NCBI GenBank assembly: GCA_019637095.1
Contig: JAHBWG010000082.1
Location: forward strand, 1-41,979
DNA from: Sandaracinaceae bacterium
Lineage (GTDB): Bacteria > Myxococcota_A > Polyangia > Polyangiales > Sandaracinaceae
DNA length: 41,979 bases
Reading direction: 5' to 3'
Shown one piece after another: positions 1 through 41,979 of the stretch. Position numbers and translations under genes: made by a program. The first letter of the stretch is position 1; every line of letters begins with the position of its first letter. The notes beneath the pieces are model-generated. The model was given only the letters and a program-made list of their open reading frames with translations. It had not been told where the DNA came from and ran no database searches.

Positions 1-303
1 GAGTCGCCGCGCCGGCGCGCGCGCCGGCCGGAGCCGCCGGTCGCCGCGCCGACCGCGACGGACCTCGACCGCGGACGCGAGGCGATGATCGCAGGTGATC
101 TGCGCGGCGCCATCGACCACCTCGAGCGCTACGCGCGCGCGAACCCGTCGCACGCGGTCGTCCAGCAGCAGCTCGGGCGCGCGTACATGCGCGCCGGGGA
201 CGTCGAGCGCGGCGTCGCCGCGTATCGCCGGTACCTGCGCCTCGCGCCGAACGCACCCGACCGCGCCATCGTCGAGCGCATCCTCGCCCCGCACGGCGGC
301 TGA
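1..303 (+). CDS. TPR-repeat protein, C-terminal fragment (5' end outside window)
   Basis: The reading frame is open from the first base to a TGA at 301-303, so this is the last 100 codons of a longer gene. An Arg/Pro/Ala-rich stretch (about residues 1-20) is followed by a helical region of two TPR-like hairpins. These have the spacing of alanine, glycine and tyrosine residues typical of the family (for example LGRAYMRAGD and AYRRYLRLAP). TPR hairpins bind other proteins; the partner is unknown. The Pro/Arg linker is the kind that often joins a kinase or membrane part to a TPR tail in myxobacteria, but nothing upstream is visible to confirm this. It converges on the FHA gene at 557-1489. Confidence 0.7.
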   Translation, partial: ESPRRRARRPEPPVAAPTATDLDRGREAMIAGDLRGAIDHLERYARANPSHAVVQQQLGRAYMRAGDVERGVAAYRRYLRLAPNAPDRAIVERILAPHGG

Positions 304-323
304 CGGCGGCTCGGCGACCCGAA

Positions 324-346
324 GCCCGTCGATGGATCGAGCGGGC
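324..346 (+). terminator. Hairpin downstream of the TPR gene, no U-tract
   Basis: The arms GCCCGTCGAT and ATCGAGCGGGC pair apart from one bulged G. The hairpin lies 21 nt after the stop of the TPR fragment, between two convergent genes. There is no T-run, so this is at most a weak or Rho-assisted end. The rest of the 304-556 gap shows no gene. Confidence 0.3.
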
Positions 347-556
347 ATGCGCTCGAGGGCGAGAGCGCGCGGCGACGGGCGTCGCGCACGAGGGAGTGCC
401 CTCGAAGCCGTCGCCAACCACGATCGCGTCGCCACCCCGTTCGTCGTGGGTGGGGGTCCTCGCCTCCGGGTCTCCACGCCTCCCGTTCATTCAAGCGAGA
501 CGAAGAGAGACGAGGAGACGAGGAGGGTCGGAGCGTTGGAACGACCGCTCGGCGAA

Positions 557-1489
557 TCAGGTCGTCTGCTCGACGCGCAGGAGCTGGTGGCCGACGAACA
601 GGTAGTCGCCGTGGCCGAGCTCGCGCTCGCCGTCGATGCGCACGTACGTGCCGTTGCGCGAGCCCAGATCGACGAGGGAGAACGCGCCGTTCGCGGCGAG
701 CTCCACCTTCGCGTGCGTGCCCGACATGAAGACGTCCTCGGGGAAGTTCATGTCGCTCCCCTCGCGCCCGATCTGCACCGAGTTCTCCCGCGCGCAGTAG
801 ACCATCCCGTCGGCGCCGCCCTCGAGGATCTGCACGACCCGGAACGGGCTCGGTCGCTTCGGAGACGAGTAGAAGTACGTCTGGTCCGGGTCGGGCCCCG
901 ACGTGTCCTTCGGCGTCGCCTCGAGCCGGAAGACTTGCTTGCCGCAGAGGAACTTCGTGCCGGGCGCGATCGCCGTCGGCTGCTTCACGCGCACGAACAC
1001 GCCGTTGAGGCTCTTCTCGTCGCGCACGACGAGCTTCTCGTTGCGGTAGAAGAAGTTCGCGTGGCGCGGGCTCACCCACGGGTCGGTGGGGAACGGGATC
1101 TGCGCGTCGGTGGTGCCGACGACGTGCTCGGTGCCCTGCAGGAGGTAGCTGAGACCGTCCGCCCCTTCGGTCCCGCTGATGAGGATCAGCCGCGCCTTGC
1201 CCGGCGCCTGCATGCTCCCGAAGAACTCGACCTTCTTCTCGAGCATCTCCTTCGGCACCGTCGCGCCGCAGGCGCCACAGAACTTGTGCCCGCTCGGGAC
1301 CGGGGTCGAGCACTCCTTGCAGACGTAGTAGCGGGACTGCTCCATCTCATCCTCCTGTTCGGCCGCGGCGGCGGGCGCGGCCGGCGTCGGGAACAGCGCC
1401 AGGTCGTGACCGCAGATCGGGCACCAGTTGGCGCCCATCGGGCTGAACGTGTCGCATGCGCCACACGCGATCCCGAGGTCCTCTTCCAT
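557..1489 (-). CDS. Double zinc-ribbon, double FHA-domain protein
   Basis: This is a 310-residue soluble protein with two zinc ribbons at the N-terminus (C9/C12/C23/C26 and C57/C60/C71/C74) and two FHA domains. FHA domains bind phosphothreonine on proteins modified by Ser/Thr kinases. FHA2 (about 218-307) has the full signature: G241-R242, S256..H259 and R278-N279-G280. FHA1 (about 99-190) keeps S140..H143 and N162 but has VVGTTD where the Gly-Arg pair should be, so it may not bind phosphopeptide. No membrane segment is present. The ATG start follows a clear promoter (1531-1560). The Ser/Thr kinase at 37.9 kb shows that such signalling exists in this organism; a direct link is not shown. Confidence 0.88.
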   Translation of the reverse strand: MEEDLGIACGACDTFSPMGANWCPICGHDLALFPTPAAPAAAAEQEDEMEQSRYYVCKECSTPVPSGHKFCGACGATVPKEMLEKKVEFFGSMQAPGKARLILISGTEGADGLSYLLQGTEHVVGTTDAQIPFPTDPWVSPRHANFFYRNEKLVVRDEKSLNGVFVRVKQPTAIAPGTKFLCGKQVFRLEATPKDTSGPDPDQTYFYSSPKRPSPFRVVQILEGGADGMVYCARENSVQIGREGSDMNFPEDVFMSGTHAKVELAANGAFSLVDLGSRNGTYVRIDGERELGHGDYLFVGHQLLRVEQTT

Positions 1490-1530
1490 GACGACGTTCT
1501 TCTACCAATGCCCAGTGCGACTCGTGGCCT

Positions 1531-1560
1531 GTTCTAAGCCAACCGGGCGCCCGGGGTCAA
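1531..1560 (-). promoter_or_regulatory. Promoter of the zinc-ribbon/FHA gene, with palindromic spacer
   Basis: Read on the minus strand: TTGACC (1555-1560), an 18-bp spacer, then TAGAAC (1531-1536). The spacer contains a perfect 12-bp palindrome, CCGGGCGCCCGG (1543-1554), between the two boxes, a suitable place for a repressor or DNA-distorting activator. The predicted leader is about 35-40 nt. Confidence 0.6.
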
Positions 1561-4500
1561 CGAAGCGCGCGAGCCGCCGCCTCGCGGACCCGCGCCTCGG
1601 GATCGGCGTCCCGCGCCCGCTCGAGCGCCGCGACGTCCTCAGGCGCCCGGCTCGTCGCGAGCGCCTCGGCCGCCGCCTCGCGGACGAACGCATACGCGTC
1701 GGCGCGCAGCGCCTCGCGCAGCGCCGCGCGCGCCGCGTCGGTCGGAGCGCGACCGAGGGCGCGCGCCGCGCGCGTGCGCATCGACCAGTCGCGGTGCGCG
1801 CGCAGCGTCTCCGCGAGCCGCTCGCTCGACGCCTCGCCCGGGGCGCGCCCCACCGCGTGGAGCGCGTCGAGCGTCGCGCGCTGGACGGAGACCGGGGGCG
1901 CGGCGAGCGCGCGGGCGACCGCCGCGTCCGCCTCCGGGCGATCGCGCCCGACGAGGATCCGGAGCGCCGCGACGCGGACCGCCGCGTCGTCGTGCGCCGC
2001 CGCGTCGACGAGCTCGTCGAGCAACCCGTCGCCGAGCGACGCGAGCGCGACGCGCGCGCGCGCCGCCGCGGGGGCCGGCCAGGCGTCGAGGTCCTCCGTC
2101 AGCGCGCCGAGCGCGACGCCGCCGCGCTCCTCGAGCGCGGCGAGCGCGGGCAGCGCGCGCTCCACCGGGCCGCGCAGCGCCGCCGACGCCGCCGCCTCGA
2201 GCGCGGGGCGCAGCGCCGCGAGGTCGTCGATCGGCGGGCCGCGATCCGCGCCCGCCGCGAGGCGCTCGAGGTAGTCGCGCACGCGCTCGAACGTCTCGGG
2301 CGGCGGCAGCGTCGCACCCCCATCGACCGCCGACCCCGCGAGCGCGCGTCGCAGGGCGCGCGCCGACGCCACGCGCACCGCCTCGTCCGGCTCGAAGAGC
2401 CCCTCGACCAACGCCTCGGTCGCCGCGGGGCCGCCGAGCGATCCGAGCGCGGAGGCGGCGATCGTCGCGTACGCGCCGCCGCGCGCCCGCATCACCGTCG
2501 CGACGAGCGGGGCGTGCTCGGCGCCCCCGGCGCGCCCGAGCGCCCACACGAGCGCGAGGACCACGTCCTCGTGGCCCTCGGTCTCGAGCGCGCGCGCCAG
2601 CTCCGCGGCGACCGCGCGGCTCGGCTCGAGCGCGACGCCCATGTGCGCGTACGCGCGCACCGCGGGATCCGTCGCCGTGCGCAGCCGCGCCGACGCGCGG
2701 CGCGCGTCGCGACCGCCGACGCGGGCGAGGCCCCACGCGGCGAGCGCGCGCAGCCGCGCGTCGGGGCCCTCCGCGAGCGCGGCGAGGCGCGGCGCGAGCG
2801 CCGGCGGAGCGATGGCGCCGGCCGCGCGCAGCGCCTGCATCCGCTCGCGCAGATCCAGGCTCCGGTTCTCCGCGACCGCGACGAGCGGCGCGGCGGCGCT
2901 CGGGTTGCCGAGGTCGCCCAGGATCTCGAGCGCGACGCGACGCTGCGCGGGGTCCGCGTCGGCGAGCGCCTCGAGCAGCGGCTTGATCGCGCGGCCGCCG
3001 AGCCGTCGGAGCTCCTCGCCGGCCTCGTCGGCCCCGGCGCCGCCGCGGCGCACGCGACGCGCGAGCGGCCCCGCGTACGCGTCGTACAGCTCGACGGCCA
3101 TCCGGCGGAACACCGGCCGCTCGGGGTGCCCGATCGCCAGCGGCAACAGATCGCGCTCGAGGACGCCGAGCGTCCCTGCGCCGAGGTTGATCTGGATGGA
3201 GGCGCGCACCGCGCGCGCCACGAGGTCGTCGTCGGGCGTGATGCGGAGCAGCCGTCGATAAAGCAAGTCTGCTTGCGGCCCGTCGGCCCGCGCGAGGTGG
3301 AGCTCCGCGAGCTCGAAGTACACGGGATAGAGCCGATCGTTCAGCTCGAGCGCGCGCCGGTAGCTCGCGATGGCGCGCTCCGGGTCCTGCCGCGCGCGGT
3401 ACAGCTCGGCGAGGCGCCGATGCGCCGAGGCGTCGTCCGGGTTGTGCTCGACCGCCTCGGCGGCGTAGCGCAGCGCCTCCGCGTCGCGGTAGAGCGCGAG
3501 CGCGTGCTCCGCCATCTGGGCGAGGTAGCGGGAGGCGCGGTGCGGATCCGCGTCGCGCAGGCGCGCGAGCACCTCGATGGCGCCGGCGAGGTCTCCGCGC
3601 TGCCGCCGCATGCGCTCGAGGGCGGTGAGGCTCTCCACGTCCGTGGGGGCCGCCTCGACCACGCGCGCGAGCGTCCGCTCCGCGGCCGCTTGGTGCGGAG
3701 CGCCCCGGCGCCGGTAGGCCTCGGCCAGGAAGCGGCCCGCGTCGACGTCGGGCGGCTCCGCGGCGAAGCGCGCCTCGAGCTCCGCGATCCGCGTCGTGAT
3801 CTGCCGCGTGCGCCCCCAGATCCCGACGATGCGCTCGCGCGCCTCGCGGCGCGCCACCGCGTCGGAGCCCGCGAGCTCGAGCACGCGCCGCCAGCTCGCC
3901 TCCGCCTCCGCCTCGAGGTGGTGCCGCTCGAGGGCGACCGCGAGCCCGCGCACGTAGGCGATCTCGTCGCGTCGGAGCTCCACCGCGCGCCGGTACTCCT
4001 CGATGGCCTGCGGCAAGAGGTCGTGATCGGCGAGGATGCCAGCGAGCGTCGCGTGCGCCGCCGGGCGATCGCGCTCGACCTCCAGCACGCGGCGCCACGT
4101 CGCGAGCGCCGCGTCGCGGTTGCCCGCCGCGAGCTGCTGCGAGCCGAGCGCGACGAGGTGCGCCGGGTCGTGCGGGTCGATCCGCGCGAGCAGCTCGACC
4201 TCACGGTTCGCGAGCTCGTCCTCGCCCCAGCGCGCGTAGAGCTGCGCGAGCTGCCCGTGCAGCGCCGCGTCGCGCGGGTTTCGTTGGCCGACCTCGCGCA
4301 CGAGGCGCAGCGCCTCCTCCCGCCGGTCCGTCTCCACGAGGTGCTGCGCGAGCTCGATGACGAAGCGAGGCTCGCGCGGCGCCGCGCGGATCAGCGCGCG
4401 GTACTCGGTGACGACGTCGTCGAGCCGGCCCGAGCGCATGAGGATCTGGATGACGCTGCGCCGCGCGTCGATGTCGCGCGCGCGCGCCGCGAGGGCGCGC

Positions 4501-5591
4501 CGGTACGCGGCGAGGGCCGCCTCGTCGTTGCCGAGCTCGTCCTCGATCTGGGCGAGGAGCGCGCTCGCCTCGTAGCCGCCGCGCGCCTCGCGTCGCAGGC
4601 GCTCGGCGAGCTCGGGCAAGCGATCCGCCTGGCGGTACGCGACGCGCATCTGCTCGTACAGCTCGGCGCGGATCCCCGCCTCGCCGCCCGCGAGCCGCAG
4701 CGCGCGATCGAGCGTCGCGAGCGAGTCCTCGAGCGCGCCGGCCTCGAGCTGCGCGCGCGAGAGCTCGAGCAGCACCGGCGGCAGCACGCGGTTGTCGCCG
4801 CCGAGCGCGCGCAGGACGCGCTGGTACTCCTCGACCGCGCGATCCCACTCGCGCGCGGCGACCAAGGCGCGGGCGAGCTCGGTGCGCGAGTACACGCTCG
4901 CGCCGGGTCCGCGCGCGAGCTCCTCGAAGTGCGCGCGCGCGCCGTCGAAGTCACGCGCCTCCATCGCGGCGGCGGCCGCCTCGCGCGAGAGCTCCTCGCG
5001 CGCGACGCGCTCGCGCGTGCGCTCGAGGGCCTCGGCGTAGTGCGCGCGCGCCTGCGACAACCGGCCAGCCGCGCGCTCGAGCCGCGCGAGCGCGAGCCGC
5101 GGCGCGGCCTCGCGCGGGCGCCCCTCCGCCGCGCGCGCGTACTCGGCGCGCGCCTCGTCGTGGCGGCCCTGCCCCTTGAGCACGTGCCCGAGGAGCATGC
5201 GCGGCGCATAGGCCGCCTCGTCGTCGGCGAGCCGCTCGCGCAGCGTCCGGGCGAGCCCGTCCACCGTGCCGTCGCGGGTGCGGTAGAGCTCGACGAGACG
5301 CCGGAAGGCGAAGCCCTCGCTCGGGTCGCGCTCGAGGATCGCGAGGTAGCGCCCCACCAGGACGGCGTCGCGCTCCTCGCCCGGGGTCTCTTGCGCCTGC
5401 GGCGCCGCCCTGACCGTCCGCGGCGGTCGCGGTCCGCGCGGACGACCCGCCGCCGGCCGCGCGGGCCGCCCCGGCGGCGTCGCCCTCCCCGGCCGCTCGC
5501 GAGTCAGGCCCCAGTCGTCCTGCGCGCGCACGGGCGGCGCGACCCCGACGAGCGCCAGAGCGAGCACCCCGCAACCGAGCCAGCGCGCCAC
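1557..5591 (-). CDS. Large secreted TPR-HEAT repeat protein
   Basis: About 1344 residues. A signal peptide (basic start, hydrophobic core LALALVGVAP, cleavage near VRA-Q) is followed by a low-complexity Arg/Pro/Gly linker and roughly 20 TPR units (about residues 80-860). The last 450 residues are Ala/Arg/Leu-rich HEAT or PBS-lyase-like repeats (units such as ALEILGDLGNPSAAAPLV). It is probably a periplasmic scaffold, since no catalytic motif is visible. Two GTG starts are possible, 5600 and 5591. I chose 5591 because a -10 box (TATAGT, 5599-5604) overlaps the upstream one and lies 7 nt before this one. The gene contains one of the three GCAAG-N4-CTTGC palindromes (3263-3276). Confidence 0.85.
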   Translation of the reverse strand: MARWLGCGVLALALVGVAPPVRAQDDWGLTRERPGRATPPGRPARPAAGRPRGPRPPRTVRAAPQAQETPGEERDAVLVGRYLAILERDPSEGFAFRRLVELYRTRDGTVDGLARTLRERLADDEAAYAPRMLLGHVLKGQGRHDEARAEYARAAEGRPREAAPRLALARLERAAGRLSQARAHYAEALERTRERVAREELSREAAAAAMEARDFDGARAHFEELARGPGASVYSRTELARALVAAREWDRAVEEYQRVLRALGGDNRVLPPVLLELSRAQLEAGALEDSLATLDRALRLAGGEAGIRAELYEQMRVAYRQADRLPELAERLRREARGGYEASALLAQIEDELGNDEAALAAYRRALAARARDIDARRSVIQILMRSGRLDDVVTEYRALIRAAPREPRFVIELAQHLVETDRREEALRLVREVGQRNPRDAALHGQLAQLYARWGEDELANREVELLARIDPHDPAHLVALGSQQLAAGNRDAALATWRRVLEVERDRPAAHATLAGILADHDLLPQAIEEYRRAVELRRDEIAYVRGLAVALERHHLEAEAEASWRRVLELAGSDAVARREARERIVGIWGRTRQITTRIAELEARFAAEPPDVDAGRFLAEAYRRRGAPHQAAAERTLARVVEAAPTDVESLTALERMRRQRGDLAGAIEVLARLRDADPHRASRYLAQMAEHALALYRDAEALRYAAEAVEHNPDDASAHRRLAELYRARQDPERAIASYRRALELNDRLYPVYFELAELHLARADGPQADLLYRRLLRITPDDDLVARAVRASIQINLGAGTLGVLERDLLPLAIGHPERPVFRRMAVELYDAYAGPLARRVRRGGAGADEAGEELRRLGGRAIKPLLEALADADPAQRRVALEILGDLGNPSAAAPLVAVAENRSLDLRERMQALRAAGAIAPPALAPRLAALAEGPDARLRALAAWGLARVGGRDARRASARLRTATDPAVRAYAHMGVALEPSRAVAAELARALETEGHEDVVLALVWALGRAGGAEHAPLVATVMRARGGAYATIAASALGSLGGPAATEALVEGLFEPDEAVRVASARALRRALAGSAVDGGATLPPPETFERVRDYLERLAAGADRGPPIDDLAALRPALEAAASAALRGPVERALPALAALEERGGVALGALTEDLDAWPAPAAARARVALASLGDGLLDELVDAAAHDDAAVRVAALRILVGRDRPEADAAVARALAAPPVSVQRATLDALHAVGRAPGEASSERLAETLRAHRDWSMRTRAARALGRAPTDAARAALREALRADAYAFVREAAAEALATSRAPEDVAALERARDADPEARVREAAARALR
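3263..3276. repeat. Palindrome GCAAG-TCTG-CTTGC, site 1
   Basis: Found inside the TPR-HEAT gene. The flanking bases match site 2 in inverted orientation over 16 bp (3262-3277). On the coding strand it is read as CAA-GCA-GAC-TTG-CTT, codons uncommon in this genome. Confidence 0.7.
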
Positions 5592-5598
5592 GGCCTCC

Positions 5599-5604
5599 AC
5601 TATA
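5599..5604 (-). promoter_or_regulatory. -10 box TATAGT, 7 nt before a GTG start
   Basis: TATAGT on the minus strand matches the -10 consensus at 5 of 6 positions, which is rare in DNA this GC-rich. It is followed by GGAGGCC and then GTG at 5591, placing the expected +1 on the start codon. No convincing -35 is visible. Confidence 0.5.
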
Positions 5605-5634
5605 ACGGGCGCCGGACGCCGCGCCGCCGCGCGC

Positions 5635-6651
5635 TCACGGGATGCAGAAGGTCAGCCCCCGCCCGGTGTCCGTGCAGGACTGCCCGCCCGTCGGGTCGAA
5701 GCAGTCGGCGGCCGTGCCGCACGGCTGCAGGCACCGCCCCGGCGTCGGTGGGTCGAGCGCGCCGGCGTCGAACTCGTCGCCACCATCGAACTCGGGGCCG
5801 GCGTCGGGGAACATCGGGACCACCGCGCCCTCGCACGTGCCGACGAAGAACACGCTCTGCCCTCGCGTCCCCGTGATGTTGCAGTCGTCGTCCGAGAGGC
5901 ACATCGCGCGCTCGACCGCGCGCTCCCACGTCGTGCAGGAGAGCGCGATCGGCGGCTCACACTGCCCCGCCGCGTTGCAGTCGAGGCCGGGCGGGCACGG
6001 CGTCTCGGGGCTGCACGTACGCAAGCAGACTTGCTCACGCCACCCCATCACGTCGCGCGTGACGCACGTGCCGACGAAGCTCCCGTCGAGCGACACGCAC
6101 TGCTCGTCGAAGTTGCACGGCGCGCACTGCGTCTGCCGGATGCCGTGGCAGGTGCCGTTGGCGAGATCGCACACGGGGCGCACGGTCCCACAGTTGCCGG
6201 GCACCCCGATCATCGCGACGAACTCCTCGGTGCAGTCGACGCAGCGGTGGGACAGCGGGTGGCAGACCTGATCTCCGTCGCAGGTGACGAGAGCGCACGG
6301 GTCCGACGGCCCCGAGTCCGGGGGCGGGGGCATCGACGCGTCGGGCTCCGCGCCCGCGCGGCGGCGGCACACGCCCGCGCCGCATTCCTCGCGCGGGCCG
6401 CAGTCGGCGTCGGCGCTGCACGGCTGGTAGCAGCGGCCCTGCACGCAGACCTCGCCGGAGGCGCACCCCCGCGCGGCGCCAGCGCCGCCGTCCATGCTCG
6501 TCGCGCCGTCGGAGGGCGCGGAGCCGCCCCCTTCGACGCACTCGCGCCGATCGTCGGGGTCCGGCGGATCGGGCGGAGTCGGGGTCTCGTCGCACCCGGC
6601 AGCGAGGGCGAGCACGCAGCCGAGCGAGCAAGCGATGGCGAAACGCGGCAC
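5635..6651 (-). CDS. Cys-rich lipoprotein
   Basis: 338 residues. The N-terminus has a short basic start, a hydrophobic run and a lipobox ending LALAAGC (Cys20), so the protein should be lipid-anchored in the envelope. A Pro/Asp/Gly-rich linker follows, then a body with many cysteines in repeated patterns (C-x-P-C, C-x2-D-x-D-C, CxxG), probably disulphide-bonded outside the cytoplasm. Comparable Cys-rich lipoproteins of unknown role are numerous in myxobacteria. The start is GTG at 6651, 6 nt after a -10-like TACCTT. It diverges from the DUF72 gene and contains one GCAAG-N4-CTTGC palindrome (6021-6034). The function is not recognisable. Confidence 0.82.
   Translation of the reverse strand: MPRFAIACSLGCVLALAAGCDETPTPPDPPDPDDRRECVEGGGSAPSDGATSMDGGAGAARGCASGEVCVQGRCYQPCSADADCGPREECGAGVCRRRAGAEPDASMPPPPDSGPSDPCALVTCDGDQVCHPLSHRCVDCTEEFVAMIGVPGNCGTVRPVCDLANGTCHGIRQTQCAPCNFDEQCVSLDGSFVGTCVTRDVMGWREQVCLRTCSPETPCPPGLDCNAAGQCEPPIALSCTTWERAVERAMCLSDDDCNITGTRGQSVFFVGTCEGAVVPMFPDAGPEFDGGDEFDAGALDPPTPGRCLQPCGTAADCFDPTGGQSCTDTGRGLTFCIP
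6021..6034. repeat. Palindrome GCAAG-CAGA-CTTGC, site 2
   Basis: Inside the Cys-rich lipoprotein gene. The exact reverse complement of site 1 over 16 bp (6020-6035). Codons on the coding strand: CAA-GTC-TGC-TTG-CGT. Confidence 0.7.
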
Positions 6652-6657
6652 GGGGGC

Positions 6658-6663
6658 AAGGTA
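6658..6663 (-). promoter_or_regulatory. -10 box TACCTT, 6 nt before a GTG start
   Basis: TACCTT on the minus strand is followed by GCCCCC and then the GTG at 6651. A transcript from here would begin on the start codon. The -35 region is weak. Confidence 0.4.
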
Positions 6664-6731
6664 TCACGAGCCCGCGCGTCGATGCGAACCCCGGGGCGCG
6701 CGGCGGTCGACGCGCGGATCGAACCGGGCCA

Positions 6732-6737
6732 TACCTC
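6732..6737 (+). promoter_or_regulatory. -10-like TACCTC, 6 nt before the DUF72 start
   Basis: TACCTC is followed by GCGGCC and then ATG at 6744. An alternative reading is TCGACG, 17 bp, CATACC, the same arrangement as before the MFS gene at 27.2 kb. No Shine-Dalgarno sequence is visible. Confidence 0.35.
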
Positions 6738-6743
6738 GCGGCC

Positions 6744-7403
6744 ATGACCCGCATCCACGCCGGCGCCACGCTCGATCGGCCCCCGGGGCCGAAGTACGCG
6801 GCCGCGCTGGACTTCGCGGAGCTCGCGCCTCCGTCTCCGTTCCCGACCGAGCGCACGCTGCGCCGCTGGCGCTCCGAGCTGCCCGAGGGCCTGACGCTGT
6901 CGTGGGTCGTCCCCGCCACGGCCGCGCGCTCGAGCCGCGGCCCCCTCCGCTTCGACGACGCGATGACGGACGCCTTCGCCCGCGCTCGCGAGGCCGCTCA
7001 GATCCTCGGCGCGCGCTTCGCGGTCCTCTCGACGGGGGCCGACGTGACGACGGGCCCGCGCGACCGCGCGCTGCTCACGGAGTGGGTCGCTCGCTGGGGC
7101 GCGGACGCGGGGCAGATCGTGTGGCAGCCGACGGGGCTGTGGGAGGCGGAGCGCGCCATCCCCTTCGCGGCCGAGCTCGGCGTGCTCTACGCGTTCGACC
7201 CGCTCGAGACGGACGCCGTGCCGGTGGGCGAGGTGGTCTACGCGCGGCTGCGCGCGATCGGGACCCGGACGCGCTTCGACGAGTCGCGGCTCGAGGAGGC
7301 GCTCGAGGCGATCGAAGAGACCGAGGCGGCCGACGCCTACGTCGCGATCGAGTCGGCGACCTCGTTCCGCGAGGCGAGCCGGCTCGCGCAGCTCGCGGGC
7401 TGA
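6744..7403 (+). CDS. DUF72 (YecE-like) family protein
   Basis: 219 residues. The central part (about 35-60, PSPFPTERTLRRWRSELPEG) and the late motif YARLRAIGTRTRFDESRLE resemble the DUF72/YecE TIM-barrel family. In that family a Tyr-x-Arg-hydrophobic segment lies on the last strands. The usual N-terminal Gly-Thr-Ser-Gly-Trp segment is missing and the protein is shorter than typical members (about 240-280), so it is a trimmed variant. The biochemical role of DUF72 is not established. It ends 4 nt before the NFACT gene, so the two are almost certainly co-transcribed. The ATG has no Shine-Dalgarno sequence. Confidence 0.65.
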   Translation: MTRIHAGATLDRPPGPKYAAALDFAELAPPSPFPTERTLRRWRSELPEGLTLSWVVPATAARSSRGPLRFDDAMTDAFARAREAAQILGARFAVLSTGADVTTGPRDRALLTEWVARWGADAGQIVWQPTGLWEAERAIPFAAELGVLYAFDPLETDAVPVGEVVYARLRAIGTRTRFDESRLEEALEAIEETEAADAYVAIESATSFREASRLAQLAG

Positions 7404-7407
7404 GCAG

Positions 7408-8778
7408 GTGAGCGCCGCGATCGAGGAGCTCTCGGGCGCGCGCCTGCAGCGCGTCGACGGGCCGCGCCCGCGGCTGTTCGTGTTGGGGCTGCACCGCCCG
7501 GGCGGCACGGGGTGGCTGCTGCTGTCCCTCACCGAGCCCGTCGCCTGGGGCTGGGTCGACGCGCGACCGCGGGGTGAGCCGGCGTCCTCGTTCGTGCGGC
7601 TGCTGCGCAAGCACCTCGAGAACGCGCGCGTGCTCGAGGTCGTCGCGCACGCCGCCGGCGGGACGATCGAGCTCGCGCGCGGCGAGTCGCGCGCGCGGCT
7701 CCACCTGCTGCGCACGCCGCCGAACCTCGTCCTCGAGCTCGACGGGGCGATCGCGCACGCGCTCGACCCCCACGCGCTGGCCGCGGCGGGGCTCGCTCGC
7801 GGCGCGCCCCTCCCGGCGCCGCCGCAGGGCGAGCCCGCCCTCGCGAGCGACCTCGCGGCCTTGACACGGGCGGGCCCCGCGATCCTCTCGGCGCGCACCG
7901 GCGCGGACGCCGAGGCGCGGCGCACCCCGCTGCTGAAGGCGGCGCGCCGTCAGGCCGCCCGGCTGAGGAAGCGCCTCGCCGCGATCGACGGCGACCTGGC
8001 GCGAGAGGCGGACGCGGCGCTCCTGCGCGATCGCGCGAGCCGGCTGCTCGCGCACCTCGCGCACGTGCCGCGCGGGGCGACCGAGGCGCTCGTCCCGGAC
8101 TGGAGCGGCGGCGGTCCGATCGCGATCCCGATCCGCGCCGGCCGCACGCCGCGCGAGGAGGCGGACGCGCTCTTCACGCGCGCGCGCAAGGTCGAGCGCG
8201 GTGGGCTCGTCGCGCGCGACCGCCGCGCGCTCACAGAGGGGGAGCTCGGGCGGCTCGACGCGCTCCTGGCGCGCCTCGAAGCGGCGGACGAGGACGCGCT
8301 CGACGCCCTCGAGGCCGAGGCGGCCGCGCTCGGGATCGCGACGCCGAGCGTCCCGGGGCGCGCGCGCGCGCCGAGCCCGCGCGCGCCGTACCGCGTGTTC
8401 GTCGGGACCGGCGGGCGGACGATCCTCGTCGGCCGTTCGGCGCGCGAGAACGACGCGCTCACCCTCGGGGCGCGGCCCTGGGACGAGTGGCTCCACGCGC
8501 GGGGCGTGCCCGGCTCGCACGTCGTCGTGCCGCTCGAGCGCGCCGAGGAGTGCCCCGATCCGCTGCGCCTCGACGCCGCGCACCTCGCGGCGCACTTCTC
8601 CGAGGCCCGCGGCGAGGCGCGGGTCGACATCACCTGCTGCGCCCGCCGTCACGTCCGCAAGCCCAAGGGGTCGCCCCCGGGCGCGGTGCGCGTCGAGCGG
8701 GAGCGCGTGGTCGTCCTCCGGCTCGAGCCCGAGCGCCTCGCCCGCCTGCTCGCGAGCGAGAAGCCCCCGCCGCGCTGA
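7408..8778 (+). CDS. NFACT-family protein (RqcH/Rqc2-like ribosome quality control factor)
   Basis: 456 residues. The N-terminal NFACT-N part is recognised by FVRLLRKHLENARVLEV (62-78), matching the MLLRKH segment of RqcH. A helical, Arg/Ala/Leu-rich middle (about 165-300) would form the coiled-coil arms. The C-terminal NFACT-R domain (about 333-385) carries GRSARENDALTL, W-x-H-x-R-x-V-P-G-S-H. Known RqcH binds stalled 50S subunits carrying peptidyl-tRNA and recruits tRNA-Ala to add alanine tails. Here the Asp-Arg pair needed for tRNA binding is replaced by Gly-Gly (84-85), and EIMGRHSN reads LLRTPPN. The protein is also about 100 residues shorter than the Bacillus one. Start GTG. Confidence 0.8.
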   Translation: MSAAIEELSGARLQRVDGPRPRLFVLGLHRPGGTGWLLLSLTEPVAWGWVDARPRGEPASSFVRLLRKHLENARVLEVVAHAAGGTIELARGESRARLHLLRTPPNLVLELDGAIAHALDPHALAAAGLARGAPLPAPPQGEPALASDLAALTRAGPAILSARTGADAEARRTPLLKAARRQAARLRKRLAAIDGDLAREADAALLRDRASRLLAHLAHVPRGATEALVPDWSGGGPIAIPIRAGRTPREEADALFTRARKVERGGLVARDRRALTEGELGRLDALLARLEAADEDALDALEAEAAALGIATPSVPGRARAPSPRAPYRVFVGTGGRTILVGRSARENDALTLGARPWDEWLHARGVPGSHVVVPLERAEECPDPLRLDAAHLAAHFSEARGEARVDITCCARRHVRKPKGSPPGAVRVERERVVVLRLEPERLARLLASEKPPPR

Positions 8779-8813
8779 GACTCACGGCGACCCTCTCGGT
8801 GACGGAACGAGGA

Positions 8814-8842
8814 CGCCCCGAGGACCGGAGGCCTTCGGGGCG
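8814..8842 (+). terminator. Hairpin after the NFACT gene, no U-tract
   Basis: Perfect 8-bp arms CGCCCCGA and TCGGGGCG lie 35 nt downstream of the NFACT stop codon. No T-run follows, so any terminator activity would be of the GC-hairpin kind. Confidence 0.4.
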
Positions 8843-9057
8843 AGCTCTTGGCCGCGGGCGCAGATCGACGCGCTCGGATCTGGCCAGCGATCGGAATGTC
8901 AATCGAAGCGGGTCGGAACCGCTCGTCACCTGGAGGCGAGCTCCTCACAAGTCCATGACCCGGGTGTATTGGGCAGGCCATGGGCCCCTGGTGCGCCCGT
9001 CACCGGGCGCGGTCACCTCGAAGCTCGCGGGGCGACGAGCCTCGCTCCCCCTCGGCC

Positions 9058-9087
9058 GCCGGGCACCCACCGAGGTGGGTGCCCGGC
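9058..9087 (-). terminator. Perfect 14-bp inverted repeat after the histone-like gene
   Basis: GCCGGGCACCCACC and its exact complement are separated by only GA, starting 19 nt beyond the histone-like stop codon. It is the most stable hairpin in the window. Neither side has a T-run. It could end transcription or stabilise the 3' end of both convergent messages. Confidence 0.5.
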
Positions 9088-9106
9088 CTCACGGGGGAGT
9101 TGCCGT

Positions 9107-9367
9107 TCAGCTCAGCAGGTTCTTGCTGCCCGGAGCGGGCGCCGCCTTGCTGGCCTTCTTCTTGGCGGCCTTCTTCTTGGCAGCCTTCTTCGCCGGGGCC
9201 TTCTTGGCAGCCTTCTTCTTGGCGGCCTTCTTCGCCGGGGCCTTCTTGGCGGCCTTCTTCGCCGGGGCCTTCTTGGCGGCCTTCTTCTTGGCGGCCTTCT
9301 TCGCCGGGGCCTTCTTCTTCGCCGCCTTCTTCGCGGGCGCCTTCTTCGTCGTCTTCTTCTTCGCCAT
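9107..9367 (-). CDS. Histone H1-like Lys/Ala/Pro repeat DNA-binding protein
   Basis: 86 residues, almost entirely Lys, Ala and Pro: a start MAKKKTTKKAPAKK, then repeats of KKAPAKKAA and KKKAA, ending SKAAPAPGSKNLLS. This is the composition of bacterial H1-like proteins and of the eukaryotic H1 tail, which bind and compact DNA through charge. The start is the ATG at 9367, with a good Shine-Dalgarno (GGGAGGAG) 7 nt upstream. The frame stays open further upstream, but the promoter falls there. The coding DNA is itself repetitive (9140-9360), so in-frame repeat gain or loss is expected. It is one of the few genes here with both a strong promoter and a strong ribosome site, suggesting high expression. 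Confidence 0.85.
   Translation of the reverse strand: MAKKKTTKKAPAKKAAKKKAPAKKAAKKKAAKKAPAKKAAKKAPAKKAAKKKAAKKAPAKKAAKKKAAKKKASKAAPAPGSKNLLS
9140..9360 (-). repeat. Degenerate tandem repeats coding for KKAPAKKAA units
   Basis: The sequence alternates GCCTTCTTGGC, GCCTTCTTCGCCGGGG and related units in 12-27 nt periods, all multiples of three. It is coding repeat DNA, not an array with unique spacers. Confidence 0.8.
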
Positions 9368-9402
9368 GTTGGACTCCTCCCGTGGGGTCTCAGGTCTGGC
9401 GT

Positions 9403-9432
9403 ACCGTATTGTCACGTCATGCAATGTGTCAA
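9403..9432 (-). promoter_or_regulatory. Strong promoter of the histone-like gene with AT-rich upstream element
   Basis: Minus strand: TTGACA (9427-9432), an 18-bp spacer, TACGGT (9403-9408). The 45 bp upstream (9435-9480) are unusually AT-rich, as in an UP element bound by the RNA polymerase alpha subunit. A partly symmetric sequence (TTGTCAC..GTGTCAA) spans the -35 and spacer and could be an operator. The predicted leader is about 30 nt and contains the Shine-Dalgarno. Confidence 0.7.
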
Positions 9433-9558
9433 GCAGCCAAAACACATAATTTATATCTAAGTTTCGCATCAAAGATCCTAAATTGACCCATCACGACACC
9501 TAAGAGCATGTGATCATTGATCAAAAACGTATGGCCACGTACCCCCTCGGAACCCTTG

Positions 9559-9600
9559 AAAAAAGTCGCCGGCCCCCTGGATCGCGCGATCTGACCGGCG
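9559..9600 (-). terminator. Intrinsic terminator on the minus strand, between ompA-like and histone-like genes
   Basis: Read on the minus strand, CGCCGG (9595-9600) pairs with CCGGCG (9567-9572). An inner palindrome, GATCGCGCGATC (9580-9591), extends the structure, and AC plus six Ts (9559-9564) follow. It is the only hairpin with a U-tract in the window. No annotated minus-strand gene lies upstream of it, so it would stop antisense transcripts from the ompA-like region before the histone promoter. Confidence 0.6.
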
Positions 9601-9630
9601 TTGACATGCCGGTCTCGGGCGGCCTACGGT
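9601..9630 (+). promoter_or_regulatory. Promoter of the OmpA-like gene; predicts a leaderless mRNA
   Basis: TTGACA (9601-9606), an 18-bp spacer, TACGGT (9625-9630). Both boxes and the spacing are identical to the histone-like promoter. Six nucleotides (GGCCCG) separate the -10 from the ATG at 9637, so +1 should be the A of the start codon. Confidence 0.7.
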
Positions 9631-9636
9631 GGCCCG

Positions 9637-10440
9637 ATGCGACGGATGGCGATGCTCCTCGGTGCCCTCGCGGCGGTCGGCTGCGGGTACTCCGAGGACG
9701 AAATGCAGGCGAGAATCCAGCGGATCGACGAGCTCGAGCGCCAGCTGCGCGACTCCGAGACGGAGAGCCAGGGCCGTCAAGACCAGATTCGAGCGCTGCA
9801 AGCACAAAACGCCGAGCTCGGGGAGCGCTTGCGATCCCTCGGCCAGACGGTCGAGGGGCTCGAGAGCGAGCGCGGCGACCTCCAGTCCAGCCTGGCCGAG
9901 ACGCGGCGCGCCCTCGAGGAGCTGCGCCAGCGCGAGCGGCAGCAGGCCGAGCGCCTCACCGTCTTTCGCCAGATGCTCGAGCGCTTCGCCTCGATGATCG
10001 CGGCGGGCCGCCTGCGCGTGCGGATCGTCCGCAACCGCATGGTGATCGAGCTGCAGAACGACGTGCTGTTCGCCTCGGCGCGGGCCGAGCTCCAGCCGGA
10101 GGGCGAGCAGGCCCTGCGCGACATCGTCGGCGTGCTCGGTTCCATCGAGAACCGACAGTTCCAGGTGGCCGGCCACACCGACAACATCCCCATCCGCGGC
10201 GCGCGATTCGCCAGCAACTGGGAGCTCTCGACCACCCGCGCGGTCAACGTCGTGCGGTTCATGATCGAGAACGGCCTCGGGGCGGACCGCGTCTCGGCGG
10301 CGGGCTACGCCGACACCCAGCCGGTCGCCTCGAACGCGAGCGACGAGGGGCGCGCCCAGAACCGCCGGATCGAGATCATCCTCCTGCCGAACCTCGACGA
10401 GCTGCCCGATCTGTCCTCCCTGATGGAAGGCGCCAGCTGA
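9637..10440 (+). CDS. OmpA-family lipoprotein with coiled coil
   Basis: 267 residues. A signal peptide with lipobox ends LAAVGC (Cys16). It is followed by a long charged coiled coil (about 20-120, heptads rich in Leu/Glu/Arg/Gln) and a C-terminal OmpA-like peptidoglycan-binding domain (about 150-255). That domain has AGHTDNIPI, N-W-E-L-S-x-x-R-A and the end motif NRRIEIIL. The protein should be anchored by lipid and grip peptidoglycan, with the coiled coil spanning the gap. A MotB-type role is unlikely because there is no transmembrane helix. The ATG at 9637 is chosen because it begins the signal peptide and lies 6 nt after the -10 box; the in-frame TTG at 9601 is the -35 itself. Confidence 0.88.
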   Translation: MRRMAMLLGALAAVGCGYSEDEMQARIQRIDELERQLRDSETESQGRQDQIRALQAQNAELGERLRSLGQTVEGLESERGDLQSSLAETRRALEELRQRERQQAERLTVFRQMLERFASMIAAGRLRVRIVRNRMVIELQNDVLFASARAELQPEGEQALRDIVGVLGSIENRQFQVAGHTDNIPIRGARFASNWELSTTRAVNVVRFMIENGLGADRVSAAGYADTQPVASNASDEGRAQNRRIEIILLPNLDELPDLSSLMEGAS

Positions 10441-10443
10441 ACG

Positions 10444-10452
10444 TGCTATGCT
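10444..10452 (+). promoter_or_regulatory. Extended -10 (TGCTATGCT), possible cdnL promoter with long leader
   Basis: TG-C-TATGCT lies 4 nt after the OmpA-like stop codon. No good -35 is present, as is usual for extended -10 promoters. If used, the cdnL leader would be about 245 nt and include the hairpin at 10561-10589. Confidence 0.4.
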
Positions 10453-10560
10453 CGGCGGCCGCGTCGAGGTCGACGCGGAGGCTCTCGATCGATCCACGGT
10501 GGGAGGTGCCCCGGGCCCCCGACGCTCTTCGAACGCCGCCGAATGCGCTGTCTCGAGTGT

Positions 10561-10589
10561 GCCCGCGCCGACGATCGGTCGGTGCGGGC
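10561..10589 (+). terminator. 12-bp hairpin in the ompA-cdnL gap (terminator or attenuator)
   Basis: Positions 10561-10572 pair with 10578-10589 over 12 bp, with a single G-U pair and a five-base loop. A weak CTTGT follows. It could end the OmpA-like transcript or attenuate transcription from 10444-10452 into cdnL. A smaller stem (GCGTCGA/TCGACGC) lies just after that promoter. The remainder of 10441-10704 shows no gene. Confidence 0.45.
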
Positions 10590-10704
10590 CTTGTCGCGAC
10601 GCGAGCGGGCCGGAGGGCTCGCGGCGGAGAATGAGAGCGGGAGAACGCCCCGAGCGCCGACGTCCTCGGATCGATTCACGAACCGTCGAACCAGGGAGTT
10701 CCGG

Positions 10705-11208
10705 ATGCAGGCTCGCAAGCAGCAATTCAAGGTCGGCGACAAGGCGGTCTATCCCGCCAAGGGCGTCGCCGAGGTGGTCTCCATCGAGGAGAAGGACATC
10801 GCCGGCAACCGTCTACAGTTCTACGTGCTCCGGCTCCTCGACACCGAGCACAAGATCATGGTGCCGGTCGCGAACGCGAAGAACATCGGCCTGCGGGCGC
10901 CGATCTCCGAGGAGGAGATCAACGACATCTTCGAGATCCTCAAGGAACAGACCATCGCGTTCGACAACCAGACCTGGAACCGCCGCTACCGCGGGTTCAT
11001 GGACAAGATCAAGACCGGGTCGGTCTACGACGTGGCCGAGGTGCTGCGCGACCTCTACCGCCTGAAGGCGGAGAAGTCGCTCTCGTTCGGGGAGCGCCAG
11101 ATGCTCGAGAAGGCGCGCTCGCTGATCGTCAAGGAGATCGCCGTCGCACGCCGGCGCAGCGAAGAGAAGGTCGTCGCGGAGATCGAGAAGATCTTCGAGA
11201 CCAACTGA
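10705..11208 (+). CDS. cdnL: CarD/CdnL-family RNA polymerase-binding transcription factor
   Basis: 167 residues, close to known CdnL (about 160-165). The N-terminal Tudor-like domain (about 6-65, FKVGDKAVYPAKGVAEV) matches the part that binds the RNA polymerase beta subunit. The C-terminal helical domain holds the tryptophan (W91 in NQTWNRRYR) that in family members wedges into the upstream edge of the promoter bubble. CdnL stabilises open complexes at housekeeping (notably rRNA) promoters and is essential in Myxococcus xanthus. It lacks the HMGA-like tail of CarD, hence CdnL rather than CarD. The start at 10705 is set by AGGGAG 6-7 nt upstream. RNase E/G, PilZ and J-domain genes follow in the same direction. 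Confidence 0.9.
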   Translation: MQARKQQFKVGDKAVYPAKGVAEVVSIEEKDIAGNRLQFYVLRLLDTEHKIMVPVANAKNIGLRAPISEEEINDIFEILKEQTIAFDNQTWNRRYRGFMDKIKTGSVYDVAEVLRDLYRLKAEKSLSFGERQMLEKARSLIVKEIAVARRRSEEKVVAEIEKIFETN

Positions 11209-11216
11209 CGCTGGCG

Positions 11217-11268
11217 GCGCGACGGGGGCGAGCCCCTGTTTCGCGTACTGGGGCCCGGCTCGTCGCGC
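11217..11268 (+). other. Structured spacer before the RNase E/G gene
   Basis: GCGCGACG (11217-11224) pairs with CGTCGCGC (11261-11268), enclosing smaller G/C stems (GGGG/CCCC near 11225-11236). This fills most of the 75-nt cdnL-RNase gap. In enterobacteria the RNase E leader folds and is cut by the enzyme to control its level. A similar role here is only an inference. Confidence 0.35.
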
Positions 11269-11283
11269 GCTTTCGAGGGCGCG

Positions 11284-12819
<1,536 letters not shown>

Positions 12820-12828
12820 GAGATCGCG

Positions 12829-13164
12829 ATGGAGAACGACAGCGACAAGCGGCGCGACGAGCGCGTCACGATCAACAAAGAGTTCGAGTCGTTCGACGCG
12901 TTCATCCACGAGTACGTGACCAACATCTCGCGCACCGGCGTGTTCGTGAAGAGCAAGAACCCGCTCTCCGTCGGCACGAAGGTGAACCTGAAGTTCACCG
13001 TGATCATGGACGACATCGAGACGATCGAGGGGATCGGCGAGGTCGTGCGGGTGCAGGACGATCCGCCGGGGATGGGCGTGGTGTTCACCGAGCTCAGCCA
13101 GTACTCGCAACACCTGATCGACCGGCTGCTCACCGTGCGGCCCTCGGGCGATGCGGATCGGTGA
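12829..13164 (+). CDS. PilZ-domain protein
   Basis: 111 residues making up a single PilZ domain. The c-di-GMP motifs are present: R-R-D-E-R near the start (about 8-12) and N-I-S-R-T-G (about 33-38) in place of the D/N-x-S-x-x-G box. The following beta strands include a typical IEGIGEVVRV segment. Such single-domain proteins act as c-di-GMP receptors in motility and development; the target is unknown. The Shine-Dalgarno AGGAG begins 1 nt after, and overlaps the end of, the RNase stop region. The end overlaps the J-domain gene by 14 nt. Both facts indicate one operon. Confidence 0.88.
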   Translation: MENDSDKRRDERVTINKEFESFDAFIHEYVTNISRTGVFVKSKNPLSVGTKVNLKFTVIMDDIETIEGIGEVVRVQDDPPGMGVVFTELSQYSQHLIDRLLTVRPSGDADR

Positions 13165-13537
13165 CAAGCCGCTGAAGGATCTGTCCGACCGCGAGCTCGA
13201 GGAGGAGCTCCGGCGCCGGCGGCGGGCGCGGGGGCAGCCCGTCGGCGCGGAGCCCGCGGCCCGGACCGAGCGCGCCCGAGAGGCGGCCCCGCGCCGCGCG
13301 CCGCCGCGCCGCGAGGGGCGCCACCCCGGCTGGAAGGTGCGGCAGTGGTACCGCAACCTCGAGCTCGCCCCGGGCGCGTCGCGCGACGAGGTCGAGGTGG
13401 CGTACGTGCGCCTCAGCGAGAAGTACCACCCGGACCGACACCCCGACCCGGAGAAGCGCCGCGTCGCGACGCAGCTCGCGGCGGGCCTGCGCGAGGCCTA
13501 CCGCGGGTTGCTCGAGGCGCTGGGCGACGAAGAGTGA
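13151..13537 (+). CDS. Small J-domain (DnaJ-like) co-chaperone
   Basis: 128 residues. An Arg/Ala/Pro-rich, positively charged N-terminal half (about 1-60) is followed by a C-terminal J domain (about 64-125) with the HPD tripeptide (KYHPDRHPD) and the helix REAYRGLLEAL. J domains stimulate ATP hydrolysis by DnaK (Hsp70). The placement is reversed from DnaJ, which has its J domain first, and there are no zinc fingers. The basic tail may bring DnaK to nucleic acid or acidic partners; this is an inference. The ATG overlaps the PilZ gene end by 14 nt, suggesting translational coupling. Confidence 0.82.
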   Translation: MRIGDKPLKDLSDRELEEELRRRRRARGQPVGAEPAARTERAREAAPRRAPPRREGRHPGWKVRQWYRNLELAPGASRDEVEVAYVRLSEKYHPDRHPDPEKRRVATQLAAGLREAYRGLLEALGDEE

Positions 13538-13578
13538 CGTCGCCGTGGCGCGCACGTTGCGTGCCTGCGCGGATCGAC

Positions 13579-14496
13579 ATGACACGACACGCTCTGGCAC
13601 GCCGCGCGCGCGCCCTCCTCCTCGCTGGATGGCTCTCGGGATGCCTCGCGGGATGCAACGAGACCCACGGACGCGAGGACGACGGCGGCGGCGGCGCGGA
13701 CGCCGGGTCCGCGCGCGACGGGGGCGGCGCCGACGGCGGCACGGCGCGGGACGCGGGCGGCCGCGACGGGGGCGCGCGCGCGCCCTGCGACGCCGAGGAC
13801 GCGACGGCCGCGCTGTGCCCGGAGGTCGAGTGCGACGGGCCACCGACGTGGCATTGGAACGGCGACGACTGCGTCCCGATCTCGTGCGGCACGTGCGTGG
13901 GCGAGGACTGCGCGCGCGCCACGAGCTCGCGCGACGCCTGCTGGGCGGCGCACGCCGACTGCGCGCCCGCGCGCTGCCGCGGCACCGGCGGCGAGTGGCG
14001 GTTCTGGGGCCCCGCGTGCGGGCACTTCGTCTGCGGGGTGGAGCCGCCCGCGATCTGCGAGGCGCCCTTCCCCGTCTGCGACTGCGGCCCGCGCCGGCGC
14101 TTCGACGAGGAGGCGGGCTGCGTCGAGCACACCTGCCCGGTGGGCCCGCCCGCCCGCGAGCCGGAGGCGGCGTGCCTCGCGACCGGCGGCACGTGGGGCA
14201 GCTTCTGTTGCCACTCCGAGTGCGGGGAGCCGTGCGCCGACGACTGCCTCGCGCCCGCGTGCGACTGCGGCCCGGCCCGCGTGTTCGAGACCGACGGCTG
14301 CGTCGCGCGCGCGCGCTGCTTCGAAGCGCGCCGCGAAGGCGAGATCTGCGACGGCGACGCGCGGTGCATGCCCGGGCTGATCTGCTGCCAGCGCTGCGGC
14401 GGCGCGGGCTGCGTCGGGCCCGCGCGCTGCCAGCGCGCGGTGTGCGACGACGACCCCGACACCGACCTCTGCGGCAACGACCTGCTCGCGCCCTGA
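13579..14496 (+). CDS. Cys-rich lipoprotein with Asp/Gly linker
   Basis: 305 residues. The signal peptide ends in a lipobox LAGC. It is followed by a 40-residue linker of Asp, Gly and Ala (GGADAGSARDGGGADGG and similar), a surface-spacer type common in myxobacterial lipoproteins. The body has over 30 cysteines in CxxxC, DCG and CRGTGG-like patterns, probably many small disulphide modules. The function is unknown. Alternative in-frame GTG starts lie upstream, but the ATG at 13579 gives the cleanest signal peptide. It converges on the FHA-DUF4388 gene with a 44-nt gap. It may be transcribed with the upstream J-domain gene (41-nt gap), though the role looks unrelated. Confidence 0.8.
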   Translation: MTRHALARRARALLLAGWLSGCLAGCNETHGREDDGGGGADAGSARDGGGADGGTARDAGGRDGGARAPCDAEDATAALCPEVECDGPPTWHWNGDDCVPISCGTCVGEDCARATSSRDACWAAHADCAPARCRGTGGEWRFWGPACGHFVCGVEPPAICEAPFPVCDCGPRRRFDEEAGCVEHTCPVGPPAREPEAACLATGGTWGSFCCHSECGEPCADDCLAPACDCGPARVFETDGCVARARCFEARREGEICDGDARCMPGLICCQRCGGAGCVGPARCQRAVCDDDPDTDLCGNDLLAP

Positions 14497-14540
14497 GCTC
14501 GCGTCCTGAGCTCGCGCCGACGCCGGCGCCAGAGCGCTCC

Positions 14541-15497
14541 TCACTCCACGCGGAGGTAGCCGCCCTTGAGGAGCTTCACGAGGATGGTGCTCGTGTCGAG
14601 GTCGCTGGCGAGGCTGCGGTCGAGGATCGTCTCGGTGTGCCCGTAGTTGTAGGCGAGCTGCAGCACGTCGAGCTCCTCTTGCGAGAGCTGGCGCAGCGGC
14701 GGGATCATCGGCATCGCGAGCGCGATCGTCGCGTGCATCGCGGGCAGGTCGTCGCCGAGGCGGCGCACCTCGTCGAGCTGCCGCATGGCCTCCATCAGGA
14801 TGCCCTCGGTGCTCATCGAGACCCGCTCGGGGAAGTCGCGCTCCTCCGGCGGCTCCATGTCGAAGGTGCCGTCCGTCCACGTCAGGATGCGGTAGAGCGC
14901 CTTCAGCGGCTGCACCTCGCCTTTGTCGTTGACGGTCGCGAACACCACCTGCCCGCCGTCGAAGAAGATCTTGCCGACGTCCTGGTCGGTGCGGACGACG
15001 AGCACGCCGCTCTTCTTGCTGGCGCTGAAGAGCTGCATCAGGTCGGGGAGCGGGATCTCGGCGATCGAGCCGCTCATCGTGCGGACCTGCGAGGTCCGGC
15101 GGCCGGCCGCGACGTCCTCGAGGTTCGGGCCCGCGGCGGCCACCCCGCTGCCGCTCGCGTCGGCCGCGACGAGCTTGATGATGCTCGTGCCGATGAGGAT
15201 GCGGTCGCCCTCCTGCAGGCGCGCCCGCTTGATCTTCTCGCCGTTGACGAAGGTCCCGTTCGTCGAGCCGAGATCCTGGATGAAGATCTGGTCGCCGGTG
15301 ACGGTGATCTTCGCGTGGCGGCGCGAGACCATGTCCTCCACGAGGACCATGTCGAGCTCGCTCGAACGCCCCACCACCAGCTCCTTGCTGGCGGGCAGAG
15401 GGAACTCGCCTCCCTGGTACTTGCCGGAGATGAAGCGGAGCGCGAATTGCTTCGCCGGCCTCGCGGGCGGGGTCATCTTGGGGACCGACGGCTCCAT
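14541..15497 (-). CDS. FHA-DUF4388 signalling protein
   Basis: 318 residues. The N-terminal FHA domain (about 20-110) has all core residues: GRSSELD, S-R-R-H and D-L-G-S-T-N-G-T-F-V-N-G. It should therefore read phosphothreonine. A Ser/Gly/Ala linker follows. The rest (about 145-318) matches DUF4388/PATAN: GSIAEIPLPDLMQLF, KKSGVLVVR and GKIFFDGGQVVFA. PATAN domains occur in response regulators and in motility or development signalling of myxobacteria and cyanobacteria. The protein is cytoplasmic, with no membrane segment. The ATG at 15497 follows the promoter at 15549-15578. Confidence 0.88.
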   Translation of the reverse strand: MEPSVPKMTPPARPAKQFALRFISGKYQGGEFPLPASKELVVGRSSELDMVLVEDMVSRRHAKITVTGDQIFIQDLGSTNGTFVNGEKIKRARLQEGDRILIGTSIIKLVAADASGSGVAAAGPNLEDVAAGRRTSQVRTMSGSIAEIPLPDLMQLFSASKKSGVLVVRTDQDVGKIFFDGGQVVFATVNDKGEVQPLKALYRILTWTDGTFDMEPPEERDFPERVSMSTEGILMEAMRQLDEVRRLGDDLPAMHATIALAMPMIPPLRQLSQEELDVLQLAYNYGHTETILDRSLASDLDTSTILVKLLKGGYLRVE

Positions 15498-15548
15498 CTC
15501 TCGTCTCTCGGGTGTTCCCCCCGGAATCGTTCAACTCTGAGCGGCTCT

Positions 15549-15578
15549 AGAGTAGAAGTGTCGCCAAGCGGGGGTCAA
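15549..15578 (-). promoter_or_regulatory. Promoter of the FHA-DUF4388 gene
   Basis: Minus strand: TTGACC (15573-15578), an 18-bp spacer, TACTCT (15549-15554). The -10 lies within the palindrome CTCTAGAG. The leader is about 45 nt. The -35 sequence and spacing equal those of the other FHA gene (1531-1560). Confidence 0.65.
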
Positions 15579-15656
15579 GCAAGAGGCGATCTCACACCTC
15601 GATCAAGGTGCCGCGCTGGCCCTGGGGACGCAAGCGTGGGACCGTGTCGCCTCGCC

Positions 15657-18536
15657 GTGCGGCTCGGACGGATCGCCTGGCTCCTCCTGCTCGTCTCGGC
15701 CCCGAGCGGCGCCGCGGGGCAGACGCGCGACCCGACGATGGACTGGCGTACCCTCGACACGCCGCACTTCACCATCCACTACCACGTGCCCCTCGGCGTC
15801 CTGGCGCGCCGCGTCGCGGTGGTCGCCGAGCGCGCCCACACGATGCTCACGGACGTCATGGGCTACACGGGTGGCCGCAGGACGCACATCGCGTTGACGG
15901 ACGGAACCGACGGCGCGAACGGCTCCGCGATCGGGATCCCGTTCAACGTGATCCGGCTCAACGCGACCGCGCCGGAGTCGATGACGCCGCTCGGCGACTA
16001 CGACGACTGGCTGAATCTGCTCACCGTCCACGAGCACACGCACATCGTCCACCTCGATCAGTGGAGCGGGCTGCCCGCGTTCGTGAACCTCCTGCTCGGC
16101 AAGGTCTACGCGCCCAACCACGTGCAGCCGCGGTGGATCGTCGAGGGGATCGCGACGTGGCAGGAGAGCCAGCGCACCGCCGGCGGGCGCCTGCGCTCGA
16201 CGATGTTCGACATGTACCTGCGCATGGACGCGCTCGAGGATCGCTTCCTCGATCTCGACCAGCTCACGACGATCGCGGACCGCTGGCCGCACGGCAACAT
16301 CTGGTACCTCTACGGCTCGCGCTTCATCGAGTTCGTCGCCGACCGCTACGGCCGCGAGGCGATCGCGACCATCTCGCGCGAGTACGGCGACGCCGTGATC
16401 CCGTGGGGCCTGAACCGCGTCGCGCGGCGCGCGACGGGGCGGGGCTGGACGGAGCTCTACGACGACTTCCTCGCGCACACGCGGGCGCGCTACGAGGCGC
16501 AGCGCGACGAGGTCGTCGCGGCCGGGCGCGTCGAGGGCACGCGGCTGACGTCCCACGGCGAGATCGCGCGCCTCCCCCGCTTCGTCGGCCCGGGGCGCGT
16601 CGCGTACTGGCGCGCGGACAACCGGAGCCGGCCGCGCGTCGTGGCGTTCGACCTCGACCGCCCCGACGACCAAGAGACGTGGGCGCGCGTGACGGGCGAC
16701 CCGGGCTGGTCGCTCCACCCGAGCGGGAGCTACCTCGTGCTGTCGGCGCCGCTCCCCCACCGCGACATCTACGCGTTCCACGATCTCGTCCGGCAGCCGC
16801 GCGACGACGGCGCCGCGGAGCGGCTGACGGACGGGCTGCGGGCGCGCGAGCCCGACGTCTCGCCGGACGGGCGGCGCGTCGCGTTCACGACGAACGAGGC
16901 GGGCACGACGCACCTCTGGATCGCCGAGCTGCGCGACGTCGCGGGCACCGCGCGGGCGCTCCTCGAGAGCGAGCGCTTCGACCAGGTCTTCGACCCGCGC
17001 TTCTCGCCGGACGGGCGCACGATCGCGATCTCGCGCTGGCAGCACGGCGGCTACCGCGACGTGCAGCTCGTCGACGTCGAGAGCGGGCGCGTGACCGCCG
17101 TGACGCGCGACCGCGCGCTCGACACCAACCCGGTGTGGTCGCCCGACGGACGGACGCTCTACTTCTCCTCCGATCGCACCGGCATCGCGAACATCTACGC
17201 CTACCGGCTCGCGTCGGGGACGCTGCGCCAGATCACCAACGTGCTCGGCGGCGCGTACCAGCCCGCGATCTCGCCGGACGGCCGCCACCTCGTCTACGTC
17301 GGCTACACGAGCTTCGGCTTCGACCTCTTCGCGCTCGATCTGTCGGGCGTGGAGAGCCGCCCGGCGCGGCCCTACGAGGATCGCCGCCCGCCGCCCGTCG
17401 CGGACGACGCGCTCTGGGCCGGCCCGACGCGCGACTACGACCCGCTCGAGACGCTCTACCCGCGCTCCTACCTCCTGGATCTGTCGAACGACGGGTTCGG
17501 CCCCGCGCTCGGGATCACGCTCTCGGGCGAGGACCTCGCGGGCTGGCACCGCTACGACCTGCGGGCGATGGTGGGCGTGACGCGCGGGGACGTGAACTTC
17601 GACGCGGTCTACTCGTACCGGCGCACCCCGGTAGATCTCGACGTGAGCGTGTTCCGCCGCGTCGCCCCGCGCGGCGGGCTCGTGATCAACGGGGTCGACG
17701 AGCGGTGGATCGAGCACGTGGTCGGCGGCGAGGCGCACGTCGGCTACCGCTTCCCCGGGCTGTTCCACGCGCACCGGATCGACGCGCGGTACCGCGCAAC
17801 GTACGTGGACACGGTCGAGCCGTTCACCGGTCGGCTCGATCCCAACGAGCCGCCGCCGCGCTTCCCGGAGCTCGGGCTGCGCTCCGACGTGCGGCTCTCG
17901 TGGAGCTACTCCGACGTAGAGCGCTACGGCTACGACATCAGCCCGAGCGCCGGGCGCAGCTTCGGGGTGCAGGTCGCCCTCGCCCACCCGCTCTTCGGCA
18001 GCCGCTGGACCACGGTGGAGATGACCTGGAACGTGCGCCAGTACGTCCCGCTCCCGTGGCTCGAGTCGCACGTGCTCGCGCTGGCGTACACGGGCGGCAT
18101 GAGCGCGGGCGATCCGGGCCGCCGCGGCAACTTCGCGCTCGGCGGCTTCCCGGACGGCAACCCGATCGACGGGCTCGTGGCGGGCACCATCTTCGGCGGC
18201 GTGGCGCTGCGCGGCTACCCGGCGTTCGATCGCGGCGGCGACCAGTACCACCTGGTGCAGGCGGAGTACCGGTTCCTGATCTGGCGCATCAACCGCGGCA
18301 TCTCGACGCTGCCCGTGTACCTGAACCGGCTGCACGCGACGGTGTTCGCGGACGCGGGCGACGCGTTCTTCGGGCCGCTCGACTTCGAGCGGTTCCGCGT
18401 CGGCGTCGGCGCCTCGCTCCACCTCGACTTCACCCTCGGCTACTTCCTGCCGTTCACGCTGCGCGTGGGCTACGCGCGCGGGCTGATGGAGGGCGGCATC
18501 GACCAGCTCTTCGGGCACATCGGCGTGCCGTTCTGA
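15657..18536 (+). CDS. Secreted metallopeptidase-like / TolB-propeller / surface-antigen barrel protein
   Basis: About 959 residues. A signal peptide (RLGRIAWLLLLVSAPSGAAG-Q) is followed by a gluzincin-like domain with H125-E-H-T-H129 and a third ligand E163 in WIVEGIATW. About residues 300-600 hold a WD40-like/TolB beta-propeller with repeated SPDGRxxxF/I/Y blades. The C-terminal 350 residues have alternating aromatic strands, RGYPAF-like turns and a final FGHIGVPF, typical of an Omp85/surface-antigen barrel. It should sit in the outer membrane with the other domains in the periplasm or outside. Start GTG 15657 is the best fit; GTG 15636 is possible. The substrate is unknown. It diverges from the FHA-DUF4388 gene. 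Confidence 0.82.
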   Translation: MRLGRIAWLLLLVSAPSGAAGQTRDPTMDWRTLDTPHFTIHYHVPLGVLARRVAVVAERAHTMLTDVMGYTGGRRTHIALTDGTDGANGSAIGIPFNVIRLNATAPESMTPLGDYDDWLNLLTVHEHTHIVHLDQWSGLPAFVNLLLGKVYAPNHVQPRWIVEGIATWQESQRTAGGRLRSTMFDMYLRMDALEDRFLDLDQLTTIADRWPHGNIWYLYGSRFIEFVADRYGREAIATISREYGDAVIPWGLNRVARRATGRGWTELYDDFLAHTRARYEAQRDEVVAAGRVEGTRLTSHGEIARLPRFVGPGRVAYWRADNRSRPRVVAFDLDRPDDQETWARVTGDPGWSLHPSGSYLVLSAPLPHRDIYAFHDLVRQPRDDGAAERLTDGLRAREPDVSPDGRRVAFTTNEAGTTHLWIAELRDVAGTARALLESERFDQVFDPRFSPDGRTIAISRWQHGGYRDVQLVDVESGRVTAVTRDRALDTNPVWSPDGRTLYFSSDRTGIANIYAYRLASGTLRQITNVLGGAYQPAISPDGRHLVYVGYTSFGFDLFALDLSGVESRPARPYEDRRPPPVADDALWAGPTRDYDPLETLYPRSYLLDLSNDGFGPALGITLSGEDLAGWHRYDLRAMVGVTRGDVNFDAVYSYRRTPVDLDVSVFRRVAPRGGLVINGVDERWIEHVVGGEAHVGYRFPGLFHAHRIDARYRATYVDTVEPFTGRLDPNEPPPRFPELGLRSDVRLSWSYSDVERYGYDISPSAGRSFGVQVALAHPLFGSRWTTVEMTWNVRQYVPLPWLESHVLALAYTGGMSAGDPGRRGNFALGGFPDGNPIDGLVAGTIFGGVALRGYPAFDRGGDQYHLVQAEYRFLIWRINRGISTLPVYLNRLHATVFADAGDAFFGPLDFERFRVGVGASLHLDFTLGYFLPFTLRVGYARGLMEGGIDQLFGHIGVPF

Positions 18537-18548
18537 GCGGCCGAGCGC

Positions 18549-19106
18549 TCAGATCTCCATCACGTCCTTCTCCTTCTTCGCCACGATCTCGTCGGCGCGG
18601 GTGCCGGCGGCCTGCACGAGCGCCTCGACCTCCTTCTGCGCGCGGTCCGCGTCGTCCTCGCCGACCTCGCCCTCCTTCTTGAGGGTGTCGATGAACTCCT
18701 TGGCGTCGCGGCGCGCGGAGCGGATGGCGACCTTGCACTTCTCCCCGTGCTCGCGCGCCACCTTCACGAGCGACTTGCGCCGCTCCTCGGTGAGCGGCGG
18801 CACCGGCAGCCGGATGATCTCTCCGTCGTTCTGCGGGTTCACGTCGATCGACGAGGTCATGATGGCCTTCTCGATCAGCGAGATCGTCGAGCGATCCCAC
18901 GGCTTGACGACCATCATGCGCGCCTCGGGCACCGAGACGCTCGCGAGCTGGTTGATGGGGGTGGGCGTGCCGTAGTAGTCGACCCGGATCGAGTCGAGCA
19001 TGTCCGGGCTCGCGCGGCCGGTGCGGACCTTGGCGAGATCGCGCTTCAGCGCGTCGTGCGCCGCGGTGATGGCGGAGCGCAGCTCCTCGAGGGCGTCGTC
19101 GATCAT
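18549..19106 (-). CDS. frr: Ribosome recycling factor
   Basis: 185 residues, the normal length. Recognised by VRTGRASPDMLDSIRVDYYGTPTPINQLA and NDGEIIRLPVPPLTEERRK, and by the three-helix bundle with the paired Arg near the tip. With EF-G it splits the post-termination ribosome. It is the last gene of the rpsB-tsf-pyrH-frr operon, 47 nt after pyrH, the classic bacterial order. It ends 12 nt from the end of the convergent propeller-barrel gene. Confidence 0.97.
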   Translation of the reverse strand: MIDDALEELRSAITAAHDALKRDLAKVRTGRASPDMLDSIRVDYYGTPTPINQLASVSVPEARMMVVKPWDRSTISLIEKAIMTSSIDVNPQNDGEIIRLPVPPLTEERRKSLVKVAREHGEKCKVAIRSARRDAKEFIDTLKKEGEVGEDDADRAQKEVEALVQAAGTRADEIVAKKEKDVMEI

Positions 19107-19153
19107 GGTGGCCCTGTGTAGTCCACCTCGGGGCGAAGGTCACCCCCGTTCGC

Positions 19154-19876
19154 TCACCCCGTCTCGGTGACCAGCGTCCCGACGTCCTCCCCGAGGACGA
19201 CCCGCTGCACGTTGCCGCGGCGCTTGAGCGAGCACACCCGGATGGGCAGCGCGTTGTCTCGGCAGAGCGTGATCGCGGTCGAGTCCATCACGCCGAGCCG
19301 ATCCGCGAGCACGCGGTCGAAGCTGAGGCGGGTGAGGAGCGTCGCGTCGTCGTGCTTGGCCGGGTCCTTGTCGAACACGCCCTCGACCTTGGTCGCCTTG
19401 ATGAGGAGCGCGGCGCCGATCTCCATCGCGCGCAGCGCCGCCGCGGTGTCCGTCGAGAAGTACGGGTTCCCCGTCCCGGCCGCGAAGATCACGACGCGGC
19501 GCTTCTCGAGGTGCCGGATCGCGCGGCGCCGGATGTACGGCTCGGCGACCTGACGGATCGAGAGCGCGCTCAAGACGCGCGTCTCGACCTTCAGCTTCTC
19601 GAGCGAGTCCTGCAGCGCGAGCGCGTTGATGACCGTCGCGAGCATGCCCATGTAGTCGGCGCTCGAGCGATCCATCCCCTGCGCGCTGCCGCGCAGGCCG
19701 CGGAAGATGTTGCCACCGCCGATGACGAGGGCGATCTCCGCGCCGAGGGCGTGGACCTCCGCGATCTCGCCGCTGATCGCCGCGAGCGTCGCCGGGTCGA
19801 CGCCGTAGCCCGTGTCACCACAGAGCGCCTCCCCGGAGAGCTTGAGGACGATCCGGCGGATCGCGAGGTCCGTCAT
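19154..19876 (-). CDS. pyrH: UMP kinase
   Basis: 240 residues. An amino-acid-kinase fold: [11 protein letters not shown] near the N-terminus, [10 protein letters not shown], a [20 protein letters not shown] helix, and [17 protein letters not shown] for nucleotide binding. The enzyme converts UMP to UDP in pyrimidine synthesis and is usually a hexamer controlled by GTP and UTP. It starts 7 nt after the tsf stop codon, so it is coupled within the operon. No unusual residues are seen. Confidence 0.97.
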
Positions 19877-19883
19877 CGGGCGC

Positions 19884-20564
19884 TCAGGCCCCCTTCGCGA
19901 GCGTCTCGGCGACGTCCGCGGCGAGGTCCTTCTTCACGACCTCGATGCCTTCGCCGAGCTCGTAGCGGGTGAAGCGGCGCACGGAGATCTTCTCCCCGAG
20001 CTTCGCCGTGAGCTCGTCGGAGACGGCGCCGACGGTCTTCTTGTCCTCGCGGGTGACGAGCTCCTGGTTCTCGAGGCAGACCTCGTCGAGCCACTTCTGG
20101 AGCTTGCCCTCGAGGATCTTGGCGACCGCCGCGTCGGGGCGCTTCTTGCCCGTCTGCTTCTCCTCCTCCTCGAGCTGACCGCGGAACAGCGCCTGCTGCT
20201 TCTCGAGGTCGATCGCGGGCACCTCGGAGGCGCGCACGTAGAGCGGCGCGGACGAGGCGATCTGGAGGCCGACCTCCTCGACGAACGAGCGGAACTCCTC
20301 GTTGCGCGAGACGAAGTCGGTCTGGCAGTTGATCTCGGCGAGCACGCCGATGCGGCTCCCCGCGTGGATGTACGCGTGGATCACGCCCTCGGCGGCGATC
20401 GCGCCGGCCTTCTTGGCGGCCTTCGCGAGGCCCTTCTTCTTGATGATCTCGACCGCCTTCTCCTGGTCGCCTTCGGCCTCCACGAGGGCGTTCTTGCAGT
20501 CCATCATCCCCGCACCGGTACGGTCGCGGAGCACCTTCACGTCCTGCGCGCTGACGTTTGCCAT
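19884..20564 (-). CDS. tsf: Elongation factor Ts (short form)
   Basis: 226 residues. The N-terminal UBA-like domain (about 1-50, [19 protein letters not shown]) and the core motif [10 protein letters not shown], which contacts EF-Tu and releases GDP, are both present. The protein is shorter than the E. coli one (283), with a single reduced core region rather than two full subdomains. Short EF-Ts forms are known, so this is a lineage feature more than a truncation. It begins 17 nt after the rpsB stop, with GGAG in that gap. Confidence 0.96.
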
Positions 20565-20581
20565 GACTGTGAGCTCCTCTC

Positions 20582-21523
<942 letters not shown>

Positions 21524-21570
21524 CGCTCGTTTCCTCTCCGGTTGTTCCGCCACCCCCTCGGCCGACGACC

Positions 21571-21586
21571 TCTCCTCGAGAGGAGA
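21571..21586 (-). promoter_or_regulatory. rpsB leader hairpin sequestering an AGGAGA sequence
   Basis: TCTCCT (21571-21576) and AGGAGA (21581-21586) form a 6-bp stem closed by a CGAG tetraloop, about 50-60 nt before the rpsB start. A second larger stem-loop lies at 21627-21655. Structured rpsB leaders that bind S2 are known in other phyla. This one shows no recognisable shared motif, so the role is open. Confidence 0.35.
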
Positions 21587-21626
21587 AGCACCGGGTCGGT
21601 CCGTTCGAGCAGGGGGTGTGAGTGGT

Positions 21627-21655
21627 TTCGGACCTCGACGAGGCCCGGCCCCGAA
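21627..21655 (-). promoter_or_regulatory. rpsB leader stem-loop
   Basis: TTCGG (21627-21631) pairs with CCGAA (21651-21655), enclosing a nested CCTCG/CGAGG stem (21633-21643). It lies about 105-130 nt upstream of the rpsB ATG. A possible extended -10, TGGTATGCA (TATGCA at 21672-21677), would start the message just before it. Confidence 0.35.
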
Positions 21656-21713
21656 GGCTCGGAGCGAGGGCTGCATACCACGAGCGCGGCGCGACGCCAG
21701 CCCGGGCGATTCC

Positions 21714-21743
21714 TTGACGTCGTCCACTGTGTGCATTTATGAG
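21714..21743 (+). promoter_or_regulatory. Promoter of the M15-like gene; predicts a leaderless mRNA
   Basis: TTGACG (21714-21719), an 18-bp spacer, TATGAG (21738-21743). Seven nucleotides later is the ATG at 21751. The earlier in-frame ATG at 21739 lies inside the -10 box and so cannot be transcribed from here. Confidence 0.6.
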
Positions 21744-21750
21744 TCTATGT

Positions 21751-22665
21751 ATGCTGAGGTGGTATGCCTGCGTGACGGCGACGCTCGGAGCGCTCGCGGC
21801 CAGCCCCGCGCGCGCGGACGCGCCGGTGACGACCGTGCTCTTCGCCGCCTCCGGCGTCGCGCCGGCGGCGAGCACGGCGTCGGAGACGCGGCGCGCGGCG
21901 GTCGAGCCGGCGCCCTCCCCGTCCCCGGCGAGCCCGGCCGCCTCCGTCGCCTCGCCGGCGCCCGCCTCGCCGGCGTCGTCGCCGACCGACGGGCCGCCCG
22001 CCGCGCGGCGGCGCCCCGAGGCGTCGTGCCCGCGGCCGGCCCTCATCACCCGCAGGATGGGGGACGGGGACGACTCCTTCCACGGCCCGCTCCTCGACTG
22101 CGACCGGCGCCCGCGCCCCGAGGCACTGATCGCGCTGAGCGTGCTCGCCCGCCCGCGCACGCAGCCCGCCCCGAGCGCGGAGGCGCTCGCAGCGTTCGAC
22201 CGCGCGGCGCGCCCGGGCTGGGTCGCCGAGGGCGTGCGCGAGGTCCCTGGCGAGCTGCTCGAGCGCGTCCAGCGGATCGCGGACGCGTTCGACGGGCACC
22301 GCATCGAGATCGTGAGCGGACACCGCCCCGACGCCTCGCCGACGAGCCGCCACCACCACGCGCGCGCCATCGACCTCCGGGTCGATGGCGCGAGCGCGGA
22401 GGAGGTGCGCGACGTGCTCGCCGGCCTCGACGCGACCGGCCTCGGGCTCTACCCGCGCTCGGAGTTCGTCCACGTCGACGTGCGCGAGCGCGCGCACTAC
22501 TGGGTGGACGAGAGCGGGCCCGGCGAGGCGCCTCGGTACGTGCGCGGCGCGAGCCCCCCGGCGCCGCCCGCCGTCGACATCGACGCCCTGCGGCGCGAGA
22601 CGGAGGCGGCGCTCGACGCGATCCGCGTCGAGCTCCCGGAGGCCGAGGCGCTCAGGGCGCGCTGA
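21751..22665 (+). CDS. Secreted M15/DUF882-like zinc peptidase
   Basis: 304 residues. A signal peptide (LRWYACVTATLGALAASPARA) is followed by a Pro/Ser/Ala-rich linker (about 40-85) and a domain (about 165-255) like YcbK/M15 D,D-carboxypeptidases. The zinc-site pattern is readable: S189-G-H-R192, H203 with D208 (HARAID) and H241-x-D243 (FVHVDV). The late GLGLYPRSEFVH segment is typical. Such enzymes trim peptidoglycan peptides. The cluster R200-H-H-H203 is unusual, since family members have a single His here. A charged helix ends the protein. The 3' end overlaps the convergent repeat lipoprotein by 14 nt. Confidence 0.75.
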   Translation: MLRWYACVTATLGALAASPARADAPVTTVLFAASGVAPAASTASETRRAAVEPAPSPSPASPAASVASPAPASPASSPTDGPPAARRRPEASCPRPALITRRMGDGDDSFHGPLLDCDRRPRPEALIALSVLARPRTQPAPSAEALAAFDRAARPGWVAEGVREVPGELLERVQRIADAFDGHRIEIVSGHRPDASPTSRHHHARAIDLRVDGASAEEVRDVLAGLDATGLGLYPRSEFVHVDVRERAHYWVDESGPGEAPRYVRGASPPAPPAVDIDALRRETEAALDAIRVELPEAEALRAR

Positions 22666-24646
22666 GCCGCACGTCGAGCGTGAACGAGCCCTGCGAGTTG
22701 TTCGCGAACCCGTCGACGAAGACGTAGTACGTGCCGCGGTCGAGCACGGTGTCGATCAGCGAGTGGCGGTTGTCGCCGTGGTCGTCGTTGCACGCGACCT
22801 CGGTCGACATGTCCGCGCAGCTGCGGCGGATGTAGATCGCGCCGTCGTACTGCTGCTCGCTCTGGATGTGGACCCGCTGCCGCCGCGTGAGCACGAGGCG
22901 GTAGACGAGGTCGTTGCTGCGCGCACCGCCCGCGCACGTCGCCTGGAAGCGATCGCTCGAGCCGCTCGTGTCGCCGGTGAGCGTGCGACCGGGCCGGATC
23001 TGCGGCGCCTGCTGGCACGCGCGCTCGAGCGCGGCGAGGTCGTCGAACTGCACCTCGACGCGCGCCGCGCCGAACGCGTCCTGGGCCGCGCCGTCGACGA
23101 CGAGGAAGTACGTGCCGGGCTGGAGGTTCGCGTCGAGCTCCGCCTGCCCCGGGCCGCCGCTCGCGCAGACGACCTCGGTCGAGGCCTGGCCGCAGGTGCG
23201 CTGGATGTACATCGCCGCGGGGAACTCGCCCTCGGCGAGGCGCGCGCGCATGCGGACGCGGTTCTGCACCTGGAGCTGGTAGACGGTGTCGGGCGCGCCC
23301 TGCCCGCCGCAGCTGCCTGCGAGGTCGTCGCTCGCCGCGAACGTGTCGACGACGATGTCCTGGCCGGCCGCGGCCTGCCCGGGCGCGGTGCAGTTGTCCG
23401 CGGGGGCGTTGCCGCCGGTGACCGGCACGAGGTCGGCGCGCAGCGAGTAGTCGCCGGACTGGCCGTCCGAGAAGCCGTCCGCGTAGACGAAGTAGCGGCC
23501 CGCGTCGAGCGTGGTCACGAGCATCGAGTGCCGCGTGTCGCGGTGATCGTCGTTGCAAGCGAGCTCGGAGTTCGGGTTCTGGCAGTCGGAGCGCACGTAG
23601 ATCGCGCCGTCGTAGTTGCTCTGCATCCGCAGGCGCATCCGCGAGCGCGCGGGCACGTCGAGCGTGTAGACGCGATCCGGCGAGCGCGCGCCGCCCGCGC
23701 ACGTCGCGGTGAAGTAGTTCGGGCGCCCCGACGTGCTGCCGGTCACGGCCTGGCCCGGGCGCAGCGCCTCGGCCGCCGCGCACACCTGCGCGAGGTTCTG
23801 CAGGTCGGTCACCTGCGTGGTGAGCTCGTACGCGCCGGCCTCGTTCGCGTAGCCGTCGACCACGACGTAGTAGGTGCCCGGATCGAGCGTCGCCTCGATG
23901 AACGAGCGCGAGGTGTTCGGCGCGTCGTCGTTGCACGCGATCTCCGAGCGCATGTCCCCGCACGCGCCGAGGAGGTAGAGCGCTCCGTCGTACGCCGAGG
24001 TGAGCGTGACCGAGAGCTGGGCGCGGCGCTGGAGCGTGACGGTGTAGACGACGTCCGGCGCCTCGCCGCCGCGGATGCAGCTCCCCGTCATCGAGTGGCT
24101 GCCGCGGGACGTGTCACCGCTCACGACGGCGCCGATCTCGAGCGCGATCGGCGCGCTGCAGGACCCGCGCCCGGTGCCGCCGGCGAGCGCGCCACCGGCG
24201 CCGCCGCGCGGCATGCCGGACCAGCCGGTGAGCACGAACTCACCGCCGCCGGAGGCCATGCGGACCGCGATCTCGTACTCTCCGTCCGCCTCGGGACAGA
24301 ACTGCACCGACGCCTGTGAGCCGCTCGTGTTGTCCGAGGCGACGGGCTCGCCGCGCTCGTCCTTCACGACGAGGTCGATGTCGTTCACGCCGTCCGCGCC
24401 GAACGCGACGAGGGTGTAGCAGTCGCCGGCGCGCAGGCGGCGCCGCACGAAGCGCGACTCGCCCTCGCCGATGGAGCCCTCCTCGATCTCGACGCTCTGC
24501 GCGAGGCCCATCGACGTCATCGTGTTGTGCACGGCGACGAAGCTCGGCGTGAGGCGGACGTTGCCGCCGCCGCACCCGGGGAAGGCGAGCGCGAGGGCCA
24601 CCGAGATCGAGAGCGCCGCGAGCGCGGGCGACTTGGACTTGGTCAT
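22652..24646 (-). CDS. Lipoprotein with tandem PPC-like beta-sandwich repeats
   Basis: 664 residues. The signal peptide ends AFPGC (Cys25), a lipobox with Pro at -2. The body has an initial domain (about 30-150) and four further copies of a module of about 120 residues. The consensus is Y-D-G-A-I/L-Y-x-R/L..C, E-I/V/L-A-C-N-D-D, and L-D-x-G-T-Y-Y-V-x-V-D-G, like bacterial pre-peptidase C-terminal (PPC) or calcium-binding beta-sandwich domains. The A-C-N-D-D motif would suit metal binding. The fourth copy is divergent (VVCASGGPG replaces ACNDD). No catalytic domain is seen, so it may be an adhesin or surface layer component. Start 24646 is preferred over 24655 because the -10-like CATACT ends only 3 nt before the latter. 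Confidence 0.78.
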   Translation of the reverse strand: MTKSKSPALAALSISVALALAFPGCGGGNVRLTPSFVAVHNTMTSMGLAQSVEIEEGSIGEGESRFVRRRLRAGDCYTLVAFGADGVNDIDLVVKDERGEPVASDNTSGSQASVQFCPEADGEYEIAVRMASGGGEFVLTGWSGMPRGGAGGALAGGTGRGSCSAPIALEIGAVVSGDTSRGSHSMTGSCIRGGEAPDVVYTVTLQRRAQLSVTLTSAYDGALYLLGACGDMRSEIACNDDAPNTSRSFIEATLDPGTYYVVVDGYANEAGAYELTTQVTDLQNLAQVCAAAEALRPGQAVTGSTSGRPNYFTATCAGGARSPDRVYTLDVPARSRMRLRMQSNYDGAIYVRSDCQNPNSELACNDDHRDTRHSMLVTTLDAGRYFVYADGFSDGQSGDYSLRADLVPVTGGNAPADNCTAPGQAAAGQDIVVDTFAASDDLAGSCGGQGAPDTVYQLQVQNRVRMRARLAEGEFPAAMYIQRTCGQASTEVVCASGGPGQAELDANLQPGTYFLVVDGAAQDAFGAARVEVQFDDLAALERACQQAPQIRPGRTLTGDTSGSSDRFQATCAGGARSNDLVYRLVLTRRQRVHIQSEQQYDGAIYIRRSCADMSTEVACNDDHGDNRHSLIDTVLDRGTYYVFVDGFANNSQGSFTLDVRLSAP

Positions 24647-24658
24647 ACGAGTCATCGG

Positions 24659-24664
24659 AGTATG
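24659..24664 (-). promoter_or_regulatory. -10-like CATACT upstream of the repeat lipoprotein
   Basis: CATACT lies 12 nt before the ATG at 24646, with TCGATG 18 bp further up as a weak -35. The same CATACT hexamer precedes the MFS gene. It shares the 82-bp divergent gap with the yacG promoter. Confidence 0.35.
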
Positions 24665-24712
24665 GGGACCGGAGCCTATTCCATCGAGCCCCGCGAGCAC
24701 AAACCCAGACGG

Positions 24713-24721
24713 TGCTACGAT
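24713..24721 (+). promoter_or_regulatory. Extended -10 (TGCTACGAT) of yacG, 7 nt before ATG
   Basis: TG-C-TACGAT is followed by CGCGGCC and then ATG at 24729. No -35 and no Shine-Dalgarno are visible. The expected +1 falls at or one base before the start codon. Confidence 0.5.
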
Positions 24722-24728
24722 CGCGGCC

Positions 24729-24914
24729 ATGCGAGCTTGTCCCAGCTGCGGGCGCCCGGCGGAGACGCGGGGCGAGGCGCCTCACGCGCCGTTCTGCTCG
24801 GCTCGGTGCCGGTTGATCGACCTGGGGAGCTGGCTGGACGAGGCCTACCGCATCCCGGCCGAGACCGCGGAGGGGACCACGCCCGGCGAGCTCGACGCGA
24901 GGGACGAACCGTGA
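24729..24914 (+). CDS. yacG: DNA gyrase inhibitor YacG-like zinc protein
   Basis: 61 residues. The four zinc ligands C4, C7, C23 and C27 and the motif PFCSARCRLIDLGSWLDEAYRIP are the full YacG signature. In E. coli YacG binds GyrB and blocks DNA binding by gyrase. An acidic C-terminal tail (EGTTPGELDARDEP) is present, as in E. coli. The usual neighbours (coaE, zapD) are absent. Its stop codon overlaps the start of the beta-barrel gene in a GTGA arrangement, so translation is probably coupled. Confidence 0.9.
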   Translation: MRACPSCGRPAETRGEAPHAPFCSARCRLIDLGSWLDEAYRIPAETAEGTTPGELDARDEP

Positions 24915-25849
24915 GCCGGCTCACCGTCTCGTTCGCGCTCGCCGCGCTCGCCGCGCTGGCGGCACTCGCCGGCGCGACCTCGGCGCGCGCGCAGGACGCG
25001 AGCGGCGACGAAGACGCGAGCCCGCCGTCGAGCGCATCGCGCGCGTCGGGCGCGTCGAGCACCTCGAGCGCATCGAGCGCGTCGGGCGCGTCGAGCACCT
25101 CGAGCGCATCGAGCGCGTCGGGCGCGTCGAGCACCTCGAGCGCTACGAGCGCTTCGAGCGCATCGAGCCCGTCGCGGGCGCCGACGCCGGCATCTTCGCC
25201 GGCCGCGTCGGCACCGCCCGCGCGCGAGCGCGCGGCCGACGGAGCCGCGGCGCGCGAAGAGGACGAGCCGGCGCGGCGGCGGAGCGACGACGACCCCTAC
25301 GACTTCCTCTGGATCGAGCTGTCTGGCGCGCTCTCGTACGTGGACCTGCGCGCGCTGAACGCCGACAACTACTACCCCGAGTTCGTGCGGCTCTCCGGCA
25401 TGGGTCCGGCGGGGAGCCTCGCGGTCGGGTTCCGCGTCTCGTTCTTCGCCGCCGGCGTCCGCGCGACGCTCGCGCACTATGGCGACGGGTTCGACGTCGG
25501 CACGGCGGTCGGCGAGATCACGCTCATGCTCCCGACGCCGGTCGTGAAGCCGTACCTCCGCGTCGGGTTCGGCCTCGGCTGGCACGGCGACTCCGACTTC
25601 CGCGCGCCCGCGAACAGCCAGACCACCGTGTTCGGCTTCGCGTTCACCGGCGCCGCCGGCCTCGACATCTACCTCGCCGAGTGGTTTTCGATCGGCGCGG
25701 CGTTCGGCCTCGACATCCTCAACATGAGCCGCCAGCGGCTGAGCGAGCCGATCGATCCCGCCGACGCGGGGACCGTCTCGTTCGAGGAGACCGGCGACGC
25801 CGTCGGCATCCAGATCCGCGGCCAGGCCGGCGTCACCTTCCGCTTCTGA
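24911..25849 (+). CDS. Outer-membrane beta-barrel protein with Ser/Ala repeat linker
   Basis: 312 residues. The signal peptide (about 1-27, cleaved near ARA-Q) is followed by a low-complexity region (about 30-115) of Ser, Ala, Gly and Thr, including three 12-residue repeats, then a charged stretch. The C-terminal 185 residues alternate polar and aromatic or hydrophobic residues and end VTFRF. A terminal Phe is the usual signal recognised by the BAM complex. It is probably an 8-strand barrel; the function is unknown. The start is GTG inside the yacG stop codon. A TPR gene follows after 5 nt. Confidence 0.75.
   Translation: MSRLTVSFALAALAALAALAGATSARAQDASGDEDASPPSSASRASGASSTSSASSASGASSTSSASSASGASSTSSATSASSASSPSRAPTPASSPAASAPPARERAADGAAAREEDEPARRRSDDDPYDFLWIELSGALSYVDLRALNADNYYPEFVRLSGMGPAGSLAVGFRVSFFAAGVRATLAHYGDGFDVGTAVGEITLMLPTPVVKPYLRVGFGLGWHGDSDFRAPANSQTTVFGFAFTGAAGLDIYLAEWFSIGAAFGLDILNMSRQRLSEPIDPADAGTVSFEETGDAVGIQIRGQAGVTFRF
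25043..25150 (+). repeat. Three tandem 36-bp repeats in the beta-barrel gene
   Basis: Units run 25043-25078, 25079-25114 and 25115-25150. The first two are identical and the third differs at two bases near its end. Each codes for 12 residues (ASGASSTSSASS). The unit is a multiple of three, so copy-number change would keep the frame and only alter linker length. Confidence 0.85.
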
Positions 25850-25854
25850 GCCCC

Positions 25855-27021
25855 GTGGGTTGGCTCGACGGCATCCTGTTCCGCTCGCGCCGTCGGCGCG
25901 AGGCGCGCCGCAAGAAGCAAGAGACGTTGCAGGCTGCGCTCGACGCCGAGGGCCCCGACGCGGTCTGGCCGGCGCTGGTCGCCGCGCTCGAGGAGGACCC
26001 CGAGGACGAGGCGCTCTACCGCGTCGCGGGGCGGGCGCTCCTCTCGGGCGACGCGCGCCGCGTCGGCGAGCTCTTCGATCGCGCGGCCGACGCGCCGCAC
26101 GATCCGCAGCGCCGCTTCGAGCTCGGCAGCGCGCTGCTCGCCGAAGGCGAGGCGGAGGCGGCGGCCGCGGTGCTCGAGGGCGCGCTCGCGCTCGCCCCGT
26201 TCGACGCGGTCGTGCGCAGCGAGCTCGCGCTCGCGCACGCGCGGAGCGGGCGGCCCGCGAAGGTGCGCGCGACGCTCGCGCTCCACCCCTGCCTCGGCGA
26301 CGACCCGGGCGCGCTCTTCGAGCTCGCGTGGGCCTCGCTCCTCGAGGGCGACCTCGACACCGCCGAGCGCGCAGGCCACGAGCTCCACGGGGCCCCGGTG
26401 CTCCGCCACAAGCTCGAGCTCGCGCTCGACCGCGCACGCGCCGGCCCTTTGATGCACGACGCGCGCGACTACTACTTCGTCGAGCACGGCGGGGTGCTGC
26501 TCGACGGCGCGGGTCCGCTCGGCGGCCGCTACGCCACGCTCGACGCCGACGCCGCGTGGATGGCGCAGGCGATCGCCGACGCGGGCGCGGTGCTCGAGCG
26601 CCTCGTACCATCGCCCCGCCGCGTCGTGGCGATCGACGACGCGCACGCGGAGCTCGCGCAGGCGCTGGCGCGCGCGTGCCGCGGCGCGCTCGTCGCCGCG
26701 GGCCGCGGGCGGCTGCCCTCGGCGATCGTCCCGCTCTGGTCGGCCGCGTCGCTCGAGGCGCTCGCCCCCGAGAGCCGGCGGGCGCCGGAGCTCTGGCTCT
26801 TCGCGCTGACCGCGGACCACCGGCGCACGATCGCGCGCGCGCCCGAGCTCGTCGGCGCGTTCGCGCGCGAGGTCACGCTCGCGCGCGGGCCGCTGCCCGA
26901 GGCGCTCCCCGCGCCCTCCTCGACGATCCTCGACTTCGTGGAGTCGCGCCGCGCGTACCTGCCGCCGCGAGGCGAGCGGGTCCCGACCGCGTACGTCCCC
27001 GACGCGCCGCTCCCGCGATGA
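25855..27021 (+). CDS. TPR-like protein of unknown function
   Basis: 388 residues from a GTG at 25855. A basic N-terminus (FRSRRRREARRKKQE) is followed by Ala/Leu/Arg-rich helical repeats resembling TPR (about 25-190). A separate alpha/beta region (about 195-388) contains GRYATLDADAAWMAQAIADAGAVL and RRVVAIDDAHAELAQALA. I do not recognise the second region. No signal peptide or membrane helix is seen, so it is cytoplasmic. It lies 5 nt after the barrel gene, in an operon yacG-barrel-TPR of apparently mixed roles. Confidence 0.65.
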   Translation: MGWLDGILFRSRRRREARRKKQETLQAALDAEGPDAVWPALVAALEEDPEDEALYRVAGRALLSGDARRVGELFDRAADAPHDPQRRFELGSALLAEGEAEAAAAVLEGALALAPFDAVVRSELALAHARSGRPAKVRATLALHPCLGDDPGALFELAWASLLEGDLDTAERAGHELHGAPVLRHKLELALDRARAGPLMHDARDYYFVEHGGVLLDGAGPLGGRYATLDADAAWMAQAIADAGAVLERLVPSPRRVVAIDDAHAELAQALARACRGALVAAGRGRLPSAIVPLWSAASLEALAPESRRAPELWLFALTADHRRTIARAPELVGAFAREVTLARGPLPEALPAPSSTILDFVESRRAYLPPRGERVPTAYVPDAPLPR

Positions 27022-27148
27022 GTCTTCGAAAGGGGCTGCGCCGTGCGCCACCGAGATGAATCGCGCGAAGCCGCGAAAGTCGCCGAGAGGTCTCGGCCAA
27101 CCGCGATCGCTGCGCGATGAGCTGGCCTCGACCCGCCTGGAGCGCCCC

Positions 27149-27177
27149 TCGACGCGCGCGGGCTTCACCCCCATACT
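27149..27177 (+). promoter_or_regulatory. Promoter upstream of the MFS gene
   Basis: TCGACG (27149-27154), a 17-bp spacer, CATACT (27172-27177), then 7 nt to GTG at 27185 and ATG at 27188. The frame from there meets a TGA at 27209-27211. No other gene lies in 27022-27250. Confidence 0.4.
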
Positions 27178-27250
27178 CCAGCGCGTGATGCACTTCACCG
27201 AACGAATCTGACCGAGGGCCGCGCGCCGCGTCGGGCTCGCGCTCCTCGCG

Positions 27251-28387
27251 GTGTTCTTCCTCGACGAGCTCGGCTCGGGCTTCGCGCCCGCCGCGGCGCC
27301 GTTGATCACGCTCGACCACGGCGTGGACGCGGGCCGCGGCGCCGGCGGATTGCTGGCGGCGTTCTACGGCCTCGCGCTCCTGGTGGAGCCCTCGCTGTTG
27401 CGTTGGAGCGAGCGCTTCCGCGTGCGGCGCTGGCTCGTCGCGTGGCTCGCCGCGCTCGGCGCGGTGCTCCTCGGCGCGGCGCTCACGCAGAGCTACTGGC
27501 TCTTGCTCGTGGTGCTGGCGCTCTACGGCCCCGTCTCGGGCGCGGTGACCTCCGTCGCCGAGGGCACGCTGGTCGAGGCCACGCCGGACGCGCGCGAGCG
27601 GACGATGTCGCGGATCATGCTCGCGGGCGGGCTCGGCGACCTGGCGGTGCCCGCGGTGCTCGCCGCGCTCGCCACGCTCGGGGGCGGCTGGCGCGGCGCC
27701 CACGCGCTCGCCGCGGCCGTCGCCGTCGTGTTGGCGGTCGGCCTCTGGCACGCGCGCTCGCTCGACCGCCGCGTCGCGAGCGCGGACGACGACGAGGACG
27801 AGGCGCCCGACCCGCCCCGGCTGCGCGATGCCGCGCGCGATCCGCGCGTCGCGGGCTGGGTGCTCGCGAGCGCGGCGACGAACCTGATGGACGAGGTGAT
27901 GTCCGCGTTCACCGCGGTGCACGTCTACGCGCACGTGACCCGGGATCCGGCGGAGCTCGCGGTCGCGGCGGGCGCGTGGATCGCCGGGGGCCTCGCGGGC
28001 GTCGCGATCCTCGAGCGGGCGCTCGCGCGCGCGGCTCCGGTGGCGCCGATGCGCGCGCTGCTCGTCACCGGCGCGCTGGGGCTCGCCGCGTTCGCCGCCC
28101 TGCTCGCCGCGCGCGACCTCGCCTGGGCGTGCGTCGCGCTCGCCGTGCTCGGCGCCGCGGTCTCGACCTACTACCCGATCGTGCACGCGCGCGCCTACGC
28201 GGCCCTGCCCGGCCACCCGGGCGTGGTCAACGGACTCGTGGCGGTGTGCTCCCCGCTCGAGCTCGCCGCGCCGCTCGCGCTCGGCCTGCTCGTCGATCGC
28301 GCCGGATCGGCCAGCGCGCTCGCCGTCCTCGCGCTCGTCCCCGCCGCGATGGTCGTCGTCGCGCTGCGCGCGAAGGACGGGCGGTGA
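27251..28387 (+). CDS. MFS-type transporter, N-terminus interrupted by an in-frame TGA
   Basis: 378 residues from GTG 27251, with about 11-12 hydrophobic segments, a gap of charged residues near the middle (ADDDEDEAPDPPR, about 178-190) and the general layout of a major facilitator protein. The substrate is unknown. The first helix seems to begin before this start. Upstream, in the same frame, the codons give PRAARRVGLALLAV directly before FFLDELG. Further up are GTG 27185 and ATG 27188 at the right distance from a promoter, but a TGA at 27209 separates them. The gene may therefore be a recent pseudogene, use the shorter start, or contain a sequence error. It converges on hemE. Confidence 0.7.
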   Translation: MFFLDELGSGFAPAAAPLITLDHGVDAGRGAGGLLAAFYGLALLVEPSLLRWSERFRVRRWLVAWLAALGAVLLGAALTQSYWLLLVVLALYGPVSGAVTSVAEGTLVEATPDARERTMSRIMLAGGLGDLAVPAVLAALATLGGGWRGAHALAAAVAVVLAVGLWHARSLDRRVASADDDEDEAPDPPRLRDAARDPRVAGWVLASAATNLMDEVMSAFTAVHVYAHVTRDPAELAVAAGAWIAGGLAGVAILERALARAAPVAPMRALLVTGALGLAAFAALLAARDLAWACVALAVLGAAVSTYYPIVHARAYAALPGHPGVVNGLVAVCSPLELAAPLALGLLVDRAGSASALAVLALVPAAMVVVALRAKDGR

Positions 28388-28395
28388 CGGGAAGG

Positions 28396-29442
28396 CTACC
28401 GCTGGGAGCGCTCGTGCACGAAGTCGACGAGCGCCTGGACCTGCGGCACCTCGGACCAGCGCAAGAGACCGTGCCCCAGGTTGAACACGTGTCCGGGCCG
28501 GCCCGCCGCCTCGTCGAGCACCGCCTGCGCCTGCTCGAACATCACCTCGCGCGGCGCGAGCACGGTGAGCGGATCGAGGTTGCCCTGCACGCCGACGTCG
28601 TGGCCGACGCGCGACCAGGCGTCGTCGAGCCCGATGCGCCAGTCGACGCTGACGACGTCGCCGCCCGCCTCGCGGATGAGCGGCAACAGCGCCGGGTTGC
28701 CTTGCCCGAAGTGGATCGCCGGGACGCCGCGCGCGCGCACGCGCTCGAAGATCGGCGCGACGTGCGGGAGCACGTAGCGGCGGTAGTCCGCCGGCCCGAG
28801 CGCGCCGACCCACGAGTCGAAGAGCTGCACCGCATGCACGCCCGCGTCGATCTGCGCCTCGAGGTAGTCCGCCACCGCGCCGGAGATCTTCGCCATGAGC
28901 GCGTTCCAAGCGCCCTCGTCGCCGTACATCAGGCCCTTGCAGAAGCGGTAGTCGCGCGAGCCCCCGCCCTCGATCGCGTAGGACGCGAGCGTGAACGGCG
29001 CGCCCGCGAACCCGATGAGCGGGACGCCGCGCGGCTCGAGCTCCGCGACGATGAGCCGCACCGCGTCGGTCACGTAGCCGAGCGAGGCGCCGACGTCGAT
29101 GGACGCGGCGATCGCGTCGATGTCCGCGTTCGTCCGCACCGGCTCCTCGATCACCGGGCCGTGCCCCGCGTCGAAGTGGAACCCGACCCCGAGCGGCTCG
29201 AGGATCAAGAGGATGTCCGCGAACAGGATCGCGGCGTCCACGCCGAGCTGGTTCACCGCGTGGACGGTGACCTCGCAGGCGAGATCGGGACGCCGGCAGA
29301 GCTCGAGGAAGCCGACCTTCTCGCGGATCGCCTGGTACTCGGCCTGATAGCGCCCCGCCTGCCGCATCAGCCAGATCGGCGTGTACGGCGTGGGCTCGCG
29401 GCGGCAGGCCTTGAGGAAGACGGAGTCCTGGATGGCGCTCAT
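28396..29442 (-). CDS. hemE: Uroporphyrinogen decarboxylase
   Basis: 348 residues, the normal length. The motifs PIWLMRQAGRY (substrate arginines), LFADILLILEPLG, GFAGAPFTLASY and FDSWVGALG are all present, as is HFGQGN near the C-terminal end. The enzyme removes four carboxyl groups from uroporphyrinogen III to give coproporphyrinogen III in cytoplasmic haem synthesis. No other hem gene is nearby. The CapA-like gene lies 10 nt upstream on the same strand, so hemE may be read from that promoter. Confidence 0.97.
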   Translation of the reverse strand: MSAIQDSVFLKACRREPTPYTPIWLMRQAGRYQAEYQAIREKVGFLELCRRPDLACEVTVHAVNQLGVDAAILFADILLILEPLGVGFHFDAGHGPVIEEPVRTNADIDAIAASIDVGASLGYVTDAVRLIVAELEPRGVPLIGFAGAPFTLASYAIEGGGSRDYRFCKGLMYGDEGAWNALMAKISGAVADYLEAQIDAGVHAVQLFDSWVGALGPADYRRYVLPHVAPIFERVRARGVPAIHFGQGNPALLPLIREAGGDVVSVDWRIGLDDAWSRVGHDVGVQGNLDPLTVLAPREVMFEQAQAVLDEAAGRPGHVFNLGHGLLRWSEVPQVQALVDFVHERSQR

Positions 29443-29452
29443 CGCCGGGACT

Positions 29453-30616
29453 CTACAGCAGGTTCACCACGGGCCCGAGCACCGCTTCGATCGCCGCGCG
29501 GCGCTCCGCCCGCAGCGCGTCGTCGTCCACGTCGCGGTGAGGCAGGACGCGCACGTCGGGCGGCACGCGGCGGCGCTCCACGTCCCAGTGGTTGTTGTGC
29601 GTCCAGAGCGGGATGGCCTCGACGCCGCCGATCGCGACGCGGCCGTCGCGCAGCTCGAGGCCCGCGCGCAGCCACACGCCGTCGCGCGTCGCCGGCTCGC
29701 GCAGCGGGAGCTCCGCGGACCGCTCGCGCACCCCGCGCCGGTAGAGGTAGCCCTGGTTCGAGACGAGGTTGCCGAGGCTGTAGACGACGAGCGCCTCGCC
29801 GCGCGGGGAAGACACGCGCTCCACGCGCTGGAGCACGTGGGGCCCGTGGCCGAGCACGAGGTCGGCGCCGTGGCGCACGAGCGCCGCGGCGGCGCTGCGC
29901 TGCTCGCTGCGGTCGTCGTGGCGGTAGCCCAGGCCCCAGTGCATCGAGGCCACGACGAGGTCCGCGCGCGCTCGCGCGCGCTCGAGCGCCCGGCGCGCGC
30001 GCCGCTCGTCCCACGTCGCGACGCGCAGCGGCGGCCGGCGCGTGCCCGGGTGACCCTGCAGCACGTCGGTGAACGCGACGAAGGCGACGCGGACGCCGGC
30101 GCGCTCGATCACGATCGGGCCCGGCGCGTCCTCCTCGTCGGGCGCGGCGCCGACGGACGCGATGCCCGCGGCCTCGAGCGCGGCGACCGTCTCGACGAGG
30201 CCCTCCGCGCGCTGGTCCCACGCGTGGTTGTTCGCGACGCTGAGCACGTCGATGCCCGCGCGCGCGAGCGCGCCCGCCGCCTCGGGCGGCGCGCCGAGCC
30301 GCGGCGGGTCTCCGCGCATCGGCGCGTGCTCCGTGGAGAGCGGCGTCTCGAGGTTCGCGAACGCGATCTCCGCGTCGGTCACGATCGAGCGCAGCCCCGA
30401 GAGCGTGTGGTCGAACCCGCCGCTCGCGCGCGCCGAGGCGACCACGCGGGTGTGGAAGAGCACGTCGCCGCTCGCGCCGATCACCACCCGCCGCGCGGCG
30501 GCCGGCTGCGCGCGCCCGCGCGCGACGGCCGCGGCGAGGCAGCCGAGCGCGAGCAGCAGCGCGGCCCGATGGATCGCGCGAACGGCGCGGCGCGCAGACG
30601 GCATCGCGACCGGCAT
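29453..30616 (-). CDS. CapA-family metallophosphatase-like protein
   Basis: 387 residues. A basic N-terminus and hydrophobic segment (about 15-33) export or anchor it. The CapA/PgsA fold is shown by GASGDVLFH (about 48-55), NLETPLS (88-94), SVANNHAWDQ (126-135), MHWGLGY and LGHGPHVLQ. The Asp, Glu, His and Asn in these motifs correspond to the metal site of calcineurin-like enzymes. In Bacillus, CapA takes part in poly-gamma-glutamate export, but many distant homologues have no proven role and no capBC genes are near. Start 30616 is chosen for the signal segment; ATG 30604 is also possible. Confidence 0.82.
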   Translation of the reverse strand: MPVAMPSARRAVRAIHRAALLLALGCLAAAVARGRAQPAAARRVVIGASGDVLFHTRVVASARASGGFDHTLSGLRSIVTDAEIAFANLETPLSTEHAPMRGDPPRLGAPPEAAGALARAGIDVLSVANNHAWDQRAEGLVETVAALEAAGIASVGAAPDEEDAPGPIVIERAGVRVAFVAFTDVLQGHPGTRRPPLRVATWDERRARRALERARARADLVVASMHWGLGYRHDDRSEQRSAAAALVRHGADLVLGHGPHVLQRVERVSSPRGEALVVYSLGNLVSNQGYLYRRGVRERSAELPLREPATRDGVWLRAGLELRDGRVAIGGVEAIPLWTHNNHWDVERRRVPPDVRVLPHRDVDDDALRAERRAAIEAVLGPVVNLL

Positions 30617-30652
30617 GGCGCGAGGGTGTCGCCATCTGGCCGATTCCGCCAG

Positions 30653-30681
30653 TTGTCGCGCGCTCGGCGGTGCTCTAGCTT
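30653..30681 (+). promoter_or_regulatory. Promoter of the Fn3 lipoprotein; -10 ends 6 nt before GTG
   Basis: TTGTCG (30653-30658), a 17-bp spacer, TAGCTT (30676-30681), GGCGCC, then GTG at 30688. No Shine-Dalgarno can fit, so the message would be leaderless. Confidence 0.55.
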
Positions 30682-30687
30682 GGCGCC

Positions 30688-31809
30688 GTGAGCCGCCGGA
30701 CGGGACGCGCGATCGCGAGCACGGCGGCCCTCGCGCTCCTCGCGCTCGGGGCGCCGGGCTGCCTGCTCGACCGCAGCGGGACCGGGCCGATCGACGCCGG
30801 GCTCCGCCGCGACGCGGGGCTCGACGCCGGCGACGTCGGAGACGACGCCGGCGCACACGACGGCGGCGCGCCGCTCGAGGTGCCGGGTCCCCTCGTGGCG
30901 CCGACGTTCGCGGACATCGGCGAGGACACCGTGCGCGTCGAGTGGCGAGCGCCGGTCGGCGGCGGCGCGGTCGCGACGTACTCGGTCGAGCGCGCGCCGG
31001 ACGACGGAGAGCGCCCCGGCACGTTCGAGGAGATCGCCGCCGCGCTCACGGCGACGAGCTTCACCGACGCGCCCCTCGCCGCCGGCACGACGTACTGGTA
31101 CCGCGTGCGCGCGTCGAACGCGGCCGGCGCGGGCCCCTACTCCCCGCCGGCTGGCCTCACGACCCCGCGCCCCCCGCTCGGCCGCATCGTGCAGTCCGCG
31201 TTCGTCGAGGGGACCGACCCGACGGCGAGCTTCCCCGCGACGCCGGCGGAGGGGAGCCTGCTCCTCGCGGTCGGCTTCCACCGCCTCGATCACGCGGCGC
31301 CGCAGATCGACGGGTGGGACCACCGCCTCGAGCACTTCTTCCGGACGTCGGAGATGAACCGGCGCGGGATCACCGTCTGGGCGCGCATCGCCCAGGCCGG
31401 CGAGCCGCGCGACGTCCGCCTCCAGTGGTCGCCGGGCCGTCAATGTTCCTTGCTAATCGTGGAGATCGGCGTCCCCGCGGGCGCCACCGCGACGTTCCTC
31501 GCGAGCGTCGGCCGGAGCAGCGACGACGAGCGCGTCACCTCGCTCGACACCGCGCTCGGGCCGCTCGACGCGCGCGAGGCGCTGCTCGTGGGCGTGTTCG
31601 GCGCGCGCGACGGGACGTCGACCGAGGTAGCGTTCGACGGGCTCGACGAGGCGATCACCGCGCCGCTGCCGACAGAACAGGCGGACGCCGCGCGCGCCCT
31701 CGCGCTCGCGACGGGGCGCGTCGAGGGCGCGGTGACCCCCTCGACGGTCGTGTCGTGGGCGCCGCCGCGCCGCGCGACGATCGGGCTCCTCGCCTTCCGC
31801 GTCGAGTGA
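30688..31809 (+). CDS. Lipoprotein with fibronectin type III domain
   Basis: 373 residues. The signal peptide ends LGAPGC (Cys24), followed by an Asp/Gly/Ala linker (about 35-65). A fibronectin III domain spans about 68-160 (VEWRAPVGGGAVATYSVER, TTYWYRVRASNAAGAGPYS). The last 200 residues form a beta-rich domain of unknown type with two clear halves. Fn3 domains act as spacers or adhesive modules on cell surfaces. An AT-rich patch of codons (CAA-TGT-TCC-TTG-CTA near 31441) is out of character with the rest of the gene. It converges on folC with a 9-nt gap. Confidence 0.78.
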   Translation: MSRRTGRAIASTAALALLALGAPGCLLDRSGTGPIDAGLRRDAGLDAGDVGDDAGAHDGGAPLEVPGPLVAPTFADIGEDTVRVEWRAPVGGGAVATYSVERAPDDGERPGTFEEIAAALTATSFTDAPLAAGTTYWYRVRASNAAGAGPYSPPAGLTTPRPPLGRIVQSAFVEGTDPTASFPATPAEGSLLLAVGFHRLDHAAPQIDGWDHRLEHFFRTSEMNRRGITVWARIAQAGEPRDVRLQWSPGRQCSLLIVEIGVPAGATATFLASVGRSSDDERVTSLDTALGPLDAREALLVGVFGARDGTSTEVAFDGLDEAITAPLPTEQADAARALALATGRVEGAVTPSTVVSWAPPRRATIGLLAFRVE

Positions 31810-31818
31810 ACGCGCGCG

Positions 31819-33078
31819 CTACAGCGCGACCGGGGGATCGCCCTCGATCCCGAGCACCGCCGCGCGCGCCTCGGCGACGACGAAGAGGCTGCCCGCGACG
31901 ACGACGAGCCCCTCGGGGCCCGCGAGCGCGCGGGCGAGCGCGACCGCCTCGGGGACCGTCGGCGCGACGTGATCCCCGGGCGCCGCCATCTGGGCGGGAT
32001 CTTCGCTGCGGGCGAGCGCGGCGCGCGTCAACACGACGTGCTCGGTCGACTCGCGCAGCGCGCCGAGCATCGCGGGCCACTCCTTGTCGCGCATCGCGCC
32101 GAACACGAGGACGCGCGGACGCGCGGGCTCCGCCGCGTCGAGGTGCGCCCCGAGCGCCGCGACGCCGTCCGGGTTGTGCGCGCCATCGACGAGGACCGGG
32201 GGTGAGCCCGCGAGGCGCTCGAGCCGGCCCGGCCAGGACGCCTCGAGCGCGCGCGCGAGATCGACCCCGACCCCACGCTCCGAGAGGACCCCGAGCACAC
32301 CGACCGCGACGGCCGCGTTCTCTCGCTGGTGCGCGCCGGCGAGGCCGAGCGCGAGCGGCGGAGACGACCGCGCGCCCGCGCAGACGACGAGCGCTTCGGC
32401 GGGCCCCTCGCAGCGCGCGCGCACGAGCGGCGCGCCGAGCTCCTGCGCGACGCGCGTGATCACCGCGTCGGCCGCGGGCGCCTGCAGGCCCACCACGCAG
32501 GGGACCCCCGCGCGCAGGATCCCCGCCTTCTCGAAGGCGATCGAAGCGAGATCGTCGCCGAGCCACGCCTGGTGATCGAGCGCGATCCGGGTGAGCGCCG
32601 TGACGAGCGGCCGCGCGATCACGTTGGTCGCGTCGAGCCGCCCGCCGAGCCCGGTCTCGAGCACGGCGAGCGCGACGCCCTCGCGGCGGAACAGCTCGAA
32701 GGCGAGGACGGTCACCGCCTCGAAGAACGTGAGATCGAGCGCAGCGAGCGGCGCGCGGATCGCCTCCCACGCCTCGCGCACGCGCTCGCGCGCGAGGGGC
32801 GCACCGTCCACGCGGAAGCGCTCGGTCAGCGAGTGCAGGTGCGGCGATGTGTAGAGCCCGACGCGCCGGTCCGTCACGCCGTGGGCGATCATCGCGCACG
32901 TGCTGCCCTTGCCGTTCGTGCCGGCGACGTGCACGACGTCGAAGGCGCCGGCGGGCTCACCGATCGCGGCGAGCGCCGCCCGCACCCGCGCGAGCCCCGG
33001 CACGATCCCGCGCGGCACCGCCCGCGTGAGCTCCTCGAGGAGCGCCCGCCACGCCGCGTCGTCGCCGGCCGCGCCCAC
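31819..33078 (-). CDS. folC: Folylpolyglutamate / dihydrofolate synthase
   Basis: 419 residues, the usual length. The Mur-ligase-like ATP loop VHVAGTNGKGSTCAMIAH (about 49-66), SPHLHSLTERF, ETGLGGRLDATN and VDGAHNPDGVAAL are present. The enzyme adds glutamate to dihydropteroate and folates, retaining them in the cell. The start is GTG at 33078, one base after the accD stop codon. The accD-folC order is also found in E. coli and other proteobacteria, supporting co-expression of lipid and one-carbon synthesis. Confidence 0.95.
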   Translation of the reverse strand: MGAAGDDAAWRALLEELTRAVPRGIVPGLARVRAALAAIGEPAGAFDVVHVAGTNGKGSTCAMIAHGVTDRRVGLYTSPHLHSLTERFRVDGAPLARERVREAWEAIRAPLAALDLTFFEAVTVLAFELFRREGVALAVLETGLGGRLDATNVIARPLVTALTRIALDHQAWLGDDLASIAFEKAGILRAGVPCVVGLQAPAADAVITRVAQELGAPLVRARCEGPAEALVVCAGARSSPPLALGLAGAHQRENAAVAVGVLGVLSERGVGVDLARALEASWPGRLERLAGSPPVLVDGAHNPDGVAALGAHLDAAEPARPRVLVFGAMRDKEWPAMLGALRESTEHVVLTRAALARSEDPAQMAAPGDHVAPTVPEAVALARALAGPEGLVVVAGSLFVVAEARAAVLGIEGDPPVAL

Positions 33079-33079
33079 G

Positions 33080-33919
<840 letters not shown>

Positions 33920-33925
33920 GTCGGC

Positions 33926-33934
33926 GAGTTAGCA
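33926..33934 (-). promoter_or_regulatory. Extended -10-like TGCTAACTC, 6 nt before the accD GTG
   Basis: Minus strand TG-C-TAACTC, then GCCGAC, then GTG at 33919. The match to consensus is moderate. The 42-bp gap to the divergent thioesterase also holds a plus-strand TACGTT (33944-33949), 12 nt before that gene's ATG. Confidence 0.35.
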
Positions 33935-33961
33935 CGAGCGCGCTACGTTGAGCACCCGAGC

Positions 33962-34417
33962 ATGACGGTACGGTCCCCTTTTCGCACGACCCAGCGGGTC
34001 TACTTCGACGACCTCGACGCCCTGAACATCCTGCACAACGTGCGGTTTCTCTTGTTCATGGAGCGGGCGCGGGGCGAGCTGTTCAACGCGCTCGGCTTCC
34101 GCTGGGAGGACCCGGTCGAGATCAACCCGGACAAGTACCATGTCGTCGCCTCCCACCAGATCCGCTACCTGCGGCCAGTGCGCGGCGAGGGCGAGGTGCT
34201 CGTCGAGCTCACGCCCGTCCACCTCGGCCGCTCGAGCCTCTTGCTCTCCGCGGCCGTCCGCGGGATGCACGGCGACACCGTCTTCGCGGTCGGCGAGACC
34301 CGGCTCGTCCGCCTCGACCCCGCCGACGATCGGCCGTGCTCGTGGAGCGAGCGGTTCCGCGCCGCGATGGACCCGCTCGTCCGCCCCGATCAGCGCGCGA
34401 CGATCGCCGAGAGGTGA
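33962..34417 (+). CDS. Hotdog-fold acyl-CoA thioesterase (4HBT family)
   Basis: 151 residues. The N-terminal motif RVYFDDLDALNILHNVRFLLFMERAR (about 12-37) is the active-site helix of 4-hydroxybenzoyl-CoA thioesterase-like/YbgC proteins: an acidic residue followed by the N-x-x-x-F/Y-L/x-x-F-E pattern. The usual Gly-His of the motif reads Asn-Ile-Leu-His. The domain continues with YLRPVRGEGEVLVEL and ends with a 20-residue tail. It hydrolyses acyl-CoA or acyl-ACP thioesters; the chain specificity is unknown. The start is ATG 33962. Its 3' end overlaps pgeF by 28 nt on the opposite strand. Confidence 0.85.
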   Translation: MTVRSPFRTTQRVYFDDLDALNILHNVRFLLFMERARGELFNALGFRWEDPVEINPDKYHVVASHQIRYLRPVRGEGEVLVELTPVHLGRSSLLLSAAVRGMHGDTVFAVGETRLVRLDPADDRPCSWSERFRAAMDPLVRPDQRATIAER

Positions 34418-35118
34418 CGGCCGGTGTGGCCGCCGTCGCGGCGGTGGCTGAAGAACCGGTCCGCCTCCGCGTGCGTGCAGCCGCCGACGTCGTCGATCCG
34501 CGCGACGCCCGCGTGGCGAAGCTGCGCGATCACCGCCGCCGCGAGATCGACGTGCGGGCGCGGCGCGCGCGGCAAGACCACCGGCGCCCCGTGCGCGACG
34601 GCCGCGATCCGCGCGGCGATCTCGTCGCTCACCTCGAACGCGTCCCGCCGGATGTGCGGGCCGATCACGGCGACGAGCGCGGCGGGCGGGCCGAGGCGGG
34701 CGACCACGAGCTCGACGATGCGCTGCTCGACGCCGCGCCAGCCCGCGTGCACCGCCGCGACGTGGCCGCGCTCGGTGTCGGCGAGCAGGATCGGGACGCA
34801 GTCCGCCGTGCGCACGGCCACCGCGTCGCCCGCGCGGCGCGCGATGAGCGCGTCCGCCTCGATCCGGCGGACGTCCTCGACCGGCGCCGCGCCGACCTCG
34901 ACGATCGCCGCGCCGTGCACCTGCGAGACCTCGTAGAGCCGGGGCGCGCCGAGCGCGTCGCCGAACCGCCGGCCGTTCTCGGCGACGCGCGCGAGATCGT
35001 CGCCCACCGTGCGCGCGAGGTTGAGCGAGGCGAACGCGCCCTCGGAGACCCCGCCCTCGCGGGTCGAGAAGCCGTGCGCGAAGCCGCGCGCGGCGAGCTC
35101 GGCGGAGCGGACGATCAC
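34390..35118 (-). CDS. pgeF: Peptidoglycan editing factor PgeF (YfiH / laccase-domain)
   Basis: 242 residues. Motifs of the YfiH/DUF152 family are complete: HGFSTREGG, SQVHGA, RTADCVPIL, VHAGWRG and IGPHIRRDAFEVSDE. His and Cys in VHGA, ADC and HAGW form the metal or active site. E. coli PgeF removes wrongly inserted L-Ser from peptidoglycan precursors; homologues in animals act on purine nucleosides. The GTG start overlaps the stop codon of the DUF1517 gene (GTGA), indicating translational coupling. It overlaps the convergent thioesterase by 28 nt, so the two messages are complementary at their 3' ends. Confidence 0.92.
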   Translation of the reverse strand: MIVRSAELAARGFAHGFSTREGGVSEGAFASLNLARTVGDDLARVAENGRRFGDALGAPRLYEVSQVHGAAIVEVGAAPVEDVRRIEADALIARRAGDAVAVRTADCVPILLADTERGHVAAVHAGWRGVEQRIVELVVARLGPPAALVAVIGPHIRRDAFEVSDEIAARIAAVAHGAPVVLPRAPRPHVDLAAAVIAQLRHAGVARIDDVGGCTHAEADRFFSHRRDGGHTGRHLSAIVAR

Positions 35119-35708
35119 GGCGCCGCCGAGAGCGCGAACAGCTCGGGGTAGCGCTCGTGCATCGCCTCCGCGCTCATGCGATCGGCCGGATCGGCGGGCG
35201 ACCAGACGACGTCGAGCGCGACGAGGTCCGCGGAGGCGAGGCCCTCGAGATCGGCGAGCACCGCCTCGATCGCGGCGCGGGTCGGCTCCTCTGCGTCGCG
35301 CAGCGCGCGGCGCGCCGCGACGATCAGCGTGATCACGACGAGCCCCGGCGCCTCGCTCGGCGCCAGCGGCGGCGGGTCGCGCCGCTCGAGCACGCCACGG
35401 AAGTTGCGCACCACCTCGACGTCGAAGCGCGCGCGTGCGCGGTCCGCGGCCGCGACGAAGCGCGCCTCCGCGGCGGCGGGCGCCATCGGCGACGCGTTCT
35501 CTGCCGCCGCGTGGGTCCACGCGCCGCCGTGAACGCGCAGCACCCCGATCGCCTCGCGCAGCATGGCGACGAGCCCCGCGGGCGAGCTCGTGTCGCCGCG
35601 GCTCGCGATCGCGTCCATCGCCGCCTGGATCGCCGGTCGCGCGGCGTCCGAGACCGCGAGCTCCACCACGGCGACGTCCATGAGGCCTTCGTCGTTCACG
35701 CGCTCCAT
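35115..35708 (-). CDS. DUF1517-like protein
   Basis: 197 residues. The start region (LAVSDAARPAIQAAMDAIASR), a middle with SSPAGLVAMLREAIGVLR and tryptophan in GAWTHAAAEN, and the end WSPADPADRMSAEAMHERYPELFAL agree with the DUF1517 pattern known from cyanobacteria and plants. The family role is unclear. No signal peptide remains, unlike plant and cyanobacterial members, which have membrane parts. The GAGGGAG Shine-Dalgarno touches the ATG at 35708, so the GTG at 35699 (spacing 9) may be the true start. It is coupled to pgeF by a 4-nt overlap. Confidence 0.6.
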   Translation of the reverse strand: MERVNDEGLMDVAVVELAVSDAARPAIQAAMDAIASRGDTSSPAGLVAMLREAIGVLRVHGGAWTHAAAENASPMAPAAAEARFVAAADRARARFDVEVVRNFRGVLERRDPPPLAPSEAPGLVVITLIVAARRALRDAEEPTRAAIEAVLADLEGLASADLVALDVVWSPADPADRMSAEAMHERYPELFALSAAP

Positions 35709-35720
35709 CTCCCTCGGCGC

Positions 35721-36863
35721 TCAGTAGGGCTCGAAGCGCGCGCCGCTCGCGCGCGACGCGTTCCAGCGCGTGAGCTCCGCGTCGGTGAACGCGTCCTCGC
35801 CGCCCTGCGGCAGCACCTCGCGGATGAACGCGTAGACGACCTCGCGGCCGCGGCGGCCGGCGTCGTCGTCCGCCATCTCCTCCCAGATCTGGAAGATGCG
35901 GCGGCGGCGCGAGGCGGGCGTGCGCGAGGTGGTGGCCCACACGTTGTTGAGCCGGCCGCGCAGCCGCGCCAGCGCCTGCGCCGTCTCGCGCGCGCGGTGC
36001 TCCGCCTCGAGCCGGTGCCGCACGTCGCGCGTGCGGCGCATGAACCAGTCGCGCTCGGCGGCGTGGGGATCCTGCCCCGCCGCGCCCATGATCGCGTCGG
36101 TCAGGTCGAAGCTCCCGCTCGCGCTGAAGCCGTTGGTCGACGCGTTGCCGTGGTCCTCGAAGTCGACGCTGCCGTCCTGCCGGATGCGCGCGCGGAAGCG
36201 GTGGCCGTCGTAGAGGAGCGAGCCGTCGGGTTGGCGCCGGAGCTGCGGCTCGGTGCGCGCGAGCCACGGCCGCGCCATCGCCTGCCCGCGCAGGTGCTCC
36301 TGGTGCTGCCGCTCGATGTCGGCGACGCTCGGCCGGTCGGGCCCGCCCGTCCCGCCGTTCATGCCGGCCGCGGGGCCGCGCTGCGAGGGCCCGGGACCCG
36401 TCGGGACGAACCCGTCGCGCGCGACGCGGCTCGGGTCGAGCAGCGCCTGCATCGCGCCGCGATCGCGCAGGTCGACCCGCGGCGGCTCCTCGCGGCTCAC
36501 CGACGGGACGTCGATGTCGGGAGGCACCGGGAGCGCGGGCCCCGGATCGACGACGCTCGTCTGCGTCGGATCGGGCGGGCCCGGCGGCCCGGGCCGCGGC
36601 TCGAGGGTGGCCGCCGCGAGCTGCGGCGGGGGCTCGTCGTGGGGCTCGGGGGGCAGCGGCGGCAGCGGCAGCTCCGGCTCGGGATCGATCTGACGGTCCG
36701 GCGGGGCCTCGGCGGCGCGCAGGTCGGACTCGATGATCTCGAACGAGATCGGGTCGACCATCGGGCGCGTGGTGAACCAGGCGGCCGGCAGATGCACCAC
36801 CGCCAGCCCGACGACCCCGTGGACGCCGAGGGAGATGATCCCTGCCAAACCGACACTCTTCAT
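35721..36863 (-). CDS. Membrane-anchored protein with TonB-like N-terminus
   Basis: 380 residues. A single N-terminal helix (about 5-28) and a Pro/Glu/Asp-rich segment (about 45-130; PEPELPLPPLPPEP) look like TonB or an AgmU/GltJ-like envelope-spanning protein. The C-terminal TonB fold is missing. Instead there is a polar region with a short beta motif (GSLLYDGHRFRARIRQDGSVDFEDHG, about 220-245) and a charged helical end (about 265-375, WFMRRTRDVRHRLEAEHRARE). Homologues in myxobacteria are usually labelled hypothetical. The ATG at 36863 is used; GTG 36875 is also in frame. It lies 12 nt upstream of the DUF1517 gene, so it probably heads that operon. Confidence 0.65.
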   Translation of the reverse strand: MKSVGLAGIISLGVHGVVGLAVVHLPAAWFTTRPMVDPISFEIIESDLRAAEAPPDRQIDPEPELPLPPLPPEPHDEPPPQLAAATLEPRPGPPGPPDPTQTSVVDPGPALPVPPDIDVPSVSREEPPRVDLRDRGAMQALLDPSRVARDGFVPTGPGPSQRGPAAGMNGGTGGPDRPSVADIERQHQEHLRGQAMARPWLARTEPQLRRQPDGSLLYDGHRFRARIRQDGSVDFEDHGNASTNGFSASGSFDLTDAIMGAAGQDPHAAERDWFMRRTRDVRHRLEAEHRARETAQALARLRGRLNNVWATTSRTPASRRRRIFQIWEEMADDDAGRRGREVVYAFIREVLPQGGEDAFTDAELTRWNASRASGARFEPY

Positions 36864-36992
36864 CGAACCCAGCACCTACGACGCGCGAGCCCCCGGAACG
36901 TGCGGATCCACCCGCGCGACCGTCGGTCGGCCAGAGGGTAGCCGGCCACAGGCGATTGCGCACGAAGGCGGCGACGGGTAAGGAGGGCGCCC

Positions 36993-37415
36993 ATGGGAAT
37001 CCGGTTTCCTTCCGCCGAGTGGACCGCCGCGTTCCGCGACGCCATCAACGCCAACCCCGAGTACGCCAAGCACGGCGCGGGCTGGACGCACGGCAAGGTC
37101 GCCTACGTCGTCGCGCCGCGCCCCGAGCTCGGCATCGAGGGAGACACCGCGATGGTGCTCGACCTGCACGAGGGGCGCTGCCGCGAGGCCGTCCTGACCG
37201 ACGCGGAGACCGCGGGCGACTCCGACTTCGTGATCTTCGCGGAGTACGAGCGCTGGCGCGAGGTGCTGAGCGGCGAGGTCGACCCGACCAAGGCGATGAT
37301 GCAGAACAAGCTCAAGCTCCAGAAGGGCCACCTGCCGACGATCGTGAAGTACGTGCTCGCGAGCAAGGAGCTGGTCCGCTCCGCGTGCACCATCGACACG
37401 GACTACCCGGGCTGA
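36993..37415 (+). CDS. SCP2 sterol-binding domain protein
   Basis: 140 residues. The second half (YERWREVLSGEVDPTKAMMQNKLKLQKGHLPTIVKYV, about 84-122) is typical of the SCP2 lipid-binding fold, in which a hydrophobic tunnel holds acyl chains or sterols. A conserved Trp-Arg and the Gly-x-x-Asp-Pro turn are visible. A strong Shine-Dalgarno (AAGGAGG) lies 6 nt before the ATG, in contrast to many neighbours without one. It is followed after 3 nt by a second gene of similar fold. Confidence 0.85.
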   Translation: MGIRFPSAEWTAAFRDAINANPEYAKHGAGWTHGKVAYVVAPRPELGIEGDTAMVLDLHEGRCREAVLTDAETAGDSDFVIFAEYERWREVLSGEVDPTKAMMQNKLKLQKGHLPTIVKYVLASKELVRSACTIDTDYPG

Positions 37416-37418
37416 GCG

Positions 37419-37841
37419 ATGGCCGCCGTCGAGCTCGCGCCGGGCGCCAACGACAACGGGCTCGCCGTGATGATGGCGACGCTCTTGAGCCAGAACCTCG
37501 AGGACCACCCCGAGCGCGGCGCGATCTTCGAGCGGCTCACCGGGCGCGTGGCGATCATCGCGGAGGACGCCGACGTCGCGCTGACGATGCGCTTCGGTGA
37601 GCGCCGCGCCGTCGTGTACGACGGGATCGTCGGGATCCCCGACCTCACGGTGCGCGGCTCCGCCGAGGCCATCGCCGATCTCTCGCGGATGGAGACGGGG
37701 CGCTTCGGCCTGCCCGACCCCGACGGAGAGGTGAACCGCGCGATGGCCCGCGCGCTGCGCGAGGGGAGCCTGCGCGTGTACGGGCTGCCCGCCGGGCTGC
37801 CCCTCCTCGTCCGCCTCGGCGCGCTGCTCTCGCTCGATTGA
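37419..37841 (+). CDS. Second SCP2-like protein (tandem with the first)
   Basis: 140 residues. The order of strands and turns (GRVAIIAEDADVALTMRFGERRAVVYDG, LTVRGSAEAIADLSRM, EGSLRVYGLPAGLPLLVRLGALLSL) follows the SCP2 pattern, with the final helix lining the lipid tunnel. Similarity to the first gene is in fold outline only, not close in residues, so this is an old duplication or two unrelated members. The ATG begins 3 nt after the previous stop codon, so the pair is translated together. The ligand is unknown. Confidence 0.6.
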   Translation: MAAVELAPGANDNGLAVMMATLLSQNLEDHPERGAIFERLTGRVAIIAEDADVALTMRFGERRAVVYDGIVGIPDLTVRGSAEAIADLSRMETGRFGLPDPDGEVNRAMARALREGSLRVYGLPAGLPLLVRLGALLSLD

Positions 37842-37875
37842 GCGATTCGATTCGCGCTGGATCCAGGCCGAGGGC

Positions 37876-37884
37876 TGGTATCCT
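37876..37884 (+). promoter_or_regulatory. Extended -10 (TGGTATCCT), 6 nt before the kinase ATG
   Basis: TG-G-TATCCT, then CACCGA, then ATG at 37891. No -35 of note and no Shine-Dalgarno are seen. The message is predicted to begin at the start codon. TATCCT also precedes the sigma-54 activator start at 40803, on the minus strand at 40813-40818, with a 9-nt gap. Confidence 0.5.
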
Positions 37885-37890
37885 CACCGA

Positions 37891-39069
<1,179 letters not shown>

Positions 39070-39120
39070 GGTTGCGGCGAAGCCACCTGCAGGCTCTCGA
39101 TTCGTCCCTCGAGGCGCCGC

Positions 39121-40803
39121 TCAGGCGAGGTAGCGGTAGAGGCTGCGGACGCTGATGTCGAGCGCGGCCGCGGCGGCCTCGCGGTTGCCCCCGTGTCGGT
39201 CGAGCACCGCGGCGACGTAGCGTGTCACGAACCGCTCGCGCGCCTCGACGAGCGGCAGATCGAGCGCGCCGAGCGGCTCGCCGGCGGGCGCGGGCGCGTC
39301 GAGCGCGAGGTGCTCGGGCTCGATCACGCGGCCGTCGCAGAGGATCGACGCGCGCCGCATCACCGCGCGGAGCTCGCGCACGTTGCCCTCCCACGCGTGG
39401 CGGAGGATCGCGCGGCGCGACGCGGCGGACAGCTCGTGGCGCGCGATGCCGAGCGAGCCTTCCGTCTGACGCAAGAAGAGCTGCGCGAGCAGGAGCACGT
39501 CCTCGCCGCGCGCGCGCAAGGGCGGCAAGTGCACCGCGAGCTCGCGCAGGCGATAGAGCAGGTCCTTGCGGAAGGCGCCCGCCTCGACCGCGGCGTCGAG
39601 ATCGCGGCTCGTCGCCGCGACGAGCCGGAAGTCGACGGGGCGCTCCTCGTTCTCGCCGACGCGCACCACCGCGCGCTCCTCGAGCACGCGGAGCAAGGCG
39701 ACTTGCATCGAGAGCGGCATGTCCCCGACCTCGTCGAGGAAGAGCGTCGAGCCGTCGGCCGCCTCGATCCGCCCGCGCCGATCGCTCACTGCGCCCGTGT
39801 ACGCCCCCTTCTTGCACCCGAACAGCTCGACCGCGAGGAGCGACTCGGGGACGGCCGCGCAGTTGAGCGCGACCATCGGCCGGCCCGCGCGCGGGCTCGC
39901 CGCGTGGATCGCGCGCGCCGTCACCTCCTTGCCGGTGCCCGTCTCGCCGAGCACGAGCACGCTCAGGTCGCTCGGCGCGACGCGGCGCACGAGCTCGCGC
40001 ACGCGCACCATCGGCTCGGACTCGCCGACCACCTCGTCGCCGGCGGGCGCGACCGCCGCGCGCCGCCGCAGCTGCGAGAGCAGCGGCAGCGCCATCGTCG
40101 CGAGCAGCGACAGATCGTGCGCGTGCGCCTCGGAGAAGCGCGCGCGCGGGTCGTGGTGCCCGAGGTAGACCGCGCCGAGCACGCGCCGGCCGAGGCGCAT
40201 CGGGACGCAGAGCACCGAGCGCAGGGCGAGCGCCACGACCGAAGGCACCGCGCGGTAGCGCGCGCTCGCCGACAGGTCCTCGACGCACACGCCCGGCGTC
40301 GCGCCACCGAGCACGTCCGAGACCACCGTATCGCTCAGGAGCGCCTCGGCGCCCTCGAGCGGGCGCCCATCGCGGCGGGCGATCGGGATCTCGTAGCCGT
40401 CCTCGCCCGCGAGCACGACCGCGCCGATCGTCGCCCCGGTCGCCTCGAGCAGCCCCTCGACGAGCGCCGCGAGCGCGTCGGCCGGTCGCTCCGCGGAGGC
40501 GAGCGCCTCCGCGAGCGCCTCGACCGGCAGCCCGCGCGGCGCGGGCGCGCCCGCCTCGAGCGCGAGCCCGATCCCATCGAGCTCGATCCGCTCGCCGAGC
40601 CCGAGGACGCGCGCGCCCGCGACGCCGATCCGCCGCACCTCGAGCCCCGCGTCGAGGCGTCGCACGATGGCCCAACGCTCGGGCGTCCCGTCCACGCGCA
40701 GGTCCGCGCCCGGGTCCGAGCCGACCGACGAGAGCGCGCGCGTCACCTCGAGCCGCGCCGCCGCGCGGCCCTGCACCGACACCTCGAGGAACCACGCGGC
40801 CAT
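39121..40803 (-). CDS. Sigma-54-dependent activator with degenerate FHA and GAF domains
   Basis: 560 residues. An FHA-like region (about 15-85) lacks the Gly-Arg, Ser/His and Asn residues, so it probably does not bind phosphothreonine. A GAF domain (about 92-247) follows, then the AAA+ part (about 256-500): GETGTGKE (286-293), GAYTGA (333-338, Tyr in place of the usual Phe), LFLDEVGD (354-361) and the arginine finger in FRKDLLYRL. The C-terminus is a Fis-type helix-turn-helix (about 530-560). It should drive RpoN promoters in response to the GAF ligand or a partner. There is no receiver domain. The gene carries one GCAAG-N4-CTTGC palindrome. The TPR gene lies 35 nt upstream on the same strand. 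Confidence 0.93.
   Translation of the reverse strand: MAAWFLEVSVQGRAAARLEVTRALSSVGSDPGADLRVDGTPERWAIVRRLDAGLEVRRIGVAGARVLGLGERIELDGIGLALEAGAPAPRGLPVEALAEALASAERPADALAALVEGLLEATGATIGAVVLAGEDGYEIPIARRDGRPLEGAEALLSDTVVSDVLGGATPGVCVEDLSASARYRAVPSVVALALRSVLCVPMRLGRRVLGAVYLGHHDPRARFSEAHAHDLSLLATMALPLLSQLRRRAAVAPAGDEVVGESEPMVRVRELVRRVAPSDLSVLVLGETGTGKEVTARAIHAASPRAGRPMVALNCAAVPESLLAVELFGCKKGAYTGAVSDRRGRIEAADGSTLFLDEVGDMPLSMQVALLRVLEERAVVRVGENEERPVDFRLVAATSRDLDAAVEAGAFRKDLLYRLRELAVHLPPLRARGEDVLLLAQLFLRQTEGSLGIARHELSAASRRAILRHAWEGNVRELRAVMRRASILCDGRVIEPEHLALDAPAPAGEPLGALDLPLVEARERFVTRYVAAVLDRHGGNREAAAAALDISVRSLYRYLA
39693..39706. repeat. Palindrome GCAAG-GCGA-CTTGC, site 3
   Basis: Inside the sigma-54 activator gene, coding strand CAA-GTC-GCC-TTG. 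It shares the arms and, on its complementary strand, GCAAGTC with sites 1 and 2. Confidence 0.65.
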
Positions 40804-40838
40804 CGTGCGCCGAGGATACGTCACGGCGAGCGCGCCGC

Positions 40839-41979
40839 TCACGGATCGACGCCCGCGCGCACGAGCTGCGCGCACGAGCGCGGGTGCCCGAGCCGACACG
40901 CGACCCGCAGGTCCGCGTACGCCCCGCCGTCGTCCCCCGAGCGGCCGCGCAGGATCGCGCGGTTCGCGTAGTTGCGCGGCAGATCGGGCGCGAGCTCGAC
41001 CGCGCGATCCGCGTCCGCGAGCGCGGGGACGTGCTCACCGCGCCGCGCGAGGTCGAGCGCGCGCGCCATGAACAGATCCGGATCGCGCGGCCGCACGCGG
41101 ATCGCCTCGGTACACGCCGCGGCCGCGCCCGCGCGCTCGTGGCGGCTGAGCAGCGTGCAGCGCAGCGCGAGCCCTTGCTCGTGCGTCGGGTTCAGCTCGA
41201 GCCCGCGCTCCGTCGCCTGGATCGCCTCCTCGACGTCGGCGCGCGCCTCCGAGGACGACAGCGCGATCCCGAGCGACACCCAGCCCGTCGCGTTGCGCGG
41301 GTGCCCCGCGAGGATGCGCCGCAGGAACGGCACCGCGTCGAGGGGCCGGCGCGCGTGCTCGTAGATCTGCGTCATCTCCGCGAGGGCGTGCAGGTTGTCG
41401 GGATCGAGCGCGAGCACGCGCTGCAGATCGACGTACCCGTCGCGCGTCCGCCCTCGGCGCACCCGCAGGATCCCTCGGTGGCGGAGCGCGCCGGCGTGTG
41501 CCGGATCGCGCTCGAGCGCGCGCGTGAACCGCGCGTCCGCCTCGTCGAGGCGGCCGCGACGCATCTCCACGTACCCGCTCGCGCTCAGCGCGGTCGGCTC
41601 GTCCGGGTGCGCCTGCTCGAGCGCGCGCAGCGCCACGAGGCCCTCGTCGTTGCGCCGCAGCGCGAACAGCGCGTGCGCGCGCAGCACCAACGCGTCGAGC
41701 TCGCGAGGGGTGTCCTCGAGCGTTCGCACCGCGCGGGCGAGCGCCACCTCCGGGTCGTCGTGGATCGACGAGATCTCCACCCACGGCTCGCCGTCGGGCG
41801 CGATGACGTCGCCGAGCCGCGGCGGATCGTCGTTCGAGAGCACGTCGGGTGGGATCGGTTGGTACTCGAGCGGCGCCGCCGGGGGCGCGCCGGCGTCGGC
41901 GGCGGTGAGCGCCGCGCCGCTCGTGGTGCCCGTCGCGTCCGGCGCGTCCGGCGCCACCGCCACGCCCGCCACGCCCCCC
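40839..41979 (-). CDS. TPR-repeat protein, 5' end outside window
   Basis: At least 377 residues, open to the window edge; the GTG at 41972 is in frame but may be internal. The visible N-terminal stretch is Ala/Asp/Pro-rich, without a recognisable signal. About residues 80-370 hold eight to nine TPR units with the family spacing (for example GLVALRALEQAHPDEPTALSAS, RFTRALERDPAHAGALRHRG). It ends with a Sel1-like cysteine pair (VACRLGHPRSCAQL). TPR arrays bind partner proteins. The sigma-54 activator follows after 35 nt, so the pair may be co-transcribed and the TPR protein could modulate the activator; this is an inference. Confidence 0.7.
   Translation of the reverse strand, partial: GGVAGVAVAPDAPDATGTTSGAALTAADAGAPPAAPLEYQPIPPDVLSNDDPPRLGDVIAPDGEPWVEISSIHDDPEVALARAVRTLEDTPRELDALVLRAHALFALRRNDEGLVALRALEQAHPDEPTALSASGYVEMRRGRLDEADARFTRALERDPAHAGALRHRGILRVRRGRTRDGYVDLQRVLALDPDNLHALAEMTQIYEHARRPLDAVPFLRRILAGHPRNATGWVSLGIALSSSEARADVEEAIQATERGLELNPTHEQGLALRCTLLSRHERAGAAAACTEAIRVRPRDPDLFMARALDLARRGEHVPALADADRAVELAPDLPRNYANRAILRGRSGDDGGAYADLRVACRLGHPRSCAQLVRAGVDP

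Follow-up and report, generated by a model that had tools for sequence, protein, structure and literature searches.

An RqcH-family protein without the tRNA-selecting Asp-Arg pair across one order of Myxococcota, probably a 50S-binding derivative without alanine tailing

The Rqc2/RqcH proteins have two jobs, the binding of split large ribosomal subunits and the making of tails, and in yeast and in Bacillus these jobs have been separated by mutation of an Asp-Arg pair. RqcH is the bacterial member, which extends peptides trapped on broken ribosomes by alanine tails. A 41,979-nucleotide stretch of DNA from a Sandaracinaceae bacterium (assembly GCA_019637095.1, contig JAHBWG010000082.1, positions 1 to 41,979), called the window below, encodes an RqcH-like protein from which this pair is missing, and it raises the question of whether the same separation exists in nature and of what the protein could then be doing. 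The features of the locus are collected in Table 1.

Table 1. Features of the NFACT locus and its upstream partner in the window
Feature	Position	Strand	Description and basis
DUF72 protein	6744..7403	+	Divergent and short, 219 aa; stop 4 nt ahead of the NFACT start (7408); conserved upstream partner
NFACT/RqcH-family gene	7408..8778	+	456 aa, GTG start; without Asp-Arg pair, without HhH domain
NFACT-N domain, residues 1-126	7408..7785	+	Beta fold kept, canonical RqcH first helix missing; model and structural match
Ala82-Ala83 codons	7651..7656	+	Hairpin turn at the site of RqcH Asp97-Arg98; hhalign, DSSP of the model, sequence
LLRTPPN, residues 100-106	7705..7725	+	In place of the conserved GRHxN segment
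Coiled coil with M hairpin, residues 148-325 (M hairpin about 216-247)	7849..8382	+	Model; middle part of Pfam NFACT_N
NFACT-R domain, residues 326-456	8383..8775	+	Most conserved part of the protein; Pfam, fold match, conservation

The window gene encodes a protein of the NFACT (RqcH/Rqc2) family. Two Pfam profiles match it above their cut-offs, NFACT_N (E 4e-20) and NFACT-R_1 (E 8e-7), and a phmmer search of the PDB retrieved B. subtilis RqcH (7aqc, E 4e-28), with a strong match over residues 212-443 and a weak one over the N-terminal stretch. The AlphaFold2 model (mean pLDDT 94.8, pTM 0.68) retains NFACT-N, the coiled coil, the M hairpin (strands 226-229 and 238-241) and NFACT-R, so that Pfam, model and PDB matches together describe the architecture of the NFACT superfamily, in the same order as in B. 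subtilis RqcH (YloA; Rqc2/NEMF family). Taken separately, the N-domain resembles the NFACT-N domain of FBPS (5h3x; Z 17.5, rmsd 2.7 over 153 aligned residues, a small part of which belongs to the start of the coiled coil), and NFACT-R resembles CCDC25 (7eoe; Z 19.3, rmsd 1.8). The whole chain matches RqcH itself (8s1u_H, Z 20.8 with 360 residues aligned; 7aqc_R, Z 16.6), with a large overall rmsd that reflects hinge movement of the domains relative to each other. The presence of the M hairpin and of NFACT-R, two features of RqcH proper, is supported by the model and by invariant residues: eight positions of NFACT-R (G342, N348, H363, G369, H371, S398, K418, and G425) are identical in 52 of 52 proteins from the window's order. 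The view of the first-pass annotation that the C-terminal NFACT-R and the central helices are kept is thus borne out.

The features by which RqcH contacts tRNA tell a different story. When an alignment of 42 proteins from the order was compared by hhalign with one of 36 proteins from the rest of the phylum (probability 100, 453 columns), the Asp-Arg of the latter, in which Arg is invariant and Asp nearly so, was paired with Ala82-Ala83 of the window protein, followed by G84-G85-T86. In the model, DSSP places residues 82-83 in the hairpin turn between strands 74-81 and 84-91. The earlier alignment by eye had set the LDRI position at A-G-G-T (83-86), a register about one residue off, but its conclusion that the pair is lost is unchanged by hhalign. 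A pair displaced within the same pocket would be an obvious objection; the sole acid/Arg neighbours nearby in the N-domain, R15-V-D17 and D51-A-R53, sit on other segments of the fold.

Two further tRNA-contact features have gone along with the pair. The window protein begins downstream of the first N-terminal helix of canonical RqcH, and this shortened N-terminus is backed by the 23 resolved loci, 17 of which have a GTG or ATG start with a 4-nt overlap with the stop of the upstream DUF72 gene. The acidic residue of that helix, by its position a putative counterpart of Asp9 of yeast Rqc2, is Glu or Asp in 50 of the 53 outside proteins, whereas scattered letters are found inside the order. Similarly, the GRHxN motif is largely lost in the order, and the alignment across the order agrees with the earlier reading that LLRTPPN takes its place.

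Is this state peculiar to one draft genome or is it a property of a lineage? We searched 235 genomes of the phylum with PF05833 and 144 genomes of the order with the window protein which, together with fetched loci, yielded 105 near-full proteins. This order we infer to be the one holding Sandaracinus, Sorangium, Polyangium, and Minicystis. Asp-Arg or Glu-Arg occupies the site in 51 of the 53 proteins from outside the order and in 1 of the 52 from inside it, a split that shows the absence of the pair from the window protein not to be due to chance. The N-domain alignment of the order is divergent and uncertain in detail, which makes counts of individual letters noisy but leaves the shared absence of Asp-Arg unaffected. 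In a tree built on the C-terminal two thirds, from which the columns of the Asp-Arg trait itself were excluded, the 52 members of the order fall on one side of a branch with an SH-aLRT of 99; as the order forms one clade, a single loss is sufficient. Named members without the pair include three strains of Sorangium cellulosum, Polyangium fumosum, Minicystis rosea, Polyangium sp. 6x1 (G310), and Sandaracinus sp. NAT131 (G217). One subclade of 14 rows, comprising family f5 and some proteins of f2 (Polyangium and Sorangium among them), carries mostly Asp-Gly at the site. The only Asp-Arg of the order, in L106, is nested within this subclade; we considered it as a retained pair and rejected this, since such a pair can at most have come back secondarily or by chance. 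We found no description of natural RqcH proteins without the pair in the open-access literature.

In another lineage of the phylum (family f17: L081, L082, L088-L091, L093, and L094), RqcH-like frames of 337-409 aa have a profile match that starts only at the coiled coil. Judging from these sequences, NFACT-N seems to have been lost there entirely, in an apparently independent and more extreme loss.

The window protein also differs from B. subtilis RqcH in the HhH domain, which in RqcH lies between NFACT-N and the coiled coil. At this place, the model has a strand (114-118), a helix (121-126), and then the coiled coil from residue 149, with about 22 residues instead of the domain. The corresponding linker has a median length of 16 residues for the order against 26 for other members of the phylum, and phylum-wide the Pfam matches jump from about position 170 to about position 280 of the profile. 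In the phylum sample, proteins with Asp-Arg have no HhH domain either, for which reason its loss was rejected as a hallmark of the order. A second difference concerns RqcP. The window genome (a draft, 96.4% complete) has six S4-domain matches, read as RpsD, RluB-type, TyrRS, RluD, TlyA, and RluA-type proteins, and no stand-alone S4 protein of the RqcP type was seen among them. Of six genomes checked overall, the five that have an Asp-Arg RqcH likewise yielded no clear stand-alone RqcP, and the absence of RqcP was accordingly rejected as a sign of lost tailing. Since both absences extend to relatives with Asp-Arg, neither alone argues that tailing was lost, and alanine tailing may work differently across the whole phylum. 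The Asp-Arg proteins concerned (e.g. L016, L018, and L036), the nearest relatives outside the clade, share the domain order without HhH, but Asp/Glu-Arg and the acidic residue of helix 1 are still present in them, GRHxN is for the most part retained, and no DUF72 gene was detected upstream.

A search of the same genome for a second NFACT gene returned only a relative of the NFACT-R type, essentially NFACT-R alone (about 130 aa; L015, G000:C146:3273-4169, minus strand); the rest of this 96.4%-complete draft yielded no canonical RqcH. A third PF05833 match, on C9, was discarded as a second RqcH because its frame looks like that of a cytochrome P450. The NFACT-R-alone relative is carried by many genomes of the order (also L011-L014).

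What such a protein might do can be judged from the engineered D97A/R98A variant of B. subtilis RqcH (PDB 7ope), which has Ala-Ala at the Asp-Arg site, as the window protein does. This change removes the specificity for tRNA-Ala and abolishes RQC function, and nevertheless the variant is still isolated on 50S-peptidyl-tRNA complexes, with NFACT-N and HhH swung off the anticodon; a comparable variant in yeast binds without tailing (PMC8373112), and D98A is deficient in CAT-tailing (PMC5562442). Recruitment of RqcH requires uL11 and proceeds via the M domain (PMC8373112). Whereas 7ope carries a two-residue engineered change, the window protein has also lost the surrounding loop, the first helix, and HhH, and its state is fixed in the order. 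The proteins of the order thus look like a natural, further-reduced D97A/R98A, with the tRNA-selecting parts gone and the ribosome-facing parts kept.

With the Asp-Arg pair, the first helix, and GRHxN gone and the M hairpin, coiled coil, and NFACT-R kept, 50S binding without tailing is the best-supported reading: the protein is probably an RqcH derivative that binds obstructed 50S subunits and neither selects tRNA-Ala nor tails with alanine. This clade-specific derivative would recognize large subunits with a stuck peptidyl-tRNA via the M hairpin (at the uL11 stalk base), the coiled coil, and NFACT-R, and the selection of tRNA-Ala and the building of alanine tails would have been dropped. The most parsimonious account is that the Asp-Arg pair, the first helix with its acidic residue, and GRHxN disappeared together, once, in the ancestor of the order. 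The remodelled NFACT-N may meet the peptidyl-tRNA without anticodon specificity, or may meet a partner, for which the DUF72 protein would be the leading candidate. The subclade with mostly Asp-Gly and its one Asp-Arg member counts against such a derivative. A role unconnected with the ribosome, such as RNA binding or RNA modification by an NFACT protein, is most improbable, given that the M hairpin, coiled coil, and NFACT-R, with which RqcH faces the ribosome, are the best-preserved parts. The first-pass annotation had suggested binding to blocked 50S without tailing, or the use of another tRNA or partner; the first part is the one best supported by the D97A/R98A analogy and the kept domains, and the part concerning another tRNA survives as a rival.

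According to this rival, C-terminal tails are still added, the tRNA being chosen by other residues of NFACT-N or non-specifically, with mixed or other amino acids. dN/dS was estimated from closely related pairs with unsaturated dS, at about 0.24-0.35 for the N-domain; the values for NFACT-N were 0.14-0.35 in the order and 0.15-0.19 in Asp-Arg relatives, those for the coiled coil 0.19-0.23, and those for NFACT-R 0.02-0.09. The altered NFACT-N is therefore constrained by purifying selection, perhaps somewhat more weakly in the order than in the Asp-Arg relatives. A domain under purifying selection must retain some function, conceivably an alternative way of binding tRNA, and this NFACT-N is moreover well folded in the model and carries a basic RPRG motif (residues 53-56) that the consensus shows to be shared by many proteins of the order. 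Against this stand the joint loss of all tested tRNA-contact features and the precedent of B. subtilis, in which the change of DR to AA abolishes both tRNA-Ala selection and RQC function (PMC8373112), and we consider continued tailing unlikely.

The same values weigh on the idea that the gene is a decaying remnant in which only the NFACT-R function is left. It is true that the N-domain diverges more than the rest and that the f17 frames of the other lineage seem to have no NFACT-N, but dN/dS is below 1 in every domain including NFACT-N, intact long frames occur in dozens of genomes, and the model is well folded. Decay of the N-domain is thus disfavoured, and a remnant gene is very unlikely.

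The upstream neighbour of the gene deserves separate consideration. Pfam DUF72 (PF01904) matches this upstream protein with an E of 8e-5, 2 bits under the curated cut-off, whereas the DUF72 protein of L057 scores over it. A sequence search against the PDB gave no real match, and only the fold search did: the model (pLDDT 96.3) is closest to the solved DUF72 proteins, first 1vpy (Z 20.0, rmsd 2.8, 211 residues aligned) and then Tm1631 (1vpq, Z 18.7), followed by the barrels of MbnB, UVDE, xylose-isomerase-like proteins, and endonuclease IV (Z 14-15). The TIM-barrel fold and the near-cut-off match assign the protein to the DUF72 family, from which it departs by its shortness, its divergence, and its own conserved motifs VWxPxGLWE and FDPL. 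Several of its relatives (L007, L050, L185, L204, and L207) have long Asp/Glu-rich C-terminal tails.

The first-pass annotation had called the two genes co-transcribed, and the link is stronger than was first noted. A related DUF72 gene lies directly upstream in 24 of 26 loci from five families (f1, f3, f54, f55, and f56), usually with the 4-nt overlap given above, and in some f5 loci it is found further upstream; none was detected beside the NFACT genes of 53 relatives outside the order. Next to the NFACT gene it was not detected in f2 loci (Polyangium, Sorangium) or in f6, and the f2 and f5 genomes have weaker DUF72 relatives elsewhere. Conversely, DUF72 occurs without an NFACT gene in three genomes (G242, G252, and G282; L252, L253, and L254). 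The DUF72 and NFACT genes are thus a conserved, non-obligate operon, and an obligate pairing was rejected. In L253, DUF72 is followed by a gene similar to the one at 9601 in the window, as would be expected if this locus had lost its NFACT gene.

This operon is one ground for supposing that NFACT-N has become a docking surface for DUF72, the two proteins acting as a two-part factor at obstructed 50S subunits in which an endonuclease-IV-like barrel would act on tRNA or rRNA. The likeness to the MbnB, UVDE, and endonuclease IV barrels and the prediction that Tm1631 binds nucleic acid (PMC3828134) are consistent with it. The absence of an adjacent DUF72 gene in f2 and f6, where the pair is gone too, and its persistence without an NFACT gene in three genomes argue the other way, and the nuclease activity is speculation; we regard this reading as unlikely. 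The order might also have swapped alanine tailing for a tail-less form of RQC, in which obstructed 50S subunits are marked by an RqcH derivative and the tRNA or nascent chain is processed by a translationally coupled DUF72 TIM-barrel protein; as a whole this is rather improbable.

Under the preferred reading, 50S binding without tailing, the separation engineered in yeast and Bacillus has apparently been made and kept in nature, across an order with culturable Sorangium, Polyangium, Minicystis, and Sandaracinus. Should the protein indeed still act on ribosomes, selection would be maintaining an RqcH function independent of tailing, and DUF72, a widespread family, would gain a testable context. 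Counts of rqcH based on profiles alone would then overstate the spread of alanine tailing. In a published survey of 72 Myxococcota genomes, 61 had rqcH, and nearly all had trans-translation and ArfB (PMC11633108). Just downstream of the NFACT gene, on the opposite strand of the window (9107-9472, -), lies a gene for a lysine/alanine-rich repeat protein (KKAAKKAPAKK...) that resembles histone-H1-like bacterial proteins.
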